A stretch of DNA of 64,000 nucleotides, taken from the NCBI RefSeq assembly GCF_014635305.1, contig NZ_BMCS01000001.1:124001-188000 (forward strand). Direction: 5' to 3'. Positions 1 to 64,000 of the stretch are shown piece by piece. Within the stretch, counting starts at the first letter, position 1. Every line of letters starts with the position of its first letter. The notes under the pieces are model-generated. The model made no database searches and was not told the DNA's origin. It saw only the letters and a list, made by a program, of their open reading frames with translations. The DNA comes from Williamsia phyllosphaerae. GTDB lineage: Bacteria > Actinomycetota > Actinomycetes > Mycobacteriales > Mycobacteriaceae. Both the position numbers and the translations under genes were made by a program.

Positions 1-2
1 CC

Positions 3-776
3 TCATCCCCGGAGGGCCAGATCACCCGGGGCACCACGAACCTCAACCGTCTCCGTCGCGTGGACCGGTGGATGGCCGGTCGCGCCGAGATCGTCGAACT
101 CCTTCGCTCGCACCGTGATCCACTCGCGGTGGACCTGGGCTACGGCGACCGCCCCGACACCGCGGTGGAGATGTCACGCCGACTGCGGGCGGTGGCACCG
201 CGAACGACGTTGGTGGGCCTGGAGATCGACCCCGCCCGCGTGGTCGACGACCGCGATGGGGTGCGCTTCGCCCGCGGCGGCTTCGAACTCGCCGGACTGC
301 GCCCGCACCTGGTCCGCGCGTTCAACGTCCTGCGACAGTACGACGAGTCGCAGGTCGGCCCCGCATGGGCGCGCATGCAGTCCGGTCTGGCTCCCGGCGG
401 GTTGATCGTCGAGGGCACGTGCGATGAGATCGGCCGTCGGTGCGCCTGGATCCTCCTCGACGCCGACGGGCCGCGCTCGCTCACCCTGGCCTGGGACCCC
501 GAGCACACCGACCGACCGTCCGACATCGCGCCCCGACTGCCCAAGGCGTTGATCCACCACAACGTGCCGGGGACCCCGATCCACGATCTGCTGACCGCCG
601 CCGATCGGTGCTGGGATTCCGCGGCACCGTACGCGGCCTACGGCCGTCGTGTGCGGTGGCAGCACGCCCGGACCGCGTTGCACGCCCAGGGCGTGCCGTG
701 TGAGCTGCCCCGTAGGCGCCTGCGCGACAACGTCCTGACCGTCCCGTGGGAGGTCGTCGCGCCCGTCCGACCGTAG
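3..776 (+). CDS. Class I SAM-methyltransferase-like protein, 5'-truncated by the window edge
   Basis: The reading frame is open from base 3 and ends at the TAG at 774-776, so the true start lies before the window. A GTG at 60 could start translation, but in-frame sequence upstream (ending in residues TRGTTNLNRLRRVDRWM) looks coding. A nucleotide-binding-like stretch (LAVDLGYGDRP) is followed by a VGLEID segment, which fits the first two beta strands of a Rossmann methyltransferase. The substrate is unknown. It lies 10 bp before the nitrilase-family gene on the same strand, so the two are probably cotranscribed. The methyltransferase assignment rests on fold-level motifs only. Confidence 0.6.
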   Translation, partial: SSPEGQITRGTTNLNRLRRVDRWMAGRAEIVELLRSHRDPLAVDLGYGDRPDTAVEMSRRLRAVAPRTTLVGLEIDPARVVDDRDGVRFARGGFELAGLRPHLVRAFNVLRQYDESQVGPAWARMQSGLAPGGLIVEGTCDEIGRRCAWILLDADGPRSLTLAWDPEHTDRPSDIAPRLPKALIHHNVPGTPIHDLLTAADRCWDSAAPYAAYGRRVRWQHARTALHAQGVPCELPRRRLRDNVLTVPWEVVAPVRP

Positions 777-786
777 AATCGGATGC

Positions 787-1596
787 ATGCGTATCGCGAT
801 GGCCCAGGTCCCGAGCGGGACCGATCCCGCCGCCAACCTGGATCTGCTGCGTGCACGGACCGAGCAGGCCGCGGCCGACGGTGCCGATCTGGTCGTGTTC
901 CCGGAGGCGATGATGTGCCGGTTCGGGGTGTCGCTGGACCCGATCGCCGAACCCCTCGACGGTCCGTGGGCCACCGGCGTCCGCGACACCGCCACCACGT
1001 CGGCCGTGACGATCGTGGCGGGGATGTTCACCCCGGCCGACACCCTCGACGGTCGCCGACGCGTGCGCAACACGCTGATCGCCGCCGCGCCGGACGGAAC
1101 GGTGACCTCCTACGACAAGATCCACCTCTACGACGCGTTCGGGTTCCGCGAGTCCGCCACGGTCGCGCCCGGGTCGACCCCGGTGGTCATCGAGGTCGGC
1201 GGACACACCGTCGGCCTGGCGACCTGCTACGACATCCGCTTCCCCGAACTGTTCACCACCCTCGCGCGGGCCGGCGCGGAACTGATCGTCGTCCCGGCAT
1301 CCTGGGGCGCCGGCCCCGGCAAGCAGCAGCAGTGGCGGGTGCTGGCCCAGGCCCGTGCACTCGACAGCAGCACCATCGTCGCCGCGGTCGGCCAACCGGT
1401 CCCGCCGGATCCCGGTGTCGCGGACTCCGCCGCGCCGACCGGGATCGGCCATTCGCTGCTCGTCGACCCGTTCGGGGACGTACTCGCCGAATACGGTGAC
1501 GACGAGCACCTGGACCTGCACGAACTCGACTTCGACCGCGTCAACAAGGCCCGGTCGACGATCGCGGTGCTCGACAACAAGATGCTGCACGTCTGA
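787..1596 (+). CDS. Carbon-nitrogen hydrolase (nitrilase superfamily)
   Basis: A 269-residue nitrilase-superfamily amidohydrolase, likely cytoplasmic. The catalytic triad is visible: Glu40 in VVFPEAM, Lys111 in YDKIHLYDAFGF and Cys147 in GLATCYDIRFPE. Length and motif spacing are typical for the family, whose members hydrolyse small amides such as deaminated glutathione or omega-amides. The natural substrate cannot be read from the sequence. Position next to a DUF2993 gene and near deoC matches the Rv0480c/Rv0479c/deoC neighbourhood of M. tuberculosis, which supports orthology with Rv0480c. The ATG at 787 begins exactly at the conserved MRIAMAQ strand. Confidence 0.9.
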   Translation: MRIAMAQVPSGTDPAANLDLLRARTEQAAADGADLVVFPEAMMCRFGVSLDPIAEPLDGPWATGVRDTATTSAVTIVAGMFTPADTLDGRRRVRNTLIAAAPDGTVTSYDKIHLYDAFGFRESATVAPGSTPVVIEVGGHTVGLATCYDIRFPELFTTLARAGAELIVVPASWGAGPGKQQQWRVLAQARALDSSTIVAAVGQPVPPDPGVADSAAPTGIGHSLLVDPFGDVLAEYGDDEHLDLHELDFDRVNKARSTIAVLDNKMLHV

Positions 1597-1663
1597 CGTC
1601 GCGGTCAGAGGTTTCAGAGAAGTCTCACGATCGGCACAACATGGGCAGGCAGAATCGAGGGCG

Positions 1664-2671
1664 ATGAATGAGCGCAACGACAACGACGACGCCCCCACCG
1701 CCAAGGCCTACTCGCAGACCCGGCCGTTCGAGGCTCCCCCGGGAACGGAGTACCCCGCCGTACCCGGATACGGCCCGCCGTCGGGTCCACCTCCGCCCGG
1801 AACCGGGTTCGACGATCCGTCACAGCCCGCGGGGGACCCGCCGCGACCGGCGAAGCCGCGCCGCCGCGTCGGGATGATCGTCACGATCAGCGCTCTCGTG
1901 CTGGTGCTGGTGCTGGTCGTCGCCGGGGTGGGCAGCGAGCTCTACCTGCGTAACGCGACCAAGGACTGCCTGGAGAAGTCGTTCACGGAACTGACCGGGT
2001 CGTCGGCGTCGGTGTCGTTGAGCAAGAAGCCGATGCTGCTGCAGGCGGCCACCAAAGAGGTCCCCTACGTCCAGATCGACACCTCCGGGGACGACGGATC
2101 GGCGATCTCGCTGCACGGCCGCGCCGACAACATCAAGGGCATCTCCGACGGCTCGACCATCGGCCGACTCGCCGCCACCGGATCGGTCCCGTTCTCCCGC
2201 ATCGTCGAGTTGAGCAAGCAGTCCTCGCAGCAGTCCACCGACACCACCCAGAGCCAGCAGCCCTCGACCGGCCTCGGCGGCCTGTTCGGCGACTTCACGC
2301 TGGACAGCCTCACCGGCGACCCGTCGAGCGGCACCATCACCGTCAACGCGGGCGTGAGCGTGGCCGGGCTGATCTCCATCCCGGTCAGCACCGAGATCAA
2401 GCCCGTCACCACCGGCGGCAAGATCGATTTCCAGGTGGTCAAGGCCAGCGCCCTCGTGTTCGGCATCCCGTCGAACTTCGCGCAGACCCTCGTCGACGGG
2501 GTGTCGAAGTCGCTGTTCCCGCCCCTGTTCGATCAGCTCTCGATCGACAAGCTCACCGTCACCCCCACCGGTGTCGACTTCGCGGTCACCGGAACCGATG
2601 TGCCGCTCGACCAGAACACATCGGGCTCGACGTCGGGGTCGCAGGGCCAGACCACCTGCACGGTGATCTGA
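1664..2671 (+). CDS. DUF2993 (LmeA-type) membrane-anchored protein
   Basis: A 335-residue protein with a proline-rich, low-complexity cytoplasmic N-terminus (about residues 1-65), one transmembrane helix near residues 70-90 (IVTISALVLVLVLVVAGVG), then an extracytoplasmic domain resembling DUF2993. The family includes LmeA, which acts in lipomannan elongation in mycobacteria; whether this paralogue does so is unknown. I chose the ATG at 1664 because upstream in-frame sequence overlaps the preceding hydrolase gene and is arginine-rich, like a frame shadow. It occupies the position of Rv0479c beside the amidohydrolase gene. The stop lies 8 bp before the photolyase start, suggesting one transcript. 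Confidence 0.8.
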   Translation: MNERNDNDDAPTAKAYSQTRPFEAPPGTEYPAVPGYGPPSGPPPPGTGFDDPSQPAGDPPRPAKPRRRVGMIVTISALVLVLVLVVAGVGSELYLRNATKDCLEKSFTELTGSSASVSLSKKPMLLQAATKEVPYVQIDTSGDDGSAISLHGRADNIKGISDGSTIGRLAATGSVPFSRIVELSKQSSQQSTDTTQSQQPSTGLGGLFGDFTLDSLTGDPSSGTITVNAGVSVAGLISIPVSTEIKPVTTGGKIDFQVVKASALVFGIPSNFAQTLVDGVSKSLFPPLFDQLSIDKLTVTPTGVDFAVTGTDVPLDQNTSGSTSGSQGQTTCTVI

Positions 2672-2678
2672 TGCGGTC

Positions 2679-4163
2679 ATGACCTCGAAGCCGGAGCCGT
2701 TGTGGCTCTTCGCCGATCAACTCGGGCGCCACATCCACTCGGCCCCCGAGCACGCCGACCGCGACATCATCCTCATCGAGTCGACCGCGGCGCTGCGTCG
2801 ACGCGGCGGACACCGCCAGAAGGCGCACCTGCTGCTGTCGGGGATGCGACACCTCGCGGCCGAACTCGGTGAGCGAGCCCAACTGTGGCAGGCGGAGGGA
2901 TATCGCGACGCGCTCGTCGAACTCGGTCGGCCGGTCGTCGTGCACGAACCCACCTCGCGGGCAGCGCACGACTTCGTGCACGCCCTCGTCGAGGAGGGTC
3001 TCGTCGCCGAGGTGCTGCCCAACCCCTCGTTCGCCCTCTCCCGGGACGACTTCGAGACCTGGGCGGGCACGGCGTCGTCGTTTCGCATGGAGACCTTCTA
3101 TCGGGAGCAACGCCGCCGTTTCGACATCCTCATGGACGGCGACCGACCTGCGGGCGGGACGTGGAACTACGACCACGAGAACCGTGAGTCACCGCCGAAG
3201 TCCGAGACCCTCGGGGTCGACCCACCCTGGTGGCCGACCGAGGACGAGATCGACGAGCAGGTCCGCGCCGACCTCGACGCCCTCGAGATCGAGTGGTCCG
3301 GCGCCGACGGACCGCGCCTGTTCGCGGTGACCACCGACGAGGCCAACGAGGCCCTGCGCACCTTCATCGACCAGCGGCTCGCGACGTTCGGACGCTACGA
3401 GGACGCCATCATGGGCGCGGACTGGACGATGTCGCACTCGCTGCTGTCGGTGCCGCTCAACCTGTCGCTGCTCGATCCCCTCGACGTGGTCCACGCCGCG
3501 GAGGACGCCGCACGCAACGGCGACGTGGACCTCGCCGCCGCCGAGGGCTTCATCCGCCAGATCATCGGCTGGCGCGAGTTCATCTGGCATCTCTACTGGC
3601 ACTTCGGCGCCGATTACATGACGAAGAACTCACTCGACGCGCACGTGCCGTTGCCGGACTGGTTCCGCGACCTCGACGCCGACGCCGTGACGGCACGGTG
3701 CCTGTCCGATGCGCTCGAGGGTGTCCGGGACCGCGGGTGGGTACACCACATCCCGCGGTTGATGATCCTGGGCAGCCATGCGTTGCAACGCAATTACGAT
3801 CCGGCCGAGCTGACCGAATGGTTCCGCGCCCACTTCGTCGACGGATACGAGTGGGTCATGCCGGTCAACGTCATCGGGATGAGTCAGCACGCCGACGGGG
3901 GCCTGATGGCCACGAAGCCGTACACATCCGGCGGCGCGTACATCAACAAGATGTCCGACCACTGCCGCTCCTGCGAGTACAACCCGAAAAAGCGCGTCGG
4001 CGACGACGCCTGTCCGTTCACCGCCGGGTACTGGGCGTTCACCCACCGGCACCGGGAGATGCTCTCGGCCAATCACCGCACCGCACGCGCGGTCTCGACG
4101 ATGAACCGTCTCTCCGATCTCGACGCGGTGCTCGAGCAGGAAGCCCACCGGGAGGTGTTCTGA
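2679..4163 (+). CDS. Iron-sulfur prokaryotic (6-4) photolyase / cryptochrome-related protein
   Basis: A 494-residue member of the deoxyribodipyrimidine photolyase-related family (FeS-BCP/CryPro group), predicted to use FAD and light to repair (6-4) photoproducts in DNA. Four cysteines at 341, 429, 432 and 445 have the same spacing (88, 3, 13) as the [4Fe-4S] ligands of Agrobacterium PhrB (350, 438, 441, 454, from memory). The N-terminal alpha/beta domain (WLFADQLG) and C-terminal helical FAD domain (GWREFIWHLYW, MPVNVIGMSQHADGG) follow the family layout, and length is normal. It starts 8 bp after the DUF2993 gene. Whether it repairs DNA or signals light is not decided by sequence. Confidence 0.9.
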   Translation: MTSKPEPLWLFADQLGRHIHSAPEHADRDIILIESTAALRRRGGHRQKAHLLLSGMRHLAAELGERAQLWQAEGYRDALVELGRPVVVHEPTSRAAHDFVHALVEEGLVAEVLPNPSFALSRDDFETWAGTASSFRMETFYREQRRRFDILMDGDRPAGGTWNYDHENRESPPKSETLGVDPPWWPTEDEIDEQVRADLDALEIEWSGADGPRLFAVTTDEANEALRTFIDQRLATFGRYEDAIMGADWTMSHSLLSVPLNLSLLDPLDVVHAAEDAARNGDVDLAAAEGFIRQIIGWREFIWHLYWHFGADYMTKNSLDAHVPLPDWFRDLDADAVTARCLSDALEGVRDRGWVHHIPRLMILGSHALQRNYDPAELTEWFRAHFVDGYEWVMPVNVIGMSQHADGGLMATKPYTSGGAYINKMSDHCRSCEYNPKKRVGDDACPFTAGYWAFTHRHREMLSANHRTARAVSTMNRLSDLDAVLEQEAHREVF

Positions 4164-4244
4164 CGTGGTCGCCGAACGCCTACGTCGACGCAGCGGCGCG
4201 CGTACGATCGGCCACAGTTCCCACAGGGGCGAGACGAGGTGCGC

Positions 4245-4493
4245 ATGATCATGCCTGAGCAGAACCGAGCCGCGGTCGCGATCGTCAGTTATGCCGGTGT
4301 CCTGTACGCCGCGGTGGCGGTCTTCGCCGTCACCCTGTTCTACTCGACCGCCGTCGACCACGGCCCGCGGCACGAATACCCGCTGGAGCACTGGATTCTG
4401 GCGGCCGGGTTCTCCGCTCTGGTGGCGGGCACCCTGTTGTTCGCGGTGAACGCGCTGCTGCGAGACACCCGGACGGCCCGCACCCGGACCTGA
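4245..4493 (+). CDS. Small two-helix membrane protein
   Basis: A protein of 82 residues with two predicted membrane helices (roughly residues 10-31 and 48-69) and a basic threonine/arginine tail. Possible starts are GTG 4239, ATG 4245 and ATG 4251; a GAGG motif at 4236-4239 sits best for ATG 4245. No family recognised. It lies between the photolyase and deoC on the same strand, with an 81-bp gap upstream, so it may have its own promoter. Confidence 0.65.
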
Positions 4494-4548
4494 CGCTCAC
4501 GCAGGGCGCGTCGGTGTGCTCGGGCGTCGGTGTGCCACGCTCGTGGGC

Positions 4549-5238
4549 ATGACCGAGTCCATCACCTCGCAATACACCCGCCGGCAGGTCGCGGCCATCG
4601 TCGACCACACCCTGCTCAAGCCCGAGGCGACCCGCGCCGACGCCGACGCCACGGTCGCCGAGGCCGCCGAACTGGGTGTCGCGGCGGTCTGCCTCTCGCC
4701 GTCGATGTTGCCCATCGACACCGGCCATCAGGCGACGTGCGTCGTAGCGGGATTCCCGTCGGGCAAACACCATTCGCTCGTCAAGGCGGCCGAGGCCCGC
4801 CTGGCCGTGGACTCCGGCGCCCACGAGGTCGACATGGTCATCGACGTCGGTGCCGCCGTGGCGGGACACTACGACGAGATCTTCGCCGACGTGCTGACCG
4901 TGCGCGAGGCGGTGGGCCCCGAGGTGGTGCTCAAGGTGATCATCGAGTCCGCCGCGCTGTTGGAGCTCAGCGGCCCGGACTGCGTCACCCAGGTGTGCGT
5001 GAAGGCGGCCGCCGCCGGTGCGTCGATGGTCAAGACGTCGACGGGATTCCACCCCTGCGGCGGGGCGAGCGTCGAGGCCGTGAGACTGATGCGTGCCGCC
5101 GTTCCCGGACGTGTGGGCATCAAGGCCTCCGGCGGCATCCGGACCGCGGAATTCGCGGCCGAGTTGATCGCCGCCGGCGCCACCCGGCTGGGGTTGTCGG
5201 GTTCGCGCGCGGTACTCGACGGGTTCGACGACGTCTGA
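4549..5238 (+). CDS. deoC: Deoxyribose-phosphate aldolase
   Basis: A 229-residue class I aldolase that cleaves 2-deoxyribose-5-phosphate to glyceraldehyde-3-phosphate and acetaldehyde in deoxynucleoside salvage. The Schiff-base lysine is Lys162 in MVKTSTGF, the second active-site lysine is Lys192 in [10 protein letters not shown], and an acidic residue in EVDMVIDVG (Asp95) matches the conserved aspartate. Start chosen at ATG 4549 because [25 protein letters not shown] matches the usual family N-terminus; upstream in-frame sequence is not conserved-looking. Orthologous in position to Rv0478, although its orientation relative to hbhA is inverted here. Confidence 0.95.
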
Positions 5239-5259
5239 CCGCCCCGTCACGCCGAGCCG

Positions 5260-6330
5260 TCAGGCGATGAACTGCGCTCTGTCGGTGGTCTTCTCGAGCA
5301 GCTCGGTGAGCAGCCGGTCGTAGGCGTCGTGCTCCTCGATGTTGCTCATGTGTCCGGTGTGCGGCAGCACGAGGTACTCGTGCAGGTGGCCGGCTTCTTC
5401 CAACGTCGCGGCGATCGCGTCGGAGTGCTTGCGTGGGGTGAGCCGGTCGTCGGTGCCGACGACCACGGCGGTGGGCACGGTCAGGTTGAGGACGCCCTGC
5501 CACACGTCGAGGTCCAGCATGGCCGCACCCCATCGCGCCCGCGCGACGGCCGGGCACTCGGAGATCATGCGGTCGCAGAACTCCACGTGCGCGAGTCGGG
5601 CCTGTGTGTTCAACGCGATGTACTGCGCCATCTTCGGCGAGACGGTGGTGTGCGGCAACGGCATCGGTGTCGTCGCGATCATCCGGCCCACCGCGTACTC
5701 CAGTGGGCGGGTGAACCGCGGCAACCCCTCGGGGATGACCGCGAGGTTCTGCATGATCTCGACCGCGGCGGTCGAGGTGAGCACCACGCCCCGGGCGAAC
5801 CGTTCCACGCTCTGCGGGTGATTGGCGGCCCACGCGAGCACCGACATCCCGCCCATGCTGTGGCCGGCGATGACGGCACGCCGATCCGCCGGGACCACCG
5901 CCTGCAGAACCGATTCCAGATCGGATCCGAGCAGGTCGGTGCTGAGCTTGGTCTTGCCGAGCGGGGTCTCACCGTGACCGCGCTGGTCGTAGACGACGAC
6001 GCGGCACGTGTCGGCGAAGTCGTTGATCTGCGCCCACCAGTGCCGGGTGTTGCAGGTCCATCCGTGCGCGGCGACGATCAGATCGCCGTCGGCCGGCCCG
6101 TAGGCGAGCACGTTGATCGGGTTGCCGTCCGCGGCGCGCACGGCGATCCGCTCCGGCGTCGCGCGCGGCCGGTCCAGCAGATGATCGGGGCCGTCGTCGA
6201 CCGGCGGGGCGGCGGTGAGCGCGGAGCGCACCAGGGCGGTGAGGATGGTGCCGACGCCGATCCCGACCGCGCCGACGCCGACACCCCCGGCGACGGCGAG
6301 CCCGGTGAGTGCCTTGCTGGACCTGGTCAT
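5260..6330 (-). CDS. Alpha/beta hydrolase with N-terminal membrane segment
   Basis: A 356-residue alpha/beta-hydrolase-fold protein. The nucleophile is Ser158 in GHSMGG, the acid probably Asp294 or Asp295 in VGTDDRLTP, and the base His327 in HTGHMS; an oxyanion HGW motif is at 89-91. Residues 8-33 are a glycine/valine-rich hydrophobic segment, a likely signal anchor. Esterase, lipase or other hydrolase activity cannot be separated by sequence. It starts 16 bp downstream of the MerR gene on the same strand, so the pair is probably an operon. Convergent with deoC. Confidence 0.85.
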   Translation of the reverse strand: MTRSSKALTGLAVAGGVGVGAVGIGVGTILTALVRSALTAAPPVDDGPDHLLDRPRATPERIAVRAADGNPINVLAYGPADGDLIVAAHGWTCNTRHWWAQINDFADTCRVVVYDQRGHGETPLGKTKLSTDLLGSDLESVLQAVVPADRRAVIAGHSMGGMSVLAWAANHPQSVERFARGVVLTSTAAVEIMQNLAVIPEGLPRFTRPLEYAVGRMIATTPMPLPHTTVSPKMAQYIALNTQARLAHVEFCDRMISECPAVARARWGAAMLDLDVWQGVLNLTVPTAVVVGTDDRLTPRKHSDAIAATLEEAGHLHEYLVLPHTGHMSNIEEHDAYDRLLTELLEKTTDRAQFIA

Positions 6331-6346
6331 GGAGTCGTGCCTCTCG

Positions 6347-7132
6347 TCAGGTGGTCTGGGGTCCGCTGCCGTCAGGCGCGATGTCGAGCTGAGCGTCGAA
6401 TTCGCCGTGGTCGCCCTCGAGTATCTCCGACGCCTCGCCGATCGCGATCGAGATCTTCCGGTCGAGCGCGCGACGGAAGGCCGACTGCACGATCTCGTGC
6501 GCCATCGGCCGCACCGTCCGGATGAGGTGGGCGGCCTTCGCGACCTCCTTCTCCTCGAGGTCGAGCAGCTGCCCGTCCTCGCCGAAGTATTTGTCGGTGA
6601 TGATCGCGACGAAGCTGTCGGCCACGTCGTCGAGATCGTTCTGCACCCGCTCCCACTTGCGCAGCAGCGACTCCAGATCGATACCCGCCTTGACCAGCAC
6701 CTCGGCGCCCTCGAGGAGTTCCGGGCTCTTGATCGCGTACTGCGCACCCTCCTTGGCCAGCAGACCGAGTCGCTGACTCATCGCGATGGTGGTGTCGGTG
6801 GCGCCGATGGTGCGGCGCAGTTCGGTCATGGTGATGGTCGCGGCCCGTTTGAAGGTCCGCCACCGGCCGCCCTTGGGCTCGCCGTCGAGAACGTGCTCGA
6901 CCTTCATCCCGTAGTGCGCGGCCAGCAACAACTCGCTGATCGTCGCGAAAGTGTACCCGCGGTCGAGCAGCTTGGAGATGAGGTTCAGCCGGACGAGATG
7001 CTCCTGCGAGTACCACCCGGTCCGCCCCTTGATCTTGGGAGATGGCAGCAGACCACGATCCTGGTACACCCGGATGTTTCGGACACTGACACCCGAGATG
7101 TCGGCAAGCTCGTTGATCCGGTATTCAGCCAC
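6347..7132 (-). CDS. MerR-family transcriptional regulator
   Basis: A 261-residue regulator with an N-terminal MerR winged helix (YRINELADISGVSVRNIRVYQDRGLLPSP, recognition helix about residues 14-25), a dimerisation helix, and an unusually long C-terminal region of about 150 residues of unknown ligand specificity. No cysteine pair typical of metal-sensing MerR proteins is evident. It is followed 16 bp later by the alpha/beta hydrolase gene and preceded by the AurF-type oxygenase gene on the same strand, so it probably controls one or both. The 45-bp gap upstream is short. Confidence 0.85.
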   Translation of the reverse strand: MAEYRINELADISGVSVRNIRVYQDRGLLPSPKIKGRTGWYSQEHLVRLNLISKLLDRGYTFATISELLLAAHYGMKVEHVLDGEPKGGRWRTFKRAATITMTELRRTIGATDTTIAMSQRLGLLAKEGAQYAIKSPELLEGAEVLVKAGIDLESLLRKWERVQNDLDDVADSFVAIITDKYFGEDGQLLDLEEKEVAKAAHLIRTVRPMAHEIVQSAFRRALDRKISIAIGEASEILEGDHGEFDAQLDIAPDGSGPQTT

Positions 7133-7177
7133 CGGCCGATTCTATGCGCGCACGTCGTGCGTTCTCGTACGCGGCGA

Positions 7178-8095
7178 TCAGATGATCGCGCCGCGACGCA
7201 GCAGAAGCTTGCCCGGACCGCCGATGAGACCGCATTCGTCGAGGAAGGACACGGTCTTGGCGCATCCGTTGCGCTTGCGGTCGTTGTAGAACGTGTTGCG
7301 ACGCGCGGCCTTGACGGCGGCCTTCTTGTCGAGCCCGGCCGCCTCGTACACCTTGGGGTTGACCAGGCAGAACACGACCATGTAGACGGTGATCGCGAGC
7401 ATCAGGCGCGTCATGTGCCGACGGATCGGGCTCATGTCAGCCGCGATGCGGACCGTCTCCTCGCGGGCGAAGCGGATGTGGCGGGCCTCTTCGAGCACGT
7501 GGATCTTGCTCACGGTGCGGGTGACCGGCTGGACGCGCGGATCCTTCATGAAATCGCGCTGCATCATGTCGAGGATCTCCTCGGCGGCGAGCGTGCCACC
7601 GAAGGCGAGCGACCCCGAGGCCAGCGCCTTGAACGGACGGCTCAGGAAGTTGATCCACTTCGGGCGCTCGTAGTTGGGGATGCCGAAGTAGTCGGCCGCC
7701 TTGGCGAACATCGTCGAGTGACGGCACTCGTCGGCGATCTCGGTCAGCGCGAACTGGAAGTGGGGCGACGCGGGGTCCTGCTTGTATGCGTCGCGGATGA
7801 GCATCTGCATGAGGATGATCTCGAACCAGATACCGGTCGCACTGATGCTGGCGGCCTCGTGCTCGGTGAGCGTGATGCGCTGCGCCTCGGTCATCTGATC
7901 CCACATCTCGGTGCCGTAGAGGCTGCACCATTCGGGGGTCATCCCGTAGAAACTTTCGTGGTCGATGGGTGCTTCCCAGTCGACCTCGATCAGCGGGTCG
8001 TAGGACTTCCGTGCCGACGACGCGAGCAGACGACGCGCGACATCCTGGCGGTCGGACACCTTGTCGAGCCGGGTGAGCGGTTCAGCGATGGTCAT
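7178..8095 (-). CDS. AurF-type diiron oxygenase
   Basis: A 305-residue ferritin-like diiron protein of the AurF (p-aminobenzoate N-oxygenase) family. Candidate metal ligands are Glu80 (TEHEAAS), Glu123 and His126 (DECRH), Glu172 (LAAEEIL), His199 (SKIHV), and Glu203 with His206 (EEARH). The Glu172-His199-Glu203-His206 spacing (27, 4, 3) equals that of AurF, including the extra seventh-ligand histidine. The family oxidises amines or hydroxylates carbon; substrate here unknown. The C-terminal region contains hydrophobic and basic segments (VYMVVFCLVN). Its upstream region 8096-8218 carries clustered TGTCA-like half-sites. MerR and hydrolase genes follow downstream. Confidence 0.85.
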   Translation of the reverse strand: MTIAEPLTRLDKVSDRQDVARRLLASSARKSYDPLIEVDWEAPIDHESFYGMTPEWCSLYGTEMWDQMTEAQRITLTEHEAASISATGIWFEIILMQMLIRDAYKQDPASPHFQFALTEIADECRHSTMFAKAADYFGIPNYERPKWINFLSRPFKALASGSLAFGGTLAAEEILDMMQRDFMKDPRVQPVTRTVSKIHVLEEARHIRFAREETVRIAADMSPIRRHMTRLMLAITVYMVVFCLVNPKVYEAAGLDKKAAVKAARRNTFYNDRKRNGCAKTVSFLDECGLIGGPGKLLLRRGAII

Positions 8096-8140
8096 CGTGC
8101 ACTCCTATGCGGGCCGGATGACCCGTCGTCGACGACAAAA

Positions 8141-8208
8141 ACCTTGTCAATCAACGATGCAACATGACACTGCTCGATGTCAAGGTATTTCGACAACGAA
8201 CATTGTCA
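8141..8208 (-). promoter_or_regulatory. Clustered TGTCA/TGACA half-sites before the AurF-type gene
   Basis: Within about 70 bp upstream of the oxygenase start lie several copies of TTGTCA/TGACA: 8144-8149, 8165-8169, 8178-8182, 8192-8196 and 8203-8208. Two inverted repeats are formed: ACCTTG (8141-8146) with CAAGGT (8181-8186), and GACAA (8192-8196) with TTGTC (8203-8207). On the minus strand one copy reads TTGACA and could also serve as a -35 element. This looks like a regulated promoter, perhaps bound by the neighbouring MerR protein; that is inference. Confidence 0.5.
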
Positions 8209-8218
8209 TATCGGGGTG

Positions 8219-8530
8219 TCAGACCTTGCGGAACCACTTCTTGTTCTGGATCGAGTCCACGCGGGGACGGACGTCGACCAGGTAGACCAGCACGGCGACG
8301 ATCCCGATGATGCCGAAGATGCCGAGAAGTCCGAACAGCCACAGGAACAGGGTCGCGACCACGAGGATGCTGACCCAGATCACCTTGCTCTGACGATCGA
8401 CGGCCGGGAACGCATCGGGACGTTGGATCGCGGCGTGGATGAGTGCGACGAGTGCCGCGACGCCGGCGATCACGGTGAGGATCAGCACGAAGAAGCTGCG
8501 GGAGTAGTCGAGTACGGAGACGAAGTTCAC
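8219..8530 (-). CDS. DUF2516 membrane protein
   Basis: A 103-residue membrane protein of the DUF2516 family (Rv0476 in M. tuberculosis). Two or three hydrophobic segments are seen at about residues 12-36, 49-68 and 69-86, ending in a charged tail (QNKKWFRKV). Function unknown. It follows hbhA as in M. tuberculosis, but a strong hairpin lies between them (8590-8621). Confidence 0.85.
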   Translation of the reverse strand: MNFVSVLDYSRSFFVLILTVIAGVAALVALIHAAIQRPDAFPAVDRQSKVIWVSILVVATLFLWLFGLLGIFGIIGIVAVLVYLVDVRPRVDSIQNKKWFRKV

Positions 8531-8589
8531 GCGCGCAGTCTATATCGGACATCGGCGGACACCGGCGTCCACTGACACCGGACACGACG

Positions 8590-8621
8590 GTGCCCCCGCA
8601 ACTGTGGAGTCGCGGGGGCAC
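8590..8621 (-). terminator. Strong hairpin after hbhA
   Basis: Arms GTGCCCCCGC (8590-8599) and GCGGGGGCAC (8612-8621) are perfectly complementary over 10 bp around a 12-nt loop. It starts 25 bp after the hbhA stop and 60 bp before the DUF2516 gene. There is no U tract, as is common for actinobacterial terminators; it could instead be an attenuator or RNA-processing site. Confidence 0.7.
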
Positions 8622-8645
8622 GGGGTCGAGCAGGGTGCGAGGGTC

Positions 8646-9317
8646 TTACTTCGCAGCCTTCTTGGCCGGGGCCTTCTTGGCCGGAGCCTTCTTGGCCGGG
8701 GTGGCCTTCTTGGCGGGCGCCTTCTTGGCCGGGGCCTTCTTGGAGGTCACGGGCTCGTTCTTGAGCTCCTCGAGCTTCTTGGCCGGCGAGTCCTTGGCGC
8801 CACGGCCCTTGGCCTCGACGGTGCCCGCGGCGCCGGCGACCTTGCCCGAGGCGAGATTCGCGAGCTTGGCGGCGCGCTCACCGACGGCCTTGGTCTGCGA
8901 CGAGATGGTGCCCAGCGCGTCCTCAGTCAGGTCGATCGCCTCGTTGTAGGCCTTCTCGGCCTTCGAGACGTTCTCCTGGAACTCGGGCTGCTGACGCAGG
9001 CGCTCGACGGTCTCCTCGCCACGCTCGGCAAGCGAGTTGTAGATGCCGGTGGCGACCTCGATGTAGGCCTCCGCGACCTTGCGCAGCTCCTCCTGGGTGA
9101 AGCGGGTGCGCAGCTCGTCGATGCCGGCCGGGACGTCCTCGGGCAGCGAGTTCAGGCGCTCGCGGGTCTCCTCGATGCGGGTCTGCGCGGTCTCGGCAGC
9201 CGCCTCGGTGCGCTCGCGGAGCTGGTTGAGGACCTCGTTGACCTGCTGCAGGGCGAGGTCGCCCGCGCCGACAGCGGCGAAGATCGGGGTGGCGAAGTTA
9301 CGGTCTGACTTGCTCAT
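8646..9317 (-). CDS. hbhA: Heparin-binding haemagglutinin-like adhesin
   Basis: A 223-residue HbhA-like surface protein. Residues 1 to about 160 are helical and coiled-coil-like (repeated [24 protein letters not shown] heptads). The C-terminus is a lysine/alanine/proline tail with repeated KKAPAKKA units, the heparin-binding region in mycobacterial HbhA. There is no signal peptide, as in the family. ATG 9317 was chosen because a strong GAGGGAGA ribosome site precedes it; an upstream in-frame extension is not conserved-looking. Gene order with the XRE regulator (upstream) and DUF2516 (downstream) matches Rv0474-Rv0476. Adhesion itself cannot be inferred for a likely environmental host; a role in cell surface or lipid-inclusion biology is possible. 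Confidence 0.88.
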
Positions 9318-9395
9318 GATGTCTCCCTCATGTGAGTGATCTGGTGATGTCGGCGCGGTGGTCGCGACCGATGATTCTCGAATAGCCATGTGCTG

Positions 9396-9833
9396 CTAGG
9401 ACTTCGCGGAGTCCGAGCTGTTCTCTCTGCAGAACGACTCGTAGATCTCCAGCAGCATCTGCTTCTGTCGCTCACTGATCGCCGAATCGACGAGCAACGC
9501 GTCGCGCACAGGGCTGGCTGGGCGTTCTTCGAGAATGCCGGCGCGTACATAGAGCACTTCGGCCGACACGCGCAGACCCTTGGCGATCTGCGCCAGCACA
9601 TCGGCGGAGGGCTTGCGAAGCCCTCGTTCGATCTGACTGAGATACGGGTTGCTCACGCCGGCGCGCTCCGCCAACTGGCGCAGCGACACCTCCGCGGCGA
9701 CCCGCTGAGACCGGATGAATCCACCGATGTCCAGTGCGGCACTGGCAACGCCTGCGACCGCTCGACTGGCTGCTTCCTCGAGGTCGACGTCATCTGACGT
9801 GTTCTCCGTGGGATCAACCGCCTCTGGCTTCAT
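9396..9833 (-). CDS. XRE-family transcriptional regulator (Rv0474-like)
   Basis: A 145-residue protein with an N-terminal acidic extension and an HTH_3 domain at about residues 38-95; the recognition region is VSNPYLSQIERGLRKPS. A C-terminal helical tail follows (SERQKQMLLEIYESF). It is the positional counterpart of Rv0474 upstream of hbhA. An AGGAGG ribosome site is visible just upstream of ATG 9833. A palindrome at 9876-9893 may be its own operator. Confidence 0.88.
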   Translation of the reverse strand: MKPEAVDPTENTSDDVDLEEAASRAVAGVASAALDIGGFIRSQRVAAEVSLRQLAERAGVSNPYLSQIERGLRKPSADVLAQIAKGLRVSAEVLYVRAGILEERPASPVRDALLVDSAISERQKQMLLEIYESFCRENSSDSAKS

Positions 9834-9875
9834 CGGTAACCTCCTCTGGTTCCGATGTCCAGTATTCGGACGAGT

Positions 9876-9893
9876 GCTAGCAAATGCAAGCAG
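9876..9893. promoter_or_regulatory. Palindrome upstream of the XRE gene
   Basis: TGCTAGCA (9876-9883), two As, then TGCAAGCA (9886-9893) form an 8-bp inverted repeat with one mismatch, 43 bp upstream of the regulator's start codon. Position and symmetry fit an autoregulatory operator of an XRE dimer; binding is not shown by sequence. Confidence 0.45.
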
Positions 9894-9933
9894 TCAGCTA
9901 ATTTTCCCCGTCATAAGTGGTAGACGCCACATC

Positions 9934-11271
9934 TCAGGAGAACAGCAGCACCGACACCGTGTAGATGGCGAGGCCGGCGAGCGAGCCCACGACCGTGCCG
10001 TTGATACGGATGAACTGCAGATCGCGGCCGACCTGGAGCTCGATCTTGCGGCTGGTGTCCTCGGCGTCCCACCCTCGGACGGTCTCGGTGATCACCGAGA
10101 CGATCTCGGTCGCGTAGTTGTTCGCGACGTGTCGGGCCACGCGCACGGTCCACATGTTCATCTTGGCCTGCAGCGGCTCGTCGTTGCTGACGCGTGTGGC
10201 CACCTTGATGACGGCGTCGGCGAGGTTCGAGCGCAGCGTGCTGTCGGGATCGTCGAGAGCCTGGCCGAGCACCGCCTTGGCCGAGCGCCACGCGGTGGAG
10301 GCCGCGCCGGCGACCTCGTCGCGGCCGATGAACTCCTCCTTGATCTGCTCGAGTCGGGCGATGGTGTCCGGGTCGTGCTGCAGGTCCTGGGCGAACTGTT
10401 CGAGGAACTCGTTCATCGCCCGACGGATGTCGTGGTCGGGATCGGTGCGCACCTTGTCGGTGTAGTCGACGAGTTCGCGGTGGATGCGATCCCCCACCAC
10501 CGCGTTGAGGAACTTCGGTGCCCACGTGGGCCCGTCCTTGTCGATGACCCTGTCGATGAGGCCCTGGCTGCCCAGCGCCCAGTCGTGCGCGCGGTCGCAC
10601 AGCATCTGGATGACCGGTGCGAGCCGGTTCTCCTCGATGAGCGACTCGAGGACACGGCCCGCCGGCGGGCCCCACTGCGGCTCGGCCATCCAGCGCATGC
10701 CTGCGACGATGAACTGTTCGATGTCGTCGTCGGCGAGCATCTCACCGGCGAGGCCGATGGCGCGCGACGCCTCCGCGCTGACCCGCGGCGAGTTCTTCGG
10801 ATCGGCCAGCCACCGCGAGACGCGCTGGGGCAGTTCCAGCTTCGAGACCTGCCCCTCGATCACCGACGGGGTCATGAAGTTCTGCTCGACGAAATCGCCG
10901 AGCTGCTCGCCGATCTGGTCCTTCTTGCGACGGATGAGTGCGGTGTGCGGGATCGGGAGTCCGAGGGGCTGGCGGAACAGGGCGGTGACGGCGAACCAGT
11001 CGGCGAGCGCGCCGACCATGCCCGCCTCGGAGGCCGCCCGGACGTAGGCCACCCAGCCCGCGGTGTCGTCGCCACCGCGATCCTCGAGCCACCGGGTGAA
11101 CAGGTAGACACACGCGGCGAACACCAGCAGTCCGGTGGCCACGATCTTCATCTTGCGTAGCGAACGACGGCGTTCGTCGTCGGCGGCGTTACCACCGCTG
11201 AGGCCGCCGAGCGTGTTCGGCGGCGGGGGCGACACAGCGGTGTCGCGCTCCTGGACATGGGTCGGATTCAC
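9934..11271 (-). CDS. DUF445 family membrane protein
   Basis: A 445-residue protein with a proline-rich cytoplasmic start, a membrane helix at about residues 42-62 (IVATGLLVFAACVYLFTRW), a long helical middle with the DUF445 signature GMVGALADWFAVTALFRQPLG at about 85-105, and a C-terminal membrane helix (GSLAGLAIYTVSVLLF). Function unknown. The frame stays open far upstream but overlaps the divergent TetR gene; GTG 11271 is the best boundary and gives the expected length. It is divergent from the TetR gene, the same pairing as Rv0473/Rv0472c. Confidence 0.85.
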   Translation of the reverse strand: MNPTHVQERDTAVSPPPPNTLGGLSGGNAADDERRRSLRKMKIVATGLLVFAACVYLFTRWLEDRGGDDTAGWVAYVRAASEAGMVGALADWFAVTALFRQPLGLPIPHTALIRRKKDQIGEQLGDFVEQNFMTPSVIEGQVSKLELPQRVSRWLADPKNSPRVSAEASRAIGLAGEMLADDDIEQFIVAGMRWMAEPQWGPPAGRVLESLIEENRLAPVIQMLCDRAHDWALGSQGLIDRVIDKDGPTWAPKFLNAVVGDRIHRELVDYTDKVRTDPDHDIRRAMNEFLEQFAQDLQHDPDTIARLEQIKEEFIGRDEVAGAASTAWRSAKAVLGQALDDPDSTLRSNLADAVIKVATRVSNDEPLQAKMNMWTVRVARHVANNYATEIVSVITETVRGWDAEDTSRKIELQVGRDLQFIRINGTVVGSLAGLAIYTVSVLLFS

Positions 11272-11346
11272 CCGTCCAGTCTTACCCGAATCGGCCCTGA
11301 CGGCAGCAACGTCGTCGTGCAGCGTGACCACCGATACTCTTGCGTC

Positions 11347-12132
11347 ATGCCAGCCCGTCACACCACAGCCGCCGCCGCTCGCGCCGCAGTGGCCGCGGCC
11401 GCGCATGCGACGAAGGGACTGGAGGCGGCTCTGCGCGCCACCGCCCCCGCCGAGACGAACGGCAAGACCGACGGCCGCAAGCAGCGGTGGACGCAGCACA
11501 AGGAGGAGCGGCGCACCGAGTTGGTCGACGGGACCCTCGAGGCGGTGCGGGTGCTCGGCGCCGACGTGGGGATGGACGAGATTGCCGCCCACATCGGGGT
11601 GTCGAAGACGGTCCTCTATCGCTACTTCACCGACAAGAACGACCTCAACACCGCGGCGATGGTGCGGTTCATCGAGATCACGCTGCTGCCCCGACTGACC
11701 GAGACGCTGGTCGAGGACGTCGACGAGTTCACGATGACCCGCGGCGTCATCTCGGTGTACGTGCAGACCATCTCCGACGAGCCCGAGATCTACGCGTTCG
11801 TCACCAGCTCGAACTACGCCTCCCCGAAGGTGCTCGCCGACTCGGAGAAACTCATCGCCCAGGTCGTCTCCTATGCGATGACCGATCGTCTGTCCGACCG
11901 CGACCTCGACACGAGCGGCTTCGAGACCTGGGCGTACGCCCTCGTCGGTGGGGTGCAGCTGGCCACCCACTGGTGGATGGTCGAGCGCAGCGTGTCGCAG
12001 GAGGCGCTCATCAACCACCTGACGATGCTGGTGTGGACCTCGTTCGTCGGCATCACCGAGGTCGGCGGGTCGGCGGAACTGTTCAACGCGCAGGAGCACC
12101 CGCTGCCGCACTTCCCCTCCGATGCGCCGTGA
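11347..12132 (+). CDS. TetR-family transcriptional regulator (Rv0472c-like)
   Basis: A 261-residue TetR regulator with an alanine-rich and basic N-terminal extension of about 55 residues before the HTH (ELVDGTLEAVRVLGADVGMDEIAAHIGVSKTVLYRYF; recognition helix around SKTVLYRYF). The rest is an all-helical ligand domain. Start ATG 11347 follows a 75-bp divergent spacer shared with the DUF445 gene. Its ligand is unknown. It heads a plus-strand cluster with DUF4873 and SDR genes. Confidence 0.88.
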   Translation: MPARHTTAAAARAAVAAAAHATKGLEAALRATAPAETNGKTDGRKQRWTQHKEERRTELVDGTLEAVRVLGADVGMDEIAAHIGVSKTVLYRYFTDKNDLNTAAMVRFIEITLLPRLTETLVEDVDEFTMTRGVISVYVQTISDEPEIYAFVTSSNYASPKVLADSEKLIAQVVSYAMTDRLSDRDLDTSGFETWAYALVGGVQLATHWWMVERSVSQEALINHLTMLVWTSFVGITEVGGSAELFNAQEHPLPHFPSDAP

Positions 12133-12149
12133 GCATCTAGTCTCCCTAC

Positions 12150-12497
12150 ATGAGCGATGCCGATGAGTCCGGCCACGACGATGACGACGCGGGGAGCTAC
12201 TCCGGTCCCGCCACGGTGACCGTCGCCGGGCGTCGACCCGTCGAGGTGCCGGTGCAGCTGGTCGGCCATTTCGATCCCATCGCCGGGAAGTTCGTGTGGC
12301 AGGGCCGTATTCGCGGATTGACGGCCGCATCCGACCCGGATGACCCGCCGGTCGCCGACGGGACCGATGTCCACATCGCGACCCCTCGGGGCGCCGGTGA
12401 CGGACTGCTCGCCGCCCAGGACGCGTTCGGCGGTCACGTGGTGACCGGCGTGGGCGCTCCCCCGTTCGCACAGCTCCCCGACGACGTGGAACGGTGA
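12150..12497 (+). CDS. DUF4873 domain protein
   Basis: A 115-residue acidic protein with a single DUF4873-like domain (YSGPATVTVAGRRPVEVPVQLVGHFDPIAGKFVWQGRI). This domain often occurs fused to, or beside, flavin monooxygenases and SDRs. It ends in a GTGA overlap with the next SDR gene, showing translational coupling. Function unknown. Confidence 0.8.
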   Translation: MSDADESGHDDDDAGSYSGPATVTVAGRRPVEVPVQLVGHFDPIAGKFVWQGRIRGLTAASDPDDPPVADGTDVHIATPRGAGDGLLAAQDAFGGHVVTGVGAPPFAQLPDDVER

Positions 12498-13333
12498 CCG
12501 ACCACCGGGTCGCCCTGGTGACGGGCGGCAGCCGTGGCGTGGGCCGCGGTGTGGCCGTCGCACTGGGCGCGGCCGGGTGGACGGTCTATCTCACCGGGCG
12601 CGGCGGGACCGACCCCGACGATCCCCTGGGCCGGGTCGCGGCCGACATCCGGTCCGCGGGTGGTCGCGCACACGCGGTGACCTGCGATCACGTCGACGAC
12701 GATCAGGTCGCCGAGGTCTTCGCCCGCATCCGCGCCGACGAGTCGCGGTTGGATCTGCTCGTCAACAACGTCTGGGCCGCACCGCGGGGTTTCGGCGGCT
12801 TCAGCGACAGGTTCTGGCAGCGCCCGATCTCCGACTGGGACACGCTGATCGAGGTGGGTCTGCGGGCGCACTACGTCGCGTCGGTCCACGCCGCTCAGAT
12901 CATGGTCCCGCAGGGTTCCGGGCTGCTGGTGAACATCTCGTCGTTCGGATCACGGGGGCATCTGCACTCGGTGCTCTACGGGATGAGCAAGACCGCGCTG
13001 GACAAGATGTCGTTCGACATGGGCCACGAACTCGACGGCACCGGGGTGTCGGCGATCAGTCTGTGGCTCGGGCTCATCCGCACCGAGCTGCTCCTGTCCC
13101 TCGGCATCGACGAGTTCGCCGGGTTCTCGCTCGAACGCGCGGAGGACCCGACGTTCGTCGGACGCGTGATCGATGCGCTGGCCGCCGATCCCGACCTGGC
13201 GACACACAACGGGTCGACGGTCATCAGCTCCGAAGCCGGTATGGCGTACGGGTTGACCAACGACGATGGCAGCCAACCGGACTCACACCGCGAGCCATTC
13301 GGCGGTGGAGGTCTGTTCGGACCGGTAGGTTGA
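12494..13333 (+). CDS. Short-chain dehydrogenase/reductase
   Basis: A 279-residue classical SDR. The NAD(P)-binding motif TGGSRGVGRG (about 10-19), the NNVW variant of the NNAG motif, and the catalytic Ser-Tyr-Lys set (NISSFGSRG; Y and K in LYGMSKTALDK) are present. The C-terminus is glycine-rich. It overlaps the DUF4873 gene by 4 bp (GTGA), so the GTG at 12494 is secure. DHRS1-like features suggest a carbonyl reductase, but the substrate is unknown. Confidence 0.88.
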   Translation: MTDHRVALVTGGSRGVGRGVAVALGAAGWTVYLTGRGGTDPDDPLGRVAADIRSAGGRAHAVTCDHVDDDQVAEVFARIRADESRLDLLVNNVWAAPRGFGGFSDRFWQRPISDWDTLIEVGLRAHYVASVHAAQIMVPQGSGLLVNISSFGSRGHLHSVLYGMSKTALDKMSFDMGHELDGTGVSAISLWLGLIRTELLLSLGIDEFAGFSLERAEDPTFVGRVIDALAADPDLATHNGSTVISSEAGMAYGLTNDDGSQPDSHREPFGGGGLFGPVG

Positions 13334-13337
13334 CCCG

Positions 13338-14198
13338 ATGGCCTCATCGAGCGACGCCGAACCGCCGGCGGCACCCACCACCACCCTGCGCGCTTCGTCG
13401 ATGGGCCGTCTGACCGACGTCGACCCCCGTGACACACCGGGTTTCGACGGCTACAAGTCCGACGGCAAGGCGTTGCTCAAGGAGCGTGGTGAACTGCTCG
13501 CGGCGCTGCAGGAGAGGCTCTACGCCCACGGCCGCAGCGGCGACCGACGTTCCATCCTGCTGGTGTTGCAGGGGATGGACACGTCCGGAAAGGGTGGCAT
13601 CGTCCGGCACGTCGTGGGCATGGTCGATCCGCAGGGCGTGTCACACGCGACGTTCGGCAAACCCACCGAGGATGAGCTCGCGCACGATTTTCTGTGGCGG
13701 ATCCGCGCGAAGTTGCCGACGCCCGGTCAGATCGGGGTCTTCGACCGCTCGCATTACGAGGACGTCCTGGCGGTGCGTGTTCACGACCTGGTGCCCGAGC
13801 AGGAGTGGCAGAAGCGGTATGACGTCATCAACGAGTTCGAGCGTGAGCTCGCCGCCGAGGGAACGACCGTCATCAAGGCGATGCTGCACATCTCGCCGGA
13901 CGAGCAGCGCGAGCGACTGACCAAACGGCTGAACCGGCCGGACAAGTACTGGAAGTACAACCCGTCCGACATCGACGAGCGGGCGTTCTGGTCGGCCTAC
14001 CAGGAGGCCTACCAGGTCGTCCTCGATCGCACCGACAACGACGATGCTCCCTGGTATGTCATCCCTGCCGACCGCAAATGGTTTGCGCGCCTGTCGATCA
14101 CGGAGTTGTTGATCGAGGCGCTGGAGGCATTGGACCTCGAGTGGCCGGAACCCGACTTCGACGTCGAACACGAGAAGAAGCGCCTCGCCGAGAGCTGA
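13338..14198 (+). CDS. Polyphosphate kinase 2 family nucleotide phosphotransferase
   Basis: A 286-residue PPK2-family enzyme, predicted to transfer phosphate between polyphosphate and nucleotides. Walker A GMDTSGKGG (about residues 79-87) and Walker B FDRSHYEDVL (about 135-144) are intact. This is the shorter type related to polyphosphate:nucleotide phosphotransferases, and differs from the class I-like enzyme at 31677-32636. The direction (nucleotide- or polyP-forming) cannot be told. It lies 4 bp after the SDR gene. Confidence 0.9.
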   Translation: MASSSDAEPPAAPTTTLRASSMGRLTDVDPRDTPGFDGYKSDGKALLKERGELLAALQERLYAHGRSGDRRSILLVLQGMDTSGKGGIVRHVVGMVDPQGVSHATFGKPTEDELAHDFLWRIRAKLPTPGQIGVFDRSHYEDVLAVRVHDLVPEQEWQKRYDVINEFERELAAEGTTVIKAMLHISPDEQRERLTKRLNRPDKYWKYNPSDIDERAFWSAYQEAYQVVLDRTDNDDAPWYVIPADRKWFARLSITELLIEALEALDLEWPEPDFDVEHEKKRLAES

Positions 14199-14212
14199 CG
14201 CGCCGAATCCGT

Positions 14213-14245
14213 AGCAGTTTGTATCGCTGAGCGACACAAACTGCT
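14213..14245. terminator. Bidirectional hairpin between convergent genes
   Basis: AGCAGTTTGT (14213-14222) pairs perfectly with ACAAACTGCT (14236-14245); inside, after one mismatch, TCGC pairs with GCGA around a TGA loop. It lies between the stops of the convergent PPK2 and protease genes, so it could terminate both. No U tract. Confidence 0.75.
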
Positions 14246-14270
14246 GACGATCCGACTGGCTGCCGGGTGC

Positions 14271-15014
14271 TCAGACCGGTCGGTACCCGGCACCCACCCC
14301 ACCTGCGCGCCCGAGGTCGGCGACTATCGCGCTCATCGACGAGGCTGCCGCCGGGGTCCGCCCGGCATCGGCGGGCGTCGAGCACGAGGGATACGCGGAT
14401 CCGGCGGTGCCGGAGTAGACGACGCTCCCGCGCAGCAGTCCGACGACGCGTCCACCCGCGATGACCGGGCCACCGGAGTCGCCGGGTTGCGCGCAGGTCG
14501 CCACGACGATCGAGGTCGGCGCCAGCGGACGGAGGACCGGTCCGCAACTGAAGCCGGTGGTTCGCCCCTGCTTGCAGACCGTCGCGCCGACGGCCGGATC
14601 CCGTCCGACACCGGCGATCATGACCCGGCCACGCGTGGCGGTCGGTCGGACCTTCGTGGTGGCGAACGTGATGACCGCGTAGTCGAGTCCCGACACCGAC
14701 GAGGGTGCGGCGGTGAGCACTGACGACCGGACGACACCGATCACACCGGAACCCGCCGCGGTCTCGAGTCGCACAGTCTCTCCGACGCTGCCGCAGTGAC
14801 CCGCGGTGAGCCCGACCAGTCCGCCGAAGCGGTCGCGACCGATCGAGTTCAGCGTGCACAACTGCGCCGACGACCGGGTGCCGATGAGTAGTCCGGCGCC
14901 GCCACCGACGGTCACGCTAGGGGCGGCGTGCGCCGACCCGAGACCACCCGTGACCGCCGCCGTCACAAGAGCCACGAGCAGAACCGGCAACCGGACCCGC
15001 GGGCGAGCAGTCAT
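14271..15014 (-). CDS. Secreted trypsin-like serine protease (S1 family)
   Basis: A 247-residue secreted chymotrypsin-fold protease. The signal peptide is residues 1 to about 31 (basic MTARPRVR, hydrophobic core, GSAHA cleavage region). The catalytic triad is His73 (LTAGHCG), Asp111 (GLDYAVI) and Ser180 (QPGDSGGP). Two cysteine pairs probably form disulfides. It resembles streptogrisin-like and mycobacterial S1 proteases, but has no long propeptide. ATG 15014 is preferred over GTG 15020 because AAAGGG is well spaced from it. Substrate unknown. Confidence 0.88.
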   Translation of the reverse strand: MTARPRVRLPVLLVALVTAAVTGGLGSAHAAPSVTVGGGAGLLIGTRSSAQLCTLNSIGRDRFGGLVGLTAGHCGSVGETVRLETAAGSGVIGVVRSSVLTAAPSSVSGLDYAVITFATTKVRPTATRGRVMIAGVGRDPAVGATVCKQGRTTGFSCGPVLRPLAPTSIVVATCAQPGDSGGPVIAGGRVVGLLRGSVVYSGTAGSAYPSCSTPADAGRTPAAASSMSAIVADLGRAGGVGAGYRPV

Positions 15015-15066
15015 CGTCACCCTTTCGCCTGCGTCACCGACCCGACGACGTGGGAGAAAGTAAACA

Positions 15067-15089
15067 CCGCGAGCCGCGAAACGGCGCGG
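15067..15089 (-). terminator. Possible terminator after fadB2
   Basis: CCGCG and CCG (15067-15076, with a 2-nt AG bulge between them) can pair with CGG and CGCGG (15082-15089) across a CGAAA loop, 10 bp after the fadB2 stop. The stem is modest and there is no U tract. Confidence 0.35.
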
Positions 15090-15098
15090 GTTATGTGA

Positions 15099-15968
15099 CT
15101 ACTTCTTGGCGTACTCGTAGAAGCCGTGTCCCGACTTCTTGCCGAGGCGACCGGCCTCGACGAGGCGCAGCAGCAGGGGCGGCGGCGCGTACAGCGGTTC
15201 CTTGTACTCGTCGAACATCTTGTCGGCGATCGACTTCACGGTGTCGAGGCCCACGAGGTCGGTGAGCTTGAGCGGACCCATCGGGTGCGCGCACCCCAGG
15301 ACCATGCCCTTGTCGACGTCCTCGGCGGTGGCGAAGCCGCTCTCCACCATGCGGATCGCCGACAGCAGGTACGGCACCAGCAGGGCGTTGACGATGAAGC
15401 CCGACCGGTCGGCCGAGCGCACGACCTGCTTGCCGAGGATCTCGCCGGCGAACTGCTCGGCGCGGGCGGAGACCGCATCCGAGGTCGCGAGGCTGGTGAT
15501 CAGCTCCACCAACGGCAACACCGGTACCGGGTTGAAGAAGTGCATGCCGATGACGCGCTCGGGGTTGGCGGTGGCCACACCGAGACGGGTGATCGGGATC
15601 GAGGACGTGTTCGAGGCCAGGACTGCGTCGGGGTCGGTGACGACCTTGTCTAGCTCGGCGAAGACCTTCGTCTTGATCGTCTCGTCCTCGATGATGGCCT
15701 CACACACGATCTGGCGGTCGGCGAAGTCGGCGAGGTCGGAGGTGAAACGCAGGTTGTCGGTGGCCTGTTCGCGTTCGCGCTCGGTCAGCTTGCCGCTGCT
15801 CACGCCGCGGTCGAGCGACTTGAGGATCCGGTCACGACCTTCGGCGACCAACTCGGGGGTGTTCTCGTACACCAGGACGTCGGCGTGGGCACGTGCGCAC
15901 ACCTCGGCGATACCTGCGCCCATCTGACCGGCGCCGATGACACCGACCCGCGAAATCTTCTCGCTCAC
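15099..15968 (-). CDS. fadB2: 3-hydroxybutyryl-CoA dehydrogenase
   Basis: A 289-residue NAD(P)-dependent 3-hydroxyacyl-CoA dehydrogenase that interconverts acetoacetyl-CoA and 3-hydroxybutyryl-CoA. The nucleotide-binding motif GVIGAGQMG lies at about residues 9-17, the catalytic histidine is in GMHFFNPVP, and the C-terminal helical dimer domain ends in LGKKSGHGFYEY. GTG 15968 is preceded by GGAG at good spacing. It lies downstream of aceA as in the icl1-fadB2 (Rv0467-Rv0468) pair, but a hairpin at 16076-16111 separates them. Likely role: short-chain beta-oxidation or butyrate metabolism. Confidence 0.93.
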   Translation of the reverse strand: MSEKISRVGVIGAGQMGAGIAEVCARAHADVLVYENTPELVAEGRDRILKSLDRGVSSGKLTEREREQATDNLRFTSDLADFADRQIVCEAIIEDETIKTKVFAELDKVVTDPDAVLASNTSSIPITRLGVATANPERVIGMHFFNPVPVLPLVELITSLATSDAVSARAEQFAGEILGKQVVRSADRSGFIVNALLVPYLLSAIRMVESGFATAEDVDKGMVLGCAHPMGPLKLTDLVGLDTVKSIADKMFDEYKEPLYAPPPLLLRLVEAGRLGKKSGHGFYEYAKK

Positions 15969-16075
15969 AACAACTCCTTCAAAGAAACAAGACGCGCAGC
16001 GTGCTCACGCAACAACAGACAAAAGGCGAGACGAGGGTAACTCTTCTCGGGAACGAACTCAGGTGACGAAAGCCA

Positions 16076-16111
16076 ACAGGCGGCCCGCAACGGAAGTCGC
16101 GGACCGCCTGT
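16076..16111 (-). terminator. Terminator after aceA
   Basis: ACAGGCGGCCCGC (16076-16088) pairs with GCGGACCGCCTGT (16099-16111); in the aceA transcript the single non-Watson-Crick position is a G-U wobble, giving a 13-bp stem with a 10-nt loop. It begins 40 bp after the aceA stop. A flanking 8-bp inverted repeat (AACTCTTC at 16039-16046, GAAGAGTT at 16121-16128) could extend the structure. Confidence 0.8.
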
Positions 16112-16150
16112 CTTACCGGCGAAGAGTTCCGGAGAGGCGGAACAGTTCTC

Positions 16151-17446
16151 CTAGTGGAACTGGCCCTCTTCGGTGGAGCCCTTCAGTGCTGCGGTCGACG
16201 TGTTGGGGTCGACGGTGGTGGCGATGCGGTCGAAGTAGCCGGCGCCGACCTCACGCTGGTGCTTGACGGCGGTGAAGCCACGCTCCTCGGCAGCCTTGAA
16301 CTCGCGGTTCTGCAGGTCGACGAAGGCCGTCATGCCGTTGCGGGCGTAGCCGTGGGCCAGGTCGAACATGCCGTAGTTCAGCGAGTGGAAACCGGCCAGG
16401 GTGATGAATTGGAAGGTGAAGCCCATCGCGCCGAGCTCCTTCTGGAACTTGGCGATGGTCTCGTCGTCCAGGTGCTGCGACCAGTTGAAGGACGGGCTGC
16501 AGTTGTAGGCGAGCAGCTGATCGGGGAAGTCGGCCTTGACCGCCTCCGAGAACTTGCGGGCCAGCTGGAGATCGGGGGTGCCGGTCTCCATCCAGATCAG
16601 GTCGGCGTACGGCGCGTAGGACTTCGCACGCGCGATGCAGGGCTCGATGCCGTTCTTGACGTTGTAGTAACCCTCGGCGGTGCGCTCGCCGGTGACGAAC
16701 TGCTTGTCGCGGTCGTCGACGTCGGAGGTGATGAGGGTCGCGGCCTCGGCGTCGGTGCGGGCGATGACCACGGTGGGCACGTTCGCGACGTCAGCGGCCA
16801 GACGAGCCGAGTTCAGGGTGCGGATGTGCTGCTGGGTGGGGATGAGCACCTTGCCACCGAGGTGGCCGCACTTCTTCTCCGACGCGAGCTGGTCCTCCCA
16901 GTGGGTGCCTGCGGCACCGGCTGCGATGAGGGCCTTCTGCAGCTCGTAGACGTTGAGCGCGCCGCCGAAGCCGGCCTCACCGTCGGCGACGATCGGGACG
17001 AGCCAGTTGTCGATGGACTTGTCACCCTCGACCGCGGCGACCTCGTCGGCGCGGAGCAGGGCGTTGTTGATGCGACGAACGACGTTCGGCACCGAGTTCG
17101 CCGGGTACAGCGACTGGTCGGGGTAGGTGTGACCGGACAGGTTCGCGTCACCGGCGACCTGCCAGCCGGAGAGGTACACGGCCTTCAGGCCGGCGCGAAC
17201 CTGCTGCACGGCCTGGTTGCCGGTGAGGGCGCCCAGCGAGTTGAGGTAGCTGCCGTCACCCTTTGTGACGCCGTCCCACAGGATCTCCGCGCCACGACGG
17301 GCGAGGGTGTGCTCCTCGACGACGGTGCCCTGGAGTTCCGACACCTGCTCGGCGGTGTAGTCACGCTTGACGCCCGACCAGCGGGAGTTGGTGTCCCAGT
17401 CCTGCTGGATCTCGGCGGGGGTCTTCGGCTTTCCGACAGTGCTCAT
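16151..17446 (-). CDS. aceA: Isocitrate lyase
   Basis: A 431-residue isocitrate lyase, the first enzyme of the glyoxylate shunt (isocitrate to succinate plus glyoxylate), needed for growth on acetate and fatty acids. The signature KKCGHLGGK contains the catalytic Cys193. Length and sequence are close to the M. tuberculosis Icl1 type (428 residues). ATG 17446 gives [20 protein letters not shown], matching the family start; a GTG at 17455 would add three residues. It is divergent from ramB across a 414-bp region carrying an exact RamB-type box. Expected to be induced on acetate or fatty acids. Confidence 0.96.
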
Positions 17447-17860
17447 GTACGCCACTTCGCTTTCGTTGTTTCATCGTGCGATTTGCGGACCGCCTACGTC
17501 GACACGAATTTCTTCGCAATCAACTGGCTGACTGGGCGGTGCCTGCAACGAGAGTGCCACAGAACAAACCTGCTGGTCCACACCTTGCGAATGCCAATTG
17601 AGGCCAGCATTTGCGCACTTCTTGCGAAGTTTGCAAAGTTAAGTCTGCGAAGCCCCAGGGCGTCGAGCGCCAAAAAGTACGCCCGTACTGCGTTTTTACA
17701 CGGGCGGGCTGCGCCGACCGACGCGGGCGTTCCGGGCGCCACACGTCGGGTCCACACAGGGGCGAGGCGTCCCGGTGTGGCGACAATCACAGTGCGGGTC
17801 CGGCAACCCGGACCCGACGCGACACCGCGGCACGCGCCGAACCCGTCGTAGCCTGAGACG
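17447..17860. promoter_or_regulatory. aceA-ramB divergent control region with RamB-type boxes
   Basis: This gene-free 414-bp stretch is locally less GC-rich than its flanks. TTTGCAAAGTT at 17630-17640 is, on the aceA strand, AACTTTGCAAA, the core of the RamB motif described in Corynebacterium. Related TTGCGAA copies lie at 17513-17519 (reverse), 17585-17591 and 17622-17628, and CTGCGAA at 17645-17651. The cluster lies 180-205 bp upstream of aceA and about 220 bp upstream of ramB, so it may serve both. I see no small gene in the rest. Confidence 0.75.
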
Positions 17861-19270
17861 GTGAGCAAGACCTACGTGGGATCGCGACTGCGCCAACTGC
17901 GGTCCGAGCGCGGGCTCTCCCAGGTCTCGCTGGCCCAGACGCTGGCGATCTCGCCGTCCTATCTGAACCAGCTCGAGCACGACGCGCGACCGCTGACCGA
18001 TCCGGTCCTGCTCAAGCTCAGCGAGGTCTTCGGCGTCGACGAGGTGTTCTTCAGCTCGCAGGACAACGTGCGACTGGTCGCCGAGATGAACGAGGTGCTC
18101 CAGGACCCCGACGTCGGCAGCGGGACAGAATCGGCCGAGGTCGCCGACATGGTCCGCGCCCACCCCGACCTCGCCCGCGCCATGGTGAACCTGCACCGGC
18201 GCTACCGGATCGCGACCGACCAACTCGCGGCTGCGACCGACGACCGGGTCGACGGCAGCATGCGCGGCGCGATCACCGCGCCCCACGAAGAGGTCCGCGA
18301 CTACTTCTACCAACGGCACAACTATCTCCACGACCTCGACACCGCCGCCGAGGAACTGACCAACCGGATGCGGATGCACTCCGGCGACGTGCGCCGCGAG
18401 ATCCACAACCGACTCGAGACCGTCCACGGGGTGTCGGTGGTGCGCCGCGTCGACATGGGCGACACCGTTCTGCACCGGTTCGACCCGACCGCGCGACGCC
18501 TCGAGATCTCGCGGCACCTCTCCGGCGGCCAACGGACCTTCAAGCTCGCCGCCGAGTTGGCCTATCTGGAGTACGGCGACCTGCTGAACACGCTGGCCGA
18601 CGAGGGCAACTTCACCAACGACGAGGCGCGCAGTCTCGCGATGCTCGGCCTGGCCAACTACTTCGCCGCCGCCACCGTGCTGCCCTACGCCCAGTTCCAC
18701 GGCGCGGCGGAGGACTTCCGCTACGACATCGAGCGGTTGTCGGCGTTCTACCAGGTGTCCTACGAGACCGTCTGCCATCGGTTGTCGACGCTGCAGCGCC
18801 CGAACCTGCGCGGCGTCCCGTTCTCGTTCGTCCGGGTCGACCGCGCCGGGAACATGTCGAAACGGCAGTCCGCCACCGGGTTCCACTTCTCCTCGAGCGG
18901 GGGCACCTGCCCCCTGTGGAACGTCTACGAGACCTTCGCATCACCCGGCAAGATCCTCACCCAGATCGCGCAGATGCCCGACGGACGCACCTACCTGTGG
19001 GTCGCGCGGACGGTGGAGCGGCGCGCGGCCCGCTACGGCCAGCCGGGCAAGACATTCGCCATCGGCCTCGGGTGCGAGCTGCGCCACGCCGGACGGCTGG
19101 TCTACGCCGACGGTCTGGAGATCGGCCCGCAGGCCCAGGTGACGCCGATCGGGGCCGGTTGCCGCGTCTGCGAGCGGGTCAACTGCGCGCAGCGGGCGTT
19201 CCCTGCTCTCGGAGCGACGCTGCAGATCGACGAGCACCGCAGCACCATCTCCCCCTACCTCATCGAGTGA
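17861..19270 (+). CDS. ramB: RamB-family regulator of acetate/glyoxylate metabolism
   Basis: A 469-residue regulator orthologous to RamB/Rv0465c. It has an XRE HTH at about residues 5-62 (SQVSLAQTLAISPSYLNQLEHDARP), a central ImmA/IrrE-like region in which the zinc-protease HEXXH is replaced (FKLAAELAYLEY), so it is probably not a peptidase, and a C-terminal DUF2083-type domain with three conserved-looking cysteines (GCRVCERVNCAQ). RamB represses or activates acetate and glyoxylate genes in Corynebacterium and Mycobacterium. It is divergent from aceA with shared operator-like boxes, consistent with control of aceA and itself. GTG start. Confidence 0.93.
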   Translation: MSKTYVGSRLRQLRSERGLSQVSLAQTLAISPSYLNQLEHDARPLTDPVLLKLSEVFGVDEVFFSSQDNVRLVAEMNEVLQDPDVGSGTESAEVADMVRAHPDLARAMVNLHRRYRIATDQLAAATDDRVDGSMRGAITAPHEEVRDYFYQRHNYLHDLDTAAEELTNRMRMHSGDVRREIHNRLETVHGVSVVRRVDMGDTVLHRFDPTARRLEISRHLSGGQRTFKLAAELAYLEYGDLLNTLADEGNFTNDEARSLAMLGLANYFAAATVLPYAQFHGAAEDFRYDIERLSAFYQVSYETVCHRLSTLQRPNLRGVPFSFVRVDRAGNMSKRQSATGFHFSSSGGTCPLWNVYETFASPGKILTQIAQMPDGRTYLWVARTVERRAARYGQPGKTFAIGLGCELRHAGRLVYADGLEIGPQAQVTPIGAGCRVCERVNCAQRAFPALGATLQIDEHRSTISPYLIE

Positions 19271-19289
19271 CTCCGCTACCGTCGAGCGC

Positions 19290-19820
19290 GTGACCGAACC
19301 TCGCATCGCACCAGGCACCCTCCGACAGCTAGGCCCGATCAACTGGGCCTTCTGCCGCCTCGCGTCGCGCACGCTGGGCCTGCCCGACATGCACATCTTC
19401 TCGACCCTCGGACGCACCGGCGGGTTGTTCCGCGGGTGGCTGTACTACTCGGCCCGCCTCATGCCGTTCGGGACGCTGTCGCGCCGCGACACCGAGATGG
19501 TCATCCTCCGGACCGCGCACCTGCGCGACTCCGCCTACGAGATGGACCACCACATACGCCTCGGCCGTCGCGCAGGTATCGACGCGGCGATGGTCGAACG
19601 CATCGTCGCCGGGCCAGACGCCGGGTGGTCCGCGCGGGACACGGCGATCCTGCGCGCGGTGGACGAGCTCGTCACCGACCGCGACATCACCGACCTCACC
19701 TGGCGGACAATCACCGAGCACCTGTCCGAGCGTCAGCAGATCGGCCTGGTCATGCTTGTCGGACAATATGATTCGTTGGCCACCACCCTGGGTACCCTGC
19801 GCGTGCAGCGTGACCGATGA
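19290..19820 (+). CDS. Carboxymuconolactone decarboxylase-like protein (Rv0464c-like)
   Basis: A 176-residue helical protein of the CMD/AhpD superfamily. The AhpD catalytic CxxC is absent; the equivalent region reads YEMDHHIRLGRRAG, so peroxidase activity by the AhpD mechanism is unlikely. Located 19 bp after ramB, like Rv0464c beside Rv0465c. It ends in an ATGA overlap with the next methyltransferase gene. Function unknown. Confidence 0.82.
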   Translation: MTEPRIAPGTLRQLGPINWAFCRLASRTLGLPDMHIFSTLGRTGGLFRGWLYYSARLMPFGTLSRRDTEMVILRTAHLRDSAYEMDHHIRLGRRAGIDAAMVERIVAGPDAGWSARDTAILRAVDELVTDRDITDLTWRTITEHLSERQQIGLVMLVGQYDSLATTLGTLRVQRDR

Positions 19821-20569
19821 CCGCACCCACCGACCGCATCCGGGCGATGCTGACCGTTCCCGTCCGCGATGACTCCGCCGGCTACCTCGACGTCCTCGAT
19901 CCCCCGGAGGCCGCGGATTCACTGAGCCTCCGGGTGATGCAGAACCCGGTGTTCGCCGAGGTCTACGAGCGGGCGTGGCGACCGATCTTCACCCGCCTGT
20001 TCAGCCTGGGCGGTGCCTCGACGGTCGTCCACGACCGCACCCTGACCACACACCTCAGCCGCTCCGGCGACCGGAAGGTCCTCGACGTCGCCTGCGGTCC
20101 CGGCAACTACACGCGCCGTTTCGCCGCCGGGTTGACCGGTGACGGGATCAGCGTGGGAGTGGACTTCTCCGCACCGATGCTCGGCCGGGCTGTGAGCGAC
20201 AACAGCGGAGCACGTACCGGATACGTCCGAGGCGATGCGCACGCGCTGCCGTTCGCCGACAACACTTTCGACACCGTCGCCTGCCTGGCGGCGCTGTACC
20301 TCATCACCGATCCGTTCGCGGTGGTCGACGAATTGGCGCGCGTCGTCGCCCCCGGTGGCGAGGTCGCGGTGTTCACCACCGTCCGCACCCGCATCACCGC
20401 GGTGCCCGGACTCGGCGTCCTCAACCGGGTCAGCGGCTTCCGCATCTTCGGCCGTCACGAGATCACCGATCGACTCGCCGCGGCCGGCCTCGTCGACATC
20501 GAGCAGACCATCACCGGTCAGGGCCAGTTCGTCACCGCCCGCAAATCCCCGGCCCCGACGTCTCGGTAA
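19817..20569 (+). CDS. Class I SAM-dependent methyltransferase
   Basis: A 250-residue methyltransferase (Methyltransf_11 type). Motif I is VLDVACGPGNYTRR (about residues 78-91), the acidic motif GVDFSAPML follows, then GDAHALPFADNTFDTV and the post-motif LARVVAPGGEV. It starts inside the stop codon of the previous gene (ATGA), so the two are coupled. The substrate is unknown; UbiE-like lipid or quinone methylation is possible. Confidence 0.85.
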   Translation: MTAPTDRIRAMLTVPVRDDSAGYLDVLDPPEAADSLSLRVMQNPVFAEVYERAWRPIFTRLFSLGGASTVVHDRTLTTHLSRSGDRKVLDVACGPGNYTRRFAAGLTGDGISVGVDFSAPMLGRAVSDNSGARTGYVRGDAHALPFADNTFDTVACLAALYLITDPFAVVDELARVVAPGGEVAVFTTVRTRITAVPGLGVLNRVSGFRIFGRHEITDRLAAAGLVDIEQTITGQGQFVTARKSPAPTSR

Positions 20570-20652
20570 CGCCCCGCCGGGACGGTCCGGTCGGCTAGCC
20601 TGACACTCCATGCCGGGGGGCATGTCCACGAAGCATCCGGGGGGAAGCTGCC

Positions 20653-21927
20653 ATGATCACGCGTGAGCGCACATCGAACGACCAATCGCTGACCGACGCA
20701 CTGCACGAGACGTTCCGGTCGTACCTGCGCGATCCGAGTTCGGGGACCGACCTGGGTCCACTGGCCCACCACCTCGTCGACCGCGCCGCCGCCACCATCG
20801 CCTCGCATCGGATCCCGGCGCCGGACGCGTCCACACCGGTCGTCGACGAGCTCGTCGAGACGTCGATGCGGGTCGCGATCGCCACCGTCCCCGACGCCAT
20901 GGCGCCGTCGGGTTTCCTGCGCACCGGTCCCGAACCCCTTGTCCGACTACGGGAGACGATCGCCGGCTGGGCCCGGGACGGCGTCGATCTCGCATCGGTG
21001 CTGGCGTTGCTCGACCGCGGCTTCGACATCGTGTTCACCGCCCTCGCCGAGCGCGCCGCCAGCACCGGCCGGTTCACCACCGACATCAAACTCCTCGTCG
21101 ACGTGCGCGCCGATGTCGCGACCCAGGCCGCCGGCGCCTTCGCCGCCACCGACACCCGCGCTGTCACCGCGTCGTCGCGTCGGGCCTTCGGCGAGGCGCT
21201 CCTCGCCGGGCGGATCGACATATCCGGTGCGCGTCTCGTCGGCCTCGCGGTGGTCGAGCGTTATCAGGTGATCGCATTGGCGGTCGAGGAGCGGACGCTC
21301 GATGCCGGGTCCGGCGTCCCGACCGTCGGGTCCCTCGACTCCGCGGTCCGTCGCGTCCTGGGCCATCAGGCGTTGACCGTGCTCAGCGAGGCCGGCGGAA
21401 CCGTCGTCCTGCCCGCCGACGGGGCCCACGCACTCGTCGGCGCCGACGAGGTGACCGCGCTGGGCCGCTCCGTCGGCGCCGAGATCACCGCGACGCGGGT
21501 CGCGGGCACCGCCGAGTCCATCCCCGACATGGCCCTGCGCGCCGACGAGCTGCTCGATCTGGCACGGGCGATCGGGAAGTCGCCCGGCGTCTACACGATG
21601 GACGACCTGGTGGTGGAGTATCAGATCACCCGGCCCGGTCCCGCCCACGAACGGCTCGCCGCACTCATCCGCCCGTTGGAGGAGGCGAGTGCGGAACTGC
21701 TCGAGACCCTTCGGGTACACATGTCGTGCGGTATGAACCGTCGGGAGACCGCCCGCCGTCTCTCGGTCCACCCGAACACCGTCGACAACCGGATGACCCG
21801 GGTCTCGGCCGCGCTGGGCCTCGACCTGAACCGCCCCAAGGCCATCGCGCAGGCGCAGTCGGCGATCCTCGCCTTCGACACCCTGCGCCGCCCCGGACGC
21901 CTGCTCCCTCTGCCCGCAACGGCATGA
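20653..21927 (+). CDS. PucR-type transcriptional regulator
   Basis: A 424-residue regulator with a long N-terminal sensory region, a GGDEF-like central fold, and a C-terminal PucR-type HTH (LLETLRVHMSCGMNRRETARRLSVHPNTVDNRMTRV, about residues 350-395). Such proteins control purine, amino-acid or secondary metabolism. No obvious partner lies beside it. A perfect 8-bp palindrome (21966-21984) follows its stop codon. Confidence 0.85.
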   Translation: MITRERTSNDQSLTDALHETFRSYLRDPSSGTDLGPLAHHLVDRAAATIASHRIPAPDASTPVVDELVETSMRVAIATVPDAMAPSGFLRTGPEPLVRLRETIAGWARDGVDLASVLALLDRGFDIVFTALAERAASTGRFTTDIKLLVDVRADVATQAAGAFAATDTRAVTASSRRAFGEALLAGRIDISGARLVGLAVVERYQVIALAVEERTLDAGSGVPTVGSLDSAVRRVLGHQALTVLSEAGGTVVLPADGAHALVGADEVTALGRSVGAEITATRVAGTAESIPDMALRADELLDLARAIGKSPGVYTMDDLVVEYQITRPGPAHERLAALIRPLEEASAELLETLRVHMSCGMNRRETARRLSVHPNTVDNRMTRVSAALGLDLNRPKAIAQAQSAILAFDTLRRPGRLLPLPATA

Positions 21928-21965
21928 CCGTCGGGTCAGTCGGATGAACGGACGATTCCGGACTT

Positions 21966-21984
21966 CCTGGTCACGATGACCAGG
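21966..21984. promoter_or_regulatory. Perfect palindrome between pucR-like and glycosyltransferase genes
   Basis: CCTGGTCA (21966-21973), CGA, TGACCAGG (21977-21984): 8-bp perfect arms with a 3-nt centre. It lies 39 bp after the regulator stop and 33 bp before the glycosyltransferase start, so it may be an operator for the downstream gene or a short terminator hairpin. Confidence 0.45.
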
Positions 21985-22016
21985 ACCGCGCGCGTTTCGT
22001 CTGTTTAGAATCGACG

Positions 22017-22892
22017 GTGCCCATTTCGGTAGTACTCCCCGCATACAACGAAGAAGCCGGCATAGTCGCCTGCCTGGAACAGTTGATCCACCAGGGCGAG
22101 GCGGTCGCCGAGATCATCGTGGTGAACAACAACAGCACCGACGCCACTGCCGAGCTGGTGACCGGGATCGCGCGCCGCGACAGCCGCGTGCGGATGATCG
22201 ACGAGTCGAAGCCGGGGGTCTCCCATGCGCGGTACGCCGGGTTCGACGCGGCCTCGCACGACGTGATCGCCAGCATCGACTCCGACACCGAGGTCGTGGC
22301 CGGCTGGGCCGAGGCCATCGAGGAGGCCTTCGCCGAGCACGCCGAGATCGCGGCGGGCGGGTCGTTGATGATCATGCACGACCTGCCGTTCCAGAAACAC
22401 TTCCAACGACGACAGGACCGGATCAAGCGGGTGGCCGCGGCGCGACTGGCCGACGGCAGGCACCTGCGGTTGCTGGCGTTGAGCGGTGCGAACTCCGCCA
22501 TCCGACGCCACGCGTGGGAGGCGATCAAGGACCAGGTGTCCTATCGACGCGACGTCTTCGAGGATCTCGACCGCAGTCTGCACCTACAGGAGGCCGGGTT
22601 TCAGATCGCGCTGATCCCCGGCATGGGAGCCACCGTGTCCGGCCGACGGCTCCTCGCCGGGCCGCGCGAGTTCCTGAAGTACGTGGCGTGCGGCGCACGC
22701 ACGTACCGGCTGCACGGGAAGACCGCGATGGCCGCACTGGCGTGGGTCACCGGGATCGGCAACCTGATCCGCATGACGATCCTGCTTCCCGCCAACCGCG
22801 CCTGGGACCCGCAGACCCACACCTTCTCGCTCCGGCACATGCGCTCACACGACGAGTTCCGCGAATCGCCGATCAAGGCCGGACTCGACTGA
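22017..22892 (+). CDS. Family 2 glycosyltransferase
   Basis: A 291-residue GT-A fold glycosyltransferase. The N-terminal VVLPAYNEEAGI and IIVVNNNSTDAT motifs bind the nucleotide sugar, and the metal-binding DxD-type motif is SIDSDTE at about residues 82-88. There is no long membrane anchor, though a C-terminal region (AALAWVTGIGNLIRMTILL) is hydrophobic. GTG 22017 starts directly at the first beta strand. The acceptor is unknown; a cell-envelope glycan or glycolipid is likely. Confidence 0.85.
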   Translation: MPISVVLPAYNEEAGIVACLEQLIHQGEAVAEIIVVNNNSTDATAELVTGIARRDSRVRMIDESKPGVSHARYAGFDAASHDVIASIDSDTEVVAGWAEAIEEAFAEHAEIAAGGSLMIMHDLPFQKHFQRRQDRIKRVAAARLADGRHLRLLALSGANSAIRRHAWEAIKDQVSYRRDVFEDLDRSLHLQEAGFQIALIPGMGATVSGRRLLAGPREFLKYVACGARTYRLHGKTAMAALAWVTGIGNLIRMTILLPANRAWDPQTHTFSLRHMRSHDEFRESPIKAGLD

Positions 22893-22915
22893 ACCGTCTC
22901 CGGACCGCCGGCCGC

Positions 22916-23791
22916 TCAGATGGACCGGTAGTCGCGGATCGACATCCGCGCGCCGTGCCTCTCGGCCCGGGTGCCGAACATCTCGGTCAGGCGCACAACG
23001 CGATATCGCTGTCCCGCATACGGTTCGAGCAGCTCGAGCATTCCCGCGTCGTCGACCGGTCGGCCGATCAGCGTCTGCCCGACGGTCCGGCAGACGTGGT
23101 AATCCCCGACCGGGACCACGTCGGGGTCGCCGAGTGCGCGACACCGGGTCTCCGACTCTGTCCATTTTCCGACACCGCGCAGCATCGTGAGTCGGGTGTG
23201 GTGGCGTTCGACGTCGAGCATCGTCGCCCCCCGAATCGTCCGCATACGCACCGGCTCGGCGCCGCTGCGATGCCATTCCCAACTGGGGATGTCCTGCCAA
23301 TCGCGTTGCGGTGGGGCGACTCTCATGTCGGGCGCACCCGGGGCCGGTGTGCCGTAGCGCATCAGCAGATGCCGCCAGGCCCGGAACGCCTCCCGGCCGA
23401 CGACCTTCTGCTCGAGGATCGCCGGGACCAACGCCTCCCACACGCGGTCGGTGCGACCCAGGCGCACTCCTCCGGACCGCTTCATCAGTGCGGCGACCAC
23501 GTCATCGTGTGCGACGAGAGCATCGGGGTCGTCGTCCGCGCCGAGAAGACTCGGCAGGTGATCGAGCATCCATGCCGCCCCGGGCCCCCAACCGTGGCCG
23601 GTGACCACCCCGTCGCGACGGGTGATGGCCAGCGTGCCCGGCCCGTCCGGTGTGTGCGAGGTCTTCCAGACCGAGCCGTCGGTGCGGAAACGGAACGCCG
23701 GGTCACCGGCGCCGCGGCGGTGCAGCGACAGCGTCCGTCGGATGTCGAGCGGCCAGGGTGGTGTCCACGCCCTGGTCAGCTCGGCATCCAC
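22916..23791 (-). CDS. DNA-3-methyladenine glycosylase-like HhH-GPD protein
   Basis: A 291-residue protein resembling AlkA-type base-excision glycosylases. The helix-hairpin-helix is in LRGVGKWTESETRCRALG and the catalytic aspartate is the Asp in VPVGDYHV, 20 or so residues later, as in the HhH-GPD superfamily. The N-terminal half resembles the AlkA N-terminal domain (WPLDIRRTLSLHRRGAGDPAF). It would remove alkylated bases. GTG start at 23791. It lies 35 bp after lpdC on the same strand. Confidence 0.85.
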   Translation of the reverse strand: MDAELTRAWTPPWPLDIRRTLSLHRRGAGDPAFRFRTDGSVWKTSHTPDGPGTLAITRRDGVVTGHGWGPGAAWMLDHLPSLLGADDDPDALVAHDDVVAALMKRSGGVRLGRTDRVWEALVPAILEQKVVGREAFRAWRHLLMRYGTPAPGAPDMRVAPPQRDWQDIPSWEWHRSGAEPVRMRTIRGATMLDVERHHTRLTMLRGVGKWTESETRCRALGDPDVVPVGDYHVCRTVGQTLIGRPVDDAGMLELLEPYAGQRYRVVRLTEMFGTRAERHGARMSIRDYRSI

Positions 23792-23826
23792 ACTGGCCTC
23801 TCCGACGACGGGCCTCTCGAACGGTC

Positions 23827-25215
23827 CTACAGGTTGATCATGTGGCCGATCGCGCCGTGGAACGTCTCCTGCATCGCCTCCGACAGCGTCGGGTGGGTGT
23901 GCACGTTACGGGCCAACTCGTTGGCGGTCAGATCCCACTTCTGCGCGAGGGTCAGCTCGGGCAGCATCTCGGCGACGTTGTCGCCGACGAGGTGGCCACC
24001 GAGGAGTTCGTCGTGCGTCTTGTCGGTGACGAGCTTGACGAAGCCGGCCGGCTCGCCGAGTCCCTGCGCCTTGCCGTTCGCGGTGAACGGGAAGGTGGTC
24101 ACCTTCACGTCGTAGCCCTCGTCCTTGGCCTGGTCCTCGGTGAGACCGAACGACGCGACCTGCGGCTGACAGAACGTCGCGCGCGGCATCATCCGGTAGT
24201 CACCGAGCGTCATGGTCTCGGCGCCCGCGATGGTCTCCGCGGCGACGACACCCTGCGCCTCGGCCACGTGGGCGAGCTGCAGCTTGGCCGTCACGTCGCC
24301 GATGGCGTAGACGCCGTCGACGTTGGTGCGCATGTGGTCGTCGATGGCGATGGCGCCGCGCTCGGTCAGGTCGACGCCGGCCTTGTCGAGGCCGAAGCCG
24401 TCCACGCGTGGGGCGAAACCGACCGACATGAGGACCTTGTCGACGGTGAGCTCGCCTTCCTTGTCCTTGGCGTCGGTGTACTTCACGACGACCTGCGAAC
24501 CCTGGTCGTCGATGGTGTCGACCTTGGTCGACGTCATGATCTTGATGCCGAGCTTCTTGTACTGCTTGGCCAGCTCCTTCGAGGAGTCCTTGTCCTCGTT
24601 GGGCAGCACACGGTCGAGGAACTCGACGATCGTGACGTCGACGCCGTAGTTGGCCATCACGTAGCCGAACTCCATGCCGATCGCGCCCGCGCCGACGATG
24701 ACGATCGACTTCGGCAGGTCGCGGGTGAGGATCTGAGTCTCGTAGGTGACGACGTTGTCCGACAGCTCGACGCCCGGCAGCAGCTTGACCGTCGACCCGG
24801 TGTCGATGATGACGTTGTCGAAGGTGATCTCACGATCGTCGCCCACCGTGATCGTCTTCGAGTCCTTGAAGACGCCGTAGCCGTCGATCTCGGTGATCTT
24901 GTTCTTCTTCATCAGGAAGTGGACGCCCTTGACGATCCCCTCGGAGACCTTCCGGCTGCGGTCGAACGCCGCGCCGTAGTCGAAGGAGACGTCTCCGGAG
25001 ATACCGAAGGTCTTCGCCTGCGAGTGGAAGATGTGTGCCAGCTCGGCGTTGCGCAGCAACGCCTTCGACGGGATGCAGCCCACGTTCAGGCACACACCGC
25101 CCCAGTACTTCTCTTCGATGACGGCGGTCTTCTGCCCGAGTTGCGCCAGCCGGATCGCGGCGACGTACCCTCCGGGACCTGCGCCGAGGACAACTGTGTC
25201 AAAGTGTTCAGCCAC
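23827..25215 (-). CDS. lpdC: Dihydrolipoyl dehydrogenase
   Basis: A 462-residue FAD flavoprotein that reoxidises dihydrolipoamide (E3 of pyruvate and 2-oxoacid dehydrogenase complexes; in mycobacteria it also serves peroxynitrite reductase). The FAD motif [10 protein letters not shown], the redox disulfide Cys42-Cys47 in [16 protein letters not shown], the NAD motif [10 protein letters not shown], and the C-terminal His-Glu in [12 protein letters not shown] are all intact. Positional and sequence counterpart of Rv0462. GTG start. Confidence 0.97.
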
Positions 25216-25332
25216 GAGGCTTAGCCTACGTGGCGCCCCCGACTCGAGGTAGGCCGAGGGTGATGCCGGTCATTCCGCACCAACCGGTCACCGACCTGGC
25301 CGAATACCCCCGGCAGGCGCACACTCGATCCG

Positions 25333-26283
25333 GTGAGCGCACTGCACGAGCCCCTGACCGTCGAAACCGCCCTCGTCACAGGGCATCTCGACCTCGTCAC
25401 CGTCACCGTCTGTCTTGTCGTACTTGCCGGATACTGGTGGGGGTGGCGGCGCTCGACGGTGCCGGTGGGGCGCGGGGTCGCGTTCAGCGTGCTCGGGGTC
25501 GGCATCTGGGTGGCGAGCACCTCGAGTTTCGTCGGTGCCTACGCCGACATCCTCTTCTGGGTCCGCGCCCTGCAGGTGGTCCTGCTGCTGCTGGTGGTCC
25601 CGTTCGGGCTGGCGTCGGGGATGCCGATCACCGTCCTGCGCGACGCCCTCGGGTCGGCGGGCACCCGCCGGTTCGACGCCGCGCTCGCGAGTCGGTTCGC
25701 GCGGGTGCTGACCTACCCGGCGGTCGCGTCGGGCCTCATCCTCGTCACGCCGTGGTTGTTCTACCTCACCGGCTGGTACGAGGCGGTGCTGCGCGGTACG
25801 GCCGCCGACGTCACCACCCGACTGCTGTTCGTCGCCGTCGGCTTCCTCTACTTCTATTCACGCCTGCAGCTCGACCCGGTACCGCGTCGGTTCCCGCAGG
25901 TCATCTCCCTGGTCATCACCATCGTGGAGACCATCGGCGACGGAGCCCTCGGCGTCGTCATCTGGCAGGGCCACGACATCGCGCACGGCTACTACGCCGC
26001 GCTCGATCGCACGTGGGGCCCGGCGCTGCGTACCGACCAGATCATCGGCGCGGGGGTGCTGTGGGTGCTCGGCGACGTGGTCGGGTTGCCGTTCCTGCTG
26101 ACGCTGATGAGTCGGTTCACCTCCGACGAGAAGATCCGGGCGACCGAGATCGACGCCGAACTCGACGCGGCCGCCGCGGACGTGGCGTCGTCGCCGAACG
26201 ACCACACCGACGCGGCGGCACCCGCTCCGCCCGCCCTGTGGTGGGAGGCCGACCCGGGTCTCAAGGACCGGTTCACCCGGTGA
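25333..26283 (+). CDS. CtaG-like cytochrome c oxidase assembly membrane protein
   Basis: A 316-residue membrane protein with about seven predicted helices spanning residues 20 to 258 and a charged C-terminal tail. The pattern FVGAYADILFWVRALQ, SGMPITVLRDAL and WEADPGLKDR fits the caa3_CtaG family, thought to aid copper insertion into cytochrome oxidase. A histidine-containing helix region (WQGHDIAHGYY) may bind metal. It is divergent from lpdC. Starts at GTG 25333. Confidence 0.8.
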   Translation: MSALHEPLTVETALVTGHLDLVTVTVCLVVLAGYWWGWRRSTVPVGRGVAFSVLGVGIWVASTSSFVGAYADILFWVRALQVVLLLLVVPFGLASGMPITVLRDALGSAGTRRFDAALASRFARVLTYPAVASGLILVTPWLFYLTGWYEAVLRGTAADVTTRLLFVAVGFLYFYSRLQLDPVPRRFPQVISLVITIVETIGDGALGVVIWQGHDIAHGYYAALDRTWGPALRTDQIIGAGVLWVLGDVVGLPFLLTLMSRFTSDEKIRATEIDAELDAAAADVASSPNDHTDAAAPAPPALWWEADPGLKDRFTR

Positions 26284-26321
26284 GTGGGCGGTCCGGGCGC
26301 CGACACTGAGAGAATCGACCG

Positions 26322-28418
26322 GTGACCGACACCCACTCCGATCCCGCGGATCGCACCGCAGCCGACATCGACGCCGACGACCCGTACATCTGGCTCGAGG
26401 ACGTCTCCGGGGAGCGATCCCTCGACTGGGTCCGTGCGCACAACGCGCCGACGGTCGCCGCGCTCACCTCGGGGGATCGATTCGCCGATCTGCAGGCCTC
26501 GGCCCAGGAGGTGCTCGACACCGACGAGCGGATCCCCTACGCACGGCGCCGCGGCGAGTACCTCTACAACTTCTGGCGCGACGCCACCAACACCCGCGGA
26601 CTCTGGCGGCGGACGGATCTGGACTCGTACCGCACCGAGGACCCCGTGTGGGACGTCCTCGTCGACCTCGACCAGCTCGCGGAGTCCGAGGGCGAGAACT
26701 GGGTCTGGCAGAGCGCATCGGTGCTGCGACCCGACTACGACCGCGCCCTGATCTCGCTGTCGCGCGGCGGCGCGGACGCCGCGGTGGTCCGCGAGTTCGA
26801 CCTCGTCACGCGCACATGGATCGACGCGGACTGCGACTCGAACGGTTTCGCACTGGCGGAGAACAAGTCCGACGTCAGCTGGATCGACCGCGACACCGTG
26901 TTCGTCGGGACCGACTTCGGCGTCCACACCGACGGCCTGGCGTCCCTGACCGACTCGGGTTACCCGCGGGTGGTCAAGCGGTGGACACGCGGGACCCCGT
27001 TGGACGCGGCCGAGACGGTGTTCGCCGGCGACGTCGCCGATGTGGCGGTCCAGGTGGGCCACGATCACACGCCCGGTTTCGAACGCGATTTCCTGGTGCG
27101 CGCCACCGACTTCTTCCATCAGGAGATGGTCGAGCTCCGTCCCGACGGCGAGGTCGGCATCCCCGTCCCGACCGATGCGCACACCATGATCCGGCGCGAG
27201 TGGTTGTTCGTGCTGACCCGCTCGGATTGGGAGCGCGGCGGCGTCACCCACGCGACGGGCACGCTGGTCGCCTTCGACTACGACGACTTCGTCGGCGGTG
27301 GCGACGCGACCGGTGAGGTCCTGTTCCGCCCCGACGAGCACACCAGCCTGCAGGACGTGCAGTTCACCCGATCCCACCTGGTGCTGGTCACACTGCGCGA
27401 CGTCCAGACCCACGTGCACCTGCGCGACATCGGCAACGGATGGTCGGAGTCGACCCTCGCGGGTCTGCCCGAGCTGGCGACGATCTCCGTGCTCGACACC
27501 GACCCGGACGTGAGCGACGAGATCTTCCTCTCGGCCAGCAGCTTCACGACGCCACCCAGCCTGCTGCACGGGACGACGACCGACGGGGTGTCGGTGCTCA
27601 AGCAGACACCGGCCTTCTTCGACGCCGAATCCATCTCGGCCACCCAGTATTTCGTCCCCTCCGACGACGGCACACCGATCCCCTACTTCGTCGTCAAACG
27701 CGACGACGTCAGCACCGGCCCCACACTGCTCTACGGGTACGGCGGCTTCGAGAACTCGATGACCCCGGGCTATTCCGCGATCGCCGCCCGCAGCTGGATC
27801 ACCCGCGGGGGTATCTATGTGATCGCGAACATCCGTGGCGGCGGCGAGTACGGCCCGTCCTGGCACACCCAGGCGATCAAGGCCGGCCGACACCTCGTCT
27901 ACGAGGACTTCGCGTCGGTGGCCACCGATCTCGTCACACGTGGTCTGACGACGCCGGGTCAGCTCGCCGCGCAGGGCGGTTCCAACGGTGGTCTGCTGAT
28001 GGGCGTCATGGCGACGTCGTACCCGGAGCTGTTCGGAGCCCTGGTCTGCCAGGTCCCGCTGCTGGACATGCGCCGATACCACCTGCTGCTGGCCGGCGCG
28101 TCCTGGGTCGCGGAGTACGGCGACCCCGACGACCCGGCCGAATGGGAGTTCATCTCGGCGTACTCGCCGTATCAGCGCGTGCAACGGGAGGCGACCTACC
28201 CGGCGCTGCTCGTGACGACCTCCACCCGCGACGATCGCGTCCATCCCGGACATGCCCGCAAGTTCACCGCGCGACTCGAGGAGTACGGGCACACCGTCTC
28301 CTACTACGAGAACATCGAGGGTGGGCACGGCGGCGCGGCCGACAACAAGCAGGCGGCGTTCAAATCAGCTCTGGCGTATGAGTTCCTGTGGCAGACCGTG
28401 GGGAGCGCGGACGCCTGA
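26322..28418 (+). CDS. Prolyl oligopeptidase family serine peptidase (S9A, Rv0457c-like)
   Basis: A 698-residue S9A peptidase: an N-terminal seven-bladed beta-propeller (about residues 75-400) and a C-terminal alpha/beta-hydrolase domain. Catalytic residues are Ser554 (GGSNGGLLMG), an aspartate at 637 or 638 (TRDDRVHPGH) and His669 (GGHGG). No signal peptide, so probably cytoplasmic cleavage of short proline-containing peptides. The positional counterpart in M. tuberculosis is Rv0457c, near lpdC (Rv0462). GTG start. Confidence 0.93.
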   Translation: MTDTHSDPADRTAADIDADDPYIWLEDVSGERSLDWVRAHNAPTVAALTSGDRFADLQASAQEVLDTDERIPYARRRGEYLYNFWRDATNTRGLWRRTDLDSYRTEDPVWDVLVDLDQLAESEGENWVWQSASVLRPDYDRALISLSRGGADAAVVREFDLVTRTWIDADCDSNGFALAENKSDVSWIDRDTVFVGTDFGVHTDGLASLTDSGYPRVVKRWTRGTPLDAAETVFAGDVADVAVQVGHDHTPGFERDFLVRATDFFHQEMVELRPDGEVGIPVPTDAHTMIRREWLFVLTRSDWERGGVTHATGTLVAFDYDDFVGGGDATGEVLFRPDEHTSLQDVQFTRSHLVLVTLRDVQTHVHLRDIGNGWSESTLAGLPELATISVLDTDPDVSDEIFLSASSFTTPPSLLHGTTTDGVSVLKQTPAFFDAESISATQYFVPSDDGTPIPYFVVKRDDVSTGPTLLYGYGGFENSMTPGYSAIAARSWITRGGIYVIANIRGGGEYGPSWHTQAIKAGRHLVYEDFASVATDLVTRGLTTPGQLAAQGGSNGGLLMGVMATSYPELFGALVCQVPLLDMRRYHLLLAGASWVAEYGDPDDPAEWEFISAYSPYQRVQREATYPALLVTTSTRDDRVHPGHARKFTARLEEYGHTVSYYENIEGGHGGAADNKQAAFKSALAYEFLWQTVGSADA

Positions 28419-28428
28419 GCGAGACGGG

Positions 28429-29262
28429 TCAGCGCGCCTGACGACGCTCGAAGATCAGCGACACCAGGATCCCGAGCGCAACGGCCACGACCCCTGCGCC
28501 GCCGACGACCAGCGCGGTGGTGTGGAAGTCCGCCACGGCCTTGTCGATGATCAGTTCGGCGACCCGACGGGGTGAGTTCTCGGCGCCGGCGACCTCGTCT
28601 CGCGCGCGGCTGCGCATCAGTGCTCCGAGCAGCCAGCTGACCGCGGCGGCGACCACCACACCGACGCCGAGGGCTGCGAGGGTGAACCCGCGACGACGGG
28701 CGATCACGAGCGCGAGCAGCGCAGCGATGGCCGCGACCGCGGCAGCCCCGAAACCGACCTGCGTGATGCGGTCGCCGATGGCGCGATAGCGACCGGCCTC
28801 GAGACCGCTGCGCTGCGACTCGCTCAGCGCCACCTCGATCTGTCCGTCGACCCGGACCCCGGACAGCCCGTATCCCCGCAGAACGCGGTTGACCATCGGG
28901 GTCAGGTTGAGCTCCATGATCCCGTTGCGTTGCGCCTCGGTGGTCGGTTCGGTGAACAACCAATCATGTTGCTGGCCCAGTACATCGGCGAAGTCGGCCG
29001 GGAACTGGTCGCTGCGTGTGTAGGCGCGCGTCGCCGGCTCCACGATCGACGACGGGACGACACCGGAGGCCTGGTCGGAGATCTGCACCGCCAGTTCGTC
29101 GGCGATCAGGTCCTGGATGGCACGGTCGGTGGCCATGGGTTCGACGAACGACGTGAAACCCCCGGGGTCGACGACCCGGTAGTGCGCCCACAGAGACGGC
29201 ACCGCGCAGACCACTGCGATCGTCGCGATCAGGGTGAGCAGGCCCGCGCCGAGAGTTCGCAC
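28429..29262 (-). CDS. Membrane protein of unknown function
   Basis: A 277-residue protein with an N-terminal signal anchor (residues 5-26), an extracytoplasmic region of about 140 residues (FTSFVEPMATDRAIQDLIADELAVQI), then three hydrophobic helices near residues 170-190, 193-213 and 245-268. I do not recognise a characterised family. GTG start. Convergent with the prolyl oligopeptidase gene, with only 10 bp between stops. Confidence 0.75.
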   Translation of the reverse strand: MRTLGAGLLTLIATIAVVCAVPSLWAHYRVVDPGGFTSFVEPMATDRAIQDLIADELAVQISDQASGVVPSSIVEPATRAYTRSDQFPADFADVLGQQHDWLFTEPTTEAQRNGIMELNLTPMVNRVLRGYGLSGVRVDGQIEVALSESQRSGLEAGRYRAIGDRITQVGFGAAAVAAIAALLALVIARRRGFTLAALGVGVVVAAAVSWLLGALMRSRARDEVAGAENSPRRVAELIIDKAVADFHTTALVVGGAGVVAVALGILVSLIFERRQAR

Positions 29263-29324
29263 CCGTTCAGGCTACCGATGCGGTCGGGCTGGATTCGCGC
29301 ACCGGTGCCGACGGTAGCGTCAGG

Positions 29325-29846
29325 ATGGTGATCGTCTGGATCAACGGCACCCATGGCTCGGGCAAGACAACCACGGGTTCCATCCTCAGAGACCTGCTAC
29401 CGAACTCTCGGGTGCTCGATGCCGAGAAGGTGGGCGAGACCCTGATGGACATAACACCCGGGCTACCTGCGACGGACAACTTCCAACACTGGCCACCATG
29501 GCGATCGCTGGTCGTCGAGACGGCGCGCCACGTTCTCGACTACACCGGCGGGATCATGATAATGCCGATGACCGTTCTGGTCGAGCAGTATTGGCGCGAG
29601 ATCAGCTCGGGCCTCGCCGACCACGACATCCCGTTGCGCCACTTCGTGCTCCATGCCGACCCGGCAACACTGCGCTCACGGATCATGGACGACGCGGTGA
29701 TGGGCCCCTCGTCGTTCCGTCTGCGGTACCTCGATGCCTACGCAGATGCAGCCGAGACGTGGCTCCACGACGCTGCCGAGGTGATCGACACCTCCCACAG
29801 AGATCCTCGTGGTGTCGCTCGCGCCATCGCGGACGCCGTGTCCTAG
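29325..29846 (+). CDS. P-loop ATP-binding protein, TmrB-like
   Basis: A 173-residue AAA/kinase-like protein with a Walker A motif NGTHGSGKTTTGS near the N-terminus (about residues 7-19). Overall pattern resembles the Bacillus tunicamycin-resistance protein TmrB and small nucleoside-kinase-like ATPases. Codon usage is slightly less GC-biased than neighbours (several ATA, CTA codons), which might indicate transfer. Function in resistance is only suggested by family likeness. Confidence 0.75.
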   Translation: MVIVWINGTHGSGKTTTGSILRDLLPNSRVLDAEKVGETLMDITPGLPATDNFQHWPPWRSLVVETARHVLDYTGGIMIMPMTVLVEQYWREISSGLADHDIPLRHFVLHADPATLRSRIMDDAVMGPSSFRLRYLDAYADAAETWLHDAAEVIDTSHRDPRGVARAIADAVS

Positions 29847-29934
29847 GACGTGAAGGGCCGACTCCGCGGCTACCGATCGAGTTGTCCACAACCTGATCCG
29901 CGCGTCTGTTCGGTGTCAGACCCCCGCACTACAA

Positions 29935-29950
29935 TCGAACACATGATCGA
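29935..29950 (+). promoter_or_regulatory. LexA-type SOS box over the DUF222 start codon
   Basis: TCGAACACATGATCGA at 29935-29950 matches the actinobacterial LexA consensus TCGAAC-N4-GTTCGA with one mismatch, and it contains the ATG start at 29943. A TACAAT -10-like hexamer at 29930-29935 is placed for a transcript starting at or near the ATG, i.e. a leaderless mRNA. 13E12-family genes are part of the LexA regulon in M. tuberculosis. Confidence 0.75.
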
Positions 29951-31652
29951 ATGCCCGTCGACCGAAGAGCGCACTGACGCTCGGGGCGAGAGTGGTCCCA
30001 CCTCGGGCAAACCCAGCTGGTCTGGGGTGCCGGCGGCAGCGGTGGGGTTGCTCGCCGACCCCATCGGCGCGCCGGTCAACGACCTCCTACTGGACATGAA
30101 GCACGCCGCGGCGGGTCAGTCGTTTCTCGAGTGGGTGCGATTCCAGCGGGCCGCGGAGTTGCACACGCAACTCGTGGCGCCGGACGAGGCGAACGACAAG
30201 CGCCGGTTGGATGTGTTGTCGCGGTGCGCGACCCGGATCGCGGTCGTGCACGCGATCCCGCAGGCCACCGCGGAACGCCTGCTGGACACCTCGATCGCAT
30301 TGCGGGACCGGCTGCCGGGGGTGAGCGACTGCCTGCGGGACGGACTGATCACGGCCCAACAGGTCAGGACGATCGTCGAACGCACCGATCTCGTCCTCGA
30401 CCCGGACCTGCAGTCGTTGGTCGATGCCGACATCGCCGCAACACTGCGCCGAGGCGGATCGTGGTCGACGCCCCGCATGCGCGACATGATCGACCGGATC
30501 GTGTTCCGCGTCGACCCGGCCGCCGTTCGAGCTCGACGGGCACGGGCCCGCGATGCCCGTGGGTACTGGTTCGAACGCGGCGAGGACGGCATGGCGACGA
30601 TCAACTCGTCGATGACGGCCGAGAACGCCATCGCCATGACGCGACGGATCGCGCAATTGGCCTCGTGCGTGTGTCGTGACGACCCACGGACGAAACAGGC
30701 CCTTGGCAGTGACGCCCTGTTCTGCCTCGCGATGGGCGTCGCCTGGGAATGCCAGTGCGGCGGCGACCACTGCGAAGCACCCACCGTGCCCGAGCCGAGT
30801 GCGCCCGCACCGAGGGACATTCCGGGCGCCTCGGGGACGACCACCGTCATCCACGTCCTGTGCGACCTCGAGACCGCGGCCGGCGACGGAGAGCACCCCG
30901 GGTTCCTCGATGGCTACGGCGTCGTGTCGGCAGACCATGTGCAGGAAATGCTGTCGGAGCCCGGGACGAAGATCCGGCCGATCGGCGCCGACGATGCACC
31001 CCTCCCGTCGACTCAACCCAGCGATCCGTACCGTCCGTCGACCGCCCTGGACACCGTCATCCGCGCTCGTGGTCTGTACTGCGACATCCCCGGCTGCAAC
31101 CAACCGGCGTGGCGCTGCGACCTCGACCACACCGACGAGTACGACCACGAGAACCCGGAGCGCGGTGGCCAGACCACTCCCGCCGGACTGGGCCCCAAGT
31201 GCCGGTTCCACCACAACATGAAGACGTTCAGCGACTTCCTCGACACCCTGGTCATCGGCGATGACGGTCGCGCGGAGACCAGCATCATCACCCCCGAGGG
31301 GCTGATCGTGCCCGGGCCGGCGTTCACCGGCGACGACCTGTTCCCGTCGCTGCGCGACATCCGATTCGAACAACCCACCCACGCTCCGCCGCCCACGGAC
31401 GACGAACCGGATCGTGAACCCACCAGACGCCGAACCCGCCTGGAGGAGAAGCACGCCCGCCGACGAAACGCACGCGTCGCCAACCAGCAGGCGATCGACG
31501 ACGCGGCAGCGGTAGCCGAGACAGCCGCAGCCGAGTTCGAGACGAAGGCGGCAGACGACCCGCACGGCATCCACGACCTCGGACGAGTCGCCTCGTCCGA
31601 GACCCGCCCCGCCGACTACGGGTTCGACGACGACAGCGAACCGCCCTTCTGA
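29943..31652 (+). CDS. DUF222 / HNH endonuclease (13E12 family)
   Basis: A 569-residue protein of the 13E12 repeat family common in Mycobacteriales: N-terminal DUF222 region (about residues 45-330) and a C-terminal HNH nuclease motif with His396 in DLDHTDEYDH and His423-His424 in CRFHHNMK, plus cysteines for a structural zinc (LYCDIPGC and KCRFHH). A charged helical tail follows (RRRTRLEEKHARRRNAR). ATG 29943 is chosen because the SOS box and -10 element end there; upstream in-frame codons are therefore probably untranslated. Expected to be damage-inducible. Biological role unknown; often multicopy and associated with repeats. Confidence 0.88.
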   Translation: MIECPSTEERTDARGESGPTSGKPSWSGVPAAAVGLLADPIGAPVNDLLLDMKHAAAGQSFLEWVRFQRAAELHTQLVAPDEANDKRRLDVLSRCATRIAVVHAIPQATAERLLDTSIALRDRLPGVSDCLRDGLITAQQVRTIVERTDLVLDPDLQSLVDADIAATLRRGGSWSTPRMRDMIDRIVFRVDPAAVRARRARARDARGYWFERGEDGMATINSSMTAENAIAMTRRIAQLASCVCRDDPRTKQALGSDALFCLAMGVAWECQCGGDHCEAPTVPEPSAPAPRDIPGASGTTTVIHVLCDLETAAGDGEHPGFLDGYGVVSADHVQEMLSEPGTKIRPIGADDAPLPSTQPSDPYRPSTALDTVIRARGLYCDIPGCNQPAWRCDLDHTDEYDHENPERGGQTTPAGLGPKCRFHHNMKTFSDFLDTLVIGDDGRAETSIITPEGLIVPGPAFTGDDLFPSLRDIRFEQPTHAPPPTDDEPDREPTRRRTRLEEKHARRRNARVANQQAIDDAAAVAETAAAEFETKAADDPHGIHDLGRVASSETRPADYGFDDDSEPPF

Positions 31653-31676
31653 GCGGTACGCGAAACCGGGCGGTCG

Positions 31677-32636
31677 TTACTCGCCGATGAGGCTCTTCGC
31701 GCGCCCGACGATCAGCGGATCCGGGGTGGCGACGATGGAGTCGTCCTTGCCGTCGTAGGCGAACAGACTCAGCACGTGGCGCATGGCGTTGACGCGCGCA
31801 CGCTTCTTGTCGTTGCTCTTGACCACCGTCCACGGGGCGAAGTCGGTGTCGGTGTGGGAGAACATCTCTTCCTTGGCGGCGGTGTACTTGTCCCACTTGT
31901 CCAGCGAGGCCAGATCCATCGGCGACAACTTCCACTGCCGCACCGGGTCGACCTGCCGGATCGCGAACCGGGTGCGCTGCTCCAGGGCGGTGACCGAGAA
32001 CCAGAACTTCACGAGGTGGATGCCGTCGTCGATCAGCATCTTCTCGAAGAGTGGGACCTGGCGGACGAAACGCTCGTGCTCGGCATCGGTGCAGAAACCC
32101 ATCACCCGTTCGACGCCGGTGCGGTTGTACCAGGAGCGGTCGAGCAGGACGAGCTCCCCCGCGGCGGGCAGATGCTTGACGTAGCGCTGGAAGTACCACT
32201 GGGTGGACTCCCGCTCAGACGGCTTCTCCAGCGCGACGACCCGCGCACCACGCGGATTGAGGTGCTCCATGAACCGCTTGATCGTGCCGCCCTTACCCGC
32301 GGCGTCGCGCCCCTCGAACAGCAGGACGACCCGCGCGCCGGTCTCCTTCGTCCAGTTCTGCAGTTTGAGCAGCTCGATCTGCAGGAGCCGCTTCTCCATC
32401 TCGTAGTCGGCGCGCGACATGCGCTCGTCGTACGGGTAGTCCTCGCGCCACGTGTCGACCACCGCGTGGTCGGACTTGAGGATCAGCCGGGGATCGTCGT
32501 CGTCGGTGTCGTCGACGGAGAACCCCGACGTGTCCGCCAGGTCGACGATGTCGGCGAGCTGCTCGCGACCGATGGACGTGCTGAGATCGACGATGTCGGT
32601 GACGGGCGCCAGGTAATGATCCTTGAGTTCACTCAC
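31677..32636 (-). CDS. ppk2: Polyphosphate kinase 2, class I-like
   Basis: A 319-residue PPK2 enzyme of the class I type (like Rv3232c), which uses polyphosphate to phosphorylate nucleoside diphosphates. Walker A GRDAAGKGGT and Walker B LLDRSWYNRTGVERVMGF are intact, along with the lid region RQVDPVRQWKLSPMD. An N-terminal acidic segment of about 55 residues precedes the kinase domain. GTG start. This is the second PPK2 gene in the window; it diverges clearly from the one at 13338-14198. Convergent with the DUF222 gene. Confidence 0.93.
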   Translation of the reverse strand: MSELKDHYLAPVTDIVDLSTSIGREQLADIVDLADTSGFSVDDTDDDDPRLILKSDHAVVDTWREDYPYDERMSRADYEMEKRLLQIELLKLQNWTKETGARVVLLFEGRDAAGKGGTIKRFMEHLNPRGARVVALEKPSERESTQWYFQRYVKHLPAAGELVLLDRSWYNRTGVERVMGFCTDAEHERFVRQVPLFEKMLIDDGIHLVKFWFSVTALEQRTRFAIRQVDPVRQWKLSPMDLASLDKWDKYTAAKEEMFSHTDTDFAPWTVVKSNDKKRARVNAMRHVLSLFAYDGKDDSIVATPDPLIVGRAKSLIGE

Positions 32637-32720
32637 TGCTACACGCTAGATCGTCGGCGGTACGGACACATGGCCTGCAGGTGAACGAACGGGACCCAAC
32701 CCAATCGATCGAGGGCGGGG

Positions 32721-33257
32721 TCAGCGCACGTTGGTGAAGTACGTCCGACCGGTACCGAAGCAGTAGGTGCCCGTGGTGGTGTCGTAAGCCGCGGCCGCAC
32801 CACCCGAGCAGCGCACGCCGCCGGCGCCGGAGAACGCGTTGCCGCCGATGCCGGCCACGGCGATCGAGGTGCCGCCGAGGCGTGCCTGCGAGACCGCGAG
32901 CCCGCCCGGTCCGGTGGTGACCGAGTAGCTCGTGCCACCGGAATCAGCGCCGGAGAGCGCACTGGACTTCGGCGCGGTGTTGTACGAGTTGGCCCGACCG
33001 TTGCGCTGCGCCGAGGCGACGGCGGTGCCGACACCACTGCGGTCCTCGGCGTGCGCACGGCTCGGGGTCAGCGCCCTCGCGCCGCAGCCGCCGGTGCCGA
33101 CAACGCGGTTGACCTGCTGGCCGTTGACCGCATCGCAGACGAGCGGGGCGGCCGACGCGCCGCCCGCGCCGATCAACGAGGTGAGGGCCACCGCGGAGGA
33201 CCCGATGAAGGCCACTGCGACGCCGCGTAGAGCGGACCGACGATCAACACGAAACAT
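32721..33257 (-). CDS. Secreted protein resembling the DUF6764 family
   Basis: A 178-residue exported protein. An N-terminal twin-arginine-like segment (FRVDRRSALRGVAVAF) followed by a hydrophobic core and GASAAP gives a signal peptide cleaved near residue 38. The mature part is glycine/alanine/serine-rich with four cysteines, probably two disulfides, and repeated SGADSGGTSYSVTTGPGGLA-like beta-strand patterns. Likeness to DUF6764 is from memory. ATG 33257 is preceded by GAGGTG. Function unknown; possibly an envelope-associated protein. Confidence 0.75.
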   Translation of the reverse strand: MFRVDRRSALRGVAVAFIGSSAVALTSLIGAGGASAAPLVCDAVNGQQVNRVVGTGGCGARALTPSRAHAEDRSGVGTAVASAQRNGRANSYNTAPKSSALSGADSGGTSYSVTTGPGGLAVSQARLGGTSIAVAGIGGNAFSGAGGVRCSGGAAAAYDTTTGTYCFGTGRTYFTNVR

Positions 33258-33406
33258 GGTGCACCTCAAATGATTTTCTCTTCGCAGCGAGCAGGCAGGC
33301 AACTATTTCGTCTGCCGAATGATCGCTAGCGTACTACCAGCGACAGCGGTTTCGATCGCAACACGTGCAACGGTCCGATCACGAACTCCCGCGCCACCGT
33401 GCGGCG

Positions 33407-33844
33407 CTAGGAACTGCGGCGCTTCGCCTCGGCGATGAGTCCCTTTTTCGCGGTGTCGACCGCCTTCTTCTGGGCCTGCTTGACGATCATCCCGGGGAGC
33501 TTGATCTTCAGGTCGGCCTCGAGCTCAAAGGCGACATGCGCACCGCCGTTCTTCTCGGTGACGGTGTACTTGCCCTTCTGCGACGACAGCTGATCGGCCT
33601 CCACCAGTTCCCAGGAGCACGAGTTGTCGGTCCAGGTGTAGTCGAGCACCTCGTTGTCGGTCAGTCCGGCCATGCTGACGGCGACCTTGACGCGCTTCGG
33701 AGAACCGTCGGAATGCGTCTCGACGATCTCGGCACTCTTGTGCGGTCCCGACCAGTCGGGCAGCGCCTCCACATCGAGCAAGATCTCCATGATCACCGAC
33801 GGCGCGACGTCGACATCGAATTCGGTTTCTCCACTGACAGCCAT
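33407..33844 (-). CDS. SRPBCC-fold protein
   Basis: A 145-residue START/SRPBCC-like protein (polyketide cyclase/dehydrase type), with the N-terminal FDVDVAPSVIMEILLDVEALPDW strand-helix pattern and a basic C-terminal helix. Such proteins bind hydrophobic ligands; the ligand here is unknown. A second SRPBCC gene is at 59692-60153. The 149-bp gap before it shows nothing recognisable. Confidence 0.82.
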   Translation of the reverse strand: MAVSGETEFDVDVAPSVIMEILLDVEALPDWSGPHKSAEIVETHSDGSPKRVKVAVSMAGLTDNEVLDYTWTDNSCSWELVEADQLSSQKGKYTVTEKNGGAHVAFELEADLKIKLPGMIVKQAQKKAVDTAKKGLIAEAKRRSS

Positions 33845-33882
33845 GCCGCGAAGTTACCCGACGGTCGCAGCGTCCCGTGACG

Positions 33883-33936
33883 CTATTCGCGCTCTTCCAA
33901 CCGCAGCGACCTATTCGCGCTCTTCGAGACGCAGCG
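33883..33936. repeat. 28-bp-period tandem duplication of a gene 3' end
   Basis: The stop codon and last residues of the DUF4166-like gene (33911-33936) are repeated just downstream at 33883-33908, with 3 differences over 26 bp. Both copies encode RLEERE followed by TAG on the minus strand in their own frames. It appears to be a local slippage-type duplication, slightly diverged. Confidence 0.75.
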
Positions 33937-34585
33937 GCCAGGCCTCGTCCGGGATCTCGTGGATCGAACACGGTCGATCCGCCGCGGTGAACCACCCGCG
34001 GAAGTGCATGATCTCCCCCAGCGTCACGTTGCGGACGGTCGCGTCGAGCCGGAACCGCTGCGCGTCGTCGTCCCACTCCTCCACGTAGCGCATGGACGTC
34101 GCGAACAACCCGCGCATGCCCATGCGGAGTCCGCGGCTGAGCATCCGCATCGGCTCGCTCTCCAGGATCAACGATCCCCCCGGCCCGACGCGCGGGGTGA
34201 GCGGGATCAACAGATCCGGACCGTCGCCGAAGTAGTCGATCAGACCGGTGGAGCCGTTCACCAGCAACGAGTGCAGACGCTGCTCGCCGTTGGAGTACGC
34301 GAAGCGTCGGATGACGGCCAGGCACTCACGGCCGCGTTCGTCGCGATAGCAGTAGTTGTCCATGAAGAACGGGACCAGGCGGCTCGTCGTGGTCGGCATG
34401 ACGTTGCGCTTGCGGAAGAACCGCAGCACCGGCGGCGTGAGCTTCGACGTGCAGAAAACGGATTCGACCATGCCGCTGGTCATCTGGGCGACGCCGGACG
34501 TCGAGTCCACCCCGTAGCGCCACTGGACGTTGGGGTGGAGTTTCTCGAAGTCGCTGCCGAGCGCCGCGCGATAGACCGGAGTCAT
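33911..34585 (-). CDS. DUF4166-like protein
   Basis: A 224-residue protein with the pattern YRAALGSDFEKLHPNVQWRYG near the N-terminus, FRKRNVMP and a conserved-looking GLFATSMRYVEEWD segment, fitting the DUF4166 family. Function unknown. ATG 34585 chosen; in-frame sequence upstream is arginine-rich and unconvincing. Its 3' end is duplicated immediately downstream. Divergent from the quinone reductase gene. Confidence 0.72.
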   Translation of the reverse strand: MTPVYRAALGSDFEKLHPNVQWRYGVDSTSGVAQMTSGMVESVFCTSKLTPPVLRFFRKRNVMPTTTSRLVPFFMDNYCYRDERGRECLAVIRRFAYSNGEQRLHSLLVNGSTGLIDYFGDGPDLLIPLTPRVGPGGSLILESEPMRMLSRGLRMGMRGLFATSMRYVEEWDDDAQRFRLDATVRNVTLGEIMHFRGWFTAADRPCSIHEIPDEAWPLRLEERE

Positions 34586-34743
34586 GCTCTCGACGCGCTC
34601 CGGGCTTGATCGGACATGGCTCCAGAATCTACCCCCGGTCCGCCCGCGGCGAGGCCACATGCCCACCAAGACGCCGGTCCAGGCCCCGAGGTCCCGGACA
34701 AACACCGAGGAATTCGCCCGCGGTGGCGCGAGTTGACCCGGTC

Positions 34744-35685
34744 ATGAGCCCAACCGTTGTCGCCACCGCGTTCGGTGGCCCCGAGGTCCTGTCCGTCATC
34801 GATGCCGACGTTCCTGAGCCCGGGCCGGGCGAGGTCGTCGTCGATTTCCGCGCCATCGGCGTCAATCCGATCGATCACAAGCTCTACAGCGGTGCGTTCG
34901 GCACCGACGAGTCGCAACTACCGAAGCGCCTCGGATCCGAGGGCGCGGGCGTGGTCTCGGCCGTGGGTCCCGACGCCGTCGGACCCGCGGGCCCGATCGC
35001 GGTCGGCGACGAGGTCATCGCGTTCCGCGGGGTCGGGACCTACGCGTCGCGGGCCGTGCAGCCGGCGTCGTCGATCATCCCCAAGCCCGCCGGTCTCGAC
35101 TGGGAGCAGGCGGGCGGGCTGCTGCTCACCGCCGCGACCGCCTACGACGCGCTCGAGGTGCTCGGGGTCGGCCAGGGTGACACCGTCCTGATCCACGGCG
35201 CGGCGGGCGGCGTGGGACTCCTCGCCGTGCAGCTGGCCCGACTGCGCGGGGCGACGGTCATCGGCACCGGCCGCGAGGTCAACCACGACTACCTGCGCAG
35301 CATCGGCGCGCAACCGACCACCTACGGCGACGGGCTCGCCGATCGTGTCCGCGATCTGGCTCCCGGGGGCATCACGGCCGCATTCGACACCGTCGGAGCC
35401 GACGAGGCCGTCGACGTCTCCCTCGAGCTCGTCGCCGACCGGTCGCGCATCGTCACCACGGCCGCGTTCGAGCGCGCCCAGGCCGAGGGATTCGGGTCCA
35501 TCGGCGGCTCGAACCCGGACAGCGCCGAGCGTCGCGACGCCGCACGCCAGGAACTCGTGGGCCTCGCCGGCGAGGGGAAGCTCGTCAACGTCGTGGCCAA
35601 GACGTTCCCCCTGGCCGACGTGGCGACCGCCCACTCCGAGCTGCAGCAACCCCACGACATCGGCAAATTCATCCTGCTCCCCTGA
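34744..35685 (+). CDS. NADPH:quinone-reductase-like oxidoreductase (MDR family)
   Basis: A 313-residue zinc-independent medium-chain dehydrogenase of the quinone oxidoreductase type. The GroES-like N-domain (VDFRAIGVNPIDHKLYSG) lacks zinc-ligand cysteines, and the Rossmann motif is HGAAGGVGLLAVQLA at about residues 153-167. It probably reduces quinones or enones with NADPH. ATG 34744 starts at the first conserved strand. Confidence 0.88.
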   Translation: MSPTVVATAFGGPEVLSVIDADVPEPGPGEVVVDFRAIGVNPIDHKLYSGAFGTDESQLPKRLGSEGAGVVSAVGPDAVGPAGPIAVGDEVIAFRGVGTYASRAVQPASSIIPKPAGLDWEQAGGLLLTAATAYDALEVLGVGQGDTVLIHGAAGGVGLLAVQLARLRGATVIGTGREVNHDYLRSIGAQPTTYGDGLADRVRDLAPGGITAAFDTVGADEAVDVSLELVADRSRIVTTAAFERAQAEGFGSIGGSNPDSAERRDAARQELVGLAGEGKLVNVVAKTFPLADVATAHSELQQPHDIGKFILLP

Positions 35686-35774
35686 CCGTTCGGGGCGGGC
35701 AGCAGCTCACGATGCACCCATGACGTAGGTTCACCGACAAAGCCCTGTGCACCGGCGCCTACCGGGAGATATCA

Positions 35775-36524
35775 ATGCCCCTGAGCGACACGCTCGTCGA
35801 CATGCCCTCCGAGGGATACGTCTTCCACACCTCGTGGCCGGCGGCCACCAGCGACATGGATCAGTTCGAACAGCTGAGTGTCGACGGCGTCGCCCGCTAC
35901 CTGCAGGAGGTGGGCGCGTATCACCTCATCGACGCCGGAGCGATGGAGACCGATCCGTTCTGGATAGTCCGACGCACCGTCATCGACATGATCGAGCCGG
36001 TCACGTGGCCGAACACGCTCACCCTGTCGCGCTGGTGCGCTGCGCTGGGTTCGCGATGGTGCAACATGCGCGTGAAGATCATCGGCGATCACGGCGGTCG
36101 GATCGAGACCGAGGCGTTCTGGATCCACATGAACATGGAGACCCGCGGCCCGGGCCACATCGAGGGCAAGTTCCTGGAGATGCTGGGCAGCACCACCGAC
36201 GAGCGTCGACTCCGATGGTCTCCCTGGCTGACGACACCGATGGCGCAGGAATCGCCGCGGACCTTCCAGATCCGCCACAGCGACACCGACCGGTTCGGCC
36301 ACGTCACCAACGCGATCTACTGGCAGGCGCTGCGCGAGGTGTTCGACGAGGTACCCGACGTCGTCGCAGGCAAGCACCGTCTGGTCATCGAGTACAACAA
36401 GCCGATCATGTACGGCGAAGAGGTCCACCTCACCACCACACCGATCGACGACGGTGTGCTGGTGTATCTCTCGGTCGACGGGCGCGCCCGGACCCACATG
36501 TCGATCACCGCACTACCGGACTGA
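35775..36524 (+). CDS. Acyl-ACP thioesterase, copy 1
   Basis: A 249-residue double-hotdog protein of the acyl-ACP thioesterase family (Rv0466-like). It would release fatty acids from ACP or CoA carriers. Two hotdog halves are seen: residues about 12-140 (SVDGVARYLQEVG, FWIVRRTVIDM, HMNMETR) and 155-249 (RHSDTDRFGHVTNAIYWQALRE). ATG 35775 is preceded by GGGAG. The next gene is a paralogue aligned along its whole length, so this is a tandem duplication. Confidence 0.87.
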   Translation: MPLSDTLVDMPSEGYVFHTSWPAATSDMDQFEQLSVDGVARYLQEVGAYHLIDAGAMETDPFWIVRRTVIDMIEPVTWPNTLTLSRWCAALGSRWCNMRVKIIGDHGGRIETEAFWIHMNMETRGPGHIEGKFLEMLGSTTDERRLRWSPWLTTPMAQESPRTFQIRHSDTDRFGHVTNAIYWQALREVFDEVPDVVAGKHRLVIEYNKPIMYGEEVHLTTTPIDDGVLVYLSVDGRARTHMSITALPD

Positions 36525-36535
36525 TGGAGACCACC

Positions 36536-37294
36536 GTGACCGGCACACTCGCCGACCTCCCCGACGAGGGATACGTCTTCCGGACCTCGTGGCCGCTGTC
36601 CAGCGGTGACATCGATCGGTACGAGAAGCTCAGCGTCGACGGCATGGCCCGCTACCTCCAGGAGTGCGGCGCCCAACACCTGGTGGACTGCGGTGCGTTC
36701 GAGACGCACAAGTTCTGGATCGTGCGGCGCACCGTCATCGACGTGATCCGGCCGATCGAGTGGCCCGACACCGTCCACCTCTCACGCTGGTGCGCGGGCA
36801 TCTCCCCGCGGTGGTGCAACATGCGCGTCCGGATGACCAGCGACGGTGTCGACGGACGCGAGGGCGGTCTCATCGAGACCGAGGGGTTCTGGATCAACAT
36901 GAACATGGAGACCGGTGCGCCGTCGCGTCTCGAGGACAAGTTCTTCGAACTCCTCGCAACCACCACCGACGAACGGCGCCTCCGGTGGAAGGCCTGGTTG
37001 AACGACCCGGTGGATGCGCAGACCGAGCAGCCGTTCCCACTGCGCCTCGGGGACACCGACCGACTCGACCACGTCAACAACGCGGTCTACCTCCAGGCCA
37101 TGCGCGAGGTGTTCCCCCAGTTGGCCGACGTGATCGACAACCCGTACCGCCTGATCATCGAGTACAACAAGCCGATCACCTACGGCGAGGACGTGCGCAT
37201 CGCGACCGCCCCCACCGACGGCGGGATCCTGGTGTGGATGACCGTCGACGGCGAAGCCCGCACCCACGCCTCGATCACCGCGCTGCCCCGCTGA
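36536..37294 (+). CDS. Acyl-ACP thioesterase, copy 2
   Basis: A paralogue of the preceding gene, 252 residues if started at GTG 36536. GGAG lies 6 bp before that GTG, and MTGTLADLPDEGYVF then aligns with the start of copy 1; an ATG at 36524, overlapping the previous stop, would add four residues. Conserved blocks match copy 1 (FWIVRRTVIDV, NMNMETG, DTDRLDHVNNAVYLQAMRE). The two products could form a heterodimer or have different chain-length preferences; unknown. Confidence 0.87.
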   Translation: MTGTLADLPDEGYVFRTSWPLSSGDIDRYEKLSVDGMARYLQECGAQHLVDCGAFETHKFWIVRRTVIDVIRPIEWPDTVHLSRWCAGISPRWCNMRVRMTSDGVDGREGGLIETEGFWINMNMETGAPSRLEDKFFELLATTTDERRLRWKAWLNDPVDAQTEQPFPLRLGDTDRLDHVNNAVYLQAMREVFPQLADVIDNPYRLIIEYNKPITYGEDVRIATAPTDGGILVWMTVDGEARTHASITALPR

Positions 37295-37307
37295 GGGCAG
37301 GCCGACG

Positions 37308-38012
37308 TCACCGCTGCCCGTACCCCGGGTCGTAGGTGTCGTTGCGGTCCCGCGCCAGGGTGAAGCCCACCGAATTCGCCCAGCACGAGATGCCGACAGC
37401 CGCCGATTCGCACGTCGTTCCGCCGACGGAGATGATCTGCCCGTACTGCAGGACCCGGCCGCCGACCGTGTCCTGGCCCGGGTTACCGGAACCGCCGACG
37501 AAGAACGGCTGATTCACGCATTTGCTCACCGCGGCGCCGCTGATCAACTGAGTGGAGTAGACGCTGTTGCCGCGGTTCAGGCAGGTCACCCCGGTGTTGC
37601 TGCGGACCGAGGTCGACGCCTGACAGCCGCTCGGTATCTGCGGATCGTCGAAATCGATGCCACAGCGCACATTCCCCGACGGGGACTGGAAGAATTTGGC
37701 GTTGACACCCGCACCGGGACCGTAGAAATCGTTGGCATTGACGTTCGCGTCCTTCCGGAACCGCATGATCGGCGCCCCGCTCGCTGCCGACGCAGTCGCC
37801 TCGGCCGCGGCGGATCCCGCAACCGGAGTCGATGGGGCCTCGCTGCTCGCCTGCTCGCCGGCCGACGTCGGAACGTCCGACTCTGTGACGGTCACCGTCG
37901 ACGAGCTCTGCGCCGACTCCGCACCGTCGGTCCCGCACGCTGCCGTGACCACGACTGCGCTCGCACACGCGATCACTCCCACAAACTGCAGCATCGTGTA
38001 CTGGGATCGCAT
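37308..38012 (-). CDS. Lipoprotein of unknown function
   Basis: A 234-residue predicted lipoprotein: signal peptide with lipobox VTAAC (cysteine about residue 26), then a low-complexity Ser/Thr/Ala linker to about residue 80, and a C-terminal domain with six cysteines (RCGIDF, PSGCQA, VTCLNRG, SKCVNQ, TTCESA, GISCWAN). ATG 38012 is preferred over ATG 38015 because GGAG spacing is better. Function unknown; likely an anchored envelope protein. It is divergent from the methyltransferase gene, sharing 163 bp with duplicated operators. Confidence 0.8.
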   Translation of the reverse strand: MRSQYTMLQFVGVIACASAVVVTAACGTDGAESAQSSSTVTVTESDVPTSAGEQASSEAPSTPVAGSAAAEATASAASGAPIMRFRKDANVNANDFYGPGAGVNAKFFQSPSGNVRCGIDFDDPQIPSGCQASTSVRSNTGVTCLNRGNSVYSTQLISGAAVSKCVNQPFFVGGSGNPGQDTVGGRVLQYGQIISVGGTTCESAAVGISCWANSVGFTLARDRNDTYDPGYGQR

Positions 38013-38116
38013 CATTTCTCCTGTCGCCCAACCGGTACTTGCTGGTACCACCCGGATATCGATGCATCTCCCGAAAGGGTTACTCGTGTTGTGGAACCGT
38101 TACCCTTGCGATCGCT

Positions 38117-38160
38117 AACAGTATGCGCGTACTGTTTTCTAGCAGTACGCCCGTCCTGTT
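38117..38160. promoter_or_regulatory. Two tandem 20-bp palindromic operators
   Basis: Copy 1 at 38117-38136 is AACAGTATGCGCGTACTGTT, with perfect 7-bp arms. Copy 2 at 38141-38160 is AGCAGTACGCCCGTCCTGTT, an imperfect version in the same register, 24 bp away centre to centre. The ribosome site AAAGGAGG begins directly after copy 2, and the methyltransferase ATG follows at 38176. A bound repressor would therefore block the promoter and leader. Probably a TetR-, MarR- or GntR-type dimer site. Confidence 0.7.
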
Positions 38161-38175
38161 AAAGGAGGACCGACC

Positions 38176-38940
38176 ATGTGGAACCCCGCCGACTACCTGA
38201 CCTTCGCCGACCACCGCGGACGTCCCTACGGCGAACTGCTCGCCCGCATCGACCTCGCCGACCCGCGTCGAATCGTCGACCTCGGTTGCGGCCCCGGCAA
38301 TCTGACGGTCGAGCTCTCCCGCCGGTGGCCGCACGCCGCCATCGAGGCCACCGACAACTCACCGGAGATGGTCGACGCCGCACGCGGCCGCGGACTCGAC
38401 GCCCGACTACAGGACGTGCGCGACTGGACCCCCTCCGCCGACACCGACGTCGTCATCTCGAACGCGACGCTGCAGTGGGTGCCCGAACACCGCGACCTGC
38501 TCCGTCGGTGGCCGGAGGAACTCTCCTCCGGCGCATGGTTGGCTGTCCAGGTCCCCGGCAACTTCGAGGCGCCGTCGCACCGCATCATCCGCGAGGTGGC
38601 GCGGTCCGATCGGTGGCGTGACGCATTGTCTGGCATCGACTTCCGTGGCGGCGACACCGTCGAGGACCCGGACGGGTACGCCGCGCTGCTGTCGGAGGCA
38701 GGGTGTCGGGTCGACGCGTGGGAGACCACCTACACACAGGAACTGTCCGGTCCCGACCCCGTGCTGGAATGGGTCACCGGCACGGCGCTCACCCCGGTGC
38801 GTGACGTGTTGTCCGAGGACGACTGGGCGGCGTTCCGCGCCGATCTCGCGCCCGAGCTGACCGCGGCGTACCCGATGCGACCGGACGGGACCACCTACTT
38901 CCCGTTCCGGCGGGTGTTCGTGGTCGCTCAGGTCAGATGA
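38176..38940 (+). CDS. tam: Trans-aconitate 2-methyltransferase-like protein
   Basis: A 254-residue class I methyltransferase matching Tam throughout: N-terminal [24 protein letters not shown], motif [32 protein letters not shown] and [13 protein letters not shown]. Tam methylates trans-aconitate, a toxic by-product of aconitase, which would fit a genome region rich in glyoxylate-shunt genes. A strong AAAGGAGG precedes ATG 38176. Two palindromic operators lie just upstream. Its stop overlaps the convergent nicotinamidase gene by 8 bp. Confidence 0.9.
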
Positions 38941-39502
38941 CGGTTGCGCCCGCGGCGGTCATCTCGGACAGTGCCGCTGTTGACGATTCGGGCGCGACAC
39001 CGGCGACGAGGTCGGTGAGCACCCGCACCGAGAACCCGGCGCCGAGCGCATCGAGAGCGGACGCGCGTACGCAGTAGTCGGTCGCGATGCCCACCACGTC
39101 GACGTCGGTGACCCCCAGTTCGCGGAGGACGTCCGACAGTTGCGCCCCGTCGTCGGTCGTGCCCTCGAACATCGAATAGGCAGGCACGCCTTGCCCTTTG
39201 CGTACGTGGACGTCCACGGCGTCGGCCACGAGGTCCGGGTGGTACTCGGCTCCGGTGGTCCCGGCCACGCAGTGCACGGGCCAGGTGGTGACGAAGTCCG
39301 GCGGCCCGTCGGTGGCGAAGTGTCCGCCGTTGTCGTTGTCCGCGTCGTGCCAGTCCCGCGAGGCGACGACCAGGTCGTACTCGGCGTCCGACGCCAGGTA
39401 CTCGGTGACCCGACGCGCCACCGACGCTCCCCCGACGACGCCCAGCGCGCCACCCTCGGTGAAGTCGTTCTGCACGTCGACGATCAACAGCGCTGTTGGC
39501 AT
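38933..39502 (-). CDS. pncA: Nicotinamidase/pyrazinamidase
   Basis: A 189-residue cysteine hydrolase that deamidates nicotinamide to nicotinate for NAD salvage; the M. tuberculosis homologue activates pyrazinamide. The triad is Asp9 (VDVQNDF), Lys102 (RKGQG) and Cys144 (ATDYCVRAS), and metal-binding residues include Asp50 and His52 (SRDWHD) and His61 (GGHFA). Length is normal (186 in M. tuberculosis). Convergent with tam, overlapping by 8 bp. Confidence 0.92.
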
Positions 39503-39525
39503 GATGCCGACTTTAATGCCTACAG

Positions 39526-41364
39526 CTACGGCCGGACGCGGACCACCTGCGGGTCGTGGTCGGAGGTCTGCCCGGCGAACTCGGCGTTGAGGTGGACGAC
39601 CTCGTAGCGCGCGCTCGGACGCAGGCTGCGGCTGACGATGATGTGGTCGAGCACCTGCGAGACGCCGGAGTAGACGTAGGTGTACTGCTGCGCGCGCGGC
39701 AGTGTCGCGATGAGGTCGGTGAGGCCGGCCCCGCTGCCGGTCAGCGTGCGGACAGCCGGGCTGAACTGGTAGTCGTTCAGATCGCCGGCGATGACGATCG
39801 CGGCTCGCGGGTCGATGGCCTGCAACGACCGGACCCACGCGTTCTCCACCGACGCCTGCGCCGTGCGTTGGGTTTCCGACGATCGGGCCGGTGGTTGGAA
39901 GCGTCCGTCGGCGGACTGGTCGCCACCCTTGGAGTTGAAGTGGTTGCCCACGACGAAGACCGTGCGGCCTCGGAAGGTGAACTCGCCGGCCAACGGTTTG
40001 CGACTGTTCTTCCAGGCGGGGTCGGTGGGCGCGATCCGGCCCGGCGACACCGACAACTGCGCCCGGCCGGCGGGTCCGCGCACACCGACGGTCGCGGCCG
40101 AGGATGACGGCTTGCCGCGGTCGACGAACGACACCCGGGACGGGTTGAACAGGAACACCGTTCGGATGTTGCCGCCGGGCGCTCCGCCGTCGGTGTCGTT
40201 GACCGGATCGATGCCGCGGTGGTCGTAGCGCGGGCCACCGGCGGCCGCGATGGCGGTGGTCAGGCGCGCGATCGTGGCGTCGGCGGCGACGGTTCCGTCG
40301 TCGGCCGCACCCGAGTTGTCCTGTACCTCTTCGACGGCCACCACATCCGGGCTCGCCAGGTTGGTCACGATCCCCCGTGCGAGGGCCGCGTACTTGCCCG
40401 CGGAGTCGCCGGGCGCGAGGTTCTCGACGTTGTAGGTGGCCACCGAGAGATCTCGGTCGTTCACCCTCGACGCCACGGTCGGCGTCAGTCCGCTCGAGAC
40501 CACCGCGGGCAGTGTCGGGGCATCGATGACGTAACCGCCGAAGTTCGACCAGTCGAGCGGCCCGACGACCGGACCGGCGAAGCGGTCGCCGGTGTTCATC
40601 ACCGGCTTGCTGCCGTCGAGTGCGGAGACCTTGATACGGCCGGTGGGAAGGTTGTAGCTCGACAGCACGGCCCCACCGTGGATCGTTCCGTCGCTCTGCG
40701 GTTTCGAGGTGATGTCGACGTCGCCGAAGGTGTTGCTCGGCGCGATGATGCGCGGGGACGGCACCGACACCCGTTCTCCCTCGTGCGCCTCGAGGAACTC
40801 CTGCGCCGAACGCGCCGGCACCACTCGCCTGACCTGCTCGATGTCTCCCGATACCGGCGGCGCGAAGCGCGACGGAACCGAGAACGGCGTGAAGGTCACC
40901 GGGGCGGGCAGCGGGCTACCCGACGACCTCACCGTGACGGTGGGCTTCGTCAGCTCGGTAACGCCGAGATTCGCCGTGGTGGCGGCGGTCTCGCCGGACC
41001 CCACCGACCGGTACTCGGTGACGGTCGCGCTCACCGTGACCGCGTCGCCCGGTGTCACCGTCGGGGCGGTCGAACCGGTGAAAACGAAGATGCCGTCGGA
41101 GGTCGACGGGTCGCGATCAGGAACCGCGGACTGCATCCAGAACCCGCGCGGCGAGGTGGTCCTGATCGTTGTGACGATCCCCGGGACGTCCGAGACCGCC
41201 CGGCCCGCCAGCGGAGACGCGAACCCGGGACCCTGGACCTCAGCGATGGTCACCGAGGTCGGGGCCGGCGTCGGCACTGCCTGGGCCGGGGCCGGGGCCG
41301 CGACAAAAGTGGCCGCGAGGACGGCCACAGCCGACAGGAGCGTCGTCGACGCATGCTTGATCAC
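39526..41364 (-). CDS. Secreted endonuclease/exonuclease/phosphatase family protein
   Basis: A 612-residue exported protein. A signal peptide covers about residues 1-26 (ending APAQA). An N-terminal beta-rich region follows (residues 30-300, OB-like segments), then an EEP nuclease/phosphatase domain from about 310: TYNVENLAPG, VVAVEEVQDN, RTVFLFN, NHFNSKGGD, GDLNDYQFSPAV, LDHIIVS and SDHDP. This layout matches secreted nucleases of the ExeM/NucH kind; a phosphodiesterase is also possible. GTG 41364 follows a TAACGT element at 7 bp, suggesting a leaderless transcript. Confidence 0.85.
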   Translation of the reverse strand: MIKHASTTLLSAVAVLAATFVAAPAPAQAVPTPAPTSVTIAEVQGPGFASPLAGRAVSDVPGIVTTIRTTSPRGFWMQSAVPDRDPSTSDGIFVFTGSTAPTVTPGDAVTVSATVTEYRSVGSGETAATTANLGVTELTKPTVTVRSSGSPLPAPVTFTPFSVPSRFAPPVSGDIEQVRRVVPARSAQEFLEAHEGERVSVPSPRIIAPSNTFGDVDITSKPQSDGTIHGGAVLSSYNLPTGRIKVSALDGSKPVMNTGDRFAGPVVGPLDWSNFGGYVIDAPTLPAVVSSGLTPTVASRVNDRDLSVATYNVENLAPGDSAGKYAALARGIVTNLASPDVVAVEEVQDNSGAADDGTVAADATIARLTTAIAAAGGPRYDHRGIDPVNDTDGGAPGGNIRTVFLFNPSRVSFVDRGKPSSSAATVGVRGPAGRAQLSVSPGRIAPTDPAWKNSRKPLAGEFTFRGRTVFVVGNHFNSKGGDQSADGRFQPPARSSETQRTAQASVENAWVRSLQAIDPRAAIVIAGDLNDYQFSPAVRTLTGSGAGLTDLIATLPRAQQYTYVYSGVSQVLDHIIVSRSLRPSARYEVVHLNAEFAGQTSDHDPQVVRVRP

Positions 41365-41423
41365 CGACGGAACGTTAGCCCCGCTGAGTACCCGGGAGGT
41401 GAACGTACGGCGAACGGAGTGGG

Positions 41424-41543
41424 CTAGTCGGCCGACTCCACGACCGTTTCGACGACCACGGCGCACGCGTCACCATCGCACGCCGCCGCGGTGTCCGATC
41501 CGATCATCGTGAATGTCGGTGTCGCAACGGGTTCGGTGCTCAC
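41424..41543 (-). CDS. Small ORF (39 residues) coupled to the FrnE-like gene
   Basis: GTG at 41543 overlaps the stop of the FrnE-like gene in a GTGA and runs 39 codons to TAG at 41424-41426. The product starts MSTEPVATPTFTMIG and contains Cys22 and Cys27 in CDGDAC. Third codon positions are G or C in 31 of 39 codons, as in neighbouring genes. Translational coupling to a CPWC thioredoxin-fold protein suggests a redox link (substrate, metal-binding or regulatory peptide), which is inference. I recognise no family. Confidence 0.6.
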   Translation of the reverse strand: MSTEPVATPTFTMIGSDTAAACDGDACAVVVETVVESAD

Positions 41544-42202
41544 TGCGCCGTCACCTGGCCGTCGGCGCGGGCCTGCTCTAGTGCGGATCGGAAGACCTCC
41601 GGCTGCTGCGCACCCGACACCCCGTACCGACCGTCGATGACGTAGAACGGGACGCCGCTGATGCCGTACGCGCGGGCCTGCTCGATATCGGTGTCGACCG
41701 CGTCGACGAAGTCCCCGCCCGCGAGCGCGGCCAGCACCTCGTCCCGATCGAGTCCGACCTCCGCCGCCAGATCCGCCAGTTCCTCGTCGCGACCGAGGTG
41801 CCGCCCCTGGGTGAAGTAGGCGGCGAACAACCGCTCGGCCAACTCGAGCTGGAGACCTCGCTGTTTGGCGAAGTGCAACACCTCGTGCGCCTTGCGGGTG
41901 TTGGTGTGCGCCAGCGCGTCGTAATCGAAGGCGAGCCCCTCGTCCGCGGCGAGACCGGTCATCTGGGTGAGCATCTGCTCCACCTTGTCGACGGGAATCC
42001 CCTTGTGCTGGGCCAGGAAATCGACCTCGGAGCCGTCGAAGTCCACCGGGGTGTCGGGGGCCAGCTCGAAGCTGTGATAGGTCAGCGTGACGTCGTCACG
42101 ACCGTCGAAGGCGGCCAGACCGGCCTCGAAGCGGCGCTTGCCGACGTAGCACCACGGGCAGGCGATGTCGGACCACACGTCGACGGAGATGAGGTTGCTC
42201 AT
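41540..42202 (-). CDS. DsbA-family oxidoreductase, FrnE type
   Basis: A 220-residue thioredoxin-fold protein with the active-site motif Cys15-Pro-Trp-Cys18 (SDIACPWCYVGKRRF), an inserted helical domain, and the cis-proline region GVPFYVID. No signal peptide, so it acts in the cytoplasm. The FrnE/Rv2466c group includes a mycothiol-dependent reductase in M. tuberculosis. Its stop overlaps the start of a 39-residue cysteine-containing ORF (GTGA). Confidence 0.92.
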   Translation of the reverse strand: MSNLISVDVWSDIACPWCYVGKRRFEAGLAAFDGRDDVTLTYHSFELAPDTPVDFDGSEVDFLAQHKGIPVDKVEQMLTQMTGLAADEGLAFDYDALAHTNTRKAHEVLHFAKQRGLQLELAERLFAAYFTQGRHLGRDEELADLAAEVGLDRDEVLAALAGGDFVDAVDTDIEQARAYGISGVPFYVIDGRYGVSGAQQPEVFRSALEQARADGQVTAQ

Positions 42203-42310
42203 AGAGGGCACAACACCGGATGGCCGTGGTCGATTCCGCACGCCTGTGATGTGCCGTACATGTGACCGGGGTCCTGTTCTCGAGAGCGCCCCCGGGCGTG
42301 TGATGTGGGA

Positions 42311-42757
42311 ATGAACAACGATGTTCGTCGCCCGCTCACCGAGGAATGCCGCCACCGTGTGACCCGCTGGTTTGTCGGGTTGTACTGCATCACCGCGTTG
42401 GTGGTCGTCGTGGTGATCGCCGCTCTGTGGTTCGCGCACGGCGCTCGACACGTCGACGGTGGGGCTTTCGTGGTCGTGCCACTTCTTTACGTCTGGGGCA
42501 TGAGTTCGTTGGTGGTGCTGACGTTCGGCTGGATCGGCGTCTACATGGCTCCGGCGACGGTCTGGGGTGTGATCGCGGCCGCCTTCGTCATTGCCGTGAT
42601 GTCCGGTTTCCTCTTCATGCTGATCAGCGTGATCACGACACCGGTGCTCTTCGTCGCCGGGGCAATCGTGCGCTGGATCATCGTGGCCGTGCAGAAGAAG
42701 TTGGGGATTCGGTTGGTGCCGACCGCTATCGCTTCGCCGGTAGCAGCGGTGTCGTGA
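42311..42757 (+). CDS. Small multi-pass membrane protein
   Basis: A 148-residue hydrophobic protein with about four membrane helices (roughly residues 22-43, 52-72, 80-105 and 106-128). ATG 42311 is used; a GTG at 42305 is also possible and no clear ribosome site is seen. The last 32 bp overlap the 3' end of the convergent peptidase gene. No family recognised; base composition is less GC-rich than neighbours. Confidence 0.6.
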   Translation: MNNDVRRPLTEECRHRVTRWFVGLYCITALVVVVVIAALWFAHGARHVDGGAFVVVPLLYVWGMSSLVVLTFGWIGVYMAPATVWGVIAAAFVIAVMSGFLFMLISVITTPVLFVAGAIVRWIIVAVQKKLGIRLVPTAIASPVAAVS

Positions 42758-44306
42758 TCGGGGCCTGCGGCGCACTGGTCACCGGGGTACGACCGGTGCG
42801 GAGGTACTCGACGATCGCGGCGTCGACGACCGGGTTCCCCCGGCCGAACTGCGCGTGGTCGCCACCGCCGACGGCGATCAGGTGCGACCGCATGCGGTCC
42901 CGGTGCACCAGACCACCCCGATACGGGGTCTGCGGGTCGCCGATGCTCTGCAGCTGCAGCGGCGCGGTGGCCAAGCCGCGGTTGCTGATTCGTATCGGCT
43001 GCGCGACCGGCGCTGCGCCGGAGCATGCGAGGCCCGACTCGTAGAGGTACCCCGGGCCGGTGAACACGTCGCCGATGACGAACGAGTCGAGCAGCGACGC
43101 GGGCGCCACCTGCGGTCGGGCGGGGACCGCGTTCTCGTTGCACAGCAGGATCGTCTGCATCTGCGACGAGTTGACGAGCAGCTTCTGCACGTCCGGCGGG
43201 TACTGCGGCGCCGGCTTCGGTGCGGCGATGATGCGCTGGGCGATGATCGGCCAGTTGTCGCGCGACGGCGCCGCGGCGCGCGTCAACGAGAGCAGCGTGG
43301 ACGCGTTCTGCGACTTGCCGGTCGCGATGCTCGCCACGAGGTTGTCGAAGTACGCGCGGGTGGCCGCGTTCGTGTTCACGCCGGCCAGGTAATCGCGAGC
43401 CGCACCACGCAACCCCGGAGGTGCGTCGCCGACCCGAGCAGGCGGCGGTGCGAGCGAGGGCGGGACGCCGGCCTCCGCGGTCACCTTGCGGCTCCACGTG
43501 CGGTACACCGCCAGCGGGGTCTTTCCGAGGTGATAGACGTTGTCGCGCTCTGCGATCCAGGCGAACAGCGCTTGTACCCGCGCCTTGTACCCCTCGGTCT
43601 GGGCGGTCAGCAGCGTGTTCCACTCCAGGTTCGGGTCGACCGCGGAATCGAGGATCAGACGATCGACGTGCTGCGGGAAGAGAGTCGCGTACGTCGACAT
43701 CAGTGTGGTGCCGTACGAGATCCCGAGCAGGTCGACCTTCGCGCCGAGGCCGAGTTGCCGGCGCGCGGACTCGATGTCGCGGGCGGTGTTTGCGGTGGTG
43801 ATGTTCGCGGTACCACCCGGCGTGCGTGCGTTGCAGGCTGAACGGGTGACCGCTCCGGCGGTGAAGACCGCGGCCGGGCTGAGTCCGGAGACCTCGGCGC
43901 ACGCGACGGGGTTGGCGTCCAGCAACCCGCGCGGCTGAACCGCGATCAGGTCCCACTGCTCACGAAGGGGCGCGGGGGTGACCAGCTGGCTGAACATGGG
44001 GATGGCGTCCCCGCCCGGCCCACCGGGATTGCCGATCAGCACGCCACGCTTGTTCGCCTGATCGCGCGCGGGCAGCTTCGACACAGTCACCGCGATGGTC
44101 CCGGCCGACGGACGCGCGTAGTCACGGGGCACGCGCACGACGGTGCACTGCGTGGCGAGCGAGGCGCCGTGGATCTTGGGGCATGGCCCCCACTTGATCG
44201 GGGCAGCCTGCGCCGGCGACGCCGCCAATGCGCTGGTCAGGGACGCGGTTGCCACCGCGACGAGGAACGCGGAACCGAACCGGACACCCCGGCCACTCTT
44301 AGTCAC
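42726..44306 (-). CDS. Secreted alpha/beta-hydrolase (TAP-like peptidase, S33)
   Basis: A 526-residue exported hydrolase with a signal peptide (about residues 1-34, ending SPAQA). The oxyanion HG-type motif is GNPGGPGG, the nucleophile serine is in LLGISYGTTL (about residue 198), and C-terminal acid and base lie in SIGDPQTPY and VGGGDHAQFG. This follows tripeptidyl aminopeptidase-like proteins of Streptomyces and mycobacteria, which may release N-terminal peptides or act as esterases. GTG start. Confidence 0.87.
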   Translation of the reverse strand: MTKSGRGVRFGSAFLVAVATASLTSALAASPAQAAPIKWGPCPKIHGASLATQCTVVRVPRDYARPSAGTIAVTVSKLPARDQANKRGVLIGNPGGPGGDAIPMFSQLVTPAPLREQWDLIAVQPRGLLDANPVACAEVSGLSPAAVFTAGAVTRSACNARTPGGTANITTANTARDIESARRQLGLGAKVDLLGISYGTTLMSTYATLFPQHVDRLILDSAVDPNLEWNTLLTAQTEGYKARVQALFAWIAERDNVYHLGKTPLAVYRTWSRKVTAEAGVPPSLAPPPARVGDAPPGLRGAARDYLAGVNTNAATRAYFDNLVASIATGKSQNASTLLSLTRAAAPSRDNWPIIAQRIIAAPKPAPQYPPDVQKLLVNSSQMQTILLCNENAVPARPQVAPASLLDSFVIGDVFTGPGYLYESGLACSGAAPVAQPIRISNRGLATAPLQLQSIGDPQTPYRGGLVHRDRMRSHLIAVGGGDHAQFGRGNPVVDAAIVEYLRTGRTPVTSAPQAPITTPLLPAKR

Positions 44307-44360
44307 GCGAACAACGTACCCGATGTCCGATTCACGAGACCAACCTCCGCGCCGGGGGCG

Positions 44361-44450
44361 TCAGTAGGGAAAGACCCGGCCGCCGTTGTTGCCCGCGTTC
44401 GGATCGATCGTGCTGGACAGCGCGTACCGGTACTTCGTGGGGCTGCTGGG
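44361..44450 (-). pseudogene. Possible 3' remnant of a degraded gene
   Basis: Between groL and the peptidase gene, the minus strand reads a plausible protein C-terminus ending KYRYALSSTIDPNAGNNGGR and VFPY, followed by TGA at 44361-44363. The same frame upstream is arginine-rich and unlikely to be coding, while a different frame there reads PGDTRSATGVTADLAGRP, also protein-like. This would fit a frameshifted, truncated gene tail, but no start or full domain remains. Confidence 0.35.
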
Positions 44451-44521
44451 CGTCCCGCCAGATCGGCGGTGACCCCGGTCGCGGACCGGGTGTCGCCGGG
44501 TGCGGCCGCGGCAACGCCGAA

Positions 44522-44551
44522 GGCCGGCCACCCCGCGTGGGGTGACCGGCC
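44522..44551 (-). terminator. Terminator after groL
   Basis: GGCCGGCCACCCC (44522-44534) and GGGGTGACCGGCC (44539-44551) form a 13-bp stem with a 4-nt loop and one G-U wobble in the groL transcript, 43 bp after the groL stop. A short UU follows. Stability should be high. Confidence 0.82.
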
Positions 44552-44594
44552 TCCGGTCGTCAGCTGCGTTGTGCGACTGCGGGTTCTGACTGGA

Positions 44595-46259
<1,665 letters not shown>

Positions 46260-46330
46260 TCATGGCCGGATTCGGTGCCCGCGACGGACGACCGGGGTGT
46301 CAGTGAAGACCCGATCTCACCGGTCCGACC

Positions 46331-46391
46331 TGGCACTCACGGTTCGAGAGTGCCAACTGCCTTTTTAGCACTCGGGTGGGGTGAGTGCAAG
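46331..46391 (-). promoter_or_regulatory. groL promoter with two CIRCE elements
   Basis: On the minus strand, TTGCAC (46390-46385) and TAAAAA (46367-46362) are 17 bp apart and make a good vegetative promoter. CIRCE 1 covers 46365-46391 (TTAGCACTC, N9, GAGTGCAAG), enclosing the promoter hexamers. CIRCE 2 at 46331-46354 (TGGCACTC, N9, GAGTGCCA) has perfect 8-bp arms and lies just downstream of the expected start. HrcA binding there would block initiation and early transcription. Confidence 0.9.
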
Positions 46392-46462
46392 GTCGGCGGG
46401 GCCTGCTTCGCAGTCCGCGAATCGTCGTCAAACCAGGTCATTACCGTGGCTACCGTTGTCCG

Positions 46463-47353
46463 ATGACATCCTCAGAGCGTCCATTCCGGTTCGGCGTCAA
46501 CCTTCGCACCGTCGATGATCGGCGGAGCTGGCTCGACGGTGCGCGACGAGTCGAAGAGCTCGGCTACGACATGCTTCTGGTGCCCGACCACCTGGGATTC
46601 CCGAGCCCGTTCCCCGCGCTGGTGGCCGCCGCCGGAGTCACCGACCACCTCCGGCTGGGCACGTGCGTTCTCAACGCCGGCTTCTACAACCCGACCATCC
46701 TGGCGCGCGATGTCGCCACCGCAGACGTCTCGACAGGCGGCCGAATCGAGTTGGGGCTCGGCACCGGATACGTCCGGGCCGAGTTCGAGACGGCCGGGTT
46801 GCCGTTCGAGTCGGCGGGACAGCGCGTCGCACACCTGCGCACCACCGTCGAGACCGTCTACGACCTCTTCGACGACGAGTCCCACGCCCCGAGACCCACC
46901 CAGTCGCACGTCCCGCTGTTCCTGGCCGGCAATGGCGACAAGATGCTCCGTCTCGCTGCCGAGCGCGCCGACATCATCGGGTTCACCGGCGCGAGCACCG
47001 ACCGCGACGGGACGATGTCGCTGAACTCCCCCGCCGACCTGGGGTCTCGGGTGCAGTTCGCGCGCGATGCGGCGGGGGACCGGGCCGACTCCATCGAGTG
47101 GAACCTGCTGGTCCAGCGCGTCGTGATCACAGACGATCATGAACAGATCACCGCAGAACTACACGAGCAGTTCGCCCCGGAACTCACGCCTGCGGAGTTC
47201 GCAGAACACCCCACGATCCTGGTCGGGACAGTCGAGCAGATCGCAGCGAAGCTGAACGAACTGCGGGAGCGGACCGGGATCAGCTACATCACCGTCAGTG
47301 AGCCGGACCTCGCCATCTTCGCGCCGGTCATCGAGCTACTGCGCAGCTGCTGA
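46463..47353 (+). CDS. LLM-class F420-dependent oxidoreductase
   Basis: A 296-residue luciferase-like TIM-barrel protein starting FRFGVNLRTVDDRRSWLDGAR, typical of the TIGR03621 (MSMEG_2516-like) F420 family. Other motifs: LVPDHLG, LRLGTCVLNAGFYNPTILARD and GRIELGLGTGY. Substrate unknown. ATG 46463 lies in the region divergent from groL. The final codons, TGC TGA, lie in the left 77-bp palindrome (47347-47423), so the element supplies the stop. Confidence 0.87.
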   Translation: MTSSERPFRFGVNLRTVDDRRSWLDGARRVEELGYDMLLVPDHLGFPSPFPALVAAAGVTDHLRLGTCVLNAGFYNPTILARDVATADVSTGGRIELGLGTGYVRAEFETAGLPFESAGQRVAHLRTTVETVYDLFDDESHAPRPTQSHVPLFLAGNGDKMLRLAAERADIIGFTGASTDRDGTMSLNSPADLGSRVQFARDAAGDRADSIEWNLLVQRVVITDDHEQITAELHEQFAPELTPAEFAEHPTILVGTVEQIAAKLNELRERTGISYITVSEPDLAIFAPVIELLRSC

Positions 47354-47423
47354 AATCCTGCTCTGAGCGCCCCGGCACGACGTATACGACCGCGCCGTAC
47401 CGCTACGGGCCGGATCTCAGCAG
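47347..47423. repeat. 77-bp palindromic element, left copy
   Basis: Arms CTGCTGAAATCC (47347-47358) and GGATCTCAGCAG (47412-47423) are complementary with one mismatch, extendable by AG/CT outside (47345-47425). It is 56/77 identical (my hand count, no gaps) to the right copy at 48374-48450. It contains the stop codon of the LLM gene, and the DUF559-type ORF's first ATG follows 4 bp after it. Confidence 0.8.
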
Positions 47424-47426
47424 CTC

Positions 47427-48380
47427 ATGCATTGTCCCCAGTTCGTGTCGCATGCACCGACTCTCGATCGCCTCCACCGAACCGTGGCCATCAGACCGGA
47501 CACCCCCGCGACACTCGACCACGTGACCGACCTCGACATCCTCCTCCGGGCCTGCCTCGGCGTGGTGTCCCGCCCGCAGTTGCTGAGCGCGGGTCTCTCG
47601 GACGCGGACATCAGACGGCTCGTTCGACAGGGATCACTCCGGCGGATCAGGACCGGCTGGTACGCCGCTTCATCCGCCGACCAGATGGTCGTCGAGGCGG
47701 TACGCGAAGGCGGAGTCCTGACGTGTCTGTCAGCGCTTCGTCGGCACGGCGGGTGGGTCCCCGAGCACCCGCACGCCCTGCACCTCCGGCCAATGGTTCG
47801 CGGAAACAGCGTGCGAGCCTCGCAACCATGTAGAACATTCGGCCCGACGCCGACCGCGGTTGGCGCGGTGGACGACGTCGTGACCGCGCTTCGCCATGCC
47901 GCGCGATCCCTCGACGCGGAGGACTTCATCGTCGTGAGCGACTCCGCACTCAACCTGAAGCTCGCGACATTCGACGAACTGTCATCAGCCTTGTCGACCG
48001 CGCCGGCGCGGGTACGCGCTCTTCTCGACAGATGCGACGGGCAGGCACAATCCGGCACCGAGACGATGGTTCGACTGCGGCTCCGCGCGAAGAACATCGG
48101 CGTCTCGACGCAGCACCATGTCCCCGGAGTCGGGCACGTCGACCTCCTCGTCGGCAACCGCCTGGTCGTCGAGGTCGACAGCAAGGCGCACCACACCGGC
48201 GTCGAGCGCTATGAGTCGGACCGGACCCGCGACCGGCTACTGACTCAGTTGGGGTACCTACCGATTCGGTTCACCTACCGGCAGGTCGTCCACGACTGGC
48301 ACGCCTGCGAACACACTGTCATCGACCTGGTCCGTCGCGGCGACCATCGACGCCGCCCGCACGGTGTCCGTGACTGCTGA
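47427..48380 (+). CDS. DUF559 (Vsr-like) nuclease-domain protein with AbiEi-like N-terminus
   Basis: A protein of up to 317 residues. An N-terminal winged-helix segment (VVSRPQLLSAGLSDADIRRLVRQGSLRRIRTGWYA, about 46-80) resembles AbiEi antitoxin/DUF4095-type domains. The C-terminal part resembles the DUF559/Vsr PD-(D/E)XK fold: HVDLLVGNRLVVEVDSKAHH, then YESDRTRDRLLTQLGYLPIRFTYRQV. ATG 47427 is just after the left palindrome; a GTG at 47523 would start at MTDLDILLRACLG and is perhaps more typical. Its stop lies inside the right palindrome, so the gene fills the interval between two related elements. Function unknown; such genes are often multicopy in Mycobacteriales. Confidence 0.78.
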   Translation: MHCPQFVSHAPTLDRLHRTVAIRPDTPATLDHVTDLDILLRACLGVVSRPQLLSAGLSDADIRRLVRQGSLRRIRTGWYAASSADQMVVEAVREGGVLTCLSALRRHGGWVPEHPHALHLRPMVRGNSVRASQPCRTFGPTPTAVGAVDDVVTALRHAARSLDAEDFIVVSDSALNLKLATFDELSSALSTAPARVRALLDRCDGQAQSGTETMVRLRLRAKNIGVSTQHHVPGVGHVDLLVGNRLVVEVDSKAHHTGVERYESDRTRDRLLTQLGYLPIRFTYRQVVHDWHACEHTVIDLVRRGDHRRRPHGVRDC

Positions 48381-48450
48381 GATCCAGCACGGAGCGCGCC
48401 GGCACCGTGTATGCATCGATGCCGACCCGCTCAGCGCGGGATTTCAGCAG
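48374..48450. repeat. 77-bp palindromic element, right copy
   Basis: Arms CTGCTGAGATCC (48374-48385) and GGATTTCAGCAG (48439-48450) are complementary with one mismatch. Same length and orientation as the left copy at 47347-47423. It provides the TGC TGA end of the DUF559 gene and lies 2 bp from the stop of the convergent GNAT gene, so it could also act as a bidirectional terminator. Confidence 0.8.
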
Positions 48451-48452
48451 GC

Positions 48453-48815
48453 TCAGCCGGCGTGCTCGCGTAGGTACCGCATGACGTGGACGTCGGGCTG
48501 ATCGACGATGTCGGCGACGTCATCGTGCTTGCCGACGTAGGCGGCGAACAGCGGACACACCGGGACGACCCGACGGCCAGCGGCGCGGGTGGCGTCGATC
48601 GCCCCGCGTACGAGGATCGTGCCGAGGCCACGACCGCCGTAGGCCTCGTCGACCTCGGTGTGGAAAAAGATCCGTTGAGCGCCGGTCTCGGCACCGTCAC
48701 GGTCGCGGTAAAGCGCGAACCCGACCGTGCCCTCCGGATCGAGCGCGATCTCGAAGCGCTGCAGTTCCGGGTTGTCGGTGACGGTGGTCTCGGCGCCGGT
48801 CTTGTCGGTGGTCAT
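48453..48815 (-). CDS. GNAT N-acetyltransferase (GCN5-related, YidJ-like)
   Basis: A 120-residue small acetyltransferase of the COG2388 type: FALYRDRDGAETGAQRIFFHTEVDEAYGGRGLGTILVRGAIDATRAAG contains the acetyl-CoA-binding GGRGLG segment (about residues 62-67), followed by VVPVCPLFAAYVGKH. The substrate is unknown. ATG 48815 overlaps the stop of the upstream pirin gene (TGATG), so the two are coupled. Confidence 0.87.
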   Translation of the reverse strand: MTTDKTGAETTVTDNPELQRFEIALDPEGTVGFALYRDRDGAETGAQRIFFHTEVDEAYGGRGLGTILVRGAIDATRAAGRRVVPVCPLFAAYVGKHDDVADIVDQPDVHVMRYLREHAG

Positions 48816-49819
48816 CAGCTGTCCTGTCGGTGATCGGTCATCCGGGCGCGCGGTGCGGGGTTGGAACGTGGCCGCAGAACGGTGTTCGGCAGGGTGGGCG
48901 CCGGGATCCGGTCGTGCGGACCGGTGTACCCCTGCACCGATCCGAACCTCTCGGCGTGGGCCTCCCACTGCTCGCGATAGGCGGCGATCTCCTCGTGGGT
49001 GCGTCCGACGAAGTTCCACCACATGATGATCTCCTCGTCGAACGGCTCGCCACCGAGCAGCAGACACCGCGCCGGGACGGACCCCGCATTCGTGATCGTC
49101 ACCTGCGACGCCCCGACACCGACGTAGGCGAGATCGCCGTTGGCCAGGTCGGTGTCGGAGACCCGGAGCTCACCCTGGTCGCTGAGAACACCGTGCTCGA
49201 AGTCCGGGGACACGTCGAGCGAGATGGTGGCGTGCGGGTCGATGACGATCTCCGCCCCGAGCAGCGGGGTGTACGTGGTGACGGGTGATCGCTCGCCCGC
49301 CAGCTCGCCGATGAACACCCGCAGCACCGCGCCGTCGACCGCGACAGAGCCGGGAGCGTGGTGTTGGAAACCGCGCTCGGAGTGCCGCGCCGACTCCGGC
49401 AGCGCCACCCACAGCTGTGCGCCGTGCAGGACCGTCGTGTCCGGGGTGGAGACCTCCGAGTGACTGATGCCCGCACCCGCGGACATCAGGTTGAGCTCGC
49501 CAGGCCGGACCATCGCACGCACCCCGGCGCTGTCGCGGTGTTCGACCTCGCCGCTGAACAGCCAGCTCACGGTCTGCAATCCGGTGTGCGGATGTGGCGC
49601 GACATCCATGCCTGCGCTGCGCGTGACGTCCTCGGGACCGTAGTGGTCGACGAAGCACCAGGCCCCGATCAGCGATCGCTGTCGCTGCGGCAGGGTGCGG
49701 CGGACCAGCATGGCGCGGGGCCCGCCGAGCGGTACCTCGCGCGCCGTGAGCACCTCCACGCCCGTGGTCGGGGAACCGACGCACTCCTGCTCCACCGGGT
49801 GTTGCTCGAGATTGCTCAT
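48815..49819 (-). CDS. Pirin family protein
   Basis: A 334-residue bicupin. The metal-binding N-terminal cupin has DVAPHPHTGLQTVSWLF, GEVEHRDSAG and ISHSEVS, giving the three histidines and one glutamate of pirins; some bacterial pirins have quercetin 2,3-dioxygenase activity. The C-terminal cupin ends with EEIIMWWNFVGRTHEEI, a pirin hallmark. ATG 49819 gives MSNLEQHP; sequence upstream overlaps the divergent gene's promoter. Coupled to the GNAT gene. Confidence 0.9.
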   Translation of the reverse strand: MSNLEQHPVEQECVGSPTTGVEVLTAREVPLGGPRAMLVRRTLPQRQRSLIGAWCFVDHYGPEDVTRSAGMDVAPHPHTGLQTVSWLFSGEVEHRDSAGVRAMVRPGELNLMSAGAGISHSEVSTPDTTVLHGAQLWVALPESARHSERGFQHHAPGSVAVDGAVLRVFIGELAGERSPVTTYTPLLGAEIVIDPHATISLDVSPDFEHGVLSDQGELRVSDTDLANGDLAYVGVGASQVTITNAGSVPARCLLLGGEPFDEEIIMWWNFVGRTHEEIAAYREQWEAHAERFGSVQGYTGPHDRIPAPTLPNTVLRPRSNPAPRARMTDHRQDS

Positions 49820-49922
49820 CCGTCGGGCCGCCTTCGCCTGTGAAGCGTCGTCTATCTTGATGTGTGCCAGAACAATACGCCTGCGCGAGTATTCCCGACG
49901 CGCTCTTCCGAGAGGGATGACC

Positions 49923-50378
49923 GTGACCGGTTCGCACATCTACATCGACAAGCAGTCCCCCTCCGCGTACCGCGCGCTCGGCGGTGTCGCGACGGCGGTG
50001 GCCGACGTGGCGCGCGACGCCGAGCTGCCCCGCGTCCTCGTCGAGCTGATCAACCTGCGCGTCTCCCAGATCAACGGATGTGCGTTCTGTCTCGAGCTGC
50101 ATTCGCGCCGTGCGATCGCGGCGGGCGAGACCGTGCAGCGCATCGCGACGCTGCCCGCGTGGCGCGACACCGAGTTGTTCGACGCCACCGAGCGCGCCGC
50201 ACTGCGTCTCGCCGAGATCTGCACCGACCTGCCGTCGCACGATCTGCAGGAGATCGACTACGAGCGTGCCCGCGAAAACCTCACCGACGACCAGATCTCG
50301 GCGGTCATCTGGGTCGCCATCGCGATCAACGCGTTCAACCGGGTGTCGATCCTCAGCCGACACCCCGTCCGGCAGTGA
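49923..50378 (+). CDS. AhpD-like carboxymuconolactone decarboxylase family protein
   Basis: A 151-residue helical protein with the AhpD motif CxxC followed by His (INGCAFCLELHSRRA, about residues 45-59), so alkylhydroperoxidase-type redox activity is plausible. GTG 49923 is preferred because GAGAGGG lies 6 bp upstream; ATG 49917 would place it too close. Divergent from the pirin gene (103 bp). Its 3' end overlaps the convergent monooxygenase gene by 26 bp. Confidence 0.88.
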   Translation: MTGSHIYIDKQSPSAYRALGGVATAVADVARDAELPRVLVELINLRVSQINGCAFCLELHSRRAIAAGETVQRIATLPAWRDTELFDATERAALRLAEICTDLPSHDLQEIDYERARENLTDDQISAVIWVAIAINAFNRVSILSRHPVRQ

Positions 50379-51621
50379 CCGGGGCATCTGCGTAGATCGG
50401 GTAGCTCGGCAGGACGAAGTCCTTGCCCGCACGCGAGAGCAGGCGGTGTTCGACCCGCTCGCGCACCGCGGGTTTCGCGATCAGCCGGTGCGCGGTCCGC
50501 AGCACCCGCAGGCCCCACGTGGTCCGCGGCATGACCGTGCGCGAGTTGCCCGGCGGCGGGGTCTGCACGGTCTCGGCGTAGGGCCGGATGATCCGCTCGT
50601 AGGCGGCGAACGCACGACGGTGATCGATCGTCGCGCCGACGCGGGCCGCGTCGAGTTCACCGGCGAGGACGTATGCCCCGACCAGCGCGAGTGTGGTTCC
50701 CATGCCGGTGGGCCCACCCGCCCACGCCGCGTCGCCGACGACGATCACCCGACCGCGGGAGTAGGTCGGCAACACCACCTTGTCGGTGCGCTCCATGTAG
50801 AACTCCTCGGGCGCGACGGCGAAGCCGTCGAGGATGCGGTCGGTCTCCCACCCGACTCCGGCGAACCGTGTGCGCAGGACCTTCATCTGGGCGGTGTGGC
50901 CGAGTCGGTCCAGGCCGAGGTCGGGCGCGAGGAAACCCAGGTTCGCGCGGATGGTGCCCTTGTTGTCCGGGCGCAGACCGACCATGCGGCTGTCCCGCGC
51001 GGTCATCCACCGCCACCAGTCGTCATCCCCAGCGGTCCGCTCGATCGTGCCGTAGGCGATGTAGAGACCCCGGCTGATCGTGCCGACCTCGTCGCCGAAC
51101 ACCAGGTCGCGGGTGGTGGAGTTGCGTCCCTCGGCTACGACGACGAGGTCGTAGCGTTCCCTGGACCCGTCCGCGAGCTCGACCTCGACCCCGTCGGCCC
51201 CCTGATCGAGGGCGGTGATGTGGTTGCCGTAGCGGTGCTCGACCTGTCCCTCGGTCAGGCGGAGCAGGATCTCCGACAGCGACCCCCGCAGGATCTCGAG
51301 TTCGGCGGTCGGTCCGTCCGATCCCTCGATCGTCGGCATCTCGGCGTACGGCTCGCCACGGTGGTCGTAGTAGCGGATCCCGACTTCACCGGTCGACGCC
51401 GCCTTGACCTCCGCCCGCACCCCCATCGCGCGGAGCACGGCGTGGCCGGCGTCCCGAATGTCGACGTTCTGGCCGGCCTCGCGCATCTGCGGCGCCCGTT
51501 CCATCAGCGTCACCGCGAACCCTGCTCGGTGCAACGCCCACGCCTGGGCCGGACCGCCCACGCTGCCCCCGGTCACCAGCACCGTCGGTCGTTCGTCGTC
51601 CTGTGATCGTGTCCGTGTCAT
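50353..51621 (-). CDS. FAD-dependent monooxygenase (PHBH-like)
   Basis: A 422-residue class A flavin monooxygenase. The dinucleotide motif is VTGGSVGGPAQAWAL (about residues 15-29), a DG-type segment is LVVVAEGRNSTTRD, and the second FAD motif is VVGDAAWAGGPTGMGTTLAL. Related enzymes hydroxylate aromatics or inactivate tetracycline- and rifampicin-type drugs; the substrate is unknown. It is divergent from a MarR gene across a palindrome-rich promoter, so MarR probably regulates it. Confidence 0.88.
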   Translation of the reverse strand: MTRTRSQDDERPTVLVTGGSVGGPAQAWALHRAGFAVTLMERAPQMREAGQNVDIRDAGHAVLRAMGVRAEVKAASTGEVGIRYYDHRGEPYAEMPTIEGSDGPTAELEILRGSLSEILLRLTEGQVEHRYGNHITALDQGADGVEVELADGSRERYDLVVVAEGRNSTTRDLVFGDEVGTISRGLYIAYGTIERTAGDDDWWRWMTARDSRMVGLRPDNKGTIRANLGFLAPDLGLDRLGHTAQMKVLRTRFAGVGWETDRILDGFAVAPEEFYMERTDKVVLPTYSRGRVIVVGDAAWAGGPTGMGTTLALVGAYVLAGELDAARVGATIDHRRAFAAYERIIRPYAETVQTPPPGNSRTVMPRTTWGLRVLRTAHRLIAKPAVRERVEHRLLSRAGKDFVLPSYPIYADAPVTAGRGVG

Positions 51622-51657
51622 TCGCTTCTCCTGGTCGCCGTCGCTATATGTGTAGAC

Positions 51658-51690
51658 AATCTAGCTGTTAGAAGAACATAACACTAGATT
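51658..51690. promoter_or_regulatory. Palindromic operator between monooxygenase and marR genes
   Basis: AATCTAG (51658-51664) mirrors CTAGATT (51684-51690), and inside, TGTTA (51666-51670) mirrors TAACA (51678-51682). This nested inverted repeat lies in the 94-bp divergent spacer and is AT-rich compared with flanks. It is the most likely binding site for the adjacent MarR protein. TAGATT at 51685-51690 could double as a -10 element for marR. Confidence 0.65.
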
Positions 51691-51715
51691 GACTAGCAAA
51701 GTCCGACGTGATGGG

Positions 51716-52180
51716 ATGACGCCCATGCCGAACGACGACGACAGCTACGGCGATCTCGATCCGGCCACGATCGCGGTGCGCGACATGGTCGGCGCCTCGA
51801 GGGAACTCGTCGGACGAATGGCCCACCGGATGGGGATGAACCCCAACGACATGTCGGCCATCGCACAGCTGACCCAGGAGGGACCGATGGGCGTGGCCGA
51901 TCTCGCCACGCACCTCGGGATCAGGTCGGCATCGGCAACCGTGATGGTCGACCGCCTCGAACGCGCGGGACACGTCGAACGGGTCCGCGACACCGTCGAT
52001 CGACGTCGGGTGGTGGTGACCGAGACGCCGACCGCGCGCCGGACCGCCGCGCAGGCCTGGGGTCCCACCATCGGCCGCCTCGACGAGGTGTGCCGGGAGT
52101 TGGCCGACGACGAACGAGATGTGGTGATGCGCTTCCTCGCGCGGATCACCGAGGTGACGCGCGAGAGCGGAACCGACTGA
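51716..52180 (+). CDS. MarR-family transcriptional regulator
   Basis: A 154-residue MarR regulator: winged helix at about residues 45-110 (GVADLATHLGIRSASATVMVDRLERAGHVERVRDTVDRRRVVVTET). ATG 51716 is preferred (ATG 51725 also possible); the TTG at 51689 would place the start inside the operator. Divergent from the FAD monooxygenase. The ligand is likely an aromatic or drug-like compound, by analogy. Confidence 0.88.
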   Translation: MTPMPNDDDSYGDLDPATIAVRDMVGASRELVGRMAHRMGMNPNDMSAIAQLTQEGPMGVADLATHLGIRSASATVMVDRLERAGHVERVRDTVDRRRVVVTETPTARRTAAQAWGPTIGRLDEVCRELADDERDVVMRFLARITEVTRESGTD

Positions 52181-52193
52181 GACCGGGGCGGCG

Positions 52194-52787
52194 TCAGTCC
52201 GCGAACACGCGCGCGGGCACCATCGCGAGCACGTCGGCCACCATCGAATGCGCGTACGCCTCGTCGGCCGGCAGCCCGAACACGACGTGGTGATACAGCG
52301 GGGCGACCACGTGGTTGAGGACCTGCGCCACCGTCGGCACGGCCTCGCCGCGAGCGGCGGCACGGGCGATCATCGCCGCGGCCTGCTCGTCGCGGATCTC
52401 CCAGCACGGACACTGACCAGGCGTGCCCTCGCGGGCGCCGACCATCGCACGCAGGTAGACGATGCGTTCGGGACGCGTGATGTCGGCGACGATGATCCCC
52501 GACCAGGTCTCGAGATCGCCACGGATGCTGCCGGTGTCGGGCATCGGCTCATCCCCGGTGAGCGCCGCGACCGCGACCTCTTCGAGAAGCGTCGACACCG
52601 CACCCCATCGCCGATACACGCTGGTCGGGTTGACGCCGGCGCGCTCGGCCACCTGCGGCACGGTCATGGTGTCCCGAAAACCTTCACTGACCAGCGAGCC
52701 CACGGCGGCATAGACGGCGGCCTGCACGCGTGCGCTGCGTCCACCGGGGCGGCGCGCGGAGGTGCGAGTAGTGGTCATGTCTGTCAT
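52194..52787 (-). CDS. TetR-family regulator of the adjacent MFS pump
   Basis: A 197-residue TetR repressor with HTH at about residues 20-65 (GFRDTMTVPQVAERAGVNPTSVYRRWG) and a TetR C-terminal domain of the TetR_C_11-like type. The divergent MFS gene and a palindrome at 52837-52856 suggest repression of the pump. A possible alternative start is ATG 52778. Convergent with marR. Confidence 0.9.
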   Translation of the reverse strand: MTDMTTTRTSARRPGGRSARVQAAVYAAVGSLVSEGFRDTMTVPQVAERAGVNPTSVYRRWGAVSTLLEEVAVAALTGDEPMPDTGSIRGDLETWSGIIVADITRPERIVYLRAMVGAREGTPGQCPCWEIRDEQAAAMIARAAARGEAVPTVAQVLNHVVAPLYHHVVFGLPADEAYAHSMVADVLAMVPARVFAD

Positions 52788-52836
52788 TATTGCAAACGGA
52801 CTGGCTTTAAGCTGCGAGACGGTGCTACCTTCTCAA

Positions 52837-52856
52837 AAAGCAAAGATCCTTGCTTT
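52837..52856. promoter_or_regulatory. Probable TetR operator before the MFS gene
   Basis: AAAGCAA (52837-52843), AGATCC, TTGCTTT (52850-52856) is a perfect 7-bp inverted repeat, 18 bp before the MFS start codon and about 50 bp before the tetR-type start. GAGGAG follows directly as the ribosome site. Confidence 0.7.
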
Positions 52857-52874
52857 AATCGAGGAGTGACTGAC

Positions 52875-54131
52875 ATGCAGCGACGTATCCCGCATCCGAT
52901 CGCCTTCTGGGTGGTCGCACTGATGTCGACGACCGCACTGCTGGCGTCGGCGGCGCCGTCCCCGCTCTACCCCGTATATCAGCAGCTCTGGGGCTTCTCG
53001 TCCTTCACGCTGACGATCATCTTCGCGGTGTACGTCGTCGCGTTGGTGGGCACACTGCTCACCGTCGGCTCACTGTCCGATCACGTAGGTCGACGCCCGG
53101 TCCTGTTCGCCGCCGTCGTCCTGTTGATCGTCAGCATGGTGATCTTCCTCGAGGCCGACGGCGTGGCGCTGCTCATCGTGGCTCGCGTCGTGCAGGGGTT
53201 GGCCACCGGCGCGCTGGTGGGAACGATCAGCGCCGCCATGGTCGACCTCGCCCCGAGCCCGCGTCTCGGCGCGCTGCTGAGCAGCGCCAGCCCGCCCGCC
53301 GGATTGGCCGCGGGAGCCGTGCTGGCCGGCGTCCTCGTCCAGTACGTCCCACTGCCCCGCGTGATCGTCTACGTCGTCCTCATCGCACTGCTGGGGATCT
53401 TGCTGGTGACGCTCGCCTTCCTCCCCGAGACGTCGCCGCGACACGGCTTCACATCGAGACGTCACGTCCTGCAGATCATCTCGCCGAACATCTCGGTACC
53501 CGGCTACGCCCGGCTCACGTTCCTGACGGCACTGCCCGCGCTGATGGCGAGTTGGGCCCTCGGCGGTCTGTACCTCTCGTTGGGTTCGTCGATCACGGCA
53601 TCGATCCTCGGCGTGAGCAACCACGCCATCAGCGGCGCCATCCTGTTCGCCTTCTTCGGATGTGCGGCGGTCGCGGCAGCGCTGGCGCAGACGTCATCGA
53701 CCACAGTCCGGTTCACCTTGGGCTTCACCGGGCTGGGAGCAGGGGTGCTGATCTCGATGTTCGCCACTCTGGCCTCGTCCGCACCCGCCTACATCGCCGG
53801 TTCGGTGATCGCCGGAATCGGTTGGGGCATCACGCTGATCGGGATGATGTCGTCGATCACCGAGGTCACCGCACCGGCCGATCGGGGTCGCGTCTTCGCC
53901 GCGGTGTTCGCGGTCTGCTACACGGCGTTCAGCGTCCCGGCCGTCGTCGCGGGTCTGGCCGTCACGATGTTCGGACTGCGCTCCACCGCAGTGGGATACG
54001 CGATATTCATCATGGTGCTCGTCGCTTCCGCCGCGGCGGCAGCGATCGTCAACCTGCGTCGCGCGCCTGCTGCCGAGATCGCCGTCGACGTGACGGCGAC
54101 CCCGGCGCAGGAGCCGGTCTCGATCCGCTGA
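52875..54131 (+). CDS. MFS transporter (drug efflux type)
   Basis: A 418-residue major facilitator with about 12 membrane helices. The loop 2-3 signature is GSLSDHVGRRPVLF (about residues 65-78), and helix 5 lacks a full antiporter motif C but has SPPAGLAAGAVLAG. ATG 52875 is spaced 7-8 bp from GAGGAG. The paired divergent TetR gene and operator suggest substrate-induced efflux. The substrate is unknown. Confidence 0.9.
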   Translation: MQRRIPHPIAFWVVALMSTTALLASAAPSPLYPVYQQLWGFSSFTLTIIFAVYVVALVGTLLTVGSLSDHVGRRPVLFAAVVLLIVSMVIFLEADGVALLIVARVVQGLATGALVGTISAAMVDLAPSPRLGALLSSASPPAGLAAGAVLAGVLVQYVPLPRVIVYVVLIALLGILLVTLAFLPETSPRHGFTSRRHVLQIISPNISVPGYARLTFLTALPALMASWALGGLYLSLGSSITASILGVSNHAISGAILFAFFGCAAVAAALAQTSSTTVRFTLGFTGLGAGVLISMFATLASSAPAYIAGSVIAGIGWGITLIGMMSSITEVTAPADRGRVFAAVFAVCYTAFSVPAVVAGLAVTMFGLRSTAVGYAIFIMVLVASAAAAAIVNLRRAPAAEIAVDVTATPAQEPVSIR

Positions 54132-54140
54132 TCGGTTCTC

Positions 54141-54377
54141 TCAACCCCGCGTTCGCGCGACCGCCTTGTCATCGATCGCTCCCTTGCGAGCGGCCTTCTC
54201 GACACGCCTGCGGGAGAAGCGTCCGAGTCCGGTGAGCACGCGGGACACGATGGTCCGGCGCCCCTTGCGGCGCTCGATGCGCATGCCTGCGGTCAGGCTG
54301 AGCCGGGCGACGATCGGCAGCACGAACGCGAGTAGCAGGTATCGATAGATGTAACGGCGCGCGAGCAGCGGGATCAT
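54141..54377 (-). CDS. Small basic membrane-associated protein
   Basis: A 78-residue protein with one hydrophobic segment (about residues 8-30, YIYRYLLLAFVLPIVARLSL) and a strongly basic tail (RIERRKGRRTIVSRV, RRRVEKAARKG). An AGGAGA ribosome site precedes ATG 54377. It lies 34 bp after the LapA-like gene on the same strand. No family recognised. Confidence 0.65.
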   Translation of the reverse strand: MIPLLARRYIYRYLLLAFVLPIVARLSLTAGMRIERRKGRRTIVSRVLTGLGRFSRRRVEKAARKGAIDDKAVARTRG

Positions 54378-54411
54378 GTGCGGTCTCCTCGATCAGATGT
54401 GGACGAGCGGG

Positions 54412-54681
54412 TCATTTCAGGGCGCGACGCGCGCGCACCGTGCCACTGATGATCCACGCGATGACCGCGCCCACGGCCGCGCCGATCAGCATGGCCACGC
54501 CCAGACCGAGGTCGAGCTGCCACGCCAGGAACTCCACGCTGACCTGATCGGTGTTCTGCAGGACGAAGATCACCACGGCCGCGATCAACACAACTGCGAT
54601 CACCAGGGTGATCGCGGTGACGGGTCCGACGGCCCGGGACTTCGTGCGCGTCGCGGCGGTGTCGGTGTGGGTGGCGCTCAT
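54412..54681 (-). CDS. LapA-domain (DUF1049) membrane protein
   Basis: An 89-residue protein with two membrane helices (about residues 18-41 and 58-80) and the LapA-type linker VLQNTDQVSVEFLAWQLDLGLGVAML. In other bacteria LapA-domain proteins are envelope or LPS-assembly-linked, and in Actinobacteria the role is unknown. Confidence 0.85.
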   Translation of the reverse strand: MSATHTDTAATRTKSRAVGPVTAITLVIAVVLIAAVVIFVLQNTDQVSVEFLAWQLDLGLGVAMLIGAAVGAVIAWIISGTVRARRALK

Positions 54682-54887
54682 GGCGGGCCTGCTTTCCGTG
54701 ATTATTTGTGTGCATCTGAGAACAATCGAAGAATCTCAGCGCTATGTCTCGACGCAAGCAGCCCGGAAGTAACGGAACGGTCACGATAAATCACGGAACG
54801 GTAACGGGGGCCGCCACCTCGTCCGGTTTGGAAAAAACCTGTTGAGCGCATTTCCGCGATGCCCCTACCGGAGGGTAATAAGGAGGT

Positions 54888-56060
<1,173 letters not shown>

Positions 56061-56107
56061 AGCGCCGGACACCCCTCCCGACACCAATCACGACAAGAGA
56101 GTCACCC

Positions 56108-57232
56108 ATGGATTTCGAATTGACCGAGGAGCAGTCGCTCCTGCGCGACACCGCCCGCGAGGTGCTCGGACGCGCCTACGACGTCGAGAAACTGCGTGCC
56201 GTAGCCGAGACCGATCGCGGCTGGAGTGAGGACGTCTGGTCCTCACTCGCCGAGATCGGCATCCTCGGCCTCCCCTTCACCGAGGAGGACGGAGGCGCCG
56301 GAGCAGGATTCGCCGAGACCGCCGTTGTGGCCGGGGAATTCGGTCGTTCACTCGCGCCCGAGCCGTTCATCACCGCGATGGCGACGCCGGGCGTCGCGAT
56401 CGCCGCGATCACCGACGACACCCTGCGCGGCGAGATCGTCGCCGCTGTCTCCGAGGGCGAGCTCGTCCTGGCCTGGGCCCACGACGAGCCCGGCGACCGG
56501 TGGCCCGCATCGGCCCTGGCGACCACGGCCACCGCGTCGGGTGACGGCTACACCCTGACCGGCTCGAAGGGCCCGGTGCTCGCCGGCGATGTCGCCGGGA
56601 AGTTCGTCGTCACCGCGACGCTCGACGGCGCCCCGGCGCTGTTCCTCGTCGACGCAGACGCCTCCGGCGTGAACCGCACCGCGTTGCGGACGCACGATCG
56701 TCGTCGCGCCGCGCGGATCACCCTCGATGGCGCTGCCGCGACCGCGCTGCCGGTCGACGACGTCGCCGCGGTGATCACCAAGGCCGAGGTCGTCACCCAG
56801 ACCCTGCTGTGCGCCGAGGCCGTCGGCGCGATGGAACAGGCACTGAACCAGACCACCGAGTACCTCAAGTCGCGCAAGCAGTTCGGTGTGCCGCTCAAGA
56901 CGTTCCAGGCGCTGACCCACCGGGCGTCGAACATGTACGTCGAGCTCGAGTTGGCCCGCAGCATCAGCACCTACGCGACGATGCGCCTCGCCGACGACGA
57001 CGTCGATCCGGCCACCGCCTCGCGCGCGAAGCTGCAGATCTGTCACTCGGCGCGTCTCATCGGCCAGGAGACCATCCAGCTGCACGGTGGCATCGGCCTC
57101 ACCGCCGAGTACCCGGTCGGCCACGTGGTCAGCCGCCTGACCGCGATCGCCCACACCCTGGGCGGCGCCGACGATCACTTGCGAGCGCTGTCGGAGTCGG
57201 TCGCCGACCACGACATGCTCACACTGATCTAG
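56108..57232 (+). CDS. Acyl-CoA dehydrogenase, subunit/paralogue 2
   Basis: A 374-residue acyl-CoA dehydrogenase, more divergent than its upstream partner: the middle beta-domain is shortened, and the usual glycine-rich FAD loop reads TLTGSKGPVLAGDVAGKFVV. The C-terminal LHGGIGLTAEYPVGH is conserved. Such pairs in Mycobacteriales often form mixed tetramers where each subunit supplies part of the active site. Stop codon lies in a palindrome shared with the convergent gene. Confidence 0.88.
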   Translation: MDFELTEEQSLLRDTAREVLGRAYDVEKLRAVAETDRGWSEDVWSSLAEIGILGLPFTEEDGGAGAGFAETAVVAGEFGRSLAPEPFITAMATPGVAIAAITDDTLRGEIVAAVSEGELVLAWAHDEPGDRWPASALATTATASGDGYTLTGSKGPVLAGDVAGKFVVTATLDGAPALFLVDADASGVNRTALRTHDRRRAARITLDGAAATALPVDDVAAVITKAEVVTQTLLCAEAVGAMEQALNQTTEYLKSRKQFGVPLKTFQALTHRASNMYVELELARSISTYATMRLADDDVDPATASRAKLQICHSARLIGQETIQLHGGIGLTAEYPVGHVVSRLTAIAHTLGGADDHLRALSESVADHDMLTLI

Positions 57233-57235
57233 CCA

Positions 57236-58687
57236 CTAGATCGGCAGCGAAACCATCCGGTAGTCCGCGTCGCGTGGCGTCCGCACCATGGACGCGTACC
57301 GCGTCATGAACCCGGGCCAGTTGTGGGTGTCGCGGCCGTGGGCGTCGAGATACCAACTCGAACAACCGGATTGCCACACCGATGTCGCCTGGCGTGCGCC
57401 CAGTTCGGCACGCCACCGGTCAAGAGCCGTCGTGGTGACCTCCATCGCCGTGCCCGGTGTCCGAGCCAGACGGGTCACCGCGGCGACGATGTGGTCGGCC
57501 TGCGCCTCGAGCATGAAGGTGATCGAGCCGGTGCCCAGGTTCGTGTTCGGACCGTAGACGAGGAAGAGGTTCGGGAACCCCGGCACCGCGATGCCGAGGT
57601 GCGCGCGGGCTCCGTCGTCCCAGCTCTGCGCCAGGTCGGTTCCGTCGACCCCGGTCACCGTCAGGGTTCCCAGGTGCGCTCCCTGAAATCCGGTGGCGTA
57701 GATGATGACCTCGACGTCGTGGTGTGTGTTCACGGTCGACAGCCCGTCGGCTGCACATCCGGTGATCGCCTCGGTCACCAACGAGACGTTCTCGCGTGCG
57801 AACGTGTCGTGGTATTCACTCGAGATCAGGATCCGCTTGCAGCCGGGGCGGTGATCCGGCGTGAGACCTGTGCGCGTGGCATCGTCGAGACCGCGTCGTG
57901 CGAGCGCGCGGGCGTGTACCCGCTCGAGAGGTCGCATCAACCGCGGCCACTTCCAGAAGAAGACGCCGAACGCCTCGAACGTCCACCAGATACCGGCCCG
58001 TGCAACAGATCTCAACGCGGGCACGGCGCGGTACGCCCGATGGAGACGATCTCCGTACGCCGTGTCGGGTTTGTCGAACACGTAGGGCGCCGACCGTTGG
58101 AACACGACCAACTCGCCGACGGTGTCCGCTATCGCGGGGATGACCTGGACCGCGCTGGCCCCGGTCCCGACCACCGCAACCCGACGGCCGGCCAGATCGA
58201 CGTCAGCGCGCCAGCGCGCGGTGTGCATGCTGGGGCCCTCGAAGTCGTCCAGGCCCGGTATCGGCGGGTAGCCGGGGACGTTGAGCTGACCGGTTGCACC
58301 GACAACCACGTCGGCGGCGACCTCGGTGTCGTCGGCGAGGGCCAGTATCCACTCGACACCCGTCCATCGGACCTTCTCGACGGTGACGCCGAGTCGGAGA
58401 TGGTCGCCGATCCCGGCCTCGTCGACGCACCGTCGCAGATAGCGCTGGATCTCCGGCCCGGGGGCGAAACGCCGCGACCAGTCGGTGGTCTGCGCGAACG
58501 AGTAGCTGTAGACGTGCGACGGTGCGTCGCACGCGGCGCCGGGGTAGGTGTTCGCCCACCACGTGCCGCCGACGTCGGCGTGGGAGTCGAACACGGTGAA
58601 GGAACGGTGGCCGGCCGCGGCCAGCTTGAGTGCGACACAGACGCCGCCGAATCCGGCTCCGATGATGGCGATGCGGACGTCGGTCAC
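57236..58687 (-). CDS. Baeyer-Villiger-type flavin monooxygenase
   Basis: A 483-residue class B flavoprotein monooxygenase. The FAD motif IIGAGFGGVCVAL is at the start, the NADP motif is VVGTGASAVQVIP, and the BVMO fingerprint FxGxxxHxxxW is present (FEGPSMHTARW, about residues 160-170). It would insert oxygen into ketones or oxidise heteroatoms. GTG 58687 starts two residues before the first strand. Divergent from an SDR that could supply ketones; a pair of 12-bp direct repeats lies between. Confidence 0.9.
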   Translation of the reverse strand: MTDVRIAIIGAGFGGVCVALKLAAAGHRSFTVFDSHADVGGTWWANTYPGAACDAPSHVYSYSFAQTTDWSRRFAPGPEIQRYLRRCVDEAGIGDHLRLGVTVEKVRWTGVEWILALADDTEVAADVVVGATGQLNVPGYPPIPGLDDFEGPSMHTARWRADVDLAGRRVAVVGTGASAVQVIPAIADTVGELVVFQRSAPYVFDKPDTAYGDRLHRAYRAVPALRSVARAGIWWTFEAFGVFFWKWPRLMRPLERVHARALARRGLDDATRTGLTPDHRPGCKRILISSEYHDTFARENVSLVTEAITGCAADGLSTVNTHHDVEVIIYATGFQGAHLGTLTVTGVDGTDLAQSWDDGARAHLGIAVPGFPNLFLVYGPNTNLGTGSITFMLEAQADHIVAAVTRLARTPGTAMEVTTTALDRWRAELGARQATSVWQSGCSSWYLDAHGRDTHNWPGFMTRYASMVRTPRDADYRMVSLPI

Positions 58688-58730
58688 CTGCTGAGGCTGA
58701 CACCGACCCCACACGGAGTCAAGGATTTGT

Positions 58731-58754
58731 CAGACATTCGTCCAGACACCCGTC
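58731..58754. promoter_or_regulatory. Two adjacent 12-bp direct repeats between monooxygenase and SDR genes
   Basis: CAGACATTCGTC (58731-58742) and CAGACACCCGTC (58743-58754) are head-to-tail, each with GAC/GTC dyad symmetry. A TATTCT -10-like hexamer follows at 58755-58760, just before the SDR gene. Fits a regulator site controlling one or both divergent genes. Confidence 0.5.
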
Positions 58755-58766
58755 TATTCTGACCGC

Positions 58767-59633
58767 ATGATCGGAAACGTGCTGGTGGTGGTCGGTGTCG
58801 GCGGCATGGGAGAGGCCATCGCACGACGGCTGGGGTCGGGCCGGCCGCTGGTCCTCGCCGACCACGACGACACAAAACTGCAGGCGTTGAGTTCGGCCAT
58901 GCGCCGCCAGGGTTATGCCGTGCGTGACCACGCGGTCGACGTCAGCGATCGAGGGTCGGTCCGCGAACTGGCGGCTTTCGCGGCCGGATTGGGCCCGGTC
59001 ACGGCGGTCGCGCACACCGCGGGGCTGTCACCGGCGCAGGCGCCGGCCGAGCGGATCGCCGCGGTCGACCTGGTGGGCGTGGCACTGTCGCTCGACGAGT
59101 TCGGCGAGGTGATCGCTCCCGGGGGCGCCGGGGTCTACATCTCCAGCATCGCCGGCCACATCTTCCGCGACGCCGTCGACGAAGCGACGGCCGCGATCTT
59201 CGCGACCGCCCCCGCCGAGGAGCTGGCGGATGTCGGACTGCTGTCCATGCCCGATGTCCCCGCTGACCTCGCGAGGGCCATGACCTACGGATACGCCAAG
59301 CGGGCCAACCAGATCCGCGTACAAGCCCAGGCGCCACGCTGGGGCGATCGCGGGGCGAGGGTCAACTCGATCAGTCCCGGCGTGGTCGCCACCCCGATGG
59401 GCTGGGACGAGTTCGAGGCCGAGTTCGCCCACGACGCCTATAAGTCGATGGTCACCGACAACGCCGCCGGTCGGTTCGGCACCGCGGAGGACGTGGCCGC
59501 GGCCGCTGACTTCCTGCTCGACTCCACCAAGTCGAGCTTCGTCTCCGGCGTCGACCTCCTCGTCGACGGCGGGACGTTGGCCGGGATCAGCACCGGGCGG
59601 GTGTCGATGTCCCCGGCCGAGAACCGGACATGA
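58767..59633 (+). CDS. Short-chain dehydrogenase/reductase
   Basis: A 288-residue SDR. The cofactor motif is VVGVGGMGEAIARRLG (about residues 8-23, a GxGxxG-like variant), followed by LADHDD, then HTAGLSPAQ. The catalytic Tyr-Lys lies in YGYAKRANQIRV, and the C-terminus has LVDGGTLAGI. Likely oxidises a secondary alcohol; divergent from the BVMO-like gene, so the two could act in sequence. ATG 58767 used. Confidence 0.88.
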   Translation: MIGNVLVVVGVGGMGEAIARRLGSGRPLVLADHDDTKLQALSSAMRRQGYAVRDHAVDVSDRGSVRELAAFAAGLGPVTAVAHTAGLSPAQAPAERIAAVDLVGVALSLDEFGEVIAPGGAGVYISSIAGHIFRDAVDEATAAIFATAPAEELADVGLLSMPDVPADLARAMTYGYAKRANQIRVQAQAPRWGDRGARVNSISPGVVATPMGWDEFEAEFAHDAYKSMVTDNAAGRFGTAEDVAAAADFLLDSTKSSFVSGVDLLVDGGTLAGISTGRVSMSPAENRT

Positions 59634-59691
59634 TCGGGCCGTCGATAGACTCCACCCACGCATCGTCGCGCCCAGACACCAGGAGAACCCC

Positions 59692-60153
59692 ATGGCAGCA
59701 CCGCTGATCGAAGCCTCGACCGACATCAAGGCCAGCCCCGAGAAGGTCTGGTCGATCGTGTCCGACCTGGCCCGCATGGGCGAGTGGAGCCCCCAGTGCC
59801 GCAAGATCATCGTGCGCGGTGGCGCCGTCGGACAGGGCACCAAGACCATCAACGTCAACAAGCGCGGCCTGCTGGTGTGGCCTACCACGTCGAAGGTCGT
59901 GACGTTCGAGCCCAACCGCGAGATCGCGTATCGGATCACCGAGAACCACACCGTGTGGGGCTTCGAGATCACCCCGTCCGCCGACGGCGTCACGCTGACC
60001 GAGCGTCGGGTGGCCGCCGACGGCAAGACCACCGCGGTGTCGGCGTTGCTCGTCGACAAGGTGTTGGGCGGCAAGGACAACTTCGAGATCGAGCTCGAAG
60101 AAGGCATCAAAGAGACGTTGGCCAAGATCAAGGCGGCCGCCGAGCGCGCCTGA
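59692..60153 (+). CDS. SRPBCC-fold protein
   Basis: A 153-residue polyketide cyclase/START-like protein (IEASTDIKASPEKVWSIVSDLARMGEWSPQC at the start, C-terminal amphipathic helix). AGGAG precedes ATG 59692. Ligand unknown. It is followed by a partial hairpin (60165-60206: CTGCAGG and CGTCG segments pairing with CGACG and CCTGCAG), which may be its terminator. Confidence 0.85.
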   Translation: MAAPLIEASTDIKASPEKVWSIVSDLARMGEWSPQCRKIIVRGGAVGQGTKTINVNKRGLLVWPTTSKVVTFEPNREIAYRITENHTVWGFEITPSADGVTLTERRVAADGKTTAVSALLVDKVLGGKDNFEIELEEGIKETLAKIKAAAERA

Positions 60154-60164
60154 TCTCCCTGGAC

Positions 60165-60206
60165 CTGCAGGCCCCGTCGCACTACCCTGGTCGACGGCGC
60201 CTGCAG
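60165..60206. terminator. Possible hairpin after the SRPBCC gene
   Basis: CTGCAGG...CGTCG (60165-60179) pairs with CGACG...CCTGCAG (60192-60206) with a 3-nt internal mismatch and a 12-nt loop, starting 12 bp after the stop. Confidence 0.5.
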
Positions 60207-60319
60207 GACGCCTCCGGGTCCGCGGACAGGGCTGAGCCCACCTGCAGATCGATGTTTTCCGAGGCCAACCACTCCTTTCGGCCTGTTCGGCGGACCACAG
60301 GCGACGAGAGGAGCCCGTG

Positions 60320-61756
60320 ATGGCTGTTGCCCATCTCCCCGAACGCCCGGATCTCGGTCAGCTGCGAAAGCAGGCCCGTGAGTTCCAACGCGCGGTCCGC
60401 GACGGCGAACCCGACGCCCTCGCGGACGCGGCGCTGGACCACCCCGATCCCGACTTCCCGCTTGCGCGAGCGCAATCAATGACGGCCCGACGCCACGGTT
60501 TCGTCAGTTGGCCTCGCCTCGTGCGACACGTCGAGGCCATCCGGGCGCGCCTCTGGGAGTACTGCGAACCCGCCACCAATGCGTCACCGGCGGATCAGTT
60601 CCTGCGCCTGGCCTGCCTGAACTACGCCGCCGACGATCCCACTCGTCCGTCGCAGGCGACGACGGTGCTGTCGGAGAACCCGACCCTGCCAAGTACCGAT
60701 CTCGCCGTGGCTGCGGTCGTCGGTGACGTCCCCGCCGTGCGAGCGGCGCTGTCGCGCAACGCATCCGTCGCGACGGAGCCGACGGGCCCATACGACTGGT
60801 CGCCACTGATGTATCTGGCCTACGGACGGGTGCCGACCGCTCTCGCGGACACGATCGGCGCGGCAACCCTTTTGCTGGAGGCAGGGGCCGACGTGAACGA
60901 CGGCCGGTTCTTCGACGGGCTGCCCATCCCGTTCACCGTTCTGACCGGCGTCTTCGGAGGCGGCGAGAACGCTCAACCGCCCCATCCCCACTCGACGGCG
61001 CTCGCACGGCTGCTGCTGGAGCGCGGCGCGGAACCGAACGACGCCCAGACGCTGTACAACCGGATGTTCACCACCGCCGACGACTTCCTCGAGGTGCTGT
61101 TCGAATTCGGTCTCGGGACCGGTGACGGCGGACCCTGGCGACGCGAACTACCGGACCTGCTGCCGTCACACACCGACGCCCTTCGGGATCTCCTCGGGTG
61201 GGCGCTGAATCACGATCAGGTGGATCGGGTGGAACTGCTCGCCCGGCATGGTGTCGACGTCGTGAGTCCGCTCGGCACCGGACGTACTCCGATCGAGGTG
61301 GCCGTCGGCAACGGTCACACGCGACTGGCCGCCCGCCTCGCCGAACTCGGTGCGGCCGTGCCGGTTCTCGACCCCGTCGAGGCTTTCGTGGCCGCGGTGA
61401 TGTCCGGCGACGCGGCAGCGGTGGCGGGCACCCCGGCCGCAGTGGTCGATGCGGCGAGAGTGGCCCGGCCGGAACTGGTCGTGTGGGCGGCCGGGCACGG
61501 CCGCGTCGAGTCGGTGGAACTGCTCGTCGAGTCCCGTTTCGACATCGACGCTCTCGGACGGTCGGACCTTCCGGTGTCCGAGCCCTGGCAGACGGCGCTG
61601 CACACCGCCGTCGAACGCGACGACGCCGCGATGATCATGCGATTGCTCGAACTGGGCGCTGATGCCTCGGTGCGCGACGTCCGCTTCGATGCGACGCCGG
61701 CACAGTGGGCCGATCATCTGGGTCACGACGACCTCGCCGGCCTGTTCGAGCCGTAG
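60320..61756 (+). CDS. Ankyrin-repeat domain protein
   Basis: A 478-residue cytoplasmic protein with ankyrin-like helical pairs from about residue 130 to the end (for example LLLEAGADVNDG, LLLERGAEPND, LLARHGVDVVSPLGTGRTPIEVAVGNGHTRLAARL, TALHTAVERDDAAMIMRLLELGADASVRD). The N-terminal 100 residues carry a helical motif (DLGQLRKQAREFQRAV) that precedes ankyrin repeats in related actinobacterial proteins. ATG 60320 (just after GTG 60317) is preceded by GAGGAG. Partner unknown. Confidence 0.83.
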   Translation: MAVAHLPERPDLGQLRKQAREFQRAVRDGEPDALADAALDHPDPDFPLARAQSMTARRHGFVSWPRLVRHVEAIRARLWEYCEPATNASPADQFLRLACLNYAADDPTRPSQATTVLSENPTLPSTDLAVAAVVGDVPAVRAALSRNASVATEPTGPYDWSPLMYLAYGRVPTALADTIGAATLLLEAGADVNDGRFFDGLPIPFTVLTGVFGGGENAQPPHPHSTALARLLLERGAEPNDAQTLYNRMFTTADDFLEVLFEFGLGTGDGGPWRRELPDLLPSHTDALRDLLGWALNHDQVDRVELLARHGVDVVSPLGTGRTPIEVAVGNGHTRLAARLAELGAAVPVLDPVEAFVAAVMSGDAAAVAGTPAAVVDAARVARPELVVWAAGHGRVESVELLVESRFDIDALGRSDLPVSEPWQTALHTAVERDDAAMIMRLLELGADASVRDVRFDATPAQWADHLGHDDLAGLFEP

Positions 61757-61824
61757 ACGCCGACCGATGCCCGGAGCGGCCGCACGGGCGGCAGTCTGAG
61801 GGCATCGGTCGTCACGTCATCAAT

Positions 61825-62031
61825 TCACTCGGCGAGCTTGGCGACCGCCTGCGCCCAGAGGAAGTACTTGTTGGTGCCGAGGTCGCCGACGGTCTTGATG
61901 TTGAAGGCCTCTTTGAGGAGCTCGGCGTGGCGCGGGCTGACACCCTGCAGCGCATCCACCGGCGCGTTGACCAGCTCGTCGATCGGCTTCTCTTCGAATG
62001 CCTTGTCGAACTTGTCCTTGTAACCGGACAT
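61825..62031 (-). CDS. Small helix-hairpin-helix protein
   Basis: A 68-residue protein with a single HhH-like segment (PVDALQGVSPRHAELLKEAFNIKTVGDLG, about residues 24-52). HhH motifs bind DNA non-specifically, but this stand-alone protein has no known role. ATG 62031 has a good upstream GGAG (reverse of CTCC near 62040). It lies between convergent and divergent neighbours on its own. Confidence 0.8.
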   Translation of the reverse strand: MSGYKDKFDKAFEEKPIDELVNAPVDALQGVSPRHAELLKEAFNIKTVGDLGTNKYFLWAQAVAKLAE

Positions 62032-62280
62032 CGTTGCACTCCTTGCGGGTTCGTTCGGCCGGGAAGGTCCCGGTCGCCGACCGCCAGGGTACGAGTTGCC
62101 GGTGACGCGGAGGCGACATTCGATCGGCGGGGTCGCAATCCTGTCGGTTCAGACCCCCGTATTCGCGAACTGCCGACCGTAGATCGTCAGAAGGACACCC
62201 ACCGTGCCGGCGGGCCGCCCATGATGGAGGCAGCGCACAGCGCACACCGGGAGATCCCCGGACATCGTCAGGAGCCAGCC

Positions 62281-62916
62281 ATGAGCACACCGAAACGCGC
62301 ACTGATCGTCGTCGACATCCAGCAGGAGTACTTCGAGGGTCCGCTTCAGATCGCCTACCCGCCACGCGACGAATCGCTCGCCAACATCGTCTCCGCCATC
62401 GACACCGCTGTCGCACAAGATATCCCGATGGTCATCGTTCAGCACCAGATGCCCGACGGTGCCCCCGTCTTCGTCGAGGGGACGCCCGGATGGTCGCTGC
62501 ACCCGGAGATCGAGAAGCGGACGACGCCCACGACCAAGCACGTGCACAAGAGCTACGGCAGCGTGTTCGCCGGCACCGACGTCGCCGAGTGGCTGCGGGC
62601 ACGCGACGTCGACACCGTCACCATCGTCGGCTTCATGACCAACAACTGCGATCTCGCCACGGCGGTGGAGGCCGAGGGCCTGGGGTTCGCCGCCGAGATC
62701 CTGTCCGACGCCACCGGAGCGATCAACCTGGCCAACGAGGCCGGACACGTCTCGGCCGAAACGCTGCACACCACCCTGATGGTGCTGTTGCAGTCGAACT
62801 TCGCCGCGGTGACCACCACCGCCGAGTGGACCGCCGCCGTGGCGTCCTCGCAGCCCATCGAGGTCAACAACCTCGTGGTGTCAGCGATCGAGGGGCGCTC
62901 GGTCGCCGTCGGCTGA
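62281..62916 (+). CDS. Isochorismatase-family cysteine hydrolase
   Basis: A 211-residue hydrolase of the isochorismatase/nicotinamidase superfamily. The triad is Asp12 (VVDIQQEY), Lys90 (HVHKSYGS) and Cys123 (MTNNCDLAT). It could hydrolyse amides or imides; substrate unknown. A long palindrome (62925-62999) follows 8 bp after the stop. The 249-bp gap upstream contains a TCAGACCCCCG motif also seen before the DUF222 gene. Confidence 0.9.
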   Translation: MSTPKRALIVVDIQQEYFEGPLQIAYPPRDESLANIVSAIDTAVAQDIPMVIVQHQMPDGAPVFVEGTPGWSLHPEIEKRTTPTTKHVHKSYGSVFAGTDVAEWLRARDVDTVTIVGFMTNNCDLATAVEAEGLGFAAEILSDATGAINLANEAGHVSAETLHTTLMVLLQSNFAAVTTTAEWTAAVASSQPIEVNNLVVSAIEGRSVAVG

Positions 62917-62924
62917 CGAACTCC

Positions 62925-62999
62925 GTCCACAAACCACACCGATGGGCGTCACGAGCTGCAATGCGCACTCAACGAGGCCGTGCGGTGTGGTTTGTGGAC
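62925..62999. repeat. 75-bp palindrome with 17-bp perfect arms
   Basis: GTCCACAAACCACACCG (62925-62941) and CGGTGTGGTTTGTGGAC (62983-62999) are perfectly complementary, around a 41-nt spacer. It lies between convergent genes, so bidirectional termination is possible, but the arm length is unusual for a terminator. Unrelated in sequence to the 77-bp elements near 47-48 kb, yet similar in length. Could be a palindromic repeat element. Confidence 0.75.
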
Positions 63000-63030
63000 C
63001 GATGAGTCGGTGAATGTCGATTCCTGATGA

Positions 63031-63450
63031 TCAGGCGGATTGGGGATCAGACCCGAACACGGACCGATGCCAGAGCAGAACGGCGGGCACACCGATGAGT
63101 TCGAGTGCAGTCGCGGCCCGGAAGACCGGGTGAGGACGGCCGACGGCGCGCCACGACATCAGGCGGGGCACTCCACCGGACGCGGCCAGGCCGAGCAGGA
63201 TCCTGGTCGTCGTCGCGCGTTCTCGGGGTGCTGCCATCGACCAGCACAGACCGGGTCCCACGGCAAGCCAGAAGACATTCACGAACCGGTACTCGCTGTC
63301 CACGCTCGGCGTCGTCGAGCCCCCACCCGGGGCGCCTTCCGGACCTTCGAGGACACCCCGCACACCAGACACCACCGGGAGGATCCCCAGCGCTGCAACC
63401 ACACCCCGCACCGCAGTCTCGCTGGATGGTCGACGCAGACGTCGGTTCAT
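63031..63450 (-). CDS. DUF4345-like membrane protein
   Basis: A 139-residue protein with about four hydrophobic segments (VRGVVAALGILPVVSGVRGVL, FVNVFWLAVGPGLCWSM, ILLGLAASGGVPRLMSW, AATALELIGVPAVLLW), matching the DUF4345 pattern. Function unknown. ATG 63450 overlaps the stop of the upstream HAD gene (ATGA), so the two are coupled. Confidence 0.78.
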   Translation of the reverse strand: MNRRLRRPSSETAVRGVVAALGILPVVSGVRGVLEGPEGAPGGGSTTPSVDSEYRFVNVFWLAVGPGLCWSMAAPRERATTTRILLGLAASGGVPRLMSWRAVGRPHPVFRAATALELIGVPAVLLWHRSVFGSDPQSA

Positions 63451-64000
63451 CTGCGCCCTCGCTCTGAGCCCGCCAGCTCGTCCCACAGCGCGGGCAGATC
63501 GGCGACGGAATCGATGACGTGGTCGGGTACCGGGCCGAACTCGTCGCTCTGCACCGTCGCCAGGGCGTCGGCCCGGAACTTGCCGGTCCGCACCAGGACC
63601 CCGATGAGAGCCGCGGCCTGCGCCCCGAGAACGTCGTTGTGCAGGTCGTCGCCGACCATCACCACCGACGTGGGTTCGATGCCCATGGCCTCCACCGCCG
63701 ACCGGAAACCCACCGGCGACGGCTTGCCGATCGCCCGGATCTTGGCTCCCGCAGCCTTTTCCAGACCCTCGAGGTAGACGCCGGTGTCGATCATCATGCC
63801 GTGATCGGTGGACCACGTCATCGACCGGTGCATCGCGACCACGGGGACCCCGGAGATCATCAACTCCAGCACCCGCGAGATGGCGTCATGGGTGAAGTCG
63901 GGGCCGGCGCCGCCGAGCACCACAACCTCGGGGTCGTCGTCGGGAGCACACAGCGACACCCCGTTCATGTCGTCGGCGACGGGTCCGTCGTTGAGCACCC
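63447..64000 (-). CDS. HAD-IIA family phosphatase, truncated at the window edge
   Basis: The C-terminal 184 or so residues of a HAD-superfamily IIA hydrolase (NagD/LHPP-like). Visible motifs: MDxxV-type loss of the N-terminal motif I (outside the window), IGKPSPVGFRSAVEAMG, and motif IV GDDLHNDVLGAQAAALIGVLVRTGKF. Substrate unknown. The 5' part lies beyond base 64000. Coupled by an ATGA overlap to the DUF4345 gene. Confidence 0.85.
   Translation of the reverse strand, partial: VLNDGPVADDMNGVSLCAPDDDPEVVVLGGAGPDFTHDAISRVLELMISGVPVVAMHRSMTWSTDHGMMIDTGVYLEGLEKAAGAKIRAIGKPSPVGFRSAVEAMGIEPTSVVMVGDDLHNDVLGAQAAALIGVLVRTGKFRADALATVQSDEFGPVPDHVIDSVADLPALWDELAGSERGRR

Follow-up and report, generated by a model that had tools for sequence, protein, structure and literature searches.

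A DUF559 nuclease gene between two related palindromes in Williamsia phyllosphaerae, a probable unit of a REPtron-like repeat-nuclease system

The window analysed here is a stretch of 64,000 nucleotides of Williamsia phyllosphaerae (contig NZ_BMCS01000001.1, positions 124,001 to 188,000). In it, a gene coding for an AbiEi-like/DUF559 (REase_MTES_1575) nuclease (47427..48380, + strand; 317 codons from the chosen ATG) lies between two palindromes of 77 bp, P1 upstream (47347..47423) and P2 downstream (48374..48450), neither of which is assigned to a strand. The upstream neighbor is a luciferase-like monooxygenase (LLM) gene (46385..47353, + strand), the stop codon of which (47351–47353) is contained in P1. 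The downstream neighbor is a convergently transcribed GNAT acetyltransferase gene (48453..48815, − strand), and P2, which contains the nuclease stop codon (48378–48380), ends 2 bp short of the GNAT stop codon. Both palindromes begin with CTGCTGA, its TGA being the stop of the preceding gene; they are identical at 56 of 77 positions without gaps, and as single strands they fold at -37.3 (P1) and -43.4 (P2) kcal/mol. An earlier note on this DNA had described two 77-bp palindromes enclosing a DUF559 gene, and its positions and ungapped identity are exact. It also placed them in the same orientation, which is doubtful: the ungapped comparison gives 56 of 77 on the same strand and 53 of 77 on the opposite strand, and the sole reported gapped alignment is inverted (78% over all 77 positions). 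Orientation has little meaning here because P1 and P2 are near-palindromes, and the strand preferences of R1, a covariance model built from four copies, prove nothing about it because P1 entered R1 reversed. We note that a later start of the nuclease gene is possible, with the AbiEi_4 match beginning at residue 44.

The nuclease matches the AbiEi_4 winged-helix profile at residues 44–80 and DUF559, a family whose Pfam entry gives its function as unknown, at residues 242–295; the REase_MTES_1575 match (residues 213–298) is under that model's curated cut-off. The AlphaFold model has a mean pLDDT of 68.5, and the blocks from residue 211 onwards are at 80–92, save for 251–260 (54) and the tail (48). 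The best fold match of the catalytic domain is to I-Bth0305I (Z 12.2, rmsd 2.6, 96 residues), with NGO0050 (Z 11.9) and Vsr (Z 10.4) also matched, and the N-terminus matches AbiEi with Z 8.0 and an rmsd of 12.8, hence loosely. Six residues (E212, D239, E249, D251, H256 and D265) are invariant in 96/96 proteins; we equate them by analogy with the Vsr/EDxHD active site and presume that they are catalytic. From profiles and model, the protein is predicted to be an AbiEi-like N-terminus joined to a Vsr/I-Bth0305I-type nuclease domain. PHROGs and NCBIfam give no family for it, PADLOC reports AbiEi models only, and there is no AbiEii toxin gene at the window locus, where the neighbors are the LLM and GNAT genes. 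DUF559/AbiEi-like genes are present in 87 of 151 genomes of the family and in 120 of 296 of the class. A phage search returned one record (30% identity) and a plasmid search four, three of them Tsukamurella records labelled as plasmids whose genes (e.g. pheA) look chromosomal, and a phage or plasmid element was rejected on these grounds. A Y1 (RAYT-type) transposase was likewise rejected as mobilizer, with PF01797 matched in 0 of the 8 genus genomes and the control positive in 5 of 14.

The similarity between the two flanks is seen at many other DUF559 loci. We aligned the flanks of 96 loci, 95 within the GTDB family and one outside: six from the own genome, one from a MAG, 29 of the 30 from a family search (the thirtieth, L041, is the window gene again and was left out) and 60 further places, including the broken genes L007, L008 and L055 (the last with an in-frame stop). 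The 250 bp upstream of the matched region were compared with 200 bp spanning the stop codon and the sequence that follows it, with a threshold score of at least 20. Flanks of the same locus reach this score in 71 of 96 cases, against 57 of 8590 cross pairs between loci with proteins less than 60% identical (median scores of 27.8 for own and 11.1 for cross pairs), and at 73 of 96 loci the upstream flank scores higher with its own downstream flank than in any of these cross pairs. Among 47 other window genes, defined by crude gene calls, one has flanks alike at 20 or more, and the DUF559 gene is not one of the high scorers in this set. Hairpins of 60–112 nt over the set score lie upstream of 45, downstream of 40 and on both sides of 26 of the 96 loci; the same scan of the control genes gives 2/47 upstream and 1/47 downstream, the downstream one being P1 itself, after the LLM gene. 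A chance pairing of two terminators is rejected on the cross-pair and control-gene tests, and the likeness of P1 and P2 is more than chance, given the single control gene in 47 and the further copies elsewhere in the genome.

Flank sharing is not universal. A shared flank at 20 or more is absent at 25 of the 96 loci; these include the Acidipropionibacterium locus L038 (score 11.0) and five loci within the genus (such as L007, L039, L042 and L071, the last at 13.2), window orthologs among them. In a class-level set (L156–L181, of which 24 of 26 were scored, L169 and L174 being dropped as repeats of L125 and L126), the own flank is the best of 120 at 9 of 24 loci (8/18 outside the family and 1/6 inside) and is not first at the remaining 15. 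Four loci fetched by palindrome alone (L014, L016, L030 and L037) have a DUF559 match ending within 1–11 nt of the palindrome, and a locus of another family fetched by protein alone (the Acidipropionibacterium MAG, L038) has an R1 match of 39.8 bits approximately 140–180 bp upstream of the conserved gene region. Between genes, flanks are more often alike the more similar the proteins are: below 50% identity the share of pairs scoring 20 or more does not exceed 0.4%, and it is 3% at 50–60%, 10% at 60–70%, 38% at 70–80%, 62% at 80–90%, and only 50% at 90–100% (28 ordered pairs).

The palindrome is particular to its gene and differs between paralogs. The own genome (G000 of a genus set of eight, G000–G007) contains five DUF559 matches besides the window gene. 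L006 and the pseudogene L008 have palindromes of 69–79 nt on both sides, L007 has one of this class at its downstream side, the divergent L009 has 45-nt palindromes at both sides, and L005 has only weak ones; where both flanks of a paralog are palindromic, the two share a sequence that differs from gene to gene. The proteins of L009 and its G007 counterpart L104 are 90% identical and their genes have one palindrome in common, and the relatives L122, L123 and L124 (in G004, G005 and G002; 53–64% identical to L009) each have another outer stem, on both sides, such that in L009-type palindromes differing outer stems surround a similar inner stem. Similarly, L006, L042 and L069 (91–95% identical) keep one outer stem, with the upstream copy of L042 present as arm remnants. 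An exception to this tracking of identity is L274 of G001, which is 52% identical to L009 and has nearly the L009 arms.

Most palindromes of the own genome are not next to a DUF559 gene. A DNA search of the own genome finds a third copy of the window palindrome, and in all there are about 31 palindrome copies in G000, 23 of them distant from any DUF559 gene; the whole-genome search for more copies of the 77-bp palindromes that the earlier note had proposed yields many, unlike the outcome under which they would be unrelated terminators without other copies. Three types were modeled, with R1 describing type A (P1 and P2), R2 type C and R3 type B; distinct places were counted by hand for all three, and R2 and R3 were partly built from genomes in which copies were then counted. 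R1 gives one to nine matches per genus genome (n=8, both strands counted), most of them exactly 77 nt, with a dubious G006 match (94 nt, 27.7 bits) left out of the counts. After removal of places better explained by R3, type A has four places each in G000, G004 and G003, three in G007, two in G005, one in G001 and none in G002. Type B has 19 places in G000, 15 in G004, 14 in G003, 9 in G002, 8 in G007, 6 in G005, 5 weak ones in G001 and none in G006, and type C has 9 in G007, 8 each in G000 and G006, 7 in G004, 6 in G005, 5 in G001, one weak place in G003 and none in G002.

These distributions follow those of the nucleases. In a tree of 34 proteins, from which three weaker DUF559 matches (two in G003, one in G005) are absent, clade A (support 92/98) is present in G000, G003, G004, G005 and G007, clade B (100/99) in G000, G002, G003, G004 and G007, and clade C (97/99) in G000, G001, G004, G005, G006 and G007; sister lineages of clade B occur in G005, G002 and G003, and in G001 and G006. 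Type C palindromes occupy 5–9 places in the six genomes with a clade C nuclease, and 1 and 0 in the two without. The fair test is provided by genomes that did not contribute to R2, which was built from G001, G006 and G007 only: G000, G004 and G005, which have clade C, have 8, 7 and 6 places, and G003 and G002, where the clade was not found, have 1 and 0. For type B, the five places of G001 are weak (best E 4e-7), and the nuclease there is of a sister lineage only. Palindrome families thus have many copies in genomes with the cognate nuclease clade and few in the others. Beyond the genus, 12 palindromes of other genera were searched in 12 genomes, and, after matches on opposite strands had been merged by hand, 106 of the 107 distinct places among the matches listed are in the home genome, with 2 to 33 places for each palindrome; G102, G117 and G164, all of one genus, have no palindromes in common among these matches. 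Copying must have taken place at some point to produce these families, and we infer that it is the nuclease that spreads its palindrome.

In 32 distinct type B copies, 72% of symmetric pairs are Watson-Crick; slid pairings reach 21–30%, and pairing with a partner from a different copy reaches 63%. Positions 3–16 and 30–36 are mostly well paired, and positions 17–29 are paired at 41–56%, with the exception of position 27; a constant length combined with a loosely paired middle would be as compatible with a double-stranded site whose arms are evenly spaced from copy to copy as with a hairpin. G-T pairs (6.2%) are no commoner than A-C pairs (7.0%), and an apparent G-T excess in the flanking hairpins was disregarded because the hairpin scanner rewards G-T. 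An RNA element was rejected from this lack of G-T excess and from Rfam, which has only matches far below gathering scores in 47200–48600 of the window. The same features suit an explanation in which a DNA-binding nuclease occupies the palindromes without spreading them, its AbiEi-like winged helix attaching to inverted repeats for self-marking or regulation, with the scattered copies as a regulon or as protected self sites: type B has a fixed length of 77, well-paired outer arms and center and a loose middle, as double-stranded sites would, the pair counts contain nothing favoring RNA, and the N-terminus resembles AbiEi by profile and, loosely, by fold. We nonetheless regard non-spreading binding sites as unlikely, since binding alone does not make dozens of genome-specific copies, and since 17 of the 23 solo copies in G000 are within 25 nt of the 3' end of a called gene, which is not a promoter-operator position.

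This preference for gene ends is also what would be seen if the palindromes were ordinary bidirectional terminators, long intergenic hairpins that the nuclease gene merely shares, and several of the G000 solos span the whole gap between convergent genes. At the slot of one solo, L196, type B palindromes are found in G000, G004 and G007, unrelated hairpins in G001, G003, G005 and G006, and a short tandem repeat in G002. Ordinary terminators would not, however, have sequences that track nuclease clade and genome, the flanks of the other window genes are unshared (the 1/47 above), and only 6 of the 17 solos in G102 and G008 have a called gene end 25 nt away or nearer (crude gene calls), such that we consider the terminator explanation the least probable of the alternatives. 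No intrinsic terminator with a T run is called at the palindromes within 46000–50000 of the window.

Comparison of eight G000 solo sites in seven relatives shows five to be empty in at least one relative, and the other three to be occupied or uninformative among the relatives seen. By eye, remnants of the arms are left at two or more of the empty sites (those of L033 and L226 in G007), which favors deletion at these. Inspection by eye of the five aligned absent sites shows no target duplication, and insertion of that kind was rejected accordingly. No movement or gain of a palindrome was caught in the relatives compared.

The window locus itself varies among the relatives. In G001 and G006 the groEL2-GNAT interval is about 270 bp and has a single palindrome, with the nuclease and LLM genes both absent. 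A single palindrome in intervals lacking the nuclease gene is what the earlier note had looked for, and both gene-less sites have one, but it belongs to another family and the LLM gene is missing too: both palindromes are most like the flanks of L046 and L047 (first and second of 96 loci in each case), which are clade C nuclease genes elsewhere in G001 and G006. Insertion of the nuclease gene into a single palindrome where the LLM gene ends, as the earlier note proposed, is a hypothesis that these genomes do not demonstrate. In G007 (L071) the order LLM, palindrome, DUF559 is preserved with a different upstream outer stem, the downstream palindrome is weak (-28.5 kcal/mol; flank score 13.2), and the GNAT gene is 3.3 kb away; identities to the window are 99% for groEL2, 93% for GNAT, 80% for LLM and 66% for the nuclease.

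These intervals bear on a further alternative, a homing-type mobile gene in which the nuclease would cut a solo palindrome and the entire palindrome-gene-palindrome unit would be copied in by repair. The closest fold is that of a homing endonuclease, and the interval that contains the gene plus palindrome in G000 and G005 contains one palindrome alone in G001 and G006. Against homing of the gene, the lone palindrome is of another family, genes are few and palindromes many, some genes occupy the same place in several species (next to the LLM gene in G000 and G007, and in the stretch before L006/L016), and the plasmid matches are few and chromosomal-looking; we think it quite improbable, somewhat more so than non-spreading binding sites and somewhat less so than ordinary terminators.

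We favor a reading in which the gene, together with P1 and P2, forms a unit of a REPtron-like repeat-nuclease system based on a homing-endonuclease-type enzyme, and consider it probable. The likeness to REP-RAYT units with a PD-(D/E)XK-type protein, to which the earlier note had drawn attention, is well supported and extends far beyond the window locus. Action of the nuclease in spreading or homogenizing its own palindrome would be the most economical mechanism. The nuclease would recognize the outer arms of its palindrome, perhaps via the winged-helix region, and cut or nick it, and cutting would allow copies of the palindrome to reach further sites or replace what is there, frequently at the 3' ends of genes, where a hairpin may be tolerated or may serve to end transcription; the copies on either side of the gene would be the nearest substrates, and may stay alike by conversion of both through the same process. 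Slightly less firmly, we think it likely that there is a so far undescribed class of selfish or domesticated actinobacterial repeat systems in which EDxHD/Vsr enzymes multiply their own cognate palindrome, with enzyme and arms co-diversifying, as a REPtron arisen independently of HUH transposases.

Imperfect palindromes directly past a stop codon are also a feature of integron cassettes (attC). The palindrome here is placed in the same way, but it recurs on either side of a single gene, and no cassette array is seen at this locus. PMC6006769 describes a REPtron as an enzyme gene flanked by its own palindromes with palindromes scattered in the genome, and REPtrons are said there not to transpose as a unit. 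The nuclease loci resemble this anatomy in that each palindrome type has a single enzyme gene, copies of the palindrome lie on either side of that gene, and more are dispersed in the genome (2–33 per family), but the enzyme is a winged-helix plus Vsr-like nuclease and not an HUH-Y1 transposase, and the palindromes are mostly 70–90 bp (45 bp in the L009 clade), longer than REPs, which are put at 20–40 bp in PMC3733652. By descent this is not a REPtron, because the enzyme differs in fold and chemistry. The likeness to the EDxHD homing endonuclease I-Bth0305I and to Vsr lies in the catalytic fold and in conserved acidic and His residues; both differ in that an AbiEi-like N-terminus is present here, and, unlike EDxHD homing endonuclease genes, this gene is between two full palindromes and not in an intron or phage gene. 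AbiEi, the antitoxin of a type IV toxin-antitoxin system, shares the N-terminal winged-helix region and differs in that a C-terminal nuclease domain is added here.

No title or abstract beginning listed from the open-access literature describes palindromes at the flanks of DUF559 genes, and we found no known system in which a nuclease of the Vsr/EDxHD type is paired with a dispersed palindrome of its own; the working mode is of a known kind. The link gives DUF559/AbiEi-like proteins a testable substrate and offers a candidate enzyme for palindromic repeats where a RAYT is not found. CGTC-type REPs are described in PMC3733652 as seemingly lacking a dedicated transposase, with no RAYT or IS200-type gene flanked by them, and REP-like repeats arising by a non-HUH route would be relevant to this question. 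The many co-varying enzyme-palindrome pairs are also a natural data set for decoding specificity.

The window contains one further palindrome (62925..62999, no strand assigned; TCCACAAAC...GTTTGTGGA), a dispersed copy of type C and thus of another family than P1 and P2. It lies 8 bp past the stop codon of a putative isochorismatase-like gene, so named from reading of the sequence; the clade C nuclease gene of this genome is L005 (G000:C1:1855464-1856258).

Palindrome arms generally track the identity of the adjoining DUF559 nuclease, and a counter-example is provided by locus L274 of the genus relative G001 (G001:C3:235975-238784), where the arms, GTAGCAGTTCGTGTCG, are nearly those of L009 in the Williamsia phyllosphaerae genome, yet the two nucleases share only 52% identity. 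Several nuclease genes are broken or match the profile only in part, namely L007 and L008 in the same W. phyllosphaerae genome and L014, L055, L272, and L281 in its relatives. A palindrome still adjoins L007, L008, L014, L055, and L281; none was found beside L272. Among the control genes of the window, only that at 36652-37080 (minus strand) exceeds the threshold of 20 when its flanks are aligned with each other (score 23.7), and no hairpin was called there.

The intergenic slot designated L196, which carries type-B palindromes in W. phyllosphaerae, G004, and G007, is occupied differently in other relatives. In G002 (L248) the interval contains a 22-bp tandem repeat, TTTCGGCACGGTCGACGCCCTA, where relatives have hairpins. 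Other strong hairpins, of unrelated sequence, are present in G005 (L251), G001 (L252), G003 (L258), and G006 (L247); the slot therefore seems to favor hairpins, whatever their family. In G164, a genome of another genus, palindromes of the L087 family are grouped in twos or threes, approximately 240–285 bp apart, at L282 (G164:C53:202400-203500) and L284 (G164:C23:31000-31700), an arrangement resembling REP clusters.

Among the fold matches of the predicted structure of the window nuclease (mdd5e8c2081a7) are TnsA and Holliday junction resolvases, along with Toxoplasma mitochondrial ribosome proteins and the RAP module of human FASTKD4; their Z scores are mostly below those of the Vsr group.

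We also note that three Tsukamurella tyrosinosolvens records labelled as plasmids (NZ_LR134468.1, NZ_LR134466.1, and NZ_LR134454.1) carry chromosomal-looking genes, such as pheA, and are perhaps mislabelled pieces.
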